DNA of 51,006 bases from NCBI GenBank assembly GCA_001783065.1, contig MFQN01000018.1, positions 1 to 51,006 of the forward strand, given 5' to 3'. Source of the DNA: Candidatus Magasanikbacteria bacterium RIFCSPLOWO2_12_FULL_43_12. Lineage in GTDB: Bacteria > Patescibacteriota > Patescibacteriia > Magasanikbacterales > UBA922. Below, one piece after another: positions 1-51,006 of this stretch. The notes beneath the pieces are model-generated. The model saw nothing but the letters and a program-made list of their open reading frames with translations. It was not told the origin of the DNA and did no database searches. The first letter of the stretch is position 1; each line of letters opens with the position of its first letter. The position numbers and the translations under genes are program-made.

Positions 1-2073
1 ACCACTCTCGGCGACGTGGCTGGCGATACCATCACCATTAACGGCCGTCTTTCCGCTTTAAATGTTTCTGATGGTTCAACTGCTACGTCCTCATTGGCAA
101 ATAATTCTCTAACCGTTCGTCAAGTCATTGGCACATTTGATTCAGGCTACTTCAATGTTGACTCCTCCGGCAATATGAGCGCGTCAGGGACTTTAAATGT
201 AGCGGTGGGAGGAGCAGTTGCTTCAACTTCAACCTCTAATGGCGGATGGATTCTTGGAAATGCCGGTGTGGCATCTGCCAAACTTTATATAGGTTCAGTT
301 GGGGATGGAACCGGTGGAAATTATCCGGGACTTTGGATGGGTCAAGCGACCCCTTCCCTTACTAATTACGCTTTTTTAGTAACTGGTTCTGACTCCATAT
401 TTAATGCGCCGACTGGTGAAAATATATTCTTTCGCATTAACAACGCTAATAAAATGACAATGGATGGTACCGGCCAACTATCTGTTGGCGTAGATGGCGC
501 TGCCGGACTTTTTGCTTTGGGGAAATTTTATATTAACTCCTCCGGCAATGTCTCAACTTCCGGCACTCTGTCTTTTACTGCCACTGCTGGCGGCGTTGTC
601 TCTTCCACAGCTAATACTTTGCGTTTGGTGGGAACACCCTCTGGCACTAATAATGATTTTGAATTTTGGAATGGATTGGGAGTCTCAACAAGATTCCTTG
701 GTTTTCAATATGCTGCCAGCGGCGCTAAAGCCAGCACCACCATTACTTCTTATATCTCTAATTCTGCTGGTTCAGCCGGTTTTGTCTTGAATACTGTTGC
801 TGGAGGCGGAACCATGACTTCTTCCACCGTGCTTGACCGGGCTTTGTTGGCAGTACAGAACAATGGTGTCAATCAGTTTGTGGTCGGTGCCGGCGGTAAT
901 GTTTACGCTGATGAAAGTTTCATTGCCAACTCTACCGATTACGGCATTGCCGATATGGCCGAGTATGTTAATCTAACAACCGGTGAAACCGGCGAACCCG
1001 GCGATGTGCTGGTGGTTGATATGAACAATCCAAATCAATACAAAAAATCGTCTTCCGCCTATACCAAAGAAATTGCCGGCGTTATCTCTGATACCGGCGC
1101 TTTCCTCATGGGCGCTTCTGGCGAAGGCCGCGTTCCTCTGGCCTTGGCCGGTTTGGTTAAAACCAAAGTAACAGATGAAAACGGCCCGATTGTGGTTGGT
1201 GATTATCTTGTTTCAGCTTCCAAACCCGGCTATGCCATGAGATACGACTCTGAATCCAATAAATCAGCCGGACTGGTGGGCATGGCTTTAGAACCATTGG
1301 CAGAAGGTGAAGGCAAAATAACTATTATGATTAATAAGGGGTTGGTTAACGGCGGCGGCAGTTCGGCTACGCTCACTGTAAACGAAGAAAGTGATGGAAC
1401 ACTTACCAACAGTATTAGCTTAGATATACAAAACAAGAGTCTCTTGAGCGTCAGAGCCATCAACAACGAAGATAATCTGTGGTATATTGACGAAACCGGA
1501 CTCTTGGTTGCCAAAAACATAAAAGCGGACAGCGTGCAAGCGAAAAAATTTGTAGTGAAGAAAAATAATGATAATAAGCAGACCAGCGTCGGCGAAGCGA
1601 CAATTTTAAACAATTCAACATTGGTAAAAGTTGAAAACGAATTAGTAACGTCAAAAGTCAAAATCTTTATCACTTTCCGCTCAAACCCGAACGCTTTCTG
1701 GTGGATTTCCAAACAAGAGGAAGGAACGTTTGAAGTATCATTAAGCGAGCTTTCAGAAACCGATTTGACATTTGACTACTGGATCATCGGCACTGAAAAC
1801 GCTGATGAAGAATCGATGGCCGAAGACACAACACAAACGACCAACGAAACTGATACACAACCGGAGCAACCGGTAGAACCAACCGCAGAAGAAGCTGAAC
1901 CCGTCGCTCCAGCTGGAGAAACTGCCGAAACTGCCACGGATACAGAAACAGTAGCCGAAACTGCGCCGGAGACAGAAGAAGCGACTCCATCTGTGTCCGA
2001 AACACCTGCTGAATCCACGCCTGTGGAATCTTCCGAACAATTCCCTGCTCCGGCTGAAGGTGGTAGTTTATAA
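1..2073 (+). CDS. Surface fibre-like protein, C-terminal part (5'-partial)
   Basis: The frame is open from base 1 through the GTG at 16, so the gene starts outside the window. The visible 690 residues are rich in Ser, Thr, Gly and Asn with recurring blocks of the type 'F-Y-I/V-N-S-S-G-N-(M/V)-S-(A/T)-S-G-T-L', like trimeric fibre or tail-spike shafts. Around residues 300-440 a segment with 'GIADMAEYV' and 'GDVLVVD' resembles the intramolecular-chaperone/peptidase G2-type modules of tail-spike proteins. A beta-rich block with two Trp follows near residue 555-590. The last ~85 residues are a disordered Glu/Thr/Pro-rich tail. No anchor is visible. Role as an exported adhesin or fibre is inference; the repeat style is seen directly. 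Confidence 0.75.
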   Translation, partial: TTLGDVAGDTITINGRLSALNVSDGSTATSSLANNSLTVRQVIGTFDSGYFNVDSSGNMSASGTLNVAVGGAVASTSTSNGGWILGNAGVASAKLYIGSVGDGTGGNYPGLWMGQATPSLTNYAFLVTGSDSIFNAPTGENIFFRINNANKMTMDGTGQLSVGVDGAAGLFALGKFYINSSGNVSTSGTLSFTATAGGVVSSTANTLRLVGTPSGTNNDFEFWNGLGVSTRFLGFQYAASGAKASTTITSYISNSAGSAGFVLNTVAGGGTMTSSTVLDRALLAVQNNGVNQFVVGAGGNVYADESFIANSTDYGIADMAEYVNLTTGETGEPGDVLVVDMNNPNQYKKSSSAYTKEIAGVISDTGAFLMGASGEGRVPLALAGLVKTKVTDENGPIVVGDYLVSASKPGYAMRYDSESNKSAGLVGMALEPLAEGEGKITIMINKGLVNGGGSSATLTVNEESDGTLTNSISLDIQNKSLLSVRAINNEDNLWYIDETGLLVAKNIKADSVQAKKFVVKKNNDNKQTSVGEATILNNSTLVKVENELVTSKVKIFITFRSNPNAFWWISKQEEGTFEVSLSELSETDLTFDYWIIGTENADEESMAEDTTQTTNETDTQPEQPVEPTAEEAEPVAPAGETAETATDTETVAETAPETEEATPSVSETPAESTPVESSEQFPAPAEGGSL

Positions 2074-2081
2074 TTATTCAA

Positions 2082-2200
2082 ATACTAATTTAATACCAAT
2101 ATACTAATGTACTAATAATACTAATAGTATACTAATTTTTTCATCAAAGGGTATTAGTATCCATTAGTATCATTAGTACTCTATTCGTATATTAGTATTT
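2082..2200. repeat. Palindromic AT-rich repeat, copy A
   Basis: About 115 bp built from ATACTAAT/ATTAGTAT units that form an imperfect inverted repeat around a centre containing CATCAAAGGGTATTAG. A second copy lies at 13246-13356 with its centre in the opposite orientation. It fills the gap before the O-antigen-ligase-like gene. Confidence 0.85.
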
Positions 2201-2207
2201 TCATTTT

Positions 2208-4511
2208 ATGGAAACACGTTTCACCAAAGTCCTGTCCGGTCTAACTAAATTCAGCCTATACACGCTGGTTTTTTTAATCCCCCTGTTCGTTCTGCCTTTT
2301 ACTCAAGAAACGCGAGAGTTGAATAAATATTTCCTCCTCTATTTTTTCACTTTTCTCGCCCTCCTCTGCTGGCTTGGCAGTTCAGTCCTGAAAAAAACCT
2401 TTGAAATCAGACGCACGCCGCTGGATATCCCGCTTTTTATTTTTTGGGTGATATTTCTCGTCGCGTCAATTCTGTCGCAAGACAAATACCAAAGCTTTTT
2501 TGGCGATTTTGGTTTTCTTGGGATTTCTTTCATTGGTTTAACCGCTTTCATCTTATTCTATTTCTTAACCGTCCAAACACTAAATAAGTTGCCTCAAATT
2601 TTCGGCGTTGTCTATCTTTTTTTGCTGTCCAACACCATTGCCGCCGCATACTTCATTCTTTACAATCTCCGTTTATTTTCTTGGCCGAATTTCCTGCCGC
2701 AATTCAATCCTGTCAACGGCTCAAACACTCTGTGGGGAGCATATTTGGTTGTAACTTTCATTTTATCGCTCGGTTTGCTAACTATCAAAAAGAAAACGAT
2801 AATCGCGGATATCTGCCTGATAATTCCAATGGTAATTTCTTTGGCCGCGCTTACCACTTTAGGATTCCGGGTAGTGTGGATTATCGCCGCCGCCGCGGTT
2901 TTTCTCCTCTTGGTTTTCTTCTTAACTTACGCGGACAAAATCCGCACCGTTTGGACGTCGGTAGCATTCGCCATATTGGTCATTGCCTTGATTTTTATAT
3001 TCTTAAACGTGCCACGTTTTCTCACCGCTGAACTTCCGGCAGAAATTTCTTTATCTAGTGGAACATCATTCCAAATATCCTTTGACACCGTTACTGCAAG
3101 CGCCAAAAATTTCCTCTTTGGCACCGGTCCAGGCACTTTTATGTTTGATTTCTCCAAATATCGGCCAGTTGACTTTAACAACAACTTGCTCTGGAATGTC
3201 CGATTCCCGCAATCGCACGACAGTTTATTTGACTTGGCGGCAACCACAGGTATACTTGGCGCTCTTAGCTTTATCCTTTTAATCCTGACCGCTTTGGGTC
3301 TGATGTTAAGCACATGGCTAAAACATTTGCTGACTTTAAAAAAACGCCGTGTTGCCGAGACACGAGAAGAAGAGGTTGTTGGCGCGTTTGAAAAATCTCC
3401 TTTGATTTTTTGGAGTATTGCCGCCAGCTGGCTTACTCTGCTGATTACTTTTCCTCTAATGAATTTCGGCATGGCGCATTGGTTCGCTTTTTGGCTGTTT
3501 CTTGGGTTAATCGTTAATGCCAGCGCCCTTTTAGTAAAGGTTGAATTTCCTACCCAGCACATTTCCCTTAAAGCCACGCCTGAATTCGCCTTAGCCACTT
3601 CTTTCGGCTTTATTCTTATTTTCACAGCCATTATCGTTACGGGCATTTATTTAGGCCGTTATTTTGCGGCAGAGATCGTGTTTGCCAAAACTGTTAATCA
3701 GTCGATAGACCAGCGCATCAGCGCTCTAAATAAAATCGTCAGCTGGAATCCTCATCGCATCACTCTCCATCTCGCTTTAGCTGAAGCTTTTTTGAACAAA
3801 GCGACAGAAACGGCTGACAAGACAAAAGATGCTACCCAGGTTGGTAATCTGGTGGCTTCGGCCGTACAGTCCGCCAAAAACGCCACCAACTTATCGCCAA
3901 ATAACATCGCCAGCTGGGAAAACCTCGCTACTATGTATGCCAACGCTCAAGCAATAACACCTGAAGCCAGCGGCTGGACGATAACCGCGCTGGAGCAAGC
4001 GCTGATATTGGAACCTACCAATCCGTCTCTTTATGTGGCTATGGGCGACGCTTTTGTTATGAAAAAGGATAATGCCGCGGCCAAAAAAAACTTTGAAACC
4101 TCGGTTTCTCTAAAACCAAATTTTTTGATAGGATATATGCGCTTGGCGTTATTGAGAGAAATTGAAAAAGATTTGGACGGCAGTATTGCCGCGCTGGAAA
4201 ACGGGCTGTCTTACGGCATACAAGATCCGATTTATGTTTTTCAGTTGGGCAGGTACTACTTCAATCGTGGAAAAGAAAACGACAACGCGCAGGCGGAACT
4301 TGCTTTCAAAAAAGCTATCGCGTTGCAGCCGAATTACGTTGACGCGATATATGCTTTGGCTATGCTGTATGAAAACAATAACATAAAAAAAGAAGCTCTG
4401 ACTCTTTATCAAAGAGCGCTTCAGCTCGTTCCCGGCAATCAGGAAATTAAAAATAGAATCAATCGGTTAAAAAATAGCGAGGCTCCCCCGCCGGCGCCTT
4501 CTAATCCATAA
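2208..4511 (+). CDS. O-antigen ligase/polymerase-like membrane protein with C-terminal TPR repeats
   Basis: 767 residues. The N-terminal ~480 residues contain about a dozen hydrophobic segments typical of Wzy/WaaL-type O-antigen ligases (Wzy_C superfamily), with a large extracytoplasmic loop around residues 285-345 containing 'GTGPGTF' and 'SHDSLFDLAATTGILG', the usual conserved core of this family. From about residue 510 to the end there are tetratricopeptide repeats (for example 'PNFLIGYMRLALLREIEKD' and 'PNYVDAIYALAMLYENN'). Such fusions polymerise or transfer glycans at the membrane; in CPR bacteria the substrate is unknown. The ATG is preceded by repeat copy A and no clear Shine-Dalgarno sequence. 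It converges with the acidic protein gene downstream. Confidence 0.85.
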   Translation: METRFTKVLSGLTKFSLYTLVFLIPLFVLPFTQETRELNKYFLLYFFTFLALLCWLGSSVLKKTFEIRRTPLDIPLFIFWVIFLVASILSQDKYQSFFGDFGFLGISFIGLTAFILFYFLTVQTLNKLPQIFGVVYLFLLSNTIAAAYFILYNLRLFSWPNFLPQFNPVNGSNTLWGAYLVVTFILSLGLLTIKKKTIIADICLIIPMVISLAALTTLGFRVVWIIAAAAVFLLLVFFLTYADKIRTVWTSVAFAILVIALIFIFLNVPRFLTAELPAEISLSSGTSFQISFDTVTASAKNFLFGTGPGTFMFDFSKYRPVDFNNNLLWNVRFPQSHDSLFDLAATTGILGALSFILLILTALGLMLSTWLKHLLTLKKRRVAETREEEVVGAFEKSPLIFWSIAASWLTLLITFPLMNFGMAHWFAFWLFLGLIVNASALLVKVEFPTQHISLKATPEFALATSFGFILIFTAIIVTGIYLGRYFAAEIVFAKTVNQSIDQRISALNKIVSWNPHRITLHLALAEAFLNKATETADKTKDATQVGNLVASAVQSAKNATNLSPNNIASWENLATMYANAQAITPEASGWTITALEQALILEPTNPSLYVAMGDAFVMKKDNAAAKKNFETSVSLKPNFLIGYMRLALLREIEKDLDGSIAALENGLSYGIQDPIYVFQLGRYYFNRGKENDNAQAELAFKKAIALQPNYVDAIYALAMLYENNNIKKEALTLYQRALQLVPGNQEIKNRINRLKNSEAPPPAPSNP

Positions 4512-4548
4512 CGCGAGCGAACACCTCCCTTGTTCCTCCCTTCGCAGG

Positions 4549-5148
4549 TCAAACCGGCTCTTCATAAAATACCGGCTCTTCTTCCAACAATGATTCTTCT
4601 TTCCAACCGCCACCCTCAAGATTTTTAATCAAAGGAATCGGGGTAGTTTTTTGTTCTGAACCGAATGGTACGTCTTCAATCTTTATTTCACTGCTACTGC
4701 CAGCGCTCATAAAACTTCCGCGGTCAATTTCCTCTTCTTCGTCTTCATCAATATCATCAGAATCAAAATCCTCACCCCGCTGTTTACCGTAACGATTCTC
4801 CAGCACAGCGCCGGCGCTATGCCATGCCGAAGTCTGGCTGTCCATTTCTTGAAACGGATCAAACGGCGAAGCGGAATCTAATTCTTCATCCCAAGCCAAT
4901 TCCCTGTCCCATTTTTCTTCCTCTTCCTGCCTCGCGCGCCAGATGCTGATATCGCGGTTAATTTTTCCCAACATTTCACTGCCGGATAAATCGCGAAAGT
5001 CAGAATCAAAATTTTTATCAGCCAAAACCAAACGCTCAAATTCATCAATTCCCAATATTACTAAATCTCTCCCCTCCATTGGATCGTGCACGATTAATTT
5101 ACTTCCGGTTTGTTTTGCCAAGTCTATTAAACGGTCGAGTGAGGACAT
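4549..5148 (-). CDS. Acidic hypothetical protein
   Basis: 199 residues, strongly acidic, with an Asp/Glu run near residues 120-140. The N-terminal ~50 residues ('LIVHDPMEGRDLVILGIDEFERLVL') are ordered and have a faint resemblance to the N-terminal half of Phd/YefM-type antitoxins ('v-lpldeye-l'); this is weak. The remainder looks disordered apart from a helical Trp/Glu-rich stretch (residues 60-90). The start ATG lies about 20 nt after the expected start of transcription from a near-consensus promoter (TTGACT-N17-TATAAT, 5176-5204). It is insulated from the upstream 16S rRNA by a terminator. Function unknown. Confidence 0.7.
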   Translation of the reverse strand: MSSLDRLIDLAKQTGSKLIVHDPMEGRDLVILGIDEFERLVLADKNFDSDFRDLSGSEMLGKINRDISIWRARQEEEEKWDRELAWDEELDSASPFDPFQEMDSQTSAWHSAGAVLENRYGKQRGEDFDSDDIDEDEEEEIDRGSFMSAGSSSEIKIEDVPFGSEQKTTPIPLIKNLEGGGWKEESLLEEEPVFYEEPV

Positions 5149-5175
5149 AGAAATAAAATTAAATTTACTGCTGAT

Positions 5176-5204
5176 ATTATATAGGCTGGCGGAAAATGAG
5201 TCAA
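5176..5204 (-). promoter_or_regulatory. Promoter of the acidic protein gene
   Basis: On the minus strand: TTGACT (5204-5199), 17-bp spacer, TATAAT (5181-5176). Predicted transcription start near 5168, 20 nt before the ATG. Confidence 0.8.
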
Positions 5205-5206
5205 GA

Positions 5207-5236
5207 ACAAAAATTCCCCCGCTATGCGGGAGAATT
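5207..5236 (-). terminator. Rho-independent terminator of the 16S rRNA transcript
   Basis: Minus strand: an 11-bp stem (AATTCTCCCGC with GCGGGGGAATT, one U-G pair), loop ATA, then TTTTTG. It lies about 115 nt beyond the mature 16S 3' end, immediately before the next promoter. Confidence 0.8.
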
Positions 5237-5293
5237 TTAAGTTTTCACTACACGAGTGTGGCAAAGAATTTTAAACATCTATTTGATAATCTA

Positions 5294-5311
5294 ATCCTGA
5301 AAAATCAGGAT
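5294..5311 (-). other. Hairpin in the 16S 3' trailer
   Basis: Perfect 7-bp stem ATCCTGA/TCAGGAT with an AAAA loop (as read on the plus strand) between the 16S 3' end and the terminator. It may take part in trailer processing; no function is demonstrated. Confidence 0.45.
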
Positions 5312-5349
5312 CAACTTTGTAATCTGACTTTCGTCAAATTATCTCCAGA

Positions 5350-6855
<1,506 letters not shown>

Positions 6856-7219
6856 ATTCGGCTTCGCTCAGTATTTTAAGCTGAATTAGACCGAACGTTT
6901 CAAAAAATGAGAGTGATTATTCCAATTAAGCCAAAGGCTTATTGGATTAAGGCTCTACTAATAAATAGACGTTTTGACCGCATACTCCGACCTAGTCGGA
7001 GAACGGATCATTCTTTGCCACATTCTTGCAGTGAATATAGAATGTGTTTTGATGGTAATTTTAAATTGTAATGTACATTCTCTCCCTTGGCTCGCCAAAG
7101 GCGGCTTTAAAGAAAGAAAAAAGAGGAAGCCATTCTGACTTACTCTTTTCTCTTTCCAGTATCCTTAATTTTGATTGGGACTTAGAAGAATGGTTAGTTG
7201 TAAAAATAGCTTATTTAGC
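6856..7219 (-). other. 16S rRNA leader (transcribed, non-coding)
   Basis: About 365 nt between the predicted transcription start (~7219) and mature 16S. It has several small inverted repeats, including CCAATAAGCC/GGCTTAATTGG-type arms around 6930-6955 and AAATAC/GTATTT close to the 5' end of the mature RNA. No ORF of note. Likely holds processing and antitermination signals, which cannot be assigned by eye. Confidence 0.6.
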
Positions 7220-7225
7220 CTGCTA

Positions 7226-7254
7226 ATTGTATATGCTATCGCCAAGCCTGTCAA
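7226..7254 (-). promoter_or_regulatory. 16S rRNA promoter
   Basis: Minus strand: TTGACA (7254-7249), 17-bp spacer, TACAAT (7231-7226). It has the same -10 variant as the rpsL and rpmB promoters. Confidence 0.8.
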
Positions 7255-7273
7255 TAGAGAGATATACACAGGA

Positions 7274-7374
7274 AACCCACAACACAAAACACAGTTAACA
7301 TAACACATAATTGCGGGCTTGAGGCGCCACGTGTATCGTAATTGTGTTTTGTTAATTGGGTTCTGGGTTCTGAT
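7274..7374. repeat. ACACAAAACACAGTT / GGGTTCTGGGTTCTG repeat at the trmD 3' end
   Basis: A short low-complexity repeat. The part at 7342-7374 (TGTGTTTTGTTAATT...GGTTCTGATT) closely matches 12588-12620 after the M50 gene. In trmD it encodes the last residues (NQNPEPN) and the stop. Confidence 0.65.
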
Positions 7375-8089
7375 TTCGCCGCCATTTCTTTATCTCCCCA
7401 TGATTGCCACTCAACAGTATCTCCGGCACTTTCCAACCCATAAACTCCGCAGGTTTTGTGTATTGCGGATACTCTTTCACTACATCACTTGAACACCTCA
7501 TCACCTCATCACTTTTGTCTACAATCGGTGATGCAGTGATGCAGTGATGCAGTGATGCAGTGTTATGTGTCTCTTCTTCCAAACTCTCCTCATTCCCCAA
7601 CACCCCCGGTATCAATCTTGACACCGCTTCAATAATAACTAAAGCTCCAAGCTCGCCACCGGCCAACACATACGGCCCGACAGAAACTTCCTCATCAACC
7701 ATATAATCAACCACGCGCTGATCCACGCCTTCATAACGTCCGCAAACAAAGGTTATCTCTTTCATTTTTGATAATTTCTCCGCCATTCTCTGATCAAACT
7801 GCCTGCCTCTTGGCGACAACAAAATTGTCTTTTTTTTGACTTTATGGACTTTTGACTTTAAAGACTTTACGGACTTCAACGCTTTATAAACCGGTTCCGG
7901 TTTCATCACCATCCCCGGTCCACCGCCATACGGCGTGTCATCTGTTTTTTTATGTTTATCTTCCGCAAAATCGCGCAAATTAACCGTGTTAATTTTTATT
8001 AAATTATTCTTCCGCGCCCGTCCTAAAATTGACTCATCGCAGTAGGAGTTTATGATATTGGGAAAAATTGTGATGATGTTAAATTTCAC
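7352..8089 (-). CDS. trmD: tRNA (guanine-37-N1)-methyltransferase
   Basis: Transfers a methyl group from S-adenosylmethionine to G37 of tRNAs such as tRNA-Pro(GGG), itself encoded at 13632. 245 residues. It starts at GTG, and the canonical N-terminus (MKFNIITIFP) leaves no other choice. Trefoil-knot signatures are intact: 'PYGGGPGMVM' (~residues 53-62), 'LLSPRGRQFDQ', 'CGRYEGVDQRV', 'VGPYVLAGGELGALVIIEAVSRL' (split here) and the C-terminal 'PEILLSGNHGEIKKWRR'. Two repeat-derived stretches are present: Lys/Ser/Val-rich residues ~72-85 and ~30 residues of His/Cys/Ser/Asp-rich sequence between 'LEEET' and 'EYPQY'. The gene lies behind fusA instead of in its usual rpsP-rimM-trmD-rplS setting. Confidence 0.96.
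   Translation of the reverse strand: MKFNIITIFPNIINSYCDESILGRARKNNLIKINTVNLRDFAEDKHKKTDDTPYGGGPGMVMKPEPVYKALKSVKSLKSKVHKVKKKTILLSPRGRQFDQRMAEKLSKMKEITFVCGRYEGVDQRVVDYMVDEEVSVGPYVLAGGELGALVIIEAVSRLIPGVLGNEESLEEETHNTASLHHCITASPIVDKSDEVMRCSSDVVKEYPQYTKPAEFMGWKVPEILLSGNHGEIKKWRRNQNPEPN
7491..7562. repeat. CATCACTG-type tandem repeat inside trmD
   Basis: TGATGCAG is repeated four times at 7528-7562, with a related ACCTCATC run at 7491-7512. It is translated in frame as part of TrmD. A related CATCACTG run occurs outside genes at 33916-33950. Confidence 0.85.
7835..7878. repeat. GACTTTATGGACTTTTGACTTTAA-type repeat inside trmD
   Basis: Units of GACTTTA/GGACTTT are translated as Lys/Ser/Val-rich residues of TrmD. 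The same family recurs inside ileS (31836-31866) and between gap and pgk (36209-36250). Confidence 0.8.
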
Positions 8090-8092
8090 AAG

Positions 8093-8178
8093 CGAAGGCT
8101 TGCGAAGCTAACGATGCTCACAAAGCTTACGAGGCATCGTGAGCCTTGTCGGCCTTGTTAGCTTGGTAAGCCCCGTAT
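8093..8178. repeat. Imperfect inverted repeat between fusA and trmD
   Basis: The gap holds GCTTGCGAAGCTAACGATGC and partly complementary segments (GAGGCATCGTGAGCC, GTTAGCTTGG). It may fold as a hairpin on the fusA-trmD transcript. No clean U-tract follows, so it is probably not a terminator. Confidence 0.55.
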
Positions 8179-8179
8179 T

Positions 8180-10258
8180 TTATTTCTTCTTTCCACTCAC
8201 AATCTCCGCCTCAATATTTTTTGGCACTTCCGCGTAGTGGTCAAATTCCATGGTGTAAGAAGCGCGACCTTGAGACATAGATCGCAAAGAGGTGGCGTAA
8301 CCGAACATTGAGGCAAGCGGCACAATAGCTTTAACCACCTTCGCGGCGGCGCGGTCGCCCATTTCCTGAATTTGTCCGCGTTTGGCGGATAAATCGCCAA
8401 TAACATCGCCCATATATTGCTCCGGCATTATTACTTCCACTTTCATAATCGGTTCCAAAATCACCGGGTTGGCTTTTGCCGCGGCGACTCTAAACGCCAA
8501 AATACCGGCCATCTTAAAGGCTAATTCGGAAGAATCAACATCATGATAGCTGCCATCAAACACCGAGGCTTTAATATCCACCACCGGATAACCGGCGATA
8601 ATACCGCGGTTCAGCGCTTCTTTCACGCCTTTTTCAATTGGAGTGATAAACTCACGAGGGATGGTGCCGCCTCTGGTTTCATCAACAAATTCAAAACCCT
8701 TGCCGCGTTCCATCGGCTCCAAACGCAGCCAGCAGTGGCCATATTGACCGCGTCCGCCTGACTGTTTGATATGTTTGCCTTCGCCTTCGGCTGTTTGTCT
8801 GATGGTTTCTTTGTAAGCAACCTGCGGCGCGCCGACATTGGCTTCAACTTTAAACTCGCGGCGCATGCGGTCAACGATAATATCCAAATGCAATTCACCC
8901 ATGCCGGAAATAATTGTTTGTAAAGTTTCAACATCAGTATGAATGCGAAATGTCGGATCTTCTTCCGCCAGCTTCTGCATGGCCATTCCCATCTTTTCAG
9001 CGTCTGCCTTGCTGTTTGGTTCAATCGCCACGGAAATAACCGGTTCCGGAAAAACAATCTTTTCTAACAACACCGGATGATTTTCATCGCAAAGAGTATC
9101 GCCGGTAGTCGTTGCTTTCAAACCGATCGCGGCCGCGATTTCACCGGCATACACATCGTTCACATCTTCGCGGGAATTAGCGTGCATACGCACGATACGG
9201 CTGATTCTCTCTTTCTCGCCATTGGAAGAATTTAAAAGATAGCTGCCGGAAGTCAATTTTCCCGAATAAACGCGAAAAAATGTCAATCTGCCGACAAAAG
9301 GATCGGTCGCGACCTTAAATGCCAAGGCCGCGAACGGCTTTTCGTCATCAGCTTTAATCGTAATTGTTTTCCCCTCATCGTCCGGATCATGCGCCACAAC
9401 ATCCGGCACATCCAACGGTGATGGTAAAAAATATACAACGCCATCCAATACTCTTTGCACTCCGATATTTTGCAAAGCGCTGCCGGTAAACACCGGATAC
9501 ATTTCGTCAGTCAAAACCAACTTACGAATCGCTCGCCTGATTTCATCCGAAGTCAAATCATTTTTTTCTAAATATTTATTCATTGTGGCTTCATCGGCTT
9601 CCGCCACTTTTTCCAAAAGCTTAGCGCGGTACTGTTGAGCTTGATCAACTAAATCCGTTGGAATATCAAACTCGGTGATATTCATTCCGTGGTCGCCCTC
9701 AAACTTAACCGCTTTCATGTCAATTAAATCAATCAAACCGCCAAATGTTGACTCGGCGCCAATTGGCAATTGCACCGCGAACGCTTTTGGCGACAAACGT
9801 TCTTGAATGGAAGCTAAACTCATGTAAAAATCCGCGCCCATCTTGTCCATTTTATTTATAAAACAAACTCGCGGCACCTTATATTTATCCGCCTGGCGCC
9901 AAACAGTTTCTGATTGCGGCTCTACGCCTTGTGAGCCGTCAAACACCGCTACCGCGCCGTCAAGCACGCGCAAAGAGCGCTCCACCTCAACCGTAAAATC
10001 CACGTGGCCGGGGGTATCAATAATATTGATGCGGTGATCTTTCCAAAAACAAGTGGTGGCGGCGGAAGTAATGGTAATGCCGCGCTCTTTCTCTTGCTCC
10101 ATCCAGTCCATCGTGGCCTCGCCGTCATGCACTTCGCCGATTTTATGTTTCTTGCCGGTATAAAAAAGCACGCGCTCGGTGACGGTTGTCTTGCCGGCGT
10201 CAATGTGGGCCATGATGCCGATATTTCTGGTTTTGTCTAATGAATATTCTCGGGGCAT
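8180..10258 (-). CDS. fusA: Elongation factor G
   Basis: Ribosomal translocase GTPase, 692 residues, full length. The G domain has 'AHIDAGKTT' (P-loop, ~residues 16-24), 'DTPGHVDF' (~81-88) and 'NKMDKMGAD' (~135-143). Domains II-V follow, with the domain IV segment '[15 protein letters not shown]' and the C-terminal '[20 protein letters not shown]'. Third gene of the str-type operon, 53 bp behind rpsG; the gap carries an A-rich repeat (GAAAATTCAAT-like). tuf, normally next, is absent and trmD follows instead. Confidence 0.98.
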
Positions 10259-10311
10259 AATAAAATAAAAATTGAAAAATCAAAATGGAAAATTCAATAA
10301 CAAAAAAACGA

Positions 10312-10794
10312 TTAATTACGACGGCGAGCGAAATGAGCAAAGGCTTTGTTCGCCTCGGCCATGCGGTGAGTGTCTTCTTTTTTCTTAATCGCGCCGCCAG
10401 TCCCGGCCATCGCGTCCAACATTTCAGACGCCAAACAGTTTCGCATGCCGCCGCTTTTGCGCGCTTTAGCCGCGGCAATCAGCCAACGAAATGCCAGAGC
10501 ATTCTGGCGATCTGAAGAAACCGGCATTGGCACTTGATAATTGGCGCCGCCGACGCGGCGGGAACGGACTTCAACCGCTGGGCGAATCGCGTCCATCACT
10601 TCTTCAAACAATTTCACCATGTCTGTCGCCGGTTTTTTTTCTTTCAATATTTCTAGAGCGCCATAGACAATATCCTGCGCCACGGTCTTTTTGCCATTCT
10701 TCATAATTACATTGATAAATTTGGCAATAATAAGATTATTGAATCTTGAGTCCGGCGCTATGGTTCGCTTGGCTATTTGCTTGCTTCTCGGCAT
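10312..10794 (-). CDS. rpsG: Small ribosomal subunit protein uS7
   Basis: 160 residues, close to the usual 156. Binds the 3' major domain of 16S rRNA. Recognised by 'VMKNGKKTVAQDIVYGAL', 'EVRSRRVGGANYQVPMPV' and 'ALAFRWLIAAAKAR'. Sits 25 bp after rpsL in the rpsL-rpsG-fusA operon. Confidence 0.97.
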   Translation of the reverse strand: MPRSKQIAKRTIAPDSRFNNLIIAKFINVIMKNGKKTVAQDIVYGALEILKEKKPATDMVKLFEEVMDAIRPAVEVRSRRVGGANYQVPMPVSSDRQNALAFRWLIAAAKARKSGGMRNCLASEMLDAMAGTGGAIKKKEDTHRMAEANKAFAHFARRRN

Positions 10795-10819
10795 AAATAA
10801 AAATTATTAAATGATTGGA

Positions 10820-11245
10820 TTACTTTTTGACTTTCGGTCGTTTGGCGCCGTAAACTGAACGACTGCGTTTGCGGCCTTCCACGCCTTGAGTGTCATAAAC
10901 ACCGCGTACAATATGATAACGCACGCCCGGCAAGTCTTTCACCCGTCCGCCGCGAATCAAAACAATGGAGTGTTCTTGTAGATTGTGACCCTCGCCCGGG
11001 ATATAAGCGATTACTTCAACGCCATTTGAAATTCTGACTTTCGCGACTTTACGCAAAGCGGAGTTCGGTTTTTTCGGCGTGGCAGTGTAAACTTTCAAAC
11101 ATACACCTCTTTTGAACGGCGCGCCGTGGCGCAATTCCGTTTTTTTGCGGTGCAAACTGTCATAAGTAAACTGCAAAGCCGGCACGCCGGACTTACTTGG
11201 CTTGTCCCTTCTCCCCTTGCGCAATAATTGGTTGATTGTTGGCAT
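10820..11245 (-). CDS. rpsL: Small ribosomal subunit protein uS12
   Basis: 141 residues from the ATG at 11245 ([12 protein letters not shown]). A longer reading exists upstream but its sequence is derived from an A-rich repeat and does not belong to the protein. The decoding-centre segments '[16 protein letters not shown]' and '[13 protein letters not shown]' are wild type, with no streptomycin-resistance change visible. There is an ~18-residue central extension as in many Gram-positive S12 proteins. First gene of the operon, with its own promoter at 11410-11438. Confidence 0.97.
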
Positions 11246-11403
11246 AACTCTAATTAAAAAATAAAAAATCAAAATTAAAAATGGCTTGCCAGCCATTTAC
11301 ACAACAATAAGAAATTTCACAATCTCTTAAAGCGTATAAATCAGCCAACCGGCGATTATCTTCCCCACGATCTAGTCGGGGGTACTCACGCAATTTTTAA
11401 GAT
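11246..11403 (-). other. rpsL operon leader
   Basis: About 155 nt of untranslated leader. It has a CCCC/GGGG hairpin around 11365-11385 and, near the ATG, an A/T-rich repeat (AAAATCAAAATTAAAAAT-like) that spans the likely ribosome-binding region. No known ribosomal-protein leader motif recognised. Confidence 0.5.
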
Positions 11404-11409
11404 GGCGAT

Positions 11410-11438
11410 ATTGTATATTATAATGAAAAAGTTGTCAA
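11410..11438 (-). promoter_or_regulatory. rpsL operon promoter
   Basis: Minus strand: TTGACA (11438-11433), 17-bp spacer, TACAAT (11415-11410). Its -35 box is separated by only 3 bp from the -35 box of the divergent promoter at 11442. Confidence 0.82.
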
Positions 11439-11441
11439 CCA

Positions 11442-11470
11442 TTGACTTTGGGGATAAGATCTAGTATAAA
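11442..11470 (+). promoter_or_regulatory. Promoter of GC-rich orphan membrane gene
   Basis: TTGACT (11442-11447), 17-bp spacer, TATAAA (11465-11470). Back to back with the rpsL promoter. Confidence 0.78.
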
Positions 11471-11556
11471 ATAAACAGCTCTTTCCACTGTGGGAAGAAT
11501 GCCAAAAAAAAGTCTGGTGGTTTTAAGCGTCCGTGTTGGGCGCAGGAGGAAACAAA

Positions 11557-12399
11557 ATGCAGTTCACTAGAAGACACGCGTTCGGGATTGTGATCGGGGT
11601 CGCGGCGACGATCGTTGCCGCAAACGGGCTCAACATGTTTCTCAACTGGGAAACCGCGGCCATCGTCTGCGGACTCCTGCTCGGCCTGGAGGCTGGGTTC
11701 TGGTCCGGCTTCCCGGGGCTCACCTACGAGGTTCACGCGCGGATCTTCAATAGGCTGCTCACCAAGGAATTCTGGAGCGGGCTCGGGGAGGTTTTCGGTG
11801 TCGTCATCTTCTACGCGACCGCCATCGTTGGAATCGTCCTGTCCGCGTACACAGGAGTCGTGGCATCCAAATGGCTATACAACCAACAATGGCTACTCCA
11901 GCTGATGAACGAGGATGCCGGCATCAGCACAAGAGGGACAGAACCGTCCTGTCTGATCCTTGCAATCTTGCTGGCGTATGTTGCGGTGATGGGTCTGTCT
12001 AACGTGCTCAACCACCACTCGCACAAGCGCCTGAAATGCTGCCTGCTGCACATACCAATCAGCCTCGCCATTGGTCTGTTGGTACCGGTAGCGTTACCGG
12101 TACTCATCGTGGCTCTTGTTCTGGTAGCAGGCGCGGGCGTGATCATATCCGCCGGGATGATAGTTTACTGCCTGCTAACAGTCGCCGCGCGTCAAGAAGC
12201 GGCCACTATCACCGTCGGAGTGATTGTCGGAGGAATAAGCGGCTTGTGCTACGGCCGCTGGACACAACTCGCATTCGGGCCAACCACCCTCTCCATCATG
12301 GTCGGTGCGGCAGCTGGCTTGGCAAGCGCGTACGCGGCATACAGACTTGGACGTCTGTTGCCGACCGCCGACAAGCCGGCAACCGAAACCGCTTCATAA
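11557..12399 (+). CDS. GC-rich orphan multi-pass membrane protein
   Basis: 280 residues from the ATG at 11557, chosen because AGGAGG lies at 11544-11549, an ideal distance upstream. About seven hydrophobic segments, one soluble stretch near residues 100-130 ('YNQQWLLQLMNEDAGISTRG'), and a charged C-terminal tail. I do not recognise the family. Codon use is strikingly different from flanking genes (CTC, CTG, GGG, CGG, GTC dominate), as in the genes at 26969 and 49415. It is a single-gene unit with its own promoter, ~80-nt leader, Shine-Dalgarno sequence and terminator. Recent acquisition or a separately maintained codon class are both possible. Confidence 0.8.
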   Translation: MQFTRRHAFGIVIGVAATIVAANGLNMFLNWETAAIVCGLLLGLEAGFWSGFPGLTYEVHARIFNRLLTKEFWSGLGEVFGVVIFYATAIVGIVLSAYTGVVASKWLYNQQWLLQLMNEDAGISTRGTEPSCLILAILLAYVAVMGLSNVLNHHSHKRLKCCLLHIPISLAIGLLVPVALPVLIVALVLVAGAGVIISAGMIVYCLLTVAARQEAATITVGVIVGGISGLCYGRWTQLAFGPTTLSIMVGAAAGLASAYAAYRLGRLLPTADKPATETAS

Positions 12400-12528
12400 C
12401 CCCCACCCACCACTGCCGCAGACAATACACAGCGCCTTCTTCACCTCGCGACCAACGCGAAGCAAAGAGGCCGGTATTGCCTGCGGAATACCCCGAGTAC
12501 TTTTTACAAAAAATATTCAGGGTAAACC

Positions 12529-12554
12529 AAAACACCCGCGAAAAGGGTGTTTTT
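12529..12554 (+). terminator. Terminator of the GC-rich membrane gene
   Basis: AACACCC (12531-12537), loop GCGAAAA, GGGTGTT, then TTTTG. A further inverted repeat GGTATT/AATACC lies just upstream (~12473-12492). Confidence 0.85.
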
Positions 12555-12587
12555 GTTTGACAGGTATCACTATCTAATTCAAAATTT

Positions 12588-12620
12588 TATGTGTTTTGTT
12601 AACTGTGTTCTGTGTTCTGA
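12588..12620. repeat. TGTGTTTTGTTAACTG / TGTTCTGTGTTCTG repeat
   Basis: Located directly after the M50 protease stop. Near-identical in plan to 7342-7374 at the end of trmD. Confidence 0.65.
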
Positions 12621-13238
12621 TTAAAACAATCCCATCCCACCAGTAAACAACCCAGTCAAATAAACAATCACTGGCATCAAAAACTGGAATCCGCCGATAA
12701 TAAAAGCCAGCAAAATAATAAAACCGTAACGTTCTAAAACTTCTCTGACTTTGAACATTGAATCCGGAAGAATCGCGTAAAGCAATTTTGATCCGTCCAA
12801 AGGCGGGATTGGCACCAAATTAAAAACTGCCAAAAGCACATTGGCATACACAATTACGGTTAAAAAAATCGTCAGCGGGCTGATCGGCAAATACCTGATT
12901 AAGAGGCCAAAAACAAAAGCCAACGACAAATTAGAAAGCGGTCCGGCAACTGCCACCATGGCCGGACCCCATTTTTGATTACGCAAATTATATGGATTAA
13001 ATGGCACTGGTTTGGCATAAGCGAACAAAAATCTGCCGCCGGTCATGAAAAACAAAAATAACGGCATCAAAATCGTCCCCCACATATCAATATGAGCGAC
13101 CGGATTCAAAGTCAGCCGGCCCGCGTATCTCGCGGTCGGATCTCCGAGCCTGTCCGCCATCCAGCCGTGACTATATTCATGAATGATGGAGGAAGGGATG
13201 ATGATGACGAGGAAGAATAGGAGTTGAGTTAGTTCCAT
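12621..13238 (-). CDS. Site-2-protease-like M50 family membrane metalloprotease
   Basis: 205 residues from ATG 13238. A TTG 18 bp upstream is in frame but lies inside repeat copy B. The zinc motif HEYSH is at residues 20-24 in the first hydrophobic segment, and 'NLVPIPPLDGSK' near residue 140-150 supplies the third zinc ligand (Asp), both diagnostic for the intramembrane family. About five or six membrane segments; 'GPLSN' and 'GRLTLNPVAHID' are also family hallmarks. No PDZ domain, so this is the short minimal form. Substrate unknown; possibly membrane-protein turnover or release of an anchored regulator. Confidence 0.92.
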   Translation of the reverse strand: MELTQLLFFLVIIIPSSIIHEYSHGWMADRLGDPTARYAGRLTLNPVAHIDMWGTILMPLFLFFMTGGRFLFAYAKPVPFNPYNLRNQKWGPAMVAVAGPLSNLSLAFVFGLLIRYLPISPLTIFLTVIVYANVLLAVFNLVPIPPLDGSKLLYAILPDSMFKVREVLERYGFIILLAFIIGGFQFLMPVIVYLTGLFTGGMGLF

Positions 13239-13245
13239 AAAAATT

Positions 13246-13356
13246 AAATATACCAATATACTAATTTACTAATGATACTAATGTATACCAATACCCTTTG
13301 ATGTAAATATTCGTATATATTAGTATCATTAGTACTCTATTTGTATATTAGTATCT
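13246..13356. repeat. Palindromic AT-rich repeat, copy B
   Basis: Same ~110-bp element as 2082-2200: both arms match (for example TTAGTATCATTAGTACTCTA), but the centre reads ATACCCTTTGATG instead of its complement, so the element is inserted in opposite orientation. It lies between the divergent M50 gene and rpmB. Confidence 0.85.
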
Positions 13357-13361
13357 TTGAC

Positions 13362-13390
13362 TTGACAAAACATCTCTGTTAATATACAAT
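13362..13390 (+). promoter_or_regulatory. rpmB-tRNA-Pro promoter
   Basis: TTGACA (13362-13367), 17-bp spacer, TACAAT (13385-13390). Leader of about 38 nt to the rpmB ATG. Confidence 0.82.
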
Positions 13391-13434
13391 ATCCGCACTT
13401 TAACCCATATTACCACACTTCTAAAAATAATTCT

Positions 13435-13599
13435 ATGTCCAGAAAATGCACAACCTGCGGCAAAGGTTCAAAACGCGCCGCTAACCGCAGTCATGCTAAT
13501 AATAAAACTTTGCGCCGGCAACATCCAAATCTTCAGCTTTCGGACGGAGTTTTGACCTGCACTCGTTGCATCCGCACCGCGAGTAAAAAGGCGAGGTAA
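13435..13599 (+). CDS. rpmB: Large ribosomal subunit protein bL28
   Basis: A 54-residue gene. The sequence has the bL28 core ('GKGSKRAANRSHANNKT', then 'RRQHPNLQ') and two CxxC pairs (Cys5/Cys8 and Cys42/Cys45), the zinc-ribbon form. It is transcribed from 13362 together with tRNA-Pro 32 bp downstream, ending at the terminator at 13711-13741. Confidence 0.93.
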   Translation: MSRKCTTCGKGSKRAANRSHANNKTLRRQHPNLQLSDGVLTCTRCIRTASKKAR

Positions 13600-13631
13600 A
13601 TTCATCCACAAAGTGTGATGTAAATAAACCC

Positions 13632-13704
13632 CGGGCTATAGCGCAGTTGGTAGCGCGCATGCATGGGGTGCATGAGGCCGTGGGTTCAAGTCCCACTAGC
13701 CCGA
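13632..13704 (+). tRNA. tRNA-Pro(GGG)
   Basis: 73 nt. Acceptor CGGGCTA/TAGCCCG, D stem GCGC/GCGC, anticodon stem CATGC/GCATG with loop ATGGGGT (anticodon GGG, G37 next, the TrmD target), T arm GTGGG-TTCAAGT-CCCAC, discriminator A. 3' CCA is not encoded. Confidence 0.95.
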
Positions 13705-13710
13705 CAAAAC

Positions 13711-13741
13711 AAACCCTGCACCAGAACGGTGCAGGGTTTTT
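13711..13741 (+). terminator. Terminator after tRNA-Pro
   Basis: AAACCCTGCACC, loop AGAAC, GGTGCAGGGTTT followed by TT. Twelve perfect base pairs. Confidence 0.92.
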
Positions 13742-13754
13742 ATGACTTCAAAAT

Positions 13755-14084
13755 TTATATATTCAAGTCGTCAACCGCGCTGGTGTCAACAACATCTGGT
13801 GTTGCTGCTGGCGCCATCATCGGTCTTGAATGCTTGCCGCCGACCGGCTCGTTGATTTTCAGATTAACGCGCGCGTTGTTCTTCGCGCCGACGATACGCA
13901 ACAAAGTGCGGATGGCGTGGGCGGTCTGCCCTTGACGACCGATGACATAACCAATGTCACTAACGTCAACATCCAAAGTGAGTAAAACACCGCGCTCGTC
14001 AACACTGCGGGCCACTTTCACGGCCTCTGGCTTGCCAACGATTCCTTTCACGAGAAACTCGAGAAATGCTTGATCTTGGTTCAT
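13755..14084 (-). CDS. khpA: KH-domain RNA-binding protein (KhpA/YlqC type)
   Basis: 109 residues from ATG 14084, preceded by GGAG. The TTG 9 bp upstream is a weaker start. A single KH fold with the GxxG loop in 'VIGRQGQTAHAIRTLLR' (~residues 46-62), plus a ~30-residue Pro/Ala/Asp-rich tail beyond the usual ~80-residue family length. In Firmicutes the homologue works with KhpB in post-transcriptional control of division and cell size. Normally lies between rpsP and rimM-trmD; here rpsP is adjacent upstream but separated by a terminator and a consensus promoter, so the two genes are independently expressed. Confidence 0.9.
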   Translation of the reverse strand: MNQDQAFLEFLVKGIVGKPEAVKVARSVDERGVLLTLDVDVSDIGYVIGRQGQTAHAIRTLLRIVGAKNNARVNLKINEPVGGKHSRPMMAPAATPDVVDTSAVDDLNI

Positions 14085-14160
14085 ATTCTCCAAAAAATTA
14101 ATAAACTTAAGTGTACATCTTCCTAACTGTGTCGACTAACTCAGTTTCAGAAGCTTAATC

Positions 14161-14189
14161 ATTATAGCAAATCATATTTTTGCTGTCAA
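14161..14189 (-). promoter_or_regulatory. Promoter of the KH-protein gene
   Basis: Minus strand: perfect TTGACA (14189-14184), 17-bp spacer, perfect TATAAT (14166-14161). Confidence 0.88.
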
Positions 14190-14213
14190 TGCCAGTCCAC
14201 GCGACATGTGAGT

Positions 14214-14245
14214 GGATAAAAACACCCTGACGTTAGGCCAGGGTG
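14214..14245 (-). terminator. rpsP terminator
   Basis: Minus strand: CACCCTG, loop of nine bases, CAGGGTG, then TTTTTATCC. Confidence 0.88.
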
Positions 14246-14254
14246 AAATTTATT

Positions 14255-14581
14255 TTATGCCGCCGGAGCTTCTTTCTTCTTTTTTGCCTCTTCTATCTTG
14301 GTTTTGCGCTTCTTAGAAAGAAACACAGAACGTTTTTTCTTTTCGTCTGAAATAATGCCATTCTTTAACAACAAATTGTGGACAGTGCTTGATGGTTGAG
14401 CGCCAACCGACAACCAATATTTAACTCTTTCCACTTTCAACTCTAACTTTTTTTCTTTATTTACCGGACTATAGTGGCCAAGAATTTCTAAGCTGCCGGC
14501 TTGAGTATCACGAGCTTTTTCCGATACAATCAATCGGTAGGTTGGTTGTTTGGCCTTGCCTAAACGCTGTAAACGTAACAT
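14255..14581 (-). CDS. rpsP: Small ribosomal subunit protein bS16
   Basis: 108 residues from the second of two in-frame Met codons (MLRLQRLGKAKQPTYR). The bS16 fold is clear ('RLIVSEKARDTQAG', 'EILGHYSPV', 'YWLSVGAQPSSTVHNLL'), followed by a Lys-rich C-terminal extension as in many bacteria. Own promoter and terminator: a single-gene unit here. Confidence 0.95.
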   Translation of the reverse strand: MLRLQRLGKAKQPTYRLIVSEKARDTQAGSLEILGHYSPVNKEKKLELKVERVKYWLSVGAQPSSTVHNLLLKNGIISDEKKKRSVFLSKKRKTKIEEAKKKKEAPAA

Positions 14582-14638
14582 TAACATAATTAAAGATAGT
14601 AAATAAATAATAGACGACGATTTTCAAAGAACGAGTAT

Positions 14639-14667
14639 ATAATAGCCAAAAGCCGAATAAAAGTCAA
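14639..14667 (-). promoter_or_regulatory. rpsP promoter
   Basis: Minus strand: TTGACT (14667-14662), 17-bp spacer, TATTAT (14644-14639). Confidence 0.78.
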
Positions 14668-14675
14668 GAGCTGAC

Positions 14676-14756
14676 CAACACCTCCCTCGCCCTCCTCCGA
14701 GGAGGGAACTTATAAACTCCCCTCTCGGAGAGGGGCAGGGGGTGTGTTCGCGATAG
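14676..14756. repeat. Palindromic CCTCC/GGAGG repeat
   Basis: Two inverted repeats in tandem: CCCTCCTCCGAGGAGGG and CCCCTCTCGGAGAGGGG, flanked by CACCTCCCT and GGGGGTGTG. The related fragment GCGAACACCTCCCTTG lies at 4517-4532 and a related nested element at 20605-20762. Confidence 0.75.
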
Positions 14757-14762
14757 GTCAAT

Positions 14763-15761
14763 TTAACAATATCTTTTTATATTTTTAAATATTCTATAAA
14801 CCTCATACCTCCACTCGCTCAAAACCACATCCATCGCCATCGGATAATCCCGCCGCTCGCCGCCAAAACCGGCTTTAAATCTGGTTATGCCTGTCCATGG
14901 GTGATTGGCAGGCCAGCAAAAATCATTGAAACAAGTGGTTGCGCCGATTTTAGCATCTGGCGCGATGCCGCCAAAATCATAATACTGACAACCCAATTTC
15001 TTTCCCAATTTTATTCCTTCCAATTGCAAAAAATACGGCGCCATCAAATTGCGCTGCTCGTTCCCGGATACGCCATGTAAATAAGTAATTGTATCGCCAA
15101 ACACCGTCAGCAAAATCGCCGCGATCGGCTTGCCCTGAGCAGAGCCGAAGGGATAATACGCGGTTAGTTGATGGCAAAAATTATTTTCCAGCATTTTCTT
15201 ATAATACTCTTTCGGATGGCTTTTGAATTTATCGCGTTCTGTCGTCGCCAAATTCAACTGCCAAAAAACCCCCGCGTCTTTTTCTGATTTAATTACCACG
15301 CCCTTTTTCTCAGCCAAACGAATATTGTAGCGAGTTTTTTCATGCATCGCGGCGAGGAGCTGTTCCTCTGTTTTGCTTATATCTAAAATAAGAGTGTTTT
15401 GGGGTTGACGATTCTTTGTTGGACGTAGGACGTATGACGTAGGACGTAGGAGGTTGGATGGCTCAATTCTTATAAAAGAAAAAAAATTTTCTTTACAATA
15501 CTTAATTACACTCGTAAGCTCCATGTCAAAAGCAATAAATCTTGGAACATACAAATACTTCCACCCAAATCCGAGTCGGTGCGCAAACCCCTGCCCTTGC
15601 CACCCCACCTTGCCATTCTCAACCACCTGCAGACGCAAAACATCTTTACCGCTTTGTCGCTGGAACTCACCCCAATCCCAAGACTGCAAAAACTCCGCCG
15701 GCTTTCGCGCCAGCTCCCAATTATCCCATTCCTGCTTGTTTTGGCAGATTTTGATTTCCAT
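14763..15761 (-). CDS. FemA/FemB-like peptidoglycan bridge aminoacyltransferase (GNAT fold)
   Basis: 332 residues with the double-GNAT FemAB layout: N-terminal 'FLQSWDWGEFQRQSGKDVLRL', second half 'KTRYNIRLAEKKGV' and C-terminal 'GCQYYDFGGIAPDA' and 'GITRFKAGFGG', all hallmark segments. The family adds amino acids from aminoacyl-tRNA to lipid II stem peptides. Two in-frame repeat insertions: residues 'RPTSYVLRPT' (15421-15453) and 'FGSAQGK' (15131-15151). The -10 box ends 6 nt before the ATG (TAAAAT-ATCCGC-ATG), so the mRNA is predicted to be leaderless. Confidence 0.9.
   Translation of the reverse strand: MEIKICQNKQEWDNWELARKPAEFLQSWDWGEFQRQSGKDVLRLQVVENGKVGWQGQGFAHRLGFGWKYLYVPRFIAFDMELTSVIKYCKENFFSFIRIEPSNLLRPTSYVLRPTKNRQPQNTLILDISKTEEQLLAAMHEKTRYNIRLAEKKGVVIKSEKDAGVFWQLNLATTERDKFKSHPKEYYKKMLENNFCHQLTAYYPFGSAQGKPIAAILLTVFGDTITYLHGVSGNEQRNLMAPYFLQLEGIKLGKKLGCQYYDFGGIAPDAKIGATTCFNDFCWPANHPWTGITRFKAGFGGERRDYPMAMDVVLSEWRYEVYRIFKNIKRYC
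15131..15151. repeat. CCCTTCGGCTCTGCTCAGGG insertion inside femAB-like gene
   Basis: Read on the minus strand it codes for PFGSAQGK in the middle of the otherwise conserved 'AYYP..PIAAILL' strand. A related core (TTCGGCTGAGCTCAGAGCC) is nested in another repeat at 20720-20745. Confidence 0.75.
15421..15453. repeat. GGACGTAGGACGTA tandem repeat inside femAB-like gene
   Basis: Tandem GACGTAG units translated as 'LLRPTSYVLRPT'. Confidence 0.85.
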
Positions 15762-15767
15762 GCGGAT

Positions 15768-15796
15768 ATTTTAGCGAAATTACACTATTTTGGCAA
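15768..15796 (-). promoter_or_regulatory. femAB-like gene promoter (leaderless)
   Basis: Minus strand: TTGCCA (15796-15791), 17-bp spacer, TAAAAT (15773-15768), six bases, ATG at 15761. The normal start distance puts +1 on the A of the ATG. Confidence 0.7.
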
Positions 15797-15811
15797 TAAC
15801 ACAAACAGGCC

Positions 15812-15840
15812 TTGATTTATCAGCTAAGCTATGCTATAAT
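15812..15840 (+). promoter_or_regulatory. rpmF-nusB-rnc promoter
   Basis: TTGATT (15812-15817), 17-bp spacer, TATAAT (15835-15840). The leader includes an A-rich repeat (ATTGGAAATTGAAAATTA, ~15888-15906). Confidence 0.8.
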
Positions 15841-15921
15841 TAGAGCCAGTTTAACTCATCATTCAATTTCTATCAATCACAATTAAAAATTGGAAATTGA
15901 AAATTATAAATTCTTAACACT

Positions 15922-16143
15922 ATGGGTGTTCCATCAAAACGACGCACATCTCGCTCAAAAAAAGACCGCGCCTCTCATTTTGCTTTCAAAGCGATTGGCA
16001 TAACCAAATGCGGTGAATGCGGGACAATGATTATCCCGCATCGCGCTTGCGGCAAATGCGGTTATTACAAAGGAAAAAGAGCCGTTGACAAACAAAAACG
16101 CGCCACCCGCTCAGCCAAACGCAAAAAAATGATTGGTAAATAA
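15922..16143 (+). CDS. rpmF: Large ribosomal subunit protein bL32
   Basis: 73 residues. 'MGVPSKRRTSRSKKDRR'-like start and two CxxC pairs ('KCGEC', 'CGKCGYY') forming the zinc ribbon. First gene of rpmF-nusB-rnc; three bases separate its stop from the nusB ATG. Confidence 0.96.
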   Translation: MGVPSKRRTSRSKKDRASHFAFKAIGITKCGECGTMIIPHRACGKCGYYKGKRAVDKQKRATRSAKRKKMIGK

Positions 16144-16146
16144 TTT

Positions 16147-16581
16147 ATGCCGTCCCGCCATCTCGCCCGTTCCATTGCCATGCAATCACTTTACCAGTGG
16201 GATTTTCGCGGTTGTCCAATGAGTGATCTGCCGGCGATAATTGAACAAAATCTGGCAGAATTCGGCGCCGGATTGGAAGCTGACAAAAATTTCGTGAAAG
16301 AAACGGTTGATGGTGTTATCAACAATCTGACGGAAGTGGATAAAACAATCGCTGAATATGCTACAAATTGGCCGGTTGAACAGCTGTCGTTGGTTGACCG
16401 GAATATTTTGCGCATCGGCATATTTGAAATGAAATTCAACAAAGAGATTCCGCCAAAAGTCGCCATCAACGAAGCGATTGAAATCGCCAAAAATTACGGC
16501 GGTCCGTCATCCGGCAAATTCGTCAATGGCGTCCTCGGAGCGATTTACAATGATATTATGAAATCAAAAACAACAAAATAA
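16147..16581 (+). CDS. nusB: Transcription antitermination protein NusB
   Basis: 144 residues, the normal size for the all-helical NusB fold. '[14 protein letters not shown]' at the start, '[14 protein letters not shown]' and '[32 protein letters not shown]' at the end are diagnostic. Binds boxA of rRNA leaders with S10, relevant to the lone 16S operon here. Confidence 0.95.
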
Positions 16582-16595
16582 TTTTATTAATCACT

Positions 16596-16653
16596 GCCTG
16601 ATTGTTACCTTGTTATGTGTGTAAACACGCGGCCAGGTAATAATATGGCAGGC
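16596..16653 (+). other. Long hairpin in the rnc 5' region (candidate RNase III autoregulatory site)
   Basis: Fills the nusB-rnc gap. GCCTG (16596-16600) pairs with CAGGC (16649-16653); ATTGTTACCT (16601-16610) with AGGTAATAAT (16635-16644), one G-U; the tip is GTGT-GTAA-ACAC (16617-16628), a GNRA tetraloop. It ends 16 nt before the rnc ATG and has no U-tract. Function by analogy with the RNase III-cleaved leader of E. coli rnc is inference. Confidence 0.65.
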
Positions 16654-16669
16654 CTAAACCATATTATCT

Positions 16670-17440
16670 ATGCAACCGACAATGGAAGAATACAAAACCA
16701 AAAATTTCAGTGAATTGGAGGAAAAAATCGGAATTAAATTCAAACAACCGAATTACCTTGTCCAAGCTTTAGTCCATCGTTCATATTTAAATGAAAACCG
16801 CGCTTTTCCACTGGGACACAATGAGCGATTGGAATTTCTTGGCGACGCGGTGCTGGAACTGGTGGTAACCGAATTTCTCTTTGAAAATTATTTGAATCCG
16901 GAAGGCGAGCTGACTAACTGGCGCGCGGCTTTGGTCAACGCTAAAATGTGCGCGCAAGTGGCGAACGAAATCGGCCTGGAACAATACCTGTTTTTAAGCC
17001 ATGGCGAATCCAAAGACGCTGGCACAAAAGCGCGCGAATATATTCTCGCCAATGTGATGGAATCGCTGATCGGCGCCATTTACATTGATCAGGGCTGGGA
17101 AGTCGTGGAACAATTTATCACGCGCTGGATTATTACCAAACTGCCGGTGGTATTGGAAGAAGGATTGTGGATGGATCCGAAATCGCGTTTTCAAGAATCT
17201 GCCCAAGAAATTGTCGGCATCACGCCAACTTACCGAGTTTTGGGAGAAGAAGGACCGGATCACGCCAAAGAATTTGTGGTTGGTGTTTACCTTGATAAAG
17301 AAAAAATCGCCGAAGGCAAAGGCACGAGCAAACAGGAAGCGCAAGTTTCTGCCGCCGAAGCCGGACTGAAAGCAAAAGGCTGGAAAGGCCCGACTATTGA
17401 AGTGTTTAAACAAGAGAGTGAGGTGGATTATTTGGGATAA
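16670..17440 (+). CDS. rnc: Ribonuclease III
   Basis: 256 residues. Double-strand-specific endonuclease for rRNA and mRNA processing. The catalytic signature 'NERLEFLGDAVLE' is at residues 51-63; the second metal-binding acidic cluster is in 'ANVMESLIGAIYID' (~residues 126-139). A C-terminal dsRNA-binding domain starts near 'DPKSRFQESAQE' (~170) and ends with 'GKGTSKQEAQVSAAEAGLK'. Last protein gene of the rpmF operon, with a strong hairpin in its leader. Confidence 0.97.
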   Translation: MQPTMEEYKTKNFSELEEKIGIKFKQPNYLVQALVHRSYLNENRAFPLGHNERLEFLGDAVLELVVTEFLFENYLNPEGELTNWRAALVNAKMCAQVANEIGLEQYLFLSHGESKDAGTKAREYILANVMESLIGAIYIDQGWEVVEQFITRWIITKLPVVLEEGLWMDPKSRFQESAQEIVGITPTYRVLGEEGPDHAKEFVVGVYLDKEKIAEGKGTSKQEAQVSAAEAGLKAKGWKGPTIEVFKQESEVDYLG

Positions 17441-17443
17441 CAA

Positions 17444-17556
17444 CTGTCATTGCGAGCCTTCGCAGGCGAAGCAATCCACACCGTCGTCATGCCGTCTCGC
17501 GCGGCCGCTGGATTGCTTCGTCAGCCGATGCGAATCGGGCTTCCTCGCAATGACGG
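17444..17556. repeat. TGTCATTGCGAG/CTCGCAATGACG inverted repeat
   Basis: ~113 bp with outer arms TGTCATTGCGAG (17445-17456) and CTCGCAATGACG (17544-17555) and inner arms GAAGCAATCCA (17468-17478) and TGGATTGCTTC (17509-17519). A type of palindromic repeat frequently seen between genes in several bacterial groups. It separates rnc from tRNA-Lys. Confidence 0.85.
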
Positions 17557-17562
17557 ATACAC

Positions 17563-17636
17563 GCGCTGCTAGCTCAATTGGTTAGAGCAGGGGCCTCTTA
17601 AGCCCAAGGTTCCGGGTTCGATTCCCGGGCGGCGCA
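17563..17636 (+). tRNA. tRNA-Lys(CUU)
   Basis: 74 nt. Acceptor GCGCTGC/GCGGCGC (one U-G), D stem GCTC/GAGC, anticodon loop CTCTTAA (CTT), T arm CCGGG-TTCGATT-CCCGG, discriminator A. Position 27-43 is a G-A mismatch. CCA not encoded. Confidence 0.93.
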
Positions 17637-17720
17637 CGACGACATGATGCATAATACACACAACATGATACATGTGATTTGTATCGTGATGCGTGAATCC
17701 TGTATCGTGTTATTTTTTCT

Positions 17721-17792
17721 GCCCTCGTCGTTCAACGGATAGGACACCAGGCTTCGAACCTGGTGATGTGGGTTCGACTCCTGCCGAGGGCA
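17721..17792 (+). tRNA. tRNA-Arg(UCG)
   Basis: 72 nt. Acceptor GCCCTCG/CGAGGGC, anticodon stem CCAGG/CCTGG with loop CTTCGAA (anticodon TCG), T loop TTCGACT on a stem with two wobble pairs, discriminator A. CCA not encoded. The gap to tRNA-Lys holds CATGATAC/GTATCGTG inverted repeats. Confidence 0.93.
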
Positions 17793-17822
17793 CAGATACC
17801 AAAAAAAAATGTTAGATAAAAT

Positions 17823-17862
17823 ACCCTGTCACCACTCAAATGAGCTTGACAGGGTGTTTTTT
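17823..17862 (+). terminator. Terminator after tRNA-Arg
   Basis: ACCCTGTCA (17823-17831) and TGACAGGGT (17847-17855), then GTTTTTT. Its descending arm contains the TTGACA of the next promoter. Confidence 0.88.
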
Positions 17863-17874
17863 ATTTGTTATGCT
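17846..17874 (+). promoter_or_regulatory. Promoter of small membrane protein gene
   Basis: TTGACA (17846-17851), 17-bp spacer that contains the terminator U-tract, TATGCT (17869-17874). Overlaps the preceding terminator. Confidence 0.72.
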
Positions 17875-17907
17875 AAAAACAGTTCATTAACCAAAAAGGA
17901 GGTAAAG

Positions 17908-18216
17908 ATGAACTTGGATAAATTCCTGAACTACGGTATCTGGTTCGCTCTTTTCGGCATATTGGTCGGTCTCGTTGCGTTGCCTCGTGGCGGCGCCATT
18001 TTAATTGTGTTGTTAGTGATAGTTGCCCTAACTATCCTATTGATGATTAAGGGAATTCTCATGCTGGCTGACGTTTACGACTCGCTTCCTCCCAAGGGAC
18101 AGGCGAAAGTAAAACGCTACGGTAAACGCACAGCTTTGGCAATTATAGATAAGGTGAAAAAAAATGAAAAGTATCGCGATGTCGCTGAATTCTTTGAGAA
18201 GATTCTCCGAGACTGA
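17908..18216 (+). CDS. Small two-helix membrane protein
   Basis: 102 residues from ATG 17908, fixed by AAAGGAGG at 17895-17902. An upstream in-frame ATG (17809) would run through the terminator and promoter and is not credible. Two hydrophobic segments (residues ~10-25 and ~30-55, the second preceded by 'LPRGG'), then a basic, helical cytoplasmic tail ('GQAKVKRYGKRTALAIIDKVKKNEKY'). No family recognised. Single-gene unit with its own promoter, Shine-Dalgarno sequence and terminator. Confidence 0.75.
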   Translation: MNLDKFLNYGIWFALFGILVGLVALPRGGAILIVLLVIVALTILLMIKGILMLADVYDSLPPKGQAKVKRYGKRTALAIIDKVKKNEKYRDVAEFFEKILRD

Positions 18217-18282
18217 ACAAGAGCCGTGGGGAGGCGCTGACTCCTGTCGCCCTCCCCTTCCATCCTAAATTTTAAAAACATT

Positions 18283-18308
18283 AAAAAAGACCCGAATGGG
18301 TCTTTTTT
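18283..18308 (+). terminator. Terminator of small membrane protein gene
   Basis: AAAAAAGACCC, GAAT loop, GGGTCTTTTTT: an 11-bp stem with built-in A and U tracts. Confidence 0.9.
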
Positions 18309-18382
18309 ATTCTGTAAATATTCACACAAAAGTCCAGATAGGGACTTGCTGTTTCCATATACTAAAACTGTCCATTCGTTTT

Positions 18383-18607
18383 TAGCCCCAAAAGGGGCGA
18401 CAGATAGTAGCCAGGCACTTTAGTGCCTGGAAGAATCTTTAGATAATAATTTTGCTCTTTCTTTGGTGCTAAAAATCGCATGAAACAATAAATTGGAATA
18501 GGTGTTAGACATGTACTTGTGTCGTCCCTACGGGACTGAATTTTAAACGGTGATTTATCCCAGGCACTGAAGTGCCTGGCTATTATCTAGCGTCCCTGAC
18601 GGGACTT
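18383..18607. mobile_element. MITE-like element bounded by ~47-bp composite inverted repeats
   Basis: Left arm 18383-18430 and right arm 18560-18607 are inverted copies: each has a CCAGGCACT/AGTGCCTGG hairpin, the spacer GGCTA(C/T)TATCT, and a second hairpin (GCCCC/GGGGC on the left, GTCCCTGACGGGAC on the right). A further GTCCCTACGGGAC hairpin lies inside at 18524-18536. No ORF. This fills the ~420-bp gap before the 18635 gene. Confidence 0.7.
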
Positions 18608-18634
18608 GTGTACGAACAATTTCTTACCTTACAT

Positions 18635-20578
18635 TCAATTTAACAACACCTCATCCCCCGACAAAATTATCTGTTGGCCGGTGACCGTGTCTTCGGCCGT
18701 GATTTTTACTTTGGAAGTTAAATTCGTTTGCGAGGAATTTTTGTTTTTAAGAACCAAACCGAATTGCAAAGCCAAAACATCAACACTCGTGGGTATTGTT
18801 TCAATTTTCCAAACCACCTCGGTATTGGCCTTATCCCACTCAAACTTGCCGGCCGGCACGACTTGCGCCTCTTCCGGCAGCCAATCTATATTATAAATAT
18901 CCGCCCGCAATTCAATATTTTTTAAATCATGAAAAGTATTATTCAGCACCCAGCTAACCGAATGCATTTCTTGCCCCTTTACTCCTTGCGCGTCCTCAAC
19001 GACTTTGTCGGAAACCGTAAGCCACAAGTCTGAATTAACCGTCAAATTTATTTTATTCCCGGAAATAATTTTTGTTTCCGCTCCGTCTTGATACTTCACT
19101 TCCACCATTGCCGTGATTGAATACCCGACGAACTTTGTAAGGTCTAAATCCACCGCGTTTTTAAGTGGAATTTTCAAATCCAACAAAACTTCTTTGCCTG
19201 AATCTAATTGCTTAAGGCTCGGCAACTGTTTATCAGCCCAAGTGATTGCTCCGCGCCGAGTCTGGTCATTAATCTGCTCGCCGGTTATTGCGCCATCATT
19301 CGCGTCGTCTATCTTTTTCCAATCCAGCAAGCTCTTGTTATCAAAAGATGGTGTCTCATAAACAAGTTTTACCCGCAAATTCTTTATCGCTGATTGACCG
19401 CCATTTTTTATTATTAAACTGGTATTCAAATTTTCTCCGGGTTGAACCGATAAATTATCCATCGCGCCATTAATCGCTACGCTGGCTGACAAATCGGTTT
19501 TCAGCATTTTTACCAACGCTTTGGTCGCGTAAACAATGTATAGATCGGCCGCGTTAGAACCGGGTTTTTCACCCAAAAGCCTAAACACCATTTCCACATT
19601 TTCATCACCGATAGCCGGATTAAACTTTCCGCGCACTAAAATCTGCCCATCCTGCCAACCTGATAAATCCCAGCGATATTGATCATCCGGCACACTGCTC
19701 AATGTGCTGGTCGTCTTGTTAAAACCACCGACCGGCTCTATCGCCAAAAACAAAGCGGGCAAATCAGTTTCAATCTTATTTTCCAAATCAATTTTAAATT
19801 CCACTTCTGATCCGGCTGACGCTTCTGTCGGACCGAAAACCGTTATAGCCAATGGCGCTTCTTTTATTTCGGTGTTAAACGCGGCCACGGCCTGAAATTC
19901 CGAACTGAAATTCTCCGGCGTGTAATTCAAAAACGCGCGCAATGATTGCTTATCGCCCAAACTGCCATATAATTTCCCTCTAATATCTATATACCCGCTA
20001 TCTTGCTTGTTTAACGTCCCCAAATCCCATTCGTCTTTTTTTTCATTGGACGGCGCTTGGCTGCTGTCCGTAAAAACAAAACCTTCAGGATAGCGAACTT
20101 GCAAAATCACTTTAGCCAGAGACGCGCCCTGATTGTTGCGATAACGTATGCGGTAATTTATCTCTTGCCCATAAACTATCTCTTCTTCTCCAGCCACTGA
20201 CAAAACCACGTCTTTTTCTTTAAATCCAGCCGAAGGCTGAAACACGAAAAACCCCGCCCATGCCACTGCTCCCAAAAAGACGCAGGCAATCAGTAAAGTG
20301 ACAAAAGCGGAAAACCGGCCGCGTTTTTTTGTTTTAAAATCTGACATATCCGGCATACTGCCATCGTCATTTTCATAAATCTCGCGCAACTCGCGATTGA
20401 TTTTTTTTTCTTCTTTTTTGGGTAGACCAAACCCCGACTTTTTTTCCGGCTCAACAGTAATTTTTCTGCGCCGGATTTTGACAGGTTCGGCCGCCGGCTT
20501 TTCTTCCGCAGGAATTTCCAGATCAATTTTAGTAAACTGTGGCGCGTTGGTGTCTTGTCTATTTTTTTTAACAGGCAT
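18635..20578 (-). CDS. Membrane-anchored protein with extracellular Ig-like (DUF11-type) domains
   Basis: 647 residues. Residues 1-85 are a charged cytoplasmic region rich in Lys/Glu, followed by one transmembrane helix (~88-112, 'FVTLLIACVFLGAVAWAGFFVF'-like) and ~530 extracellular residues. These contain at least four beta-sandwich repeats with motifs such as 'GQEINYRIRYRNNQGASL', 'GSEVEFKIDLENK', 'GENLNTSLIIKNGGQSAIKN' and 'HSVSWVLNNTFHDLKNI', the pattern of DUF11/CARDB-like modules. Type II topology, envelope scaffold or adhesin by inference. Found repeatedly next to DUF4012 proteins in CPR genomes in my recollection, as here. Confidence 0.8.
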   Translation of the reverse strand: MPVKKNRQDTNAPQFTKIDLEIPAEEKPAAEPVKIRRRKITVEPEKKSGFGLPKKEEKKINRELREIYENDDGSMPDMSDFKTKKRGRFSAFVTLLIACVFLGAVAWAGFFVFQPSAGFKEKDVVLSVAGEEEIVYGQEINYRIRYRNNQGASLAKVILQVRYPEGFVFTDSSQAPSNEKKDEWDLGTLNKQDSGYIDIRGKLYGSLGDKQSLRAFLNYTPENFSSEFQAVAAFNTEIKEAPLAITVFGPTEASAGSEVEFKIDLENKIETDLPALFLAIEPVGGFNKTTSTLSSVPDDQYRWDLSGWQDGQILVRGKFNPAIGDENVEMVFRLLGEKPGSNAADLYIVYATKALVKMLKTDLSASVAINGAMDNLSVQPGENLNTSLIIKNGGQSAIKNLRVKLVYETPSFDNKSLLDWKKIDDANDGAITGEQINDQTRRGAITWADKQLPSLKQLDSGKEVLLDLKIPLKNAVDLDLTKFVGYSITAMVEVKYQDGAETKIISGNKINLTVNSDLWLTVSDKVVEDAQGVKGQEMHSVSWVLNNTFHDLKNIELRADIYNIDWLPEEAQVVPAGKFEWDKANTEVVWKIETIPTSVDVLALQFGLVLKNKNSSQTNLTSKVKITAEDTVTGQQIILSGDEVLLN

Positions 20579-20604
20579 AGTATAAAATTTGATGAGTGTT
20601 AATA

Positions 20605-20762
20605 CGTCCTCTCTCCTCGTAGGAGAGAGACAGAGTGAGGTCTCAACGAACGTTTGCTTGCAAATTTAAAGAAGTTATCTGACCACACACTCGCCGAGAC
20701 CTCACCCCAACCCCTCTCTCGTTCGGCTGAGCTCAGAGCCGAAGCCTACGAGGAGGGGGACT
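20605..20762. repeat. Nested palindromic repeat
   Basis: Inverted arms GTCCTC...AGGAGAGAGACAGAGTGAGG (left) and GAGACCTCACCCC...CTACGAGGAGGGGGAC (right). The right arm is interrupted after CCCTCTCTC by a different palindrome, TTCGGCTGAGCTCAGAGCC, related to the one inserted in the femAB-like gene. Confidence 0.7.
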
Positions 20763-20773
20763 TCCAAAAAAAA

Positions 20774-23158
20774 TTATTTCTTGCCATTCATTACTACTCC
20801 AACAACTTTATCTTCGCTCAATTTTCCGCTGTAAGACGCACCGTTGGACGCCAGTTGCATTCCCTCATCCGCTGACCATACCGGCGACCAGCCGTCCGGA
20901 TAAATCACTTGGGTGGTGAAATCGCTTTCTATGCCGGATTGTTTCTGCGCGAGCAAGCTGTAGCGCGAACCGGCTTTAAACGGCAGACGATAGACAAAAT
21001 ACGCGGTCACGGTATTGCCGGGAGCGACCATCACCCAATTGCCAAAAACATTTTTGCCAAACTCACTGGTTATCCGCGTGCCGCTCTGCGGATGAATACC
21101 GATTTCTCTTTCTTGAGCCGCCAAATCAACATCATCTTTGTACCAATCCTCTGGGACCTTGAAAACATCCTCGGGCGGAAAAGTAAAACCACCGGCTTCT
21201 AACAACTCCGACCCCTCCGGCACATAAATTCTTAGGTAGTCAACGTTGTTTACGCCATAAAGCGGCACGCCGGCAATACCGCTATGCGCGCGGCGCACAA
21301 ACACTGTGTCAATAATGGATCCGTCCGGCTGAACCACGGCTTGGTGTTCAATTGATTGTTTAATTTTAGCGTCTGACTTCTGGCCGTGGATATTGGTGTT
21401 GATAACTGATAAATAATCCTGACCGGCGACCACGGAATTAATCCCGCCTGCCCAACCAAACTCAACAATTTTGGCTTGCGCCGACTCGTCATTAAAATAT
21501 AATTGAATTTCTTTTTTCCGCAATGCGTCTTCCAGCTCGCTAACCAAACGCATTACGCCAATCGTGTCTAAATTACCGAACCCGGCTAAAATTTGCGGGG
21601 CTAATTCTGACAAAATTTCTTTTGGCTTGTTTTCATTTTTGTCATAATCAAACTCAATTTGTCGCTGTAATTTTTCCACCGCGTCAGAGCTGGCGATAAC
21701 TAAATTTTTATCCGCGCTTTGCGCCGGACCCAGCACCGACAACAGCCGTTCTAAAACCGTGGCGTTAACCGCGATTACACCGTCAACTGTCGCGCCGCGG
21801 CCGTGTTGATAAAACCATTCCATTTTTTTCGCGGCCGTTGGAAAATCCGGGAACCAATTCGCGTCTTGAAATTCCCAACGTTTATTTAATAATTGCAAAG
21901 GCAACGGCGGCTTTACATACGCATCAAGCTGCCCTTGTAAATCATAAGTGCCGCCGCCCGGAATATCCAAATTTACAATCTTGCCTTTTTGCGCGTCTAA
22001 CAGCGCGAAGCTCCCAATAAATCCGCCGGTCGGCCGCAATTCGTTGTTGTTTTGAAAAACCAATAAATAGCGCCTTAACTGATCATGGCCAAAACCGGTT
22101 TCCAGCGCGTCCGCCAAGCCGGTTAAATCGCGCAAATCATTGACAAAGGCGGCAAAAAGTAATTTAAAATCCCCGAATGATTCTTGATATTCTACCGGCA
22201 CGACTTCCGCCGACACTCCACTCAATTCTGCCAACGCTTCTTCATATTGCGGCGCGGCGTTGCGTAAATAATTAGCCAAAAGTTCGATCTTATCTCCTAA
22301 TGATAACGCGCTTTGCTTATTAATTTCCTCTATTCCCTTGACTAAATAAGTATTGCCCAGCGCCAAATGATGCCCGGCGACTAACAAATGCTGACGGCTT
22401 TTAACTTGCCGGCCGATAATCGGCAACATGCTAGCCACATATCGCAAGGCGCGATGTTCTTTATCTAAAATTAAGTTGGCGGTTTGAAAAGATTCTAACG
22501 CCGCGTTTAAATCATATTCAGCCTGTCCCAAATCCGCATTCATCGCCGCGACAGTTGATGATTGCAGTGAAAGAAACGCGTTCGTGCTCGCCTCCACCAC
22601 TCGCGCGCTAGTGTCTTTCACACTGGAGTAATAGCCGACGGCGGGGAAAGGCAACGCGACCAAGAGCGCAACTGCTATAACACTGTAAGCAAACTTTTTG
22701 AAAGTAAATATTGACGTAATTCTATCTCTAATTTCATTGATGCTATTCGATAAACCATTCTTTATCCCAGCAAACCGACGCTTGATTAAAATGGAGATAA
22801 GAGATAGGAGATAAGAGATAGGAGACACAAAATTAAACAATATTCTTTTCTTAGTATTAGTGTTATTAGTGGTCGTATATTCGTGGGCGTGGTCCCTCAC
22901 TATACCCGCCAAATCTACAACCTCTCGCCTTATCGGTTCAACTTTTTTTTCACTAAACACCTCCACGTCGTTCCAAATTGACGCTGGTTTATCATTTTTT
23001 AAATTAATAACATGCGGCGATTTTTGATGTGTTTGCCGTACGCCAACCAACACGAACTTTCCGCTCGTATTTTTTGCGCGTGCCGAACAATTCTTTTTGG
23101 TATGACCAGTTTGTCGGCACAGCGAACATTTTCTGATTTTTTTTATTTTCTCCTTCAC
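20774..23158 (-). CDS. DUF4012 membrane protein with N-terminal CCHC zinc knuckle
   Basis: 794 residues from a GTG start, 21 bp after the enolase stop. Residues 11-24 form an exact retroviral-type zinc knuckle, Cys11-x2-Cys14-x4-His19-x4-Cys24 with Gly before the His. A basic linker and a transmembrane helix (~165-187) follow, then a coiled region and the DUF4012 core with 'YLLVFQNNNELRPTGGFIGSF' (~380-400) and 'NWFPDFPTAAKKMEWFYQ' (~450). The C-terminus is a beta-rich extracellular domain. DUF4012 function is unknown; a relationship to LytR-type envelope proteins is only a possibility. A GAGATAAG repeat (22792-22825) is translated as 'SPISYLLSLISIL' just before the membrane helix. Confidence 0.88.
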   Translation of the reverse strand: MKEKIKKIRKCSLCRQTGHTKKNCSARAKNTSGKFVLVGVRQTHQKSPHVINLKNDKPASIWNDVEVFSEKKVEPIRREVVDLAGIVRDHAHEYTTTNNTNTKKRILFNFVSPISYLLSLISILIKRRFAGIKNGLSNSINEIRDRITSIFTFKKFAYSVIAVALLVALPFPAVGYYSSVKDTSARVVEASTNAFLSLQSSTVAAMNADLGQAEYDLNAALESFQTANLILDKEHRALRYVASMLPIIGRQVKSRQHLLVAGHHLALGNTYLVKGIEEINKQSALSLGDKIELLANYLRNAAPQYEEALAELSGVSAEVVPVEYQESFGDFKLLFAAFVNDLRDLTGLADALETGFGHDQLRRYLLVFQNNNELRPTGGFIGSFALLDAQKGKIVNLDIPGGGTYDLQGQLDAYVKPPLPLQLLNKRWEFQDANWFPDFPTAAKKMEWFYQHGRGATVDGVIAVNATVLERLLSVLGPAQSADKNLVIASSDAVEKLQRQIEFDYDKNENKPKEILSELAPQILAGFGNLDTIGVMRLVSELEDALRKKEIQLYFNDESAQAKIVEFGWAGGINSVVAGQDYLSVINTNIHGQKSDAKIKQSIEHQAVVQPDGSIIDTVFVRRAHSGIAGVPLYGVNNVDYLRIYVPEGSELLEAGGFTFPPEDVFKVPEDWYKDDVDLAAQEREIGIHPQSGTRITSEFGKNVFGNWVMVAPGNTVTAYFVYRLPFKAGSRYSLLAQKQSGIESDFTTQVIYPDGWSPVWSADEGMQLASNGASYSGKLSEDKVVGVVMNGKK
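22792..22825. repeat. GGAGATAAGAGATA tandem repeat inside the DUF4012 gene
   Basis: Four imperfect units, in frame. Same family as the repeats at 33067-33100 and 31249-31291 in ileS. Confidence 0.85.
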
Positions 23159-23179
23159 AGTAAGATTATTACACCACTT

Positions 23180-24439
23180 TTAGTTTCCAATTTCATTCTC
23201 TATTTTCATCAACCGATTATACTTCTCCACTCTTTCTGAACGACTTAAAGAGCCGCTCTTGATAAAATCGGAATTAACCGCAACCGCGAGGTCGGCGATA
23301 AAAGTGTCAGCAGTCTCGCCGGAACGATGAGAAATAGAGACTTTGTAATTATTTTTCTTGGCCAAATAAATCGCGTCAATGGTTTCTGACACTGAACCGA
23401 TCTGGTTTAATTTGATCAAAATTGCGTTAGCTACTTTCTCGTTTATTCCCTTTTGCAATCGTTTAACATCAGTAACAAATAAATCATCGCCGACTAAGGT
23501 GGTTCTCCGCCCGAGCTGGCGCGTGAGTGTTTTCCAATTATCCCAATCGTCTTCGGCTAAACCATCTTCAATGGATAAAAGCGGATATTTCTTTACCCAA
23601 CCGTCAAAAACCCGCGTCATTTTTTCGGCAGTGTAGCCCTGCTTTTTGCTTTCAAAATAATATCGGCCATGGCGATAAAATTCCGACGCGGCCACGTCTA
23701 ATCCAACAAACACCTGTTTTCCAGGCACAAAACCAGCCGCTTTTATCGCTTGCATAATCAACTGAATCGCGCGCTCGTTATTCAACAGGTCCGGCGCAAA
23801 CCCGCCTTCATCGCCAACGCCGGTGGAATATCCTTTCTGACTCAAAATCGCTGAAAGAGAATGAAAAATCTGCGAACCCATTCTTATCCGTTCGCTGAAT
23901 TGTTTGTTAAGCGGAATAATCATGAACTCCTGAATGGATAAATTATTATCCGCGTGCCGTCCGCCGTTCAAAATATTCATGGTCGGAATTGGCATGCGCC
24001 AGCCTCTTTCCGACAGGCTGAAAGTCTTTCTTAAATATTTATACAAAGGCAGACCGCAAGAACCGGCCGCGGCCCGGCAAACTGCCATTGAAACCGCCAA
24101 AATCGCATTCGCGCCAAGCTTGCTTTTGTTGTCTGTGCCGTCCAAATCCAGCATCATCTTGTCTATCCGGCGCTGGTTTAAAGCATCATTGCCGTGCAAA
24201 TGATTGGTAATTAAAGTATTCACATTTTTCACTGCCCTTAACACCCCTTTGCCGCCATATCGTTTCGGCGACCCATCGCGCAATTCCAGAGCTTCGTGCG
24301 CGCCGGTTGACGCGCCAGACGGCACCGCCGCGGTTCCGCTGTAATCATCGCTTAAAAACACCGTCGCTTCAACCGTCGGATTCCCGCGCGAATCAAGAAT
24401 CTCGCGAGCAATTATTTTTTTGATAGTTGCGTTTGACAT
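23180..24439 (-). CDS. eno: Enolase
   Basis: 419 residues from ATG 24439 (MSNATIKKIIAREILDSRGNPTVEA); an in-frame extension upstream is not enolase-like. Converts 2-phosphoglycerate to phosphoenolpyruvate. Active-site signatures: 'GASTGAHEALELRDG' (~37-51), 'GDEGGFAPD' (~205), 'LSIEDGLAEDDW' (~285), 'VGDDLFVTD' and 'VSISHRSGETADTFIADLAVA' (~365). With gap and pgk in this window it gives three enzymes of lower glycolysis. The DUF4012 gene follows in probable co-transcription. Confidence 0.97.
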   Translation of the reverse strand: MSNATIKKIIAREILDSRGNPTVEATVFLSDDYSGTAAVPSGASTGAHEALELRDGSPKRYGGKGVLRAVKNVNTLITNHLHGNDALNQRRIDKMMLDLDGTDNKSKLGANAILAVSMAVCRAAAGSCGLPLYKYLRKTFSLSERGWRMPIPTMNILNGGRHADNNLSIQEFMIIPLNKQFSERIRMGSQIFHSLSAILSQKGYSTGVGDEGGFAPDLLNNERAIQLIMQAIKAAGFVPGKQVFVGLDVAASEFYRHGRYYFESKKQGYTAEKMTRVFDGWVKKYPLLSIEDGLAEDDWDNWKTLTRQLGRRTTLVGDDLFVTDVKRLQKGINEKVANAILIKLNQIGSVSETIDAIYLAKKNNYKVSISHRSGETADTFIADLAVAVNSDFIKSGSLSRSERVEKYNRLMKIENEIGN

Positions 24440-24475
24440 AATCTGAATGCTAAAAAATAAACCTCCATTAAGCAG

Positions 24476-24481
24476 ATTATA
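24476..24481 (-). promoter_or_regulatory. Probable enolase -10 box (extended)
   Basis: Minus strand: TGG-TATAAT without a good -35 box, 37 nt before the ATG. A GGAGG lies between but too far from the ATG to act as a normal Shine-Dalgarno sequence. Confidence 0.5.
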
Positions 24482-24552
24482 CCATATAAAAATACAAAAC
24501 AAAAGAATTTAATCACTTTTAATCTTACTTATTCGTTATGTGGATAAAAGGA

Positions 24553-24580
24553 TTGACAAAAACATTTGGTATGGTATACT
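24553..24580 (+). promoter_or_regulatory. Promoter of candidate small RNA / tRNA locus
   Basis: TTGACA (24553-24558), 16-bp spacer, TATACT (24575-24580). Predicted start near 24587. Confidence 0.7.
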
Positions 24581-24586
24581 TTTTAT

Positions 24587-24656
24587 AGGGTGACGGCCGG
24601 GTAAACTGGCCAAATTCACTTGTCAGCAAAAGGTCTCCTAATAATGGAGATTTTTT
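24587..24656 (+). ncRNA. Candidate ~70-nt small RNA complementary to the neighbouring tRNA anticodon arm
   Basis: Bounded by the 24553 promoter and a U-tailed hairpin (24633-24656). It can fold as GTGA-C-GGCC...GGCC-AAAT-TCAC. Its AGGGTGACG (24587-24595) is exactly complementary to tRNA bases 24723-24731 and its TTCACTTGTCA (24615-24625) to 24732-24742; together these cover 20 contiguous tRNA bases, but the two pieces are in swapped order. No known riboswitch or T-box motif recognised. Existence as an RNA is inference from the promoter and terminator. Confidence 0.5.
24633..24656 (+). terminator. Terminator of candidate small RNA
   Basis: GTCTCC, TAATAAT loop, GGAGAT, TTTTTT. Confidence 0.75.
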
Positions 24657-24670
24657 GTTTGCGCGAAACA

Positions 24671-24679
24671 TGATATAAT
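24671..24679 (+). promoter_or_regulatory. Probable extended -10 promoter of the odd tRNA
   Basis: TGA-TATAAT, 18 nt before the tRNA; the -35 position holds only the T-run of the preceding terminator. Confidence 0.5.
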
Positions 24680-24697
24680 GTTTGCCGGTGGACTGAT

Positions 24698-24773
24698 GGG
24701 CCGATAGTTTATCTGGTTAAAACGTCACCCTTGACAAGTGAAGAGCGGGGTTCAAGTCCCCGTCGGTCCACCA
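24698..24773 (+). tRNA. tRNA with anomalous anticodon arm (UGA by position; Val-GAC-like body)
   Basis: Acceptor GGGCCGA/TCGGTCC, D stem GTTT/AAAC with GG in the loop, T arm CGGGG-TTCAAGT-CCCCG, discriminator A and encoded CCA (24771-24773), unlike the other tRNAs here. The anticodon arm is TCACC-CTTGACA-AGTGA with a C31-A39 mismatch. Standard numbering gives anticodon TGA (Ser), but there is no long variable arm, so it is not a normal tRNA-Ser. Shifting one base gives GAC (Val), which fits the rest of the body but needs an abnormal loop. The identity is unresolved. Confidence 0.75.
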
Positions 24774-24775
24774 CC

Positions 24776-24804
24776 AAAAACCCTCAACTTTGTCGAGGGT
24801 TTTT
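24776..24804. terminator. Bidirectional terminator between tRNA and NIF3-like gene
   Basis: AAAAACCCTC, nine-base loop, GAGGGTTTTT. Works on both strands; the NIF3-like gene stops at 24813. Confidence 0.88.
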
Positions 24805-24812
24805 GATTTTGT

Positions 24813-25787
24813 CTAATTCTTATTATTTTTTTTCACCCGACTCACCCTCGTCAACCCGCTACACGGCACAATCTCAATCCTCTTTTTTTCCAATTCATCC
24901 AAAAACAAATTCATGCCGAGCGAGTCTGAAGACATGTGTCCGGCAATGACGACGTTCATGTGGTGCTCGCTGGCTTTGTCGCGCGAATCATCGCGCATGT
25001 GCATGCCAATCGTGGTGCTGATGCCTGCCCGCGAAACTTCTTCATATATTTTGCTCGCCGGATTGGTGCCGCCGGTCATTTCCACCACAAATTTACCCAC
25101 GCGATGGCTCGGATCCCCGGCAAAAAGTTTCGGCCCGGCCCCTCGGCGCTTGGCTTCTTGATATTCCGGAATCTCTAACAAAACATCCAACAAATCACCA
25201 ATAGTGTCCGGTTTACGCTTTTCTACATAATCACGAACGAATTTTTTTACCAAATTATCGGTTATCGTGTGAGTATTCATCAAGTTTACTTTTAATGCCT
25301 TGGCCAAATCAATCACTTGAAAATGATTGGCCGGATGAACGCTCCGCGACACTTCTTTAATTCTTTCCTCCATCAACTTTTCCGCGATATGAACCGACAT
25401 GCCGAGATTTTCAAACACCGCCACTTGTATATCCATCACGCCGTGCAAATCAGCGAGACCGCGGCCAAGCGGGTGATGGCCGATGATTAAATCAATCGGT
25501 TTGCCGCGCTCGTTCAACTGCGAAGCCAACAAAATTTCGCCGGATCCGATATCAATGCCCGCCAAAACTCTTTTAACTTTTGTCTGCTCACTGCCAACGT
25601 GCAAACGGCTGTCAGCATACGGGTTGGTCAGCCGATCCGCTTCAAAATATTTTTTATCCTTCGGCTTCATTTCCTCGTGTTCTTTTTTCACGCGATCCAA
25701 ATATTTCTCCACGCCCTTTTTGCCGCGCGGGTCTGCCGCGATAGCCATCTTTAACCCCATGTTAAAAATCTGTTTTATCGTCAACAT
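24813..25787 (-). CDS. NIF3-like metal-binding protein
   Basis: 324 residues. The NIF3/DUF34 family signature 'IIGHHPLGRGLADLHGV' (~residues 101-117) with two adjacent His ligands, and a late 'IAGHMSSDSLGM' (~290) supplying the second His/Asp half of the dinuclear site. An N-terminal ~60-residue helical extension is present. The family is near-universal and binds two metals; a GTP cyclohydrolase role has been proposed for some members but the physiological function is unsettled. Preceded by a TTGACA-N16-TAAAAT promoter. Confidence 0.88.
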   Translation of the reverse strand: MLTIKQIFNMGLKMAIAADPRGKKGVEKYLDRVKKEHEEMKPKDKKYFEADRLTNPYADSRLHVGSEQTKVKRVLAGIDIGSGEILLASQLNERGKPIDLIIGHHPLGRGLADLHGVMDIQVAVFENLGMSVHIAEKLMEERIKEVSRSVHPANHFQVIDLAKALKVNLMNTHTITDNLVKKFVRDYVEKRKPDTIGDLLDVLLEIPEYQEAKRRGAGPKLFAGDPSHRVGKFVVEMTGGTNPASKIYEEVSRAGISTTIGMHMRDDSRDKASEHHMNVVIAGHMSSDSLGMNLFLDELEKKRIEIVPCSGLTRVSRVKKNNKN

Positions 25788-25830
25788 AGCATCTAATTAA
25801 AATAAATAAAAATAGCCCTCTATGAAGACT

Positions 25831-25858
25831 ATTTTAACAGTTAGATTGTAAATGTCAA
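25831..25858 (-). promoter_or_regulatory. Promoter of NIF3-like gene
   Basis: Minus strand: TTGACA (25858-25853), 16-bp spacer, TAAAAT (25836-25831). Confidence 0.72.
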
Positions 25859-25869
25859 TGCGTAAAGAA

Positions 25870-26544
25870 CTAAACAATCAATTTAAATTCTTTCACCAGC
25901 TCTTTGGCCTGTTCTCGAAAAAATTTCTTCACTCCCGGCCAGTTGGCTTTAAAAAATATTCTTGGCTCCGGATCAGCTTCCGCGTCCGCGAAATAAGCCA
26001 AACTTTTGATAATGTGGTGATAATTATGTTCGATATTTGGATACTGGGGACCTAAACGATAAATGATATCAACCAACGGCTCACAATTGCGTATATACCA
26101 ATACAAATCGAAAAAATCTCTTTTTTTACCGCGCTGACTAACGGCAATGATTTTCATCACCGCGATATCTTTCGGCAACAACATACGCACACAACCGTAT
26201 TTGTTTGTTTTTTTACTTGGCGCAAAAAAAGGATAGGCGATAAAACTTGCCTTGGCGCCCATTAACTCGCCGTAAATTGTTCCTTCTTTTATCATCGTCG
26301 TGCGCCAGTCTTTTTTCGGCAAGCGAGACAAGAGTTTGCCGGTATTAAAATCAGCTTGGGGTATAAAAAAATCCAAATCAACCGAACTGCGGTGTCCAAC
26401 TTGCAGAGCCAAAGCCGTACCCCCTGCCAAACACCATTTTGAATGTTCCAACCACTTTTGTTTCGCCAAATAATCCAAAGCTTTTTTCGTGGCGAGAGGA
26501 ATCGCGTCAAAATGCCATTCTAATTCTTGGTGATCAGCTGCCAT
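25870..26544 (-). CDS. AbiEii/AbiGii-family nucleotidyltransferase (toxin)
   Basis: 224 residues. The nucleotidyltransferase core is visible: 'WCLAGGTALALQVGHRSSVDLDFF' (~residues 37-60) gives the GG/GT loop and the DxD metal-binding pair; 'LLPKDIAVMKIIAVSQRGKKRDFFDLYWYI' (~130-160) is the usual second AbiEii block. Members are toxins of type IV-like toxin-antitoxin or abortive-infection systems that modify RNA. It overlaps the end of the small upstream gene by 25 bp, so translation is probably coupled. Confidence 0.9.
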   Translation of the reverse strand: MAADHQELEWHFDAIPLATKKALDYLAKQKWLEHSKWCLAGGTALALQVGHRSSVDLDFFIPQADFNTGKLLSRLPKKDWRTTMIKEGTIYGELMGAKASFIAYPFFAPSKKTNKYGCVRMLLPKDIAVMKIIAVSQRGKKRDFFDLYWYIRNCEPLVDIIYRLGPQYPNIEHNYHHIIKSLAYFADAEADPEPRIFFKANWPGVKKFFREQAKELVKEFKLIV

Positions 26545-26744
26545 AAATTTTTAGTTTCCGGACGCAAAACCCTTGAATGCAGCGCCACTTCGTTGATTAA
26601 TTTTTTCTGATAACTGCGGCTCATCCATCTCACCTCATCGTCCGTGCCAAAATCCAAAATCCGCTCAATGATGTATTTGGCGTGTTTTTTCTTGTCAATT
26701 TTTTTGGGGTCAGTATCCCAAAACAAGGACTGGCGAAAACGCAT
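26520..26744 (-). CDS. DUF6922-like small partner (putative antitoxin)
   Basis: 74 residues beginning 'MRFRQSLFWDTDPKKIDKKK' with 'IIERILDFGTDDEVRWM'. This short family is commonly found directly in front of AbiEii-type nucleotidyltransferases. It is not the AbiEi wHTH antitoxin. The promoter at 26774-26802 serves both genes. The antitoxin role is inferred from position. Confidence 0.8.
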   Translation of the reverse strand: MRFRQSLFWDTDPKKIDKKKHAKYIIERILDFGTDDEVRWMSRSYQKKLINEVALHSRVLRPETKNLWQLITKN

Positions 26745-26773
26745 ATGTCTATTTTTTAACCTCTTACAACTAA

Positions 26774-26802
26774 ATTATAACACAAAATCAACAAAAAAAC
26801 AA
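26774..26802 (-). promoter_or_regulatory. Promoter of the toxin-antitoxin pair
   Basis: Minus strand: TTGTTT (26802-26797), 17-bp spacer, TATAAT (26779-26774). Confidence 0.65.
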
Positions 26803-26842
26803 GTTAAAATAGCCCCACCGAATTGTCTATTAAACCTCATAA

Positions 26843-26903
26843 AATGAAAGCGTCCGCATCAGTCGTGTTTTGAAATGAATCAAAACCGTACTGATGCGGA
26901 CGC
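26843..26903 (-). terminator. Very strong terminator of GC-rich orphan gene 2
   Basis: 14 perfect base pairs, GCGTCCGCATCAGT with ACTGATGCGGACGC, capped by an inner GTTTTGA/TCAAAAC stem; on the minus strand followed by TTTCATTTT. Confidence 0.82.
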
Positions 26904-26968
26904 GCGAGACAAGTGTCCAAGCGACCGAGGCCTCTTGATTGAGTGCCAAGAGACCAAGGATCCAAGGA

Positions 26969-27430
26969 CTACTTGCGGCGAAGGATGCGAACGTTGCCGT
27001 TCCAGACGATGCCGAGCCAGTCCCAGTACTGGACCCAGCAGCCACCGATCCAGTAGACGCAGGCGACGCTCTTGGGGAAGCCCGGACGACGCAAGTCCGT
27101 GAAGACGAACACAACCTTCCCGCGGAGGGCAAAGGGGATGTCGCCCTGGTGACCCAGAAGGTGCGCGCATTCCTCCTTGCCGAGGTTTGCGTTCATCTCC
27201 TTGGCCCGCTCGACCATCACGGGACCGCGCACACTCTCTTCGTTTTTTCGCAAGAAGCCGAGCAAATCGTAGGTGCGACCGCCGACGGTCATGGTGGTGG
27301 GGAGGGAGGCCAAGATCAGCTCGTCGCAAAAGTCCTTGACCTTGCCCGTGTTGTCCGAGCTGATCAAGGCCTGAAACCGCTCGTCACCGAGCTGTTCCGC
27401 CAAGTGAGCCGCCGCTCTGAAATCGCTCAT
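26969..27430 (-). CDS. GC-rich orphan protein 2 (soluble, unknown function)
   Basis: 153 residues. ATG 27430 is preceded by AGGAG at 7 nt. N-terminal helical part, then 'TVGGRTYDLLGFLRKNEESV', 'MVERAKEMNANLGKEE', 'IPFALRGKVVFVFTDLRRP' and a Trp-rich C-terminus ('CVYWIGGCWVQYWDWLGIVW'). I recall similar proteins as multi-copy hypotheticals in Patescibacteria but cannot verify this here. Codon use is GC-rich and unlike neighbours. Single-gene unit with a consensus promoter, ~180-nt leader and a large terminator. Confidence 0.78.
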   Translation of the reverse strand: MSDFRAAAHLAEQLGDERFQALISSDNTGKVKDFCDELILASLPTTMTVGGRTYDLLGFLRKNEESVRGPVMVERAKEMNANLGKEECAHLLGHQGDIPFALRGKVVFVFTDLRRPGFPKSVACVYWIGGCWVQYWDWLGIVWNGNVRILRRK

Positions 27431-27614
27431 TTCCGTTCTCCTACCCTTTTACAAAGGGCTTACTCCTCGCCAACACGGCAAAGAGGAAGAAACTGGTTTT
27501 CCCAGCCTTCTTTCTGCCTGCGATTTGTCATCCCCTTGAAAAATGGGGTCCAAAAATCGCTCAAATTAAACAAAAAGAAAACAAGGATAAACCTATTTTC
27601 AAAGAACAATCTAA
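27431..27614 (-). other. Structured 5' leader of GC-rich orphan gene 2
   Basis: ~180 nt untranslated. It contains GCCGTGTTGGC and CCCTTT-GTA-AAAGGG hairpins, the second directly before the AGGAG. Could influence translation; no known riboswitch recognised. Confidence 0.45.
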
Positions 27615-27620
27615 TAAATT

Positions 27621-27649
27621 ATTATAACAAAAAAATGGGTTCCTGTCAA
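27621..27649 (-). promoter_or_regulatory. Promoter of GC-rich orphan gene 2
   Basis: Minus strand: TTGACA (27649-27644), 17-bp spacer, TATAAT (27626-27621), full consensus. Confidence 0.85.
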
Positions 27650-27702
27650 GCCCCCCCACACACACATAAAAGCACTTTTACCAACAAAATGACTAAAAAA
27701 CT

Positions 27703-28650
27703 CTATAAACGAGATTCCCCCTCCACCACTCTCAACTTTTTGCCATTAAAATCCTGATAATTCTCATGATCAAAATTCCAAAAATTCAGCGGCGCCGGAA
27801 TTTTGCCAGCGCCGTTTGGCGCGTCAATCACATAGGCTGGCACAGCCAAACCGCTTAAGCGCTTGCGCAGTTGAGTAAAAATTTCCACCTCGCGTTTAAA
27901 AGGAACTATGAAACCTTCCGCGCCTCTGACCGGATCACAGCGATAAAGATAATATGGTTTAATGCCAATCTCCACTAAACGCGAAAATAGCTCATATAAA
28001 ATTTCCACGTCGTCATTCACTCCTTTGAGAAAAATTGATTGATTCAAAAGCATAGTCGCAACTTTTTGTAATTTTTTTACCGCTTTAATCGCTTCCGGAG
28101 TGATTTCCGCCGGGTGTTCAAAATGCACCATCAAATACAGAGGTTGTTTTTTTACCACTTTTAAAGCATCCAGCAATTGCTTATTTACCATTGCCGGATT
28201 GGAAACTGGTAATCGCGAAGCCACGCGAATAATTTTTATTTGCGGCAATTTAACAAACTTTCGCAAAACTTTTTTTAATAACACCGGCACGGTTGAGGGA
28301 TCGCCGCCGGAAAAAAGCAATTCTTTAATCTCCGGATGGGCTTTAACATAATTAACCATATTCTCTATGTCTTGATCGGATAATCTGCCTTTTTCTATAT
28401 CAGACACCTTGCGCCGGCGAGTGCAAAAACGACAATAAGCCGCGCAGTTCATGGTCAACAAAATCAAGGCGCGGTTGCCGTATTTATGCACCAATCCGCG
28501 AGTAACCGTGTAATGTTCCTCCAACAATGGATCGTCGCTGGTAACCATTTCAGCTTTTTTTTCTTTGCTGGACGGCACAAACTGACGATAAATCGCTGGA
28601 CATTTTTTAGTTAAGTTTTTAAGATATGGCGACAAGCGGGTGGCGAGCAT
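27703..28650 (-). CDS. Lysine 2,3-aminomutase family radical SAM protein (KamA-like)
   Basis: 315 residues from ATG 28650. A TTG at 28698 overlapping the upstream stop is possible, but the codons between are a GAAAATTG repeat. The radical SAM cluster motif CxxxCxxC is present as 'CAAYCRFC' (Cys69, Cys73, Cys76), followed by 'LLFSGGDPSTVP'. 'DAPNGAGKIP' near residue 275 matches the KamA PLP-lysine segment. The family interconverts alpha- and beta-amino acids (KamA/AblA on free lysine, EpmB on lysine for EF-P); the substrate is undetermined. Third gene of an overlapping operon behind two ATP-grasp ligases. Confidence 0.92.
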   Translation of the reverse strand: MLATRLSPYLKNLTKKCPAIYRQFVPSSKEKKAEMVTSDDPLLEEHYTVTRGLVHKYGNRALILLTMNCAAYCRFCTRRRKVSDIEKGRLSDQDIENMVNYVKAHPEIKELLFSGGDPSTVPVLLKKVLRKFVKLPQIKIIRVASRLPVSNPAMVNKQLLDALKVVKKQPLYLMVHFEHPAEITPEAIKAVKKLQKVATMLLNQSIFLKGVNDDVEILYELFSRLVEIGIKPYYLYRCDPVRGAEGFIVPFKREVEIFTQLRKRLSGLAVPAYVIDAPNGAGKIPAPLNFWNFDHENYQDFNGKKLRVVEGESRL

Positions 28651-28686
28651 ATTTAAAAAATTTTCAATTTTCAATTTACAATTTTC
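28651..28686. repeat. GAAAATTG repeat at the start of the KamA-like gene
   Basis: Tandem GAAAATT/GTAAATT units between the ATP-grasp stop and the ATG of the KamA-like gene. Same family as the repeats inside pgk and ileS. Confidence 0.75.
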
Positions 28687-29725
28687 ATTTATACTCAATT
28701 CCGTATCTGATACAAGCGGCGGAAATAATCCGTTTTAAAAGTGTTTCATAATCAATTCCGGCGACACGGGCGGAAAGCGGGAAATACGAGGTCATGGACA
28801 CTTCCGGCGGAATTAATCCGGCCGGAGAATTAATTTCCAAAATATATGGATTGCCTGCGCGGTCGCAACGGGTGTCAACGCGGCAAAAATCGCACAACTG
28901 CAGAACTTCCCACGCTTGTAAACAAATTCTTTTAATTTTTTCTTCCAAATCAGAGCTGATTTTAGCCGGACAAATAAAATTCGCGCCACCGCTGGCTTCC
29001 TCAATAATCCACTTGACATCTAAAGAATCTATTGGCCTCAATCCTGGCGGTAAAGTGGAATGATCGGACTCGATAATCGGTAAAACTTCCGGCGGATCAT
29101 TGCCCAGAATTGGCACGGAAAATTCCCTGCCGTCTAAAAACGGCTCCACCAGCGCTTTTTGTTTAAAATTACTTATCACAAATTTCAACCGCCGGCGCAA
29201 ACCATTCTCATCTTCAACCACGCTATCATTGGTAATACCGGCTGATGAACCTTGTGAATTCGGCTTTACGATCAAAGGATATTTTAATTCTGAATTCAAC
29301 TCTTCATTTCCGGTTAAAAAGACTTGGTGCGGCAAAACCGGCACACCATGAGATCGTAAAACATCTTTGGCAATCGCTTTATCTAAAACCAGAGCTTCGG
29401 TTAAAGGCGAACCGCCGGTGTAAGGAATTTTCAACATTTCCAGCATCGCCGGAATATGACACTCGCGATCACGACCATGCAATCCCTCCGCGAAATTAAA
29501 AACCAAATCAATTTTGTCTTTGTTTTCGTATAATCGCAAATATGCTTCTTCATTCGCTTCAATCGGCAAAACTTCCAAACCTAAATTTTTAAAATGCTTA
29601 ATCATCCATTCAATCGTCGCCGGATCGTCAAAATCAGTATCAAGCTGAATCCTCTTTTCATTTGGGTCCGGATAATTATGCCTAACATTGTAAAGAAAGG
29701 CGATTTTATTCAGCGGCATATTCAT
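28685..29725 (-). CDS. D-alanine-D-alanine-ligase-like ATP-grasp enzyme (second of pair)
   Basis: 346 residues from ATG 29725, or 344 from the next ATG; both overlap the end of the upstream gene by 14-20 bp. ATP-grasp signatures of the Ddl clade: 'KYPLIVKPNSQGSSAGI' (~160-176), 'EPFLDGREFSVPIL', 'CRVDTRCDRAGNPYILEINSPAG' (~290-312, metal-binding Glu and Asn intact). It joins two amino acids or peptides through an acyl phosphate. The middle ('PIIESDHSTLPPGLRPIDSLDVKW') departs from true Ddl, and the 'F-I-C-P-A' loop differs, so the substrate may not be D-Ala. Co-transcribed with another ligase and a KamA-like mutase. Confidence 0.9.
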   Translation of the reverse strand: MNMPLNKIAFLYNVRHNYPDPNEKRIQLDTDFDDPATIEWMIKHFKNLGLEVLPIEANEEAYLRLYENKDKIDLVFNFAEGLHGRDRECHIPAMLEMLKIPYTGGSPLTEALVLDKAIAKDVLRSHGVPVLPHQVFLTGNEELNSELKYPLIVKPNSQGSSAGITNDSVVEDENGLRRRLKFVISNFKQKALVEPFLDGREFSVPILGNDPPEVLPIIESDHSTLPPGLRPIDSLDVKWIIEEASGGANFICPAKISSDLEEKIKRICLQAWEVLQLCDFCRVDTRCDRAGNPYILEINSPAGLIPPEVSMTSYFPLSARVAGIDYETLLKRIISAACIRYGIEYK

Positions 29726-30740
29726 TGGCGGTAAACGGCAAACGTTCCTTGCCTTGAGCATCGCGCATTGTATTTAAAAGCAATCGTTTTAAAATTTCCG
29801 TAAAATCAATTCCGTATAAGCCTAAAATATTGGCAATCGCGCAATCAAGCTCTTTCGGACCAAACGCCGGGTTGGAATTACTGTCAATAAAATAATAGCG
29901 GTTTGACTGATCAACGCGGATATCAAATTTGCCGTAATCAGACATCCGCGAAACGTCAAAAGCGCGTTTTACGTATTCAGACAAAACCGGATCCTGATAT
30001 TTTTCATAATGGAAGCTGTTGAATCCCTCTGTCCACTGATCATCAAAAGTGGCAAAAACGTATTTCTCATCTTGAGCGTGAAAAACTTTCTCCGCAGTAT
30101 ATACTTTTTTGTTTAATCCTTCCAAAAGCATAGCCGTCACTTCCCGACCCACGATAAACTCTTCCACCAACACCGGTTGTTTGTAGGTGCTGATTAAAAA
30201 TTTCAAACGCTCGCGTAAATGCTTCTCATTTTCCGACACCGCGTCTTTGGTAATTTCCACCGCGCCATGAATTTCGTTCAACTTGCTGATTAATGGAAAA
30301 CGCAATTTATAATCAAGCGGCGCGTTAAACGAAGATATCAGCTGAAATCTTGGTACCGGCACGCCATGGCTTTGCAAAAGTTCTTTAACTAAAAATTTAT
30401 TATAGACTAATGATTCGCCTAAAATTCCCGCTCCGGTATATGGCACATCCATTGATTCCAGCAAACCGGGAATCATGGAAGATAAATACTCCTGCCCGTG
30501 GATTGAGCCTACTAAATTGATTACCAAGTCCGGCTTATCCCGCAACAAATCAGCAACCAAAACCGGATTACCCGGATAATAATAAACTTTGATACCCATC
30601 CGATCTAAATAACCGCCTATCACTTCCGCGTCATGTTTGGCGTCTTTTTCGGTTAAATATTGCGCCTCTGTCGGGAAATACTCTCTTTTAACCTCGCTAT
30701 AAATAATCGCTACTGATTGCGGCAAACCCTCTTTGTCCAT
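29706..30740 (-). CDS. Divergent Ddl-like ATP-grasp enzyme (first of pair)
   Basis: 344 residues from ATG 30740 (MDKEGLPQSVAIIYSEVKRE). It has the Ddl N-terminal Rossmann half with 'PDLVINLVGSIHGQEYLSSMIPGLLESMDVPYTG', central 'RFPLISKLNEIHGAVEI' in place of the usual KP..GSS.G loop, 'VEEFIVGREVTAML', and a C-terminal 'GKFDIRVDQSNRYYFIDSNSNPAFGP' in which the usual metal-binding Glu-Ile-Asn is Asp-Ser-Asn. The ATP-binding and metal sites are therefore altered but recognisable. It is related to, but clearly distinct from, its downstream neighbour. Specificity unknown. Confidence 0.85.
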   Translation of the reverse strand: MDKEGLPQSVAIIYSEVKREYFPTEAQYLTEKDAKHDAEVIGGYLDRMGIKVYYYPGNPVLVADLLRDKPDLVINLVGSIHGQEYLSSMIPGLLESMDVPYTGAGILGESLVYNKFLVKELLQSHGVPVPRFQLISSFNAPLDYKLRFPLISKLNEIHGAVEITKDAVSENEKHLRERLKFLISTYKQPVLVEEFIVGREVTAMLLEGLNKKVYTAEKVFHAQDEKYVFATFDDQWTEGFNSFHYEKYQDPVLSEYVKRAFDVSRMSDYGKFDIRVDQSNRYYFIDSNSNPAFGPKELDCAIANILGLYGIDFTEILKRLLLNTMRDAQGKERLPFTANEYAAE

Positions 30741-30744
30741 AAAA

Positions 30745-30855
30745 TCATTCAAATAAAATAACCCAAAAAGCACTTCCTTGTCTTTTTGGGTTTATAATTT
30801 TTTTTAAATTGTTTTCAGGAAAAGGATCCTCGCTGTCAGACCGCTCAAGGTCCAT
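30745..30855 (-). CDS. Small leader ORF upstream of the ATP-grasp/KamA operon
   Basis: 36 residues (starts MDLERSDSEDPFPENNL, ends with GSAFWVILFE). Its stop lies five bases before the ATG of the first ligase. TATAAT ends six bases before its ATG, suggesting a leaderless start. The 3' half encodes the stem of the 30760-30792 hairpin. It has three Lys close to the hairpin (LKK, PKR). It could be a regulatory leader peptide, a precursor peptide for the ligases, or chance. Confidence 0.35.
   Translation of the reverse strand: MDLERSDSEDPFPENNLKKIINPKRQGSAFWVILFE
30750..30792 (-). terminator. Hairpin with U-rich tail inside the leader of the ATP-grasp/KamA operon
   Basis: Minus strand: AACCCAAAAAG (30792-30782), 11-nt loop, CTTTTTGGGTT (30770-30760), then ATTTTATTTG. 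The 11 bp are perfect. It may terminate ileS read-through or act as an attenuator, because it lies between the TTGACA promoter (30894-30921) and the first ligase. Confidence 0.7.
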
Positions 30856-30893
30856 AATTTTATTATAACGAAAATGGCATGAAAACCACCTAT

Positions 30894-30921
30894 ATTTTAT
30901 CACTCTAAAATTACCTGTCAA
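30894..30921 (-). promoter_or_regulatory. Promoter of the ATP-grasp/KamA operon
   Basis: Minus strand: TTGACA (30921-30916), 16-bp spacer, TAAAAT (30899-30894), between the ileS stop and the leader ORF. Confidence 0.65.
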
Positions 30922-30938
30922 CAAAATTAACCACCAAC

Positions 30939-33902
30939 CTACCGCTTTATCCACAGTTTAACTTTTTGACCACCCAAATCAACTTCGTCTCCAACTCCTT
31001 CACCATCAGACAAATTATCAGCCAATACACCCCTCTTGATTTCTTCGGCAAATTCAACAAAAACTTGCTTCAACATCTCGTCATCAGTCTGATACCCCAC
31101 CGCCACCCTGTCCTGAATCGTCAACTTCTGTTCTTTCCGCATCTGGTTAACAGCTCTCACAACTTCCCTCAACAAACCCTCTCTTTTTAATTCATCGGTA
31201 ATTTTAATATGCAACGCAACTTTCAAATCCCCATCTTCTTTTGAAATCACACTATCTCCACCTATCTCCTTATCTCCATCTATCTCAACACTCTTCACAT
31301 TCAACTCCTCGGCAATAATCTGTGCTAATTCATCTTGTAACTTGCAGCCCATAACTCGTAACTTGGACAGCGGCTGACGAACTCTGACCCCAGCTTCCGC
31401 CCGCAATGCCAGCCCAATCTCCACCACTTTTCTTGCTTTCTCCATGTCTTGCAATAATTGAACATCTTCCGCGGTAATACCTGCCGGCACAGGCCAACTC
31501 TCTAAATGCACGCTCTCTACCTCGCGCCCTACACCATCCGCCCTATGTCCTATGTCCTGATAAATCTTCTCCGCCATAAACGGCATAAACGGCGCAATTA
31601 TTTTTGACAGAGTAAAAAGTACAAAATATAAAGTAGAAAGCGCCTGTTCTTTGTCAGCCAAATCAGTACCTTTAAACCTATCGCGCGAACGGCGCAAATA
31701 CCAAGTGGAAAGATCATCAATAAAATCCTTAATCGGCCGGCCGGCTCGCACCGTATCATATTTATCCAAATTCTCCGTCACCTCGCCAACCAACTGCTCA
31801 AGCCTCGCCATTATCCACTTGTCTAACACATTCTCGGACTTTATGACTTTATGGACTTTGTGACTCTCGTTGACATACATCCGATAAAACTCCACCACAT
31901 TCCACAGCATATTAACCACCTTGTTGTACACATCGCGAACTTCGCGGTCGTTAAAATACAAATCATCAGCCTGCATCACCACCGAAGTCATCAAATAATA
32001 ACGCAAAGCGTCAACGCCGTATTGTTCAATAATCACCCATGGGTCAGTGTAATTAAGTTTAGATTTGGAAAGTTTCTCGCCTTTTTCATTCAAAATCGTG
32101 CCGGTGCAGACCACATTTTCAAAACTAATATTACCAAACAACAATGTCGCCATGACATGCATATAATAAAACCAAGCGCGCGTTTGGGCAATGTATTCGC
32201 CGATGTACTGGCCGGGAAAACGTTTTTCAAATACCGCCTTATTCTCAAACGGATAGTGCCATTCGGCAAAAGGCATTGAAGCTGATTCAACCCAGCAATC
32301 AATCACTTCAGGTGTCCGGCTCATCTCTCCGCCGCACTTGTCGCATTTTAATTTAATTTTATCCATCAAATGCTTGTGTAAATCCATCTCTTCAACTTTT
32401 TTACCACCATATACTTCCTCAAAATTAACCGCTATTTTTTTCAACTCCTCAACACTCCCCACACAAACAACCTTGCCACACCCCTCACCATCACACCGCC
32501 AAAACGGCAACGGCGTGGCCCAATAACGATTGCGTGAAATATTCCAATCCGGCGCGGTTTCCAAAATGTTTAAAAATCTGCCGTGTTTCAAATGCTCCGG
32601 AAACCAATTTATTTTTTCATTTAATTTAATTAAGCGCTTTTTGATTTTTTGAATATCAATAAACCACGCGGAAATCGCATTATAAAATAATTGCGTGCCG
32701 CAACGCCAGCAATGCGGATAGGAATGAGTGTGGTTTTCCCGCGCGAACAACAAACCGCGATTTTCCAAATCCTCTTTAATTAATTTCTCCGATTTCTTGA
32801 AATACTGACCGCGAATCAATTCCGGCGCGAATTCATTAAAATGGCCGGCATCATTCAAAAGCGGTACTACCGGCAAACCAATTTTTAATCCTAAATTATA
32901 ATCGTCCTCGCCGTAGACTACAGCAGTATGCACCACGCCAGTACCTTCTTCAGTAGTAACAAAATCCGCTGCCGTAACATACCACGCCTTTTTGCCAGTC
33001 TCCCGAATCGCCGGAATATCAAATAACGGCTCATACTCCAAACCAACCAAATCAGAGCCTTTCATTCTATCCCTTATCTCATATCTCTTATCTCTCATTA
33101 CGGTCTCAACTCTATCTTTAGCCAAAATCAAATTCTCACCATCAACTTCCACCAAAACATAATCAATATCTTCCCCAACTGCCAACGCCACATTACCGGG
33201 CAATGTCCACGGCGTCGTCGTCCAAGCTAAAATATAAACCGGTTTATCGTTCGGAATTGAAAATTGAAAATTGAAAATTGAAAATTTCACCACTACCGCT
33301 TCTTCCGTAATATCTTTATAACTATCATCCATCGCCACTTCGGCTTTTGACACCGGCGTTTCGCAATGCGGACAATACATCAAGACTTTTCGACCTTCAT
33401 AGATCAAACCTTTATTCCAGATTGTTTTCAAAGCCCACCAGACTGATTCCATATACGTGGAATCCATGGTCTTGTAGGAATTATCAAACTCCACCCAGCG
33501 GCCAATACGGTCTACCATTTTTTTCCACTCTTTTGTGTATAACAAAACTTTTGATCGACAGGTATCATTAAATTTTTCCACTCCTAACTTTTCTTCAATC
33601 TGTTTCTTTCCGGAAACCTCCAATTCTTTTTCCACCAAGTTTTCAATCGGCAAGCCGTGGCAATCCCAGCCCCAACGCCGGCGTACGCGATAGCCTTTCA
33701 TAGTTTGATAGCGCGGAATAAGATCTTTAATTACTGAACCCAAAATATGCCCGTAATGCGGCAGACCGGTGGCGAATGGCGGGCCGTCATAAAAAACATA
33801 CGGTTTTTTTTCAGAACGTTCAGAAACGGATCTTTCAAAAATCTTGTTATCTTGCCAGAATTTAAGAATTTCCAGCTCGTTTTTATTTGCGTCGTATGGC
33901 AT
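30939..33902 (-). CDS. ileS: Isoleucyl-tRNA synthetase
   Basis: 987 residues. Charges tRNA-Ile. HIGH motif in 'PPFATGLPHYGHILGSVIKD' (~residues 40-59), KMSKS as 'GEKLSKSKLNY' (~605), editing-domain segment 'AWTTTPWTLPGNVAL' (~230), zinc-type Cys pairs 'CDGEGCGKVVC' (~475) and 'LKCDKCGGEM' (~523), and the anticodon-binding domain from ~660. At least six tandem-repeat stretches lie in frame in surface or linker regions (listed separately). Promoter TTGACA at 33987-33982 with a weak -10 box. Confidence 0.97.
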   Translation of the reverse strand: MPYDANKNELEILKFWQDNKIFERSVSERSEKKPYVFYDGPPFATGLPHYGHILGSVIKDLIPRYQTMKGYRVRRRWGWDCHGLPIENLVEKELEVSGKKQIEEKLGVEKFNDTCRSKVLLYTKEWKKMVDRIGRWVEFDNSYKTMDSTYMESVWWALKTIWNKGLIYEGRKVLMYCPHCETPVSKAEVAMDDSYKDITEEAVVVKFSIFNFQFSIPNDKPVYILAWTTTPWTLPGNVALAVGEDIDYVLVEVDGENLILAKDRVETVMRDKRYEIRDRMKGSDLVGLEYEPLFDIPAIRETGKKAWYVTAADFVTTEEGTGVVHTAVVYGEDDYNLGLKIGLPVVPLLNDAGHFNEFAPELIRGQYFKKSEKLIKEDLENRGLLFARENHTHSYPHCWRCGTQLFYNAISAWFIDIQKIKKRLIKLNEKINWFPEHLKHGRFLNILETAPDWNISRNRYWATPLPFWRCDGEGCGKVVCVGSVEELKKIAVNFEEVYGGKKVEEMDLHKHLMDKIKLKCDKCGGEMSRTPEVIDCWVESASMPFAEWHYPFENKAVFEKRFPGQYIGEYIAQTRAWFYYMHVMATLLFGNISFENVVCTGTILNEKGEKLSKSKLNYTDPWVIIEQYGVDALRYYLMTSVVMQADDLYFNDREVRDVYNKVVNMLWNVVEFYRMYVNESHKVHKVIKSENVLDKWIMARLEQLVGEVTENLDKYDTVRAGRPIKDFIDDLSTWYLRRSRDRFKGTDLADKEQALSTLYFVLFTLSKIIAPFMPFMAEKIYQDIGHRADGVGREVESVHLESWPVPAGITAEDVQLLQDMEKARKVVEIGLALRAEAGVRVRQPLSKLRVMGCKLQDELAQIIAEELNVKSVEIDGDKEIGGDSVISKEDGDLKVALHIKITDELKREGLLREVVRAVNQMRKEQKLTIQDRVAVGYQTDDEMLKQVFVEFAEEIKRGVLADNLSDGEGVGDEVDLGGQKVKLWIKR
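31249..31291. repeat. GGAGATA-type repeat inside ileS
   Basis: Translated as 'VEIDGDKEIGGDSVIS' close to the C-terminus, between 'EELNVKS' and 'KEDGDLKVALHIKITDELK'. Confidence 0.8.
31334..31374. repeat. AAGTTACGAGTTA-type repeat inside ileS
   Basis: Translated as 'SKLRVMGCKLQDEL'; the units AAGTTAC/GAGTTATG are imperfect. Confidence 0.6.
31517..31560. repeat. CAGGACATAGGACATAGG-type repeat inside ileS
   Basis: Translated as 'YQDIGHRADGVGREVES', placed between 'MAEKI' and 'VHLESWP', which are normally closer together. Confidence 0.75.
31836..31866. repeat. GACTTTATGGACTTT-type repeat inside ileS
   Basis: Translated as 'ESHKVHKVIKSE' at a domain boundary before the anticodon-binding helices. 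Same family as 7835-7878 in trmD and 36209-36250. Confidence 0.8.
33067..33100. repeat. GAGATAAGAGATATGAGATA-type repeat inside ileS
   Basis: Translated as 'MRDKRYEIRDR' in the editing domain, between 'RVETV' and 'MKGSDLVGLEYEPLF'. Confidence 0.85.
33254..33288. repeat. GAAAATTGAAAATT tandem repeat inside ileS
   Basis: Five units, translated as 'VKFSIFNFQFSIPND' just before 'KPVYILAWTTTPWTLPGN'. Confidence 0.9.
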
Positions 33903-33915
33903 ATGAATTTCACTT

Positions 33916-33955
33916 CATCACTGCATCACCCCATCACAAGATCACAGCGATAATA
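33916..33955. repeat. CATCACTGCATCACCCCATCAC repeat upstream of ileS
   Basis: Intergenic copy of the CATCACTG family found inside trmD; lies in the ileS 5' region. Confidence 0.7.
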
Positions 33956-34058
33956 CCAAAATATCACAAAACCCCCCTGTCTGTCAAACCAAAATCCACC
34001 TATCGCCAGGCGGATCTGTGATTTGTGTGCCTGTTTAATTTGTGTCGCCGAATCTGTT

Positions 34059-34913
34059 TTATTTAATCCCCAACGTCACCGATACATGCATTTCCACATC
34101 CATGCTTCCCGCTTCTATCGTCGGCGCCGAACCGCCTCCCATTCCAAACTCATCCATTGATTTATAATACACGCCTTTGCCATCCGCTTCATATTCGCTG
34201 TAAGAAACCACGCTGGTAACTCTCACCCCCAGCATCTGTGATAAAGCGCGCGCTTTCTCCGCGACCTTCTCCAACGCTTTCTGCCGCGCCTCTGCTATGT
34301 ACACATCATTATCATCAATCGTAAAGCTCAACCCGCCGACATTGTTTAACCCTAATTCACCTGCCAGACCCAAAACCTTGTCAGCATTTTTTAAATCTCT
34401 AATCTTAATTTGAACACTCTGTGATACGCTGTATCCAACCAAAGTGCTGGAACCATCTTTATAATCATACTCCGGATAAATACTGTAATTCGTAGTCTGA
34501 ATGTCATCGCCAGCGATACTCAAATCTTTCAACTTGGCAATCAACTTATTCATCGCCTCGGTATTTTTTTGTTGCGCCTCAAGCACGGTCTTTGCTTTGG
34601 CGGTCATACCCATGGTGGTCATCGCAATGTCTGGCTTAGCCGTAACTTTCCCTTCCGCTTCAATCATAATTGTCCGTTCCATCTTGTCAGAATAGCCAAT
34701 TACATCGTATTTGGCTAAATTGTTCCGAATAATTGTTCCAACCAGCACGATAATATATACTAACAAAATTCCCAGCAACGTTACCAAAATCTTTTTGGGA
34801 AAGCAATCAAGACCGCTGTGTTTCCCGCCGCAGCATTTGTGTTCATGATGAATAAATCCTTGCGGCGGCTCTTCTTTTGGGCGACCGCCATTGCCGTTTG
34901 TCTTGACAGGCAT
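34059..34913 (-). CDS. SIMPL (DUF541) domain periplasmic/extracytoplasmic protein
   Basis: 284 residues. Short cytoplasmic tail with a His/Cys cluster ('IHHEHKCCGGKHSGLDC', residues ~21-37), a transmembrane helix (~43-65) and an extracytoplasmic SIMPL domain: 'IMIEAEGKVTAKPDIAMTTMGM' (~85-106), 'IQTTNYSIYPEYDY', 'ARQKALEKVAEKARALSQMLGV' (~208-229) are the hallmark pieces. Members form oligomers and are linked to stress or surface functions; the role here is unknown. The His/Cys cluster before the membrane helix could bind metal. Confidence 0.9.
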   Translation of the reverse strand: MPVKTNGNGGRPKEEPPQGFIHHEHKCCGGKHSGLDCFPKKILVTLLGILLVYIIVLVGTIIRNNLAKYDVIGYSDKMERTIMIEAEGKVTAKPDIAMTTMGMTAKAKTVLEAQQKNTEAMNKLIAKLKDLSIAGDDIQTTNYSIYPEYDYKDGSSTLVGYSVSQSVQIKIRDLKNADKVLGLAGELGLNNVGGLSFTIDDNDVYIAEARQKALEKVAEKARALSQMLGVRVTSVVSYSEYEADGKGVYYKSMDEFGMGGGSAPTIEAGSMDVEMHVSVTLGIK

Positions 34914-35008
34914 AAAAAATAAATTAAAAATAAAAATTCAAAAATCAAAAATTTTGATATTTACAATTTACATTTTAAATTATACACCAAAACTAACAAA
35001 AAATAAAT

Positions 35009-36205
35009 TCATCTTGTCAAGACCTTGACACCGGGCAAACTCTTTCCTGCCAAAAACTCCAGCATCGCGCCGCCGCCGGTGGAGACGAGGTCAATAAACT
35101 CCATCATTTTCACTTTTTCCATTGCCTGTAAAGTCTCGCCGCCGCCGATAATGCCAAATGCTTTGCCTTTAGAGCGTGAAGCCACTAAACGCGCGATGGA
35201 AAGCGTGCCAACATCGTAGGGTTTTTGTTCAAAATACCCCATCGCGCCATTCCAGACGATTGTTTGCGCTTTCTTGATATATTGAGCATACAATCTAATC
35301 GTCCTAGGCCCTATGTCATACACCCCCTCTAAACTTTTAATCTTAAACTCTGAACCAACTACTACCACCCTGGCTTTGTTACCAGCTCCGTCCCCCACCA
35401 CCACATCTACCGGTAAAATTACTTTTTTATTTTTTAATAATTTCAACGCTTCTTTTTTATATTTTTTATCAACCAAAGACTTCCCCACTTTGTAACCTTT
35501 CGCCAACAAATAGGTGTTGAACAGACCGCCGCCGATTAAAACATAATCAGCTTTGGACAGTAAATTTTTTAGAACCGGCAATTTTGTTTCCATCTTCGCC
35601 CCGCCCAAAACCAACACGAACGGTTTCTTTGGCTTCTCAATCGCTTTTGACAGGCCGATAATTTCTTTTTCCAACAGCAAACCAGCATACGCTGGAATGT
35701 ATTTTGCCAGGCCTGAAACGGATGGCGAATCCCTGTGTGCTACCGCAAAACCATCAAGAACAAAATAGTCAGCCAAACCTGCCAACTCTTTCGCAAATTT
35801 CTTATCATTTTCTCTCTCGCCTTCAAAAAATCTAATATTTTCCAACATCAATACTCGCCCGCCCTTCATTTTATCAATTTCTTCTCTCATCTTCTCAAAA
35901 TAATTTGAAAATTTAGAAATTGAAAATTGTTTGAAAATTGAAAATTGAAAATTGAAAATTTCTTGCAATCTTCCCGCCACCAGCGCCAAACTCAATTTTT
36001 TATCATAACCCTCCGGCCTGCCCAAATGCGAAACCAAAATTACTTTCGCGCCTTTTTTCATTAAATACGCAATCGTCGGAATTGACGCTAAAATCCGCGA
36101 GTCATCAATAACTTTTCCCTTGTCAGTCGGCACATTAAAATCCACCCGCGCCATTACTCGCTTGCCGGATAAATTTTTTAACTGTTTAACACTCCTAACT
36201 TTCAT
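35009..36205 (-). CDS. pgk: Phosphoglycerate kinase
   Basis: 398 residues from ATG 36205 (MKVRSVKQLKNLSGKRVMARVDFNVP). The longer reading upstream overlaps gap and is not Pgk-like. Substrate site 'RVDFNVPTD', 'SHLGRP', hinge and nucleotide site 'GGAKMETKLPVL' and 'GIIGGGETLQAM', 'FIDLVSTGGGAMLEFLAG'. A ~20-residue Phe/Ser/Asn/Lys segment at ~85-105 ('FNFQFSIFKQFSISKFSNYF') comes from a GAAAATTG repeat. It sits 38 bp behind gap, in the usual gap-pgk order. Confidence 0.97.
   Translation of the reverse strand: MKVRSVKQLKNLSGKRVMARVDFNVPTDKGKVIDDSRILASIPTIAYLMKKGAKVILVSHLGRPEGYDKKLSLALVAGRLQEIFNFQFSIFKQFSISKFSNYFEKMREEIDKMKGGRVLMLENIRFFEGERENDKKFAKELAGLADYFVLDGFAVAHRDSPSVSGLAKYIPAYAGLLLEKEIIGLSKAIEKPKKPFVLVLGGAKMETKLPVLKNLLSKADYVLIGGGLFNTYLLAKGYKVGKSLVDKKYKKEALKLLKNKKVILPVDVVVGDGAGNKARVVVVGSEFKIKSLEGVYDIGPRTIRLYAQYIKKAQTIVWNGAMGYFEQKPYDVGTLSIARLVASRSKGKAFGIIGGGETLQAMEKVKMMEFIDLVSTGGGAMLEFLAGKSLPGVKVLTR
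35900..35962. repeat. GAAAATTG tandem repeat inside pgk
   Basis: Seven to eight units with slight variation, in frame. Located between 'VAGRLQEI' and 'EKMREEIDKMKGGRVLMLENIRF'. Confidence 0.9.
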
Positions 36206-36208
36206 AAT

Positions 36209-36250
36209 CACAAACTTTAAAGACCTTATAGACTTTTTGACTTTAAAGAC
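36209..36250. repeat. GACTTTAAAGACC repeat between gap and pgk
   Basis: Intergenic member of the family found in trmD and ileS; its 3' end covers the gap stop codon. Confidence 0.75.
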
Positions 36251-37244
36251 TATACAATTGCGCCATCTCCACCAATCGATTCGCGTACCCGACCTCATTA
36301 TCATACCATGCCACGACTTTGATGAGATTGCCGCCGACGACATTGGTTAGGGGCAGATCAACAATTGACGAGTAAGTGTTTCCGACATAGTCAGCTGATA
36401 CCAACGGCTCATTGGTGCAGAATAAAATTCCTTCAAATCTTTTGGTTTTGGAAGCGTCAATTAACGCCTGATTCACATCTTCTTTTGTGGTATTTTTTTT
36501 CAAAACAATCGTCAAATCAGAAAGCGAGCAGGTAGGCACCGGCACGCGAAAAGCCACGCCGTCAAAAATGCCTTTCAAATTCATAACCACTTCCGCGACT
36601 GCTTTTGCCGCTCCAGTGGAAGTTGGGACGATATTTTCCGCGGCCGCGCGCGCGCGGCGCAAGTCCTTGTGCGGGCCGTCCTGCAAATTCTGGTCTGATG
36701 TGTACCCATGCACAGTACTCATCATTGCTTTTTCAATGCCGAATTTTTCATCCAAAACCGCCATCACCGGCGCGATGCAGTTTGTGGTGCAGGAGGCGTT
36801 GTTGATCACACAAGAAGTTTCTTTACCGACTTTTCCGCAATTTACCCCCCGCACATAAGTTGGAACGCCCCCGCCTTTTGCTGGTGCGGATAAGATAACT
36901 TTCTTGGCGCCGGCTTTGAGGTGTAAAGACGCATCTTCTTTTCTCGTAAAACGGCCGGTGCTTTCTATCACCACATCAACTTTTAATTTTTTCCACGGCA
37001 ACATCTCCGGATCTTTTTCCGCGAACACCGGAATCTTTTTATTTTTTACAATCAAATTTTTTTCATCAAAACCAACTTGATTTTTATACTTGCCATAAGC
37101 CGTGTCATGCTGTAAAAGATGCGCCAGAGTTTTGGTGTCAGTCAGATCATTGACCGCGACGATTTTAATATTTTTGTTTTCAAAAGCGACTTTGAAAACT
37201 TGTCTGCCTATTCTTCCAAACCCATTTATAGCGAGATTTATCAT
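36243..37244 (-). CDS. gap: Glyceraldehyde-3-phosphate dehydrogenase (type I)
   Basis: 333 residues. 'INGFGRIGRQVFK' Rossmann start, catalytic 'NNASCTTNCIAPV' (~Cys152), 'STGAAKAVAEV' (~210), 'VAWYDNEVGYANRLV' C-terminal signature. Produces 1,3-bisphosphoglycerate for Pgk, encoded next. Promoter at 37279-37307. Confidence 0.98.
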   Translation of the reverse strand: MINLAINGFGRIGRQVFKVAFENKNIKIVAVNDLTDTKTLAHLLQHDTAYGKYKNQVGFDEKNLIVKNKKIPVFAEKDPEMLPWKKLKVDVVIESTGRFTRKEDASLHLKAGAKKVILSAPAKGGGVPTYVRGVNCGKVGKETSCVINNASCTTNCIAPVMAVLDEKFGIEKAMMSTVHGYTSDQNLQDGPHKDLRRARAAAENIVPTSTGAAKAVAEVVMNLKGIFDGVAFRVPVPTCSLSDLTIVLKKNTTKEDVNQALIDASKTKRFEGILFCTNEPLVSADYVGNTYSSIVDLPLTNVVGGNLIKVVAWYDNEVGYANRLVEMAQLYSL

Positions 37245-37278
37245 ATTTTAAAATTAATTGTTATTGTTAACTGACAGT

Positions 37279-37307
37279 ATTATACAAAAAACCAGCCAAA
37301 ATGACAA
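37279..37307 (-). promoter_or_regulatory. gap-pgk promoter
   Basis: Minus strand: TTGTCA (37307-37302), 17-bp spacer, TATAAT (37284-37279). The -35 box lies in the tail of the preceding terminator. Confidence 0.8.
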
Positions 37308-37334
37308 ACCCCGAGCTAATTCGGGGTTTGTTTT
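37306..37334. terminator. Terminator between the giant surface gene and gap
   Basis: AAACCCCGA, loop of six, TCGGGGTTT, with T-rich flanks on both strands; on the minus strand it ends the giant gene and runs into the gap promoter. Confidence 0.88.
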
Positions 37335-37350
37335 AACTATTAGCTGCCAA

Positions 37351-40300
37351 TTAAAGACCATTAAGCGTATCTCTTGTCGCCTTGCCAACCACACCAGGAT
37401 ATGGCGATAGTTTATAGGCCTGCTGAAGCTTCACCACCGCCTCTTTTGTCTTGGCGCCGAAAGTGCCGGTCGGCTCAACAGAAAGATAACCAAGCGCTTT
37501 CAACTTTTCCTGCAATTTTGTCACTTCGGTCCCGCTGTCGCCTTGTTGCAAAGTCAAACTAAACTTATATACCCCGCTGTCTGTTTTTTTAACGCTCGCT
37601 GGCGCTGTCAATGTTTCGCCGTCAGCGTATGTTTCTTTACTATCAATCGTTACAATTCTATCCCAGCGGAAAGTCAGCGTGTTGAAGGCAGCCTCATCTT
37701 TGATATAACGTTTTACTTGTTTGGCCGCGTCTTTTGGATCCGGTTCCAGACGATAAACCTTGGCGCTATTTTTATACTTAATTAAAGTATAGCTCGGATG
37801 CTTGCTGATGTCGGTGATTTCTTCGCCTAACTGATATTTGGCCAACAAAGCTTCATCAATATCTTCAATCCAATTCCATTTATAACTCAAAGCATTAAAC
37901 ACATCTTCAGAAATAATCCAGTATTTCTTATCTCCCAACAACAGATAGACTTTCGGATCGCTTACTATTTTCACCAGCGCGCCGTATTTCGGATCATATT
38001 TCGGACCCCAAGGCATAAAGCCCAGAGTATCATTCTTCAGATTATTCAATTCCCCGGCGGTTACAGTTTTAACATCCGACCACGAAGTGAAGTAAGTGAA
38101 GAACACATTGGCTTTATTGAATGGGCGCTTGGCGCAATCCGGGGTGATATAAAATACCGCCGCCGAATTTTTCAATTTGTAAGCGCTGCCCGGAGCCAAT
38201 GAACAGGTAACGGTTGTTATTTTTTCAACAGCAGTAGATTTCTCCGCCGTCTTTTTTTCTTCTGCTGTAGCTTCAGAAATTACGGTAATGTCAACTGTTT
38301 TAATGGCAGTTGTTTCACCGCTAGCGCTGCGAAATTTTACATATATTTTCTTGGCGCCTAAACCACTGGATAAAGTATATTTCTTAGTGGAAGAATAGCT
38401 TTCCCACGCTACGCCAGAGAAATCCGCATTTTCCGAAATCGCCATCTGAACCGCGTTGGATACACTAAACTTCAAGGCGGCAATCTGGGAGCTCTTTGCG
38501 GCATCACCGTCTACTGAAACAGGAACAGCGCCGAGTACGGGTGGCGAGCTTGCTGAACCGCCGCCGCCAGCGCCGCCACTGCCAGCGCCAGTTGGTGTAG
38601 CGGCGTTGGAAGCAGAAGAAAGATCTGATTCCAAACCGCCGGTATCAGTCGCTGTAATTTTGTAATAGTAAGTAGTGCCATTAACAGCCGTTGAATCAGT
38701 GTAACTATTAGAAGTTGAAGACCCGAGCGACGAATAGGTGCCGGCGGGAGAAGTTGAACGATAAACATCGTAGCCTTGCAAGTCTCCTTCACTGCCGGCT
38801 GTCCAAGTTAAAGATACGGAATTATTACCCGCAACCGCTGCTACATTGGTTATAATACTTGGCGCCACGCCATCAGAAGGAACAATCGGATTAAACGATG
38901 AAAAGTGTGATGTTTGGCCGGTGTAAGCGACGGTTGACGCGCTTGTTGAAGGCTCAATAAATTTACCGCTTGAATCTTTGTAAGCAATCGTGGTCGGCAG
39001 AGTCTGCCAATTATCAGCGGTGTCGTCCCACGACCCCATCTGCACTTTGCCAAGCTTAGCCAGAGTTAACGTACCCAAAGCCGTAGTCATGTCGCTATTG
39101 GAATAACTGGCGCTCACAGCAACATCATCATTTAACAGTGTAACGGTATTGCCATCATTATCGTAACTATTAATCGTTTTAGCTTCTCCGCTAACCGGTG
39201 TTCCGGCATTGCCGCCAACCACATTTGATATTTCCTTATCATTCATGCTGTATGGATTCGCGGAACTGGATAAAGCGGCTTCAGATGCCTTAACCGAAGC
39301 GCCGGCGGAAGAGTCGTTCATTGAACCGCCATTTTGCGGCGTAACAGATTGGGAAGTTGAACCAGAAAGCGAAGTCGCGGTGGTAGACAACGTAATATTA
39401 ATACTGGACACATTCGCGCTGCTAACTGCCACTATTGAACCATGGGTGCTCTCTGTGTAACCATCGGCTGCAGCAGAAACTTTCCAATTGCCATTGATGA
39501 CTTTCAAAGAATATGTGCCGTCTGAACCAGTGGTGGCCGTCACTATCCCGCCGCCTAATTTTTCCGCGCGCACCGTAGCGCCGGAAGCGGCAGAAGAACC
39601 AGCGGTGATTGTTCCGGAAATAGTGTAGGCCGCGACAGTCATCGTGGTGGCTGAATCTGCCAAAGCTCCACTGGCGCTAACTGCGACGCTTGAAGCAGTG
39701 TCAATGTACCCGTCTTTGGTGGCGCTAATCAAATAAGTGGCGCTGGAAAGCTTCGTAGAATAATTGCCGCTTGTGTTGGCTTGCACATCCATCTTCTCGC
39801 CGGTTGAAGAATTTTCTAAATACACTGTCGCGTCAGGAACAGCATTACCAGCCGCATCTTTCACCGTGCCATTTACATAATTAAGAGCAGGTAATTTTAT
39901 ATTGATTGACTCGGTATTAGCGTCAATTTCAACTTTCCAATAACCTGTGGCCGCTGTAGAGGTGGCAAGCACGGTGTTACTATCAGCACCATACACAATT
40001 AAATTACTATCAGAAACTCCGGGGATGGTTACATCCAACAAATACATGTTAGTCGGATTAGTGCTAGTAACGGCGTTAAGAGCATTTGCCACATCGTATT
40101 GGTGTAAAGATATTGTGCTGGAAGCAGTGCCGCTAAACGATTCGGTCTTGTCGCTCTTGCCGCCAATTTGCATAAACTCCACCACTGCCTTCATACTGCT
40201 CGTGGCATTACCATCAGAATCCAAAATATTAATTGTCACCGCGCCGGTTTTTGGCGCAAGAATGTCATAAGGCACGGTGGTGACTGTTCCGGCGCCGCTA

Positions 40301-43300
40301 ACCACGACACTCTGCGTTGAAGAAGACATCTCACCTTGAATTGGCGAATATGCTTTCATAGTGTACGTGCCGGGCGGAAGTTTAAGAGTGGAACTGCCGT
40401 TTGTGTCGGTTATTCCGCTATTAACATAACTGACATTCTCGCCGCTATCACTGGTGTCGCCATCATTATTCAAGTCTCCGGTGGTACCCTCAACAATCAT
40501 TTGAACATTGCTGGTTCCTTCGCCAGAATCTAACACACCATCGGCATCGGTGTCATTTCCGACACTCTTTGTGACAGTGGCGTAATTAACCGAACTTGTG
40601 TTGGGCTCAAAGTTTTTTCCGCTGGAACTGGAGCCGCTGATCGTCACGGTTTGTTCCGGCAACTTGCCATAATCCGGAACAAATGCCTGCACTTTCCAGG
40701 TGCCATTAGCCACATACAATGTATAATTTCCGGAAGAATTAGTAAATGTTTCAGAGTGACCAGGACCATCTGTGCGATAAGCGCTTACTGGCGCGTTAGC
40801 CACTGGATTAGTGCCATCGGTCACTTGTCCGGAAATAGTATAAGATGGTTTGCTGATTGTGAGTATTAAACTGGCATTCGTCATGCTGGATAAAGCGATG
40901 CCAGTACTGGACCCATCAACAAACACCTTATCAGTACCGCCGTCATCCTTTACTAAAATCGAGCGTTCCACGCCCCCGGGCATGCCTGAAACACTAGCGC
41001 CAATCTTATACGTGCCATAAGACAAATTAATTGAACCTGTGCCATCAGCATTCGCCATTGTGTCATTTCCCGCGTTAGAAGCCGGCGAATAAGCGAATAC
41101 ATTAGCATTAGCAATCGCATTGCTGGAAGCGTCCTTAACGGAAAATTTGATTGTCTTGTTGGCGGCCGATACATTAAAGGTAAGAGTGGTAGGATTAGTG
41201 GCGCAGGCATCAGGACAGCCGCTCACCTGCACTTCTTGCGGTTTTGGCGGCATCCATGTCGTCGGCGCTGACGGACCGCCTTTGCCAAAAATCTCCGTGG
41301 ACATCTGCGGACCAAAACCAACCATCCAAACACCGTTAGCGTTTAATTTTATGCTATTACTTGTATCATTTGTTAATGCCCCATCAAGCGTAGAAGTGGT
41401 TTTTCTGAACGAACCGGGACCGCCGGCAAAAATATCAATCGCATTGTTGCTAAATGTGCCGCTGATACTCAAAGTCACAGAAACGCCGGTGGAAGCATCC
41501 ACAACCGTAAGATTTTTACTGCAGATATCAGATGAGCAATTTGTGGAATTAACATTGATCGACGCCGGAAAACCGGCGGTATAATTAGTAGCGCCGGATT
41601 TGGCAAACTGCTCTGCTCCTAACATATAATTGCCGGCAACTAAATTTTGGAACATAAATTCTCCGGTCTGACCATTGAAACGTCCGGTTGCGGTTGAAGT
41701 TGATTGCGGCCCGGTCATCGGCGACATTAAGAAAACATTGATACCGTTGATACCGCTCGCGCCAGCCAATACGCGGCCGCGCACCGTGAAGCTGCCGGCG
41801 GCAGACGTGAAGAAAGAACCGGAAGAAAGAGTTTCAAGAACTGTGCCATCAGCTTTCTTAGTGGTAACAGTGGCAGAATTTCCGCTCATACCGATTTTGG
41901 TGGCAGTAGTTGGATTTACAATCTGCGCGATATCTAAACGCAAGAAATCATGCTGATCTCCATCACCAGAAGTCAGATTACCAGTACCGCGGCGAGTAGC
42001 CACTGCTCCCAAAATAACTCTCACGATGCGTGAATCCGTATTTACTATTACACCATCGCTTGACGCCCCGCCAGTTGTCCAGCCAGATGGCAATGTGCCC
42101 TCGCTTGTGCCAAACACAACCACGCCCGAACCTGGCCCGTTCAAATCATTATTAGGCGGACTGTCTGTATCTTTTTTGGCGTTAGTGACATCGGCGCCAT
42201 CAGGGAAAGCGATATCAATAAACCCGGCGTTGGGAATTTGGTAAGACAACGGAATCTCCACTCCATAAATCGTGCTCACGTTGGCCATGGAATTAAACGG
42301 ATAAACTTTCACCCCCGGGGCAAAACCGATTCCGGATTCCATGAATGTGCCTACCATTGCCGGCGGTCCACCCATCATTCCGCCCTGCATCATATTGCCG
42401 CCAGCATCGAATTGCGGACCCATCATCCCCATACCGCCGCCCATAGTAAAACCGCCGGTTTTGGCGCTGGAGTACGCGGTGGTGGTCACTGCCGCGGTCG
42501 AATCAGCGGCGATATTATTGAAACTGATGTCCTTGACACCGCTAACGCTAATGTTTATCAAATTATTGGCGGCAATACCGGCAATACCATTCAAAGCCAC
42601 ACTGCGACTGGCCGCGTCATAAGTTATCGTAGCGGTTGAAGTGGCAATGGTCGCTTGCGTCGCGCCGGCGGAATTCACTAAATGAATAGTATAATTAGCC
42701 GGTTTCAAAACACTGCTCGCGTAATTAATATCGCTTGCCGAGACTGCCAACATCGGCTTAGAAAAAGCGATTTTCAACGCATAATCATTGGCTTGCGCGG
42801 AAACAACCGTAGGAGCAGAGGTATCGGCGCCGCCGGTAGTGAAAGTGCGCAAAAGTGTTGCGGCCATGGCATTACCGGCCAAATCTTGAACGCCGGTCGT
42901 AACTGTAATTGTATAAGTGCTGGTAGGAGTCAGAGAATAGTCTGGAACAAAAACAACCATCCAATTGTTGGGATCGTAAGTCAAATCGCCGGCAACTGCC
43001 GTGGAGCCTAATTTGAGAACTACGGACGTGTCAGTAACAGTGGACGGATTCATTGATTCAGAAAAACTAATAATAATCGGTTTTGCCGTGGAAATTCCGG
43101 TTGCGACATCCGCGGGAATGGTAGTGTCAACCGTCGGGGCGCTGGTATCGCCGGTGGCGCTGGCGCTGGTATCAAAATCAGCCTGATACTTTACACTGGT
43201 TAAATAACCAGATGTTCCCGGATTACCCAAAGGAATACCTTTGGCGGATTGTATTCCACCCAGCACCTCCACGCGATAATGAGAACTGACATCTAAATTA

Positions 43301-46176
43301 CTGGATGGAGTGATGATAATTATTTTATTACTGCTGTCAATACTATTTGTCGCTGTCACCAAACTCTTTGATTCATTGGAAGCAAAAGGATTGGTAACTT
43401 TATATAGTTTTACATTAGCCAAGTTGGCAGCAGAATTTTGCATTGCCTCGGAAAAAGTCACAAATACTTTGGTGTTGCGCGCCACACTTTGTTTGCCGGG
43501 AGCCGGCTGACTGCCGACCACATACGCTGGAAATGCGTTACCGGTGCCAAAAGTCGCGCCAATGTCTGAAATACTGCTATACATTCCCCCGCTGGTGGAA
43601 AACGGCAAAATATAATTACCTCCGGGACTGTTGCCCATCACCGGATTACCGGCAGAGTCTTTAACACCCTGCGTTAAAAATAAAGTATAATTCTTGCCGG
43701 ATGTTAACGCGGAAGTCGGAGTAAATTTAACCTGCGTGGCTGACCCGGCCGCAACCGAACCGGCAATATGAGTGCCGCTACCAGCTTCAGTCAAATACAC
43801 ATTGGCGGTGGTAAAAGTCGTGGTATCCACGGCTTTATCAAAATTAATCTCTATAGATGACACAATACCATCGCTTTTTAAAGTCGGGAAACCCATCATG
43901 CCTTGAGCTGGAAAAGAACTGGCCACTTTGGGCTGGGTAAAGTCACCACCCATGCCCATAGAGCCGCTGTACAAAGACAACGCGGGCAGAGAAACCAAAC
44001 CGGAAGAAGGAATGAAAAATGAAAGAGATTGGTCGCCATAACCATCTTTGGCGATTTTTAATTGAGCGCCGCCCATTGGTCCGACATTCGCAAAACTAAA
44101 AGTGCCGTCACTGCCAGTGGTCGCGGCAAATTGCGTGCCGTCAATCCAAACTGTAGCGCCGCTGACCGCCGCGCTGGAACTGTCATTAACCGTACCCATG
44201 ATTGACGCGCTACCCAAATTACCAGAACTCAAAACAGTGGCTAAGGCTTTACTTTGTTGCAAGGCCGCTGTCTGAATACCGGTGCCGGTAGTATCATAAG
44301 TATTAGCGTCAAAACCAGGATCATTGGTAATCACCTTGGTCTTCGCTGGCGAAGCAGAGTCAGTTGCCAGAATATAATATTTAAGAAGGGTCTTGCCGGT
44401 TCCCCAAGAAGTTGAAGTGGCGCTAAATTTATACCAGCTGGAACCGATATTCGTGCCATAAATCGGTGTTGACGACGCTGGAGTGCAAGTTGATGAATCA
44501 GTAACACAATAAATAAACTGGGTGTTTCCTGATGGAACATTGCCGCCATCGTCAAAAATTCTTGCGATTAAATTTAGAGTAGTATCAACGCTGGCTTTAA
44601 AAACCGGCGCGTGCTGAATACTGGGCGCTTGGTTATTAGCTCCTCCGTAAGATCCGCCGGTTGGATTTTCTGCCAAAGCAATACGGCTATTTTGCGATTC
44701 CGGCGTCGTCCGAGTCACAAAATCAAAATAATTATTTTGCGTATCAATGCCGTTGCCATTGGTGTCCGCCGACATACTCGCCGAAGTAGAATCATTAAAC
44801 GCCTTGCGTTCAATGGAGGTGCCATCATTGGCGCTTAAACCGCTGGCCGCGCTGCCTTCGCAGTTTGCTGATACGGCATGACTGCCCCAGCAAACCTTAT
44901 CCATCACCGCGGTAGAGCTGGCCGCGCTGTTGCTAATATAGGCCGCGCCGCCTGGTACTAAAGAAGCTACGGTGGAAGTGGAATAAACCGCGTCGGCCGT
45001 GGATGAAGCGGAAGAAGTGATCGGCGCAATTAGTAAAAATTTATGAGATGGAATATTCGGCACCACGCTTCCATCAAGAAAAGTCAAGGGAACATTAACA
45101 TCCATTGTGCCGGCGGCATTTACAAAATGCAACTTAACAGTAGAAGTGGCTATGCTTCCGCCGGAACGATTATATACTTCAATAAATTCATTATATTGGT
45201 CTGTCGCTGAACCGATTTTAATCTCTGAAATAGCCAAAGGCACAATCGCGCTCATAATAGAAAAAACAGTGATACCAGCATTAGATTTGCCAGAAGTATT
45301 TTTAACACCATTAGAAACTGTAACTGACCAAGTGCCATCTGACACCACGGTAGCCCCGGTAGTCAAACGAACAGATTTGTTATCCGGCAAAACCACAATA
45401 GAACTAATTGTCTGTGAAACACCCGAAGCATTCCTTAAAGTATAGTTAGCGGTTGACGTGGCATTGCCTGAATTCAGGTCTAAACTATCAGTAAAAGAAA
45501 CATCAACATTAGACGCATTAACAAAGGTAACTTTTTCAACGCTAAATCCGCTCCATCCGCTGCCACCGTCCCCGCCGAAAGATACCGTTCTGGAGCCGGT
45601 AATAGGCGTGACTGTCGGCGAATTGGCAGAGGTCGCAATGCCATCAGCCGCAAAATTGATATAAATTGAATCCCCGGCCGTCCAATTAGCCGCGGTTTTA
45701 ATGGCCACAAAAAAACTGGTCGGCAGAGCGCCATCAGCCGCCAAACTATTGTTGCTTCCGGTTGTAATCGTGGTGGCTGAACCAACATTAACCGAGGTCT
45801 GCGTGCCGGCAGAAGCATCGCTTTGCGGGTCAAAATAATTATTGCTGTTGCTATCTTTAAAAACCACCAGCTGGGAGATATGCGAAGCTAAAACCGCGTT
45901 ATTAGCCGGTATGGTGCTGGTAACGGTAACAGTAACACTGCTCAAAGTCTCACTGCCGCCAGAGCTTTTGTTTAAAGAAAAACGAAAGATTGGAATATCA
46001 TAGCTGCTAGCCATGACTGTCATTCCTCCACTCATCGGCAAGAGATCAAACGGACCGCTGGCCGTGACTGCCACCGCTTTGGCTGTCTGCGGAATTAACG
46101 CGGATAAACCCAATGACCAAAGAATAGTGGTAACGACCACAAACAACATTGAAAACTTTTTTAATTGTTTATACAT
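37351..46176 (-). CDS. Giant multi-domain surface protein with C-terminal peptidoglycan-binding domain
   Basis: 2941 residues from ATG 46176; a TTG two codons earlier is less likely. Signal peptide ~residues 1-37 ending 'AKA'. In order: beta-rich N-terminal region (~40-320); lamin-tail-like domain 'ISEIKIGSATDQYNEFIEVYN' (~325); several Big_5-type Ig modules with 'GKNYTLFLTQGVKDSAGN' (~830) and 'TPTSTYTITVTTGVQDLAGN' (~1100); a Met/Gly-rich run (~1240-1275); four or more carboxypeptidase-regulatory-like modules ('ISGQVTDGTNPVANAPVSAY', ~1790); one fibronectin III domain (~2440-2530); a CPR-type Trp/Tyr repeat region; and a PG-binding-1 domain (~2870-2941, 'LQQGDSGTEVTKLQEKLKALG'). Likely cell-wall-bound adhesin or S-layer-like protein. 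Confidence 0.93.
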   Translation of the reverse strand: MYKQLKKFSMLFVVVTTILWSLGLSALIPQTAKAVAVTASGPFDLLPMSGGMTVMASSYDIPIFRFSLNKSSGGSETLSSVTVTVTSTIPANNAVLASHISQLVVFKDSNSNNYFDPQSDASAGTQTSVNVGSATTITTGSNNSLAADGALPTSFFVAIKTAANWTAGDSIYINFAADGIATSANSPTVTPITGSRTVSFGGDGGSGWSGFSVEKVTFVNASNVDVSFTDSLDLNSGNATSTANYTLRNASGVSQTISSIVVLPDNKSVRLTTGATVVSDGTWSVTVSNGVKNTSGKSNAGITVFSIMSAIVPLAISEIKIGSATDQYNEFIEVYNRSGGSIATSTVKLHFVNAAGTMDVNVPLTFLDGSVVPNIPSHKFLLIAPITSSASSTADAVYSTSTVASLVPGGAAYISNSAASSTAVMDKVCWGSHAVSANCEGSAASGLSANDGTSIERKAFNDSTSASMSADTNGNGIDTQNNYFDFVTRTTPESQNSRIALAENPTGGSYGGANNQAPSIQHAPVFKASVDTTLNLIARIFDDGGNVPSGNTQFIYCVTDSSTCTPASSTPIYGTNIGSSWYKFSATSTSWGTGKTLLKYYILATDSASPAKTKVITNDPGFDANTYDTTGTGIQTAALQQSKALATVLSSGNLGSASIMGTVNDSSSAAVSGATVWIDGTQFAATTGSDGTFSFANVGPMGGAQLKIAKDGYGDQSLSFFIPSSGLVSLPALSLYSGSMGMGGDFTQPKVASSFPAQGMMGFPTLKSDGIVSSIEINFDKAVDTTTFTTANVYLTEAGSGTHIAGSVAAGSATQVKFTPTSALTSGKNYTLFLTQGVKDSAGNPVMGNSPGGNYILPFSTSGGMYSSISDIGATFGTGNAFPAYVVGSQPAPGKQSVARNTKVFVTFSEAMQNSAANLANVKLYKVTNPFASNESKSLVTATNSIDSSNKIIIITPSSNLDVSSHYRVEVLGGIQSAKGIPLGNPGTSGYLTSVKYQADFDTSASATGDTSAPTVDTTIPADVATGISTAKPIIISFSESMNPSTVTDTSVVLKLGSTAVAGDLTYDPNNWMVVFVPDYSLTPTSTYTITVTTGVQDLAGNAMAATLLRTFTTGGADTSAPTVVSAQANDYALKIAFSKPMLAVSASDINYASSVLKPANYTIHLVNSAGATQATIATSTATITYDAASRSVALNGIAGIAANNLINISVSGVKDISFNNIAADSTAAVTTTAYSSAKTGGFTMGGGMGMMGPQFDAGGNMMQGGMMGGPPAMVGTFMESGIGFAPGVKVYPFNSMANVSTIYGVEIPLSYQIPNAGFIDIAFPDGADVTNAKKDTDSPPNNDLNGPGSGVVVFGTSEGTLPSGWTTGGASSDGVIVNTDSRIVRVILGAVATRRGTGNLTSGDGDQHDFLRLDIAQIVNPTTATKIGMSGNSATVTTKKADGTVLETLSSGSFFTSAAGSFTVRGRVLAGASGINGINVFLMSPMTGPQSTSTATGRFNGQTGEFMFQNLVAGNYMLGAEQFAKSGATNYTAGFPASINVNSTNCSSDICSKNLTVVDASTGVSVTLSISGTFSNNAIDIFAGGPGSFRKTTSTLDGALTNDTSNSIKLNANGVWMVGFGPQMSTEIFGKGGPSAPTTWMPPKPQEVQVSGCPDACATNPTTLTFNVSAANKTIKFSVKDASSNAIANANVFAYSPASNAGNDTMANADGTGSINLSYGTYKIGASVSGMPGGVERSILVKDDGGTDKVFVDGSSTGIALSSMTNASLILTISKPSYTISGQVTDGTNPVANAPVSAYRTDGPGHSETFTNSSGNYTLYVANGTWKVQAFVPDYGKLPEQTVTISGSSSSGKNFEPNTSSVNYATVTKSVGNDTDADGVLDSGEGTSNVQMIVEGTTGDLNNDGDTSDSGENVSYVNSGITDTNGSSTLKLPPGTYTMKAYSPIQGEMSSSTQSVVVSGAGTVTTVPYDILAPKTGAVTINILDSDGNATSSMKAVVEFMQIGGKSDKTESFSGTASSTISLHQYDVANALNAVTSTNPTNMYLLDVTIPGVSDSNLIVYGADSNTVLATSTAATGYWKVEIDANTESINIKLPALNYVNGTVKDAAGNAVPDATVYLENSSTGEKMDVQANTSGNYSTKLSSATYLISATKDGYIDTASSVAVSASGALADSATTMTVAAYTISGTITAGSSAASGATVRAEKLGGGIVTATTGSDGTYSLKVINGNWKVSAAADGYTESTHGSIVAVSSANVSSINITLSTTATSLSGSTSQSVTPQNGGSMNDSSAGASVKASEAALSSSANPYSMNDKEISNVVGGNAGTPVSGEAKTINSYDNDGNTVTLLNDDVAVSASYSNSDMTTALGTLTLAKLGKVQMGSWDDTADNWQTLPTTIAYKDSSGKFIEPSTSASTVAYTGQTSHFSSFNPIVPSDGVAPSIITNVAAVAGNNSVSLTWTAGSEGDLQGYDVYRSTSPAGTYSSLGSSTSNSYTDSTAVNGTTYYYKITATDTGGLESDLSSASNAATPTGAGSGGAGGGGSASSPPVLGAVPVSVDGDAAKSSQIAALKFSVSNAVQMAISENADFSGVAWESYSSTKKYTLSSGLGAKKIYVKFRSASGETTAIKTVDITVISEATAEEKKTAEKSTAVEKITTVTCSLAPGSAYKLKNSAAVFYITPDCAKRPFNKANVFFTYFTSWSDVKTVTAGELNNLKNDTLGFMPWGPKYDPKYGALVKIVSDPKVYLLLGDKKYWIISEDVFNALSYKWNWIEDIDEALLAKYQLGEEITDISKHPSYTLIKYKNSAKVYRLEPDPKDAAKQVKRYIKDEAAFNTLTFRWDRIVTIDSKETYADGETLTAPASVKKTDSGVYKFSLTLQQGDSGTEVTKLQEKLKALGYLSVEPTGTFGAKTKEAVVKLQQAYKLSPYPGVVGKATRDTLNGL

Positions 46177-46205
46177 ACGCAAAATAAATTAGATAATTAT
46201 ATATG

Positions 46206-46260
46206 TATAAGATTTGCCCACTGCTTACCGGCCATTTAAAAACAGAGGACAAATCTTATG
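46206..46260. other. Hairpin upstream of the giant surface gene
   Basis: ATAAGATTTG (46207-46216) is complementary to CAAATCTTAT (46250-46259). On the minus strand this lies between ruvC and the giant gene, upstream of a TATAAT at 46201-46196. No good -35 box; the hairpin replaces the expected region. Role unknown. Confidence 0.5.
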
Positions 46261-46370
46261 TGAATAATAAAACGGCCCGCAAAAGACCGCTTTTAAAAAG
46301 TGCTCTAAAATCCGTTCGTTTTGGACGAATGATTTCATTTCAGTTTGCTTACTATATTTCAACAGGGATA

Positions 46371-46913
46371 TTATACCACAAAGCCAGTTTTCTTTAACAC
46401 CTTTTTATCCACAGTCTTGCTGTCACTGCAATGCCGCAAAAATCCCGCTGAAACTCCACCTGTCAATGCCGCCGCCAGCGCGTCGGCCGCATCATCGGGT
46501 GTGATTTTTTTTTTGATTTTCAACAACATCCCGACCATCTTTTGCATCTGGCCCTTTTCCGCCCGGCCATAGCCGGTAACTGCCTGCTTAATTTGCAATG
46601 GCGTAAATTCATGCAAAGGCAAATCAGATTCTTTTATAGTGAGAATAATTACGCCTCTCGCCTGCCCCACTTTCATCGCGGTTTTGACATTTTTGGCAAA
46701 AAATAAATCCTCCACTGCCACGGCATCTGGTTTATATTTGTTAATTACCAATTTCAATTCGTCACGCAATTCGCACAGCCGGTCAACAAACGGGTCATTG
46801 ACCGATGTCTCAATGCACCCCCAAGCAACCGCCCGCCACTCGCCGGCAACTTTTTCTATCACACCCCAGCCGGTGCGGCCGAAACCTGGATCTATACCGA
46901 GAATCCTTTCCAT
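46371..46913 (-). CDS. ruvC: Holliday junction endonuclease RuvC
   Basis: 180 residues. Catalytic acidic residues visible: Asp7 in 'ILGIDPGFGRTGWG', Glu in 'AVEDLFFAKNVKTAM' (~67), and the C-terminal 'DDAADALAAAL' pair (~139-142). Resolves Holliday junctions. Follows yebC at 74 bp in the common yebC-ruvC order; ruvA and ruvB are not in the window. Confidence 0.96.
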   Translation of the reverse strand: MERILGIDPGFGRTGWGVIEKVAGEWRAVAWGCIETSVNDPFVDRLCELRDELKLVINKYKPDAVAVEDLFFAKNVKTAMKVGQARGVIILTIKESDLPLHEFTPLQIKQAVTGYGRAEKGQMQKMVGMLLKIKKKITPDDAADALAAALTGGVSAGFLRHCSDSKTVDKKVLKKTGFVV

Positions 46914-46915
46914 AA

Positions 46916-46996
46916 TTTAAAAGGTAAAAATCAAAATGTAAAATTAGGCGAAACAAAACAATCATTTTTCATTTTGATTTTTACATTTTACATTTC
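46916..46996. repeat. AAAATCAAAATGTAAAAT repeat between yebC and ruvC
   Basis: Two inverted runs of AAAATC/AAAATG units (46921-46944 and 46963-46996); the second covers the end of yebC. Confidence 0.75.
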
Positions 46997-47722
46997 GTTG
47001 GTGTACACTTCTCTCACATCTTCCAATTCGTCCAACAACTCACAAAACTCCTGAACTTTGACGCTATCCAGCTCTGATAATTCAACTGGCTCTTTGGCTA
47101 CCCATTCCAATCCGGAACTCTCCGGCTCCAAATAGTATTTTTTAATCACACCCATCATTTTCCGCAAGTTTTCCGCCGGACACTGTATCTCCAGCCCCAT
47201 TTCACTATCAACTAAATCGCTCGCCCCAGCGTCCATTAGCTCCAATTCAAATTCGGAATTTTTCATTTTGATTTTTTCATTTTGATTTTTACCAAGGCGC
47301 GCAACTCCGAGGCGTTGAAACTGCCACCTCACGCTTCCCGGCCCGCCCAAGGAACAATTAAATTTGCCAAACACATGCTTAATATCGGAAACCGTGCGAT
47401 TATTATTATCCGTAACTGCCTCAACCATTATCGCCGTACCTGCCGGTCCGAAACCCTCAAACAAAACCTCTTGCAAAGCGACACCGTCTGATAACTCGCC
47501 GGTGCCGCGCTTAATCGCCCGTTCAATATTTTCTTTTGGCATGTTAGCAGTTTTGGCCTTATCAATCGCGATGCGCAAAACAAAATTCATATCCGGATCG
47601 CTCCCACCCTGTTGGACCGCCACAGTAATCGCGCGCGCGGCTTTCGTAAACAAATTACTCCGCGCCTTGTCTGCCTTGCCCTTCTTGCCCTGTATATTGT
47701 GCCACTTAGAATGACCGCTCAT
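46988..47722 (-). CDS. yebC: YebC/PmpR (TACO1) family protein
   Basis: 244 residues. 'MSGHSKWHNIQGKKGKADKARSNLFTKAARAI' is the universal start. 'NMPKENIERAIKRGTGE', 'YEGFGP'-type 'LFEGFGPAGTAIMVEAVTDNNNRTVSDIKH' and 'NLGGPGSVRWQF'-type pieces are intact. A repeat-derived 'KNQNEKIKMKNSEFELEL' (47246-47291) sits between domains 2 and 3. The family includes transcription regulators and factors that help ribosomes over proline stretches. Its ATG is three bases after the histidine-kinase stop. Confidence 0.95.
   Translation of the reverse strand: MSGHSKWHNIQGKKGKADKARSNLFTKAARAITVAVQQGGSDPDMNFVLRIAIDKAKTANMPKENIERAIKRGTGELSDGVALQEVLFEGFGPAGTAIMVEAVTDNNNRTVSDIKHVFGKFNCSLGGPGSVRWQFQRLGVARLGKNQNEKIKMKNSEFELELMDAGASDLVDSEMGLEIQCPAENLRKMMGVIKKYYLEPESSGLEWVAKEPVELSELDSVKVQEFCELLDELEDVREVYTNEM
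47246..47291. repeat. AAAATCAAAATGAAAAAT repeat inside yebC
   Basis: Translated as 'KNQNEKIKMKNSEF'. Same family as the run between yebC and ruvC. Confidence 0.8.
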
Positions 47723-47725
47723 AAG

Positions 47726-49315
47726 TTATAGTGGTATCCAAAAACCAAATTCGCTGCCCTTGCCCAGCCCGGCGCTTTTTGCCCAGACGCGGCCATGGTG
47801 CGCTTGAACGAATTTATTGCAGACATAAAGACCGAGTCCGGTGCCGGTAACATTGGAATTTTTCACATTCTCGCCGCGGTAAAATTTCTGGAAAAAATTC
47901 GCTTCGTCAACCTTATTAAACCCAATTCCGCAGTCTTTTACTTTAATCGCGACTCCACCGTCGCAATGGCGTAAACAAATAGTAATACGGCCGTGTTCGC
48001 TGTATTTAATTGCATTATCGATGAAATTAAAAATGATGTGATGAATTTTCTCTTGGTCGCAATTTACCGATACCGGCTCCGGCGGCGGACACCAGACTAA
48101 TTTTAGTTTCTTTCCTCCCGCGCGTCCGCGCAATTCTTTGACCGCGCCGTCAATCAATTCTTTCAAATCGCATTGAACAAAATCATACTTGGTCCGGCCT
48201 TGCTCAATGCGGGTAACATCCAAAAATTCGTCAACCAATTTCACCAAATGCTCATTGCTTTCGTCCATTTGATCCAGCGCTTCGTTCATCTTAACCGTCG
48301 GCTTGCCGTACGCGCCATCTTTAATTAGTTCAATAAATCCTTTCAAAATTGAAAGCGGGGTGCGGAGCTGGTGCGAAGCGATGGACATAAACTCGGTCTT
48401 CTGCCGGTCAATTTCCTGCAAACGTAAATTTGCCTGCTCCAGAGACTTAGCCAAACCAGTCACTTCTTCACGCCGAGCGACTTCGCGGCGGACAGATTTT
48501 ATCAACAAAATGCCGATTGCCGCCACCACCAAAGCAAAAAACATGCGGATAGTCAATTCCAACACATCGCGCGAAAAAAATATCTGCATCACCACCATAA
48601 ATTCGGTCAGGCCAACCAAAACCTCGGTAGCGATCGTCTTCGCTCCCAACAAATGATGCCGGCTGACCGAATAAAAAAGCATCACCGGAAAAACCAAACC
48701 GCTCAAATAGGCAAAAGGAAATTTCGTATCCACGCCATAAGCGAATAGATATGCTGAACCGCCGACAAAAATTACAACCGCGAATGAAATAAAAACATAA
48801 ATTGACTGCAAACGAATAATTTTATCTTTCGCTTTTTTAAAATAAGAAAACACGTTATAAAAAAATATTCCGGTGCCCAAGAAAAAATACCCGAGGAAAA
48901 CCGTGTGCAAGATTCTAGCTTGCGTATGCACGCCCCAAGAATAATGATACAAATCATCCAAAAAATACGGCGTACGGCTGGCGATTAGCGCGGCAAACGC
49001 CAAGACATAATTCATCGTCAAAAGAAATTTTTGTTTGCCAATCCGGCCGGTAAACACCAAACTGAAGTGGTGCATAAATGGCGGCATGAAAACCACACCA
49101 GCATATACAAACCTGTCCCAAAAAATAGCTTCGTAATAATTTCCGCGCGTATAAAACATCATAAAAGTTCCAAACATCCAAAACATCATGCTCATGCAAA
49201 AACCAAACAACAAATGATGCATTCGTGATTTTTCATCATTTAACAAAACAAACACGCCGAAAAACGCCACGAAAATAGCGCAAGTCAACGGCAAAATTGT
49301 GTAGATGTCAAACAT
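47726..49315 (-). CDS. Membrane histidine kinase with N-terminal 7TM-type sensor
   Basis: 529 residues from ATG 49315; the -10 TATAAT ends six bases upstream, so the mRNA is probably leaderless. Eight or so hydrophobic segments (residues 1-285) resembling the HisKA_7TM sensor module, a short coiled coil, then HisKA with phospho-accepting His in 'SIASHQLRTPLSIL' (~311-324) and HATPase with N box 'HHIIFNFIDNAIKYSEHG' (~435), G1 'VKDCGIGF' and G2 'GTGLGLYV' (~490). No response regulator adjacent. Operon with yebC and ruvC. Confidence 0.93.
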   Translation of the reverse strand: MFDIYTILPLTCAIFVAFFGVFVLLNDEKSRMHHLLFGFCMSMMFWMFGTFMMFYTRGNYYEAIFWDRFVYAGVVFMPPFMHHFSLVFTGRIGKQKFLLTMNYVLAFAALIASRTPYFLDDLYHYSWGVHTQARILHTVFLGYFFLGTGIFFYNVFSYFKKAKDKIIRLQSIYVFISFAVVIFVGGSAYLFAYGVDTKFPFAYLSGLVFPVMLFYSVSRHHLLGAKTIATEVLVGLTEFMVVMQIFFSRDVLELTIRMFFALVVAAIGILLIKSVRREVARREEVTGLAKSLEQANLRLQEIDRQKTEFMSIASHQLRTPLSILKGFIELIKDGAYGKPTVKMNEALDQMDESNEHLVKLVDEFLDVTRIEQGRTKYDFVQCDLKELIDGAVKELRGRAGGKKLKLVWCPPPEPVSVNCDQEKIHHIIFNFIDNAIKYSEHGRITICLRHCDGGVAIKVKDCGIGFNKVDEANFFQKFYRGENVKNSNVTGTGLGLYVCNKFVQAHHGRVWAKSAGLGKGSEFGFWIPL

Positions 49316-49321
49316 GCAATT

Positions 49322-49327
49322 ATTATA
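49322..49327 (-). promoter_or_regulatory. -10 box of the histidine kinase-yebC-ruvC operon
   Basis: Minus strand: TATAAT followed by AATTGC and ATG. No convincing -35 box. Confidence 0.5.
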
Positions 49328-49361
49328 ACACATTTTGAACAACTCCACACAATATAAAAAA

Positions 49362-49395
49362 TAAAAATGGAAGAGCCGTGCTGGTAAGGCACGGC
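49362..49395 (-). terminator. Terminator of GC-rich orphan gene 3
   Basis: Minus strand: GCCGTGC, CTTACCA loop, GCACGGC, then TCTTCCATTTTTATTTTT. Confidence 0.82.
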
Positions 49396-49414
49396 CCGGA
49401 AGACGGCAACAGTA

Positions 49415-50710
49415 TCACGCGGCTGGAGCGTGAACGCTGTTGACCAAAAGGAAAGAAGTGTAGGTGCGGGGTGTTGCACCGGGCCCCCGGAGGTCCTCCC
49501 AGCGCAGTACGTGGCCGCACGATACCGGCGGTTGCGGTTGGATTTTCAGAGTGCGGAATCCCTGTATGACCCTCGGCACATCCACCATCACGTCGACCGT
49601 AGGACCGGCGATGTGTTCACGATGGCTGAACATGGCATTGACGATCGTCTCCGCAGTGCAACCCCAGATAACCATATTGCCGCCAGCCTCAAACACCGCA
49701 GCGCCGACATTGGTGACTTGTCGGCCGCCGATCTCGCCAAATCCACATGGCAACACGGCCGGATTAGTGAACTGACCACAACCGGCGGTAATGACAGTAC
49801 GGCCGGACCAGTCGTGGCTGGGAGAACACGCGGATGGTGTGGTCAGATCCACGACCAACGCGCCTGGTTGCACTTCATCGGGTAACAGCTCCATGTCGCC
49901 CGCAGTCGTAGCGACCACGACGATTTTGGTGTTGTGTTCAAGACAAGCGGTAGATTTGTCCTGGTGAACCAGGACGCTAACTTGATGCCCGCACATGGCG
50001 AGCCATATTTCCACCTGCTGTCTCAACACATCCAAGCGAACGCGCCGATCGTTCTCGCCCGGCTTGTCCGGACGCCCGACCAGCACCCATTTCCTCGGCT
50101 GAAACTGCTGCGGAACGAATCTGGCGAGGGCGTCGCCAATCGCTCCGTTCGCGCCGATGATTGCGCCGCAGAGACCGTTTGGCACCGCCGCCTGACCGAG
50201 TGCGGCCACGGCCAGAGAAACCGTGCCGCCGTCTCCGTGAGTGGTATACACGGAGTCCGAATTTACCAGATGCGAATTACGCTCCAAGAACAACTGACCA
50301 TGCCCGGTCGCGTTTTTTGTCCCAGCCCCCCAGCCGATCCAGAGCTCCACGCCATCGCGCTCGGCTTCCGCGATAGCGTGCAAGGCAACTGCTTCGCACC
50401 ACTGATACGCGGTTCCGTCGCGAACCTTTGGCATAAAGTCCGTGGCCAGCGCCGGAATGAGGTAGAAGTCCACCCAGACTGGCTCGCCGCCACTGCCGAC
50501 CGGTGGCATAACCGGGAACGAGAGCCACTTGATGAAAAACGGCCGGGAGAAAAACTCCTCCAGACTTGTGCCCATCAGCGCCAACATCCACTGGATGATG
50601 GTGGTTGAGAAATACCCAGGCAGGAGCATGTGAGCGATAAACGCCACACGTCGCTTGAACTTCGACCTCTCTCTGTCCTCGTACTCTCTCGTATAATGAA
50701 TGTATGTCAC
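49415..50710 (-). CDS. GC-rich orphan Rossmann-fold oxidoreductase, acyl-ACP-reductase/shikimate-dehydrogenase-like
   Basis: 431 residues from GTG 50710, chosen because AGGGAGGG lies four bases upstream; a longer GTG start at 50782 lacks a Shine-Dalgarno sequence. The N-terminal third is of unknown type with a hydrophobic stretch ('AFIAHMLLPGYFSTTIIQWML'-like). Residues ~150-180 'WGAGTKNATGHGQLFL' and 'THGDGGTVSLAVAAL' precede a nucleotide-binding loop 'AIIGANGAIGDALARFV' (~185-201) and 'VLVGRPDKP'. This order resembles cyanobacterial long-chain acyl-ACP reductase, with moderate confidence. GC-rich codon use, own promoter, leader and terminator, as the other two orphans. Confidence 0.75.
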   Translation of the reverse strand: MTYIHYTREYEDRERSKFKRRVAFIAHMLLPGYFSTTIIQWMLALMGTSLEEFFSRPFFIKWLSFPVMPPVGSGGEPVWVDFYLIPALATDFMPKVRDGTAYQWCEAVALHAIAEAERDGVELWIGWGAGTKNATGHGQLFLERNSHLVNSDSVYTTHGDGGTVSLAVAALGQAAVPNGLCGAIIGANGAIGDALARFVPQQFQPRKWVLVGRPDKPGENDRRVRLDVLRQQVEIWLAMCGHQVSVLVHQDKSTACLEHNTKIVVVATTAGDMELLPDEVQPGALVVDLTTPSACSPSHDWSGRTVITAGCGQFTNPAVLPCGFGEIGGRQVTNVGAAVFEAGGNMVIWGCTAETIVNAMFSHREHIAGPTVDVMVDVPRVIQGFRTLKIQPQPPVSCGHVLRWEDLRGPGATPRTYTSFLLVNSVHAPAA

Positions 50711-50822
50711 TTGTCCCTCCCTCTCGCCGTTTCCGACGAATTGAGAACCAATAAAGAATCGACTCTTTTTGCGCTCGTTCACCCGAACAAACGCAAAATA
50801 AAATTAGTCTTCCTGCTGATTA

Positions 50823-50851
50823 AATATACAAAAAAACGATCGAAGTGTCAA
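50823..50851 (-). promoter_or_regulatory. Promoter of GC-rich orphan gene 3
   Basis: Minus strand: TTGACA (50851-50846), 17-bp spacer, TATATT (50828-50823). Leader of about 105 nt. Confidence 0.75.
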
Positions 50852-50906
50852 CTGTTTCAATCCTTATGTCAATCTCCCAACAGATTCTATCACAAACGCG
50901 TTTCGT

Positions 50907-51006
50907 TCAATTTGCGGTAACCGTAATCTCCACCGCCGCGGTGTTGTTAGCTTCATCTCCTTCTTTAATATCGCTGTTTTTGTCTGCCATAAAGCAGATG
51001 TAGCCG
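50907..51006 (-). CDS. C-terminus of a secreted CARDB/Ig-like protein (partial)
   Basis: Open on the minus strand to the window edge. 32 residues ending in 'GDEANNTAAVEITVTAN' and TGA. The 'E-x-N-N-T-x-x-x-x-x-v' ending is typical of CARDB-type adhesion modules. The gene continues beyond 51006. Confidence 0.6.
   Translation of the reverse strand, partial: GYICFMADKNSDIKEGDEANNTAAVEITVTAN

What the first reader, a model, noticed from the sequence alone, without database searches (positions are those of the whole stretch)
27703..30921. Overlapping operon of two different Ddl-like ATP-grasp ligases and a lysine 2,3-aminomutase homologue
Seen: ligase 1 (divergent metal site), ligase 2 (canonical Ddl motifs) and a KamA-like radical SAM enzyme are on one strand; the ligase reading frames overlap by 14-20 bp and KamA starts at the ligase-2 stop. 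Known: KamA makes beta-lysine; ATP-grasp Ddl enzymes join amino acids. Inference: the operon may build a beta-amino-acid-containing dipeptide or modify a peptide or cell-wall precursor. I know of no described pathway with this gene set, and the unusual middle of ligase 2 and altered metal site of ligase 1 argue against two ordinary D-Ala-D-Ala ligases.
Basis: partly seen in the sequence, partly recalled or inferred. Interest (0 to 1): 0.78.

Follow-up and report, generated by a model that had tools for sequence, protein, structure and literature searches.

The report
Beta-lysine enzyme with two peptide ligases
A small bacterium of the Patescibacteria carries an operon pairing an enzyme predicted to make the unusual amino acid beta-lysine with two altered peptide-bond-forming ligases; related gene sets recur in other Patescibacteria and across Planctomycetota, so it is probably an undescribed beta-lysine pathway, although in this genome beta-lysine very likely also serves a known translation factor.

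Summary
The three genes are real and translationally coupled. Likely limits: lig1 29706-30740, lig2 28685-29719, KamA 27703-28650, all minus strand. Both ligases are Ddl-fold ATP-grasp enzymes under purifying selection but with altered substrate positions. They are the only PF07478 proteins in this Magasanikbacteria genome. KamA keeps all lysine-2,3-aminomutase contact residues.

The trio recurs in sister genomes, another Magasanikbacterium and, at an unrelated locus, a Kuenenbacterium. A related four-gene set, lig2-ligB-GNAT-KamA, recurs in Planctomycetota: 28 of the 30 best lig2 loci have KamA close by. I found no description in the open-access papers searched.

This genome also encodes EpmA plus EF-P with the target lysine. 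A complete KamA-negative relative lacks both. One relative has KamA and EpmA but no ligase; two have KamA and ligases but no detected EpmA. Best reading: KamA makes beta-lysine with two consumers, EF-P and the ligase pair. The peptide product is inferred, not shown.

New: a promoter, a conserved micro-ORF (MDxxRSxxEDPFP) and a terminator-like hairpin precede the ligase genes in several Magasanikbacteria, suggesting translation-dependent attenuation.

The parts
30894..30921 (-). promoter TTGACA-16-TAAAAT with TG before the -10
   Evidence: 11 of 12 matches; also present in L109, L110 and L111 upstream of lig1
30745..30855 (-). leader micro-ORF MDLERSDSEDPFPENNLKKIINPKRQGSAFWVILFE
   Evidence: ATG-to-stop micro-ORFs with the EDP(F/L) motif immediately before ligase genes in L109, L110, L111, L116 and L104; synonymous changes in the E, D, P and R codons
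30760..30792 (-). terminator-like hairpin AACCCAAAAAG-loop-CTTTTTGGGTT followed by ATTTTATTT, overlapping the end of the micro-ORF
   Evidence: fold z-score -3.5 for the whole leader; a 10-14 bp hairpin at this place in most relatives. Not listed by the consensus terminator scan
29706..30740 (-). lig1: divergent Ddl-fold ATP-grasp ligase, 344 aa (start ATG 30740; the longer GTG start at 30773 is less likely)
   Evidence: model pLDDT 87, best PDB match DdlB 8evy_C Z 31.6, 2.4 A over 294 residues
28685..29719 (-). lig2: Ddl-fold ATP-grasp ligase with altered substrate positions, 344 aa; overlaps lig1 by 14 bp
   Evidence: model pLDDT 88, best PDB match Ddl 4c5a_B, E 1.8e-25
27703..28650 (-). KamA-type lysine 2,3-aminomutase (radical SAM plus PLP), 315 aa
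   Evidence: CxxxCxxC, R94, D255, D292 and PLP Lys K299 match LAM R134, D293, D330 and K337; only KamA in the genome

Best explanation
The operon makes beta-lysine and joins amino acids. KamA converts L-lysine to beta-lysine by radical SAM and PLP chemistry (inferred from conserved residues). lig1 and lig2 are Ddl-fold ATP-grasp ligases that activate a carboxylate as an acyl phosphate and join it to an amine (mechanism inferred from kept ATP, Mg and oxyanion residues), but not with ordinary Ddl specificity. In the pathway that the wider distribution points to, the two ligases act in turn, or as a pair, to build a short peptide or peptide-like metabolite containing beta-lysine; Planctomycetota and the patescibacterium L113 add a GNAT acetyltransferase. 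In this genome beta-lysine has a second, known consumer: EpmA, which attaches it to EF-P Lys34. Shown: gene structure, conservation, neighbourhood linkage, presence of EpmA and EF-P. Inferred: substrates, product, order of steps, and expression control through the leader micro-ORF and hairpin.
For: The trio in the same order is conserved in L109, L110, L111 (Magasanikbacteria) and L115 (Kuenenbacteria, unrelated flanks). The KamA-lig2-ligB-GNAT set in one patescibacterium (L113) matches the lig2-ligB-GNAT-KamA unit of Planctomycetota: KamA lies next to lig2 in 19 of 20 extended Planctomycetota loci, both ligases in 17, GNAT in 18; counting together, KamA is within about 3 kb of lig2 in 28 of 30. 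In the trees KamA of the window genus is sister to KamA of L111, while the two ligase pairs belong to different subtypes, and L116 has fused ligases at the same ileS-KamA locus; repeated exchange of the ligases beside a vertically inherited KamA argues for a working link. G146 and G398 have KamA and ligases but no EpmA-like gene. KamA keeps all LAM lysine-contact residues. Separate high-scoring Ddl genes exist in G146, G148 and G396. Purifying selection on all three genes.
Against: No biochemistry. Twelve genomes with lig2-type ligases have no KamA, one of them (G883) with the closest lig1-lig2 pair, so the ligases can work without beta-lysine. lig2 of KamA carriers and non-carriers show the same substrate-loop residues. 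In G400 KamA sits alone between ileS and the NIF3 gene with no PF07478 protein in the genome. The window genome has EpmA and EF-P, a sufficient use for KamA. No GNAT is adjacent in the window. The Planctomycetota KamA is only about 39% identical and the ligB about 26%, so that unit may be analogous rather than orthologous.
Confidence: 0.45

Rival explanations
1. KamA here is simply the EpmB of this lineage: it makes beta-lysine for EF-P only. The ligases share its operon by position (an ileS-KamA-NIF3 locus that takes up ligase genes) and make a dipeptide from ordinary amino acids.
For: EpmA above its curated cut-off in G381, G246, G399, G400 and G148, each followed by EF-P with a Lys at the modified position; in G000 the EpmA is cut by a contig end (273.5 bits against a cut-off of 286.9) and in G382 the pair was seen by size, LysRS similarity and EF-P alignment. 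The complete KamA-negative relative G150 has no EpmA-specific and no EF-P match. G400 has KamA and EpmA without any ligase. Ligases occur without KamA in 12 genomes.
Against: KamA lies beside ligases in several lineages and in different gene orders and almost always in the Planctomycetota sample. G146 and G398 carry KamA plus ligases without a detected EpmA. KamA scores 223 bits against a 369-bit cut-off for the EpmB model.
Confidence: 0.33
2. The ligases replace the missing Ddl: lig2, with or without lig1, makes the terminal dipeptide that the MurF-like enzyme adds to the cell-wall stem peptide.
For: They are the only PF07478 proteins of a 99.6% complete genome. Sampled members of the family lack a high-scoring Ddl, yet MurF-like, Mpl/MurC-like and MurE-like genes and PBP2 are present. 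lig2 keeps most Ddl catalytic residues.
Against: Close relatives without these ligases also lack Ddl but keep Mur ligases. KamA-linked ligases coexist with a high-scoring Ddl in G146, G148 and G396. No alanine racemase by PF00842 in the own genome; this is weak, because G146 and G078 have a Ddl without a PF00842 match too. H63, Y216 and the D-Ala2 loop are changed.
Confidence: 0.15
3. The conserved micro-ORF before lig1 is a precursor peptide that the ligases extend or modify, so this is a new kind of ribosomally made, modified peptide.
For: Micro-ORF conserved at the amino-acid level and placed immediately before ligase genes in six loci; a hairpin after a precursor gene is common in such clusters (general knowledge).
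Against: Not found with the trio in Kuenenbacteria (L115 unmatched; the same genome region L033 unmatched) or in other ligase carriers. The hairpin overlaps the ORF end as in attenuators. No known grasp-type core motif. C-termini vary, with total lengths from 17 to 36 aa.
Confidence: 0.04

Closest known systems
EF-P beta-lysylation (EpmA/EpmB, PoxA/YjeK)
   Same: KamA-type lysine 2,3-aminomutase, EpmA and EF-P with Lys34-equivalent in the same genome
   Different: EpmB model not reached (223 of 369 bits); two ATP-grasp ligases in the operon; EpmA-EF-P are elsewhere in the genome
AblA/AblB N-epsilon-acetyl-beta-lysine osmolyte pathway
   Same: KamA homologue next to a GNAT acetyltransferase in Planctomycetota and L113
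   Different: no AblB model match for the Planctomycetota GNAT (only weak RimI); two ligases added; the window lacks the GNAT
D-alanine--D-alanine ligase (Ddl) and Van ligases
   Same: fold, ATP and Mg residues, closest solved structures
   Different: below all NCBIfam Ddl cut-offs; Y216W, H63E or H63G, changed D-Ala2 loop; lig1 also E270D, R255K, S150G, K215Q, S281C
MgtL-type leader peptides (ribosome destabilisation by early acidic-proline motifs, PMC11282234)
   Same: short ORF with an early acidic-proline motif (EDPFP versus EPDP) before a terminator and the regulated genes
   Different: different genes, intrinsic-type hairpin rather than Rho; regulation not tested

Membership tests
KamA / lysine 2,3-aminomutase | radical SAM CxxxCxxC, PLP lysine and lysine-contact Asp pair | tested here: met
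   C85-x3-C89-x2-C92, K299, D255, D292, R94 align with LAM 2a5h; roles of the residues from general knowledge; L116 has E in place of D255
KamA / lysine 2,3-aminomutase | family model score | tested here: met
   TIGR00238 231 bits, cut-off 199; not above the AblA equivalog cut-off (256 of 525)
EpmB (EF-P beta-lysylation) | EpmB equivalog score | tested here: not met
   TIGR03821 223 bits, cut-off 369
EpmB (EF-P beta-lysylation) | EpmA and EF-P with modifiable Lys in the genome | tested here: met
   EF-P loop NPGKGSAF; EpmA truncated by a contig end in G000 (273.5 bits over 254 residues, cut-off 286.9), above cut-off in G381, G246, G399, G400 and G148
EpmB (EF-P beta-lysylation) | beta-lysine delivered to EpmA | not testable with these tools
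   needs enzyme assay
D-alanine--D-alanine ligase | Ddl fold | tested here: met
D-alanine--D-alanine ligase | curated Ddl model cut-offs | tested here: not met
   best 165 of 243 bits (lig2) and 97 of 243 (lig1)
D-alanine--D-alanine ligase | conserved substrate residues (E15, H63, S150, Y216, R255, S281) | tested here: not met
   E15 conserved as D/E; H63 and Y216 lost in both ligases; S150, R255 and S281 kept in lig2 only
D-alanine--D-alanine ligase | D-Ala-D-Ala synthesis | not testable with these tools
   needs enzyme assay
AblA/AblB acetyl-beta-lysine pathway | beta-lysine acetyltransferase next to the aminomutase | tested here: not met
   no GNAT adjacent in the window; the Planctomycetota GNAT matches only RimI weakly
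Attenuator leader peptide | short ORF conserved as a coding sequence before a terminator-like hairpin and the operon | tested here: met
   codon-level conservation and hairpin in place; translation itself not shown
Attenuator leader peptide | expression responds to leader translation | not testable with these tools
   needs reporter fusion

The most novel reading that the evidence does not exclude
KamA and the ligase pair make a previously unknown beta-lysine-containing peptide metabolite shared by Patescibacteria and Planctomycetota, and in Magasanikbacteria the operon senses its own need: ribosomes translating the acidic-proline leader EDPFP depend on beta-lysylated EF-P, so beta-lysine supply sets whether the terminator forms.
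Probability: 0.1. Interest if true: 0.85.

Novelty: new variant of a known kind. Interest (0 to 1): 0.6.

Why it matters
A beta-amino acid made by a KamA enzyme and handled by stand-alone ATP-grasp ligases, rather than by large assembly-line enzymes, would be a short, portable route to beta-peptides. The same gene set in two distant phyla makes it testable in culturable Planctomycetota. It also gives Patescibacteria a concrete EF-P modification pathway, and a warning that KamA neighbours need not explain KamA. Automatic annotation is likely to call these ligases D-Ala-D-Ala ligases, which would mislead cell-wall reconstructions for a group where true Ddl is often absent.

Tried and rejected
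Chance adjacency was rejected because of recurrence in several lineages and gene orders. Pseudogene or decaying lig1 was rejected: dN/dS about 0.07, with the changed metal residues fixed in five orthologues. Glutamate aminomutase was disfavoured: the lysine-contact Asp pair is kept and the equivalog cut-off is not reached. Alanine racemase absence was considered as proof against Ddl activity but given little weight, because G078 and G146 have a Ddl and no PF00842 match. The leader as a pure structured RNA was considered; Rfam has no match, and the L104 copy has synonymous changes in the E, D and P codons, which fits a coding leader better. A covariance model of the leader found nothing in the KamA-negative genome G150. 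Fold searches by Foldseek and VIA-align listed Ddl-type enzymes for lig1 and, by Foldseek, for lig2; other ATP-grasp families not listed are not excluded. No paper matched aminomutase with ATP-grasp and Planctomycetes, or lysine aminomutase with the Candidate Phyla Radiation; the library is open access only.
Full report
What is there. The window is one contig of a 1.05 Mb, 99.6% complete genome. Its nearest named relatives are Candidatus Magasanikbacteria. Minus strand order is ileS (33902-30939), a promoter, a micro-ORF with a hairpin, lig1, lig2, KamA. Comparison with orthologues sets lig1 at 30740-29706, lig2 at 29719-28685 (14 bp overlap) and KamA at 28650-27703.

The enzymes. Both ligases have the Ddl fold: pLDDT 88 and 87, and the best solved matches are Ddl enzymes. 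It has E for H63, W for Y216, Y or R for L282, and a longer loop. lig1 keeps K97, K144, E180, E187, D257 and N272 but has D for E270, K for R255, G for S150, Q for K215 and C for S281. KamA aligns with LAM (2a5h) through the cluster cysteines, R94, D255, D292 and K299, which predicts activity on lysine. dN/dS is low for all three genes.

Conservation. Trio in the same order: two same-genus genomes (L109, L110), Magasanikbacteria GW2011_GWA2_37_8 (L111), and Kuenenbacteria (L115) at a locus with different flanks. Variants: KamA-lig2-ligB-GNAT-PLP decarboxylase (L113), lig2-KamA (L114), fused ligase-unknown-KamA-fused ligase (L116). KamA without ligases: ileS-KamA-NIF3 in L112 and G229. In 381 genomes of the class, 22 have a KamA homologue. 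The Planctomycetota record L119 has lig2-ligB-GNAT-KamA. Of 20 Planctomycetota loci chosen by lig2 similarity alone and extended, 19 have KamA nearby, 17 both ligases, 18 GNAT; with the shorter loci the KamA count is 28 of 30. In these trees KamA of the window genus is sister to that of L111, but their ligase pairs are of different subtypes: the window pair is nearest G883, G006 and G1006, the L111 pair nearest L115 and G384.

A known consumer of beta-lysine. A PF00152 search found short LysRS-like genes in KamA carriers. TIGR00462 identifies them as EpmA, above the curated cut-off in G381, G246, G399, G400 and G148; the own genome's copy is cut by a contig end and scores just under it. Each is followed by EF-P with Lys in the loop position of E. 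coli K34. G400 has KamA and EpmA but no PF07478 protein. G146 and G398 have KamA and ligases but no EpmA-like match; the G146 fragment is AspRS. The complete relative G150, without KamA, shows only LysRS for EpmA and no EF-P match. So KamA and EF-P lysylation co-occur in this family, and KamA and ligases co-occur also where EpmA was not found. Beta-lysylation of EF-P Lys34 is described in PMC4739656 (abstract).

Are they the missing Ddl? They are the only PF07478 proteins here, and the sampled family lacks a high-scoring Ddl although Mur ligase homologues persist. G146, G148 and G396 carry a separate high-scoring Ddl besides the KamA-linked ligases, and G399 has a Ddl-like gene split into two frames. 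No PF00842 alanine racemase was found in the own genome, but G078 and G146 show the same absence with a Ddl, so this is weak. A Ddl role is possible, not favoured.

Leader. Upstream of lig1 lie TTGACA-16-TAAAAT and an ATG micro-ORF whose N-terminal half is conserved: MDLERSDSEDPFPENN (window), MDLERSDNEDPFPGNK (L110), MDLDRSVSEDPFPENN (L109), MDLLRSLDEDPFPQKFK (before the fused ligase of L116), MNHVSFTEDPFPNLISD (L111), MDPLRSDSEDPLTNLY (before lig2 of G384, L104). The L104 copy differs from the window by five synonymous and five non-synonymous codons in the first 14. A terminator-like hairpin follows; in the window, L109, L110 and L104 the stop codon lies in or after it, so full translation should disturb it (inference). 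The leader was not found in L112 or G150. An acidic-proline motif early in a leader recalls MgtL, where ribosomes drop off at EPDP (PMC11282234). That EF-P is the sensor is speculation.

Verdict. No enzyme activity has been shown.

Noticed in passing
L096, L116, L224, L041-L050: Many Patescibacteria carry 800-830 aa fusions of an L-amino-acid-ligase-type ATP-grasp domain with a Ddl-like domain, often beside 450-470 aa proteins with weak similarity to WbuX or MurL epimerase. This looks like an undescribed peptide-making gene family.
   Followed up: partly
window 25870-26744 (-): AbiEii plus DUF6922 pair (toxin-antitoxin type) sits between KamA and the NIF3-like gene in the window but is absent there in the same-genus genome L110.
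   Followed up: partly
window 26969-27430 (-) and 27621-27649 (-): ORF of 153 aa without family match, preceded by a perfect TTGACA-17-TATAAT promoter.
   Followed up: no
window 18384-18430 (-) and 18560-18606 (+): Two Rfam Acido-Lenti-1 RNA matches above the gathering score.
   Followed up: no
own genome contigs C28, C14, C3, C1 (L089-L092): Only four Mur-ligase-family matches: membrane-anchored MurF-like, Mpl/MurC-like, FolC-like and a MurE fragment at a contig end. No MurD was recognised, so the stem peptide may be unusual.
   Followed up: partly
L225 7149-8122 (G399 contig 4): Ddl-like gene, 61-66% identical to the G078 Ddl, split into two frames in the trio-bearing Magasanikbacterium of L111.
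   Followed up: no
L113 3930-5135: PLP decarboxylase of the Orn/DAP/Arg family directly after the KamA-lig2-ligB-GNAT set; it could supply lysine if it is LysA-like.
   Followed up: no
window 37351-46182 (-): Single open frame of 2943 aa, conserved in the same genus; function not examined.
   Followed up: no
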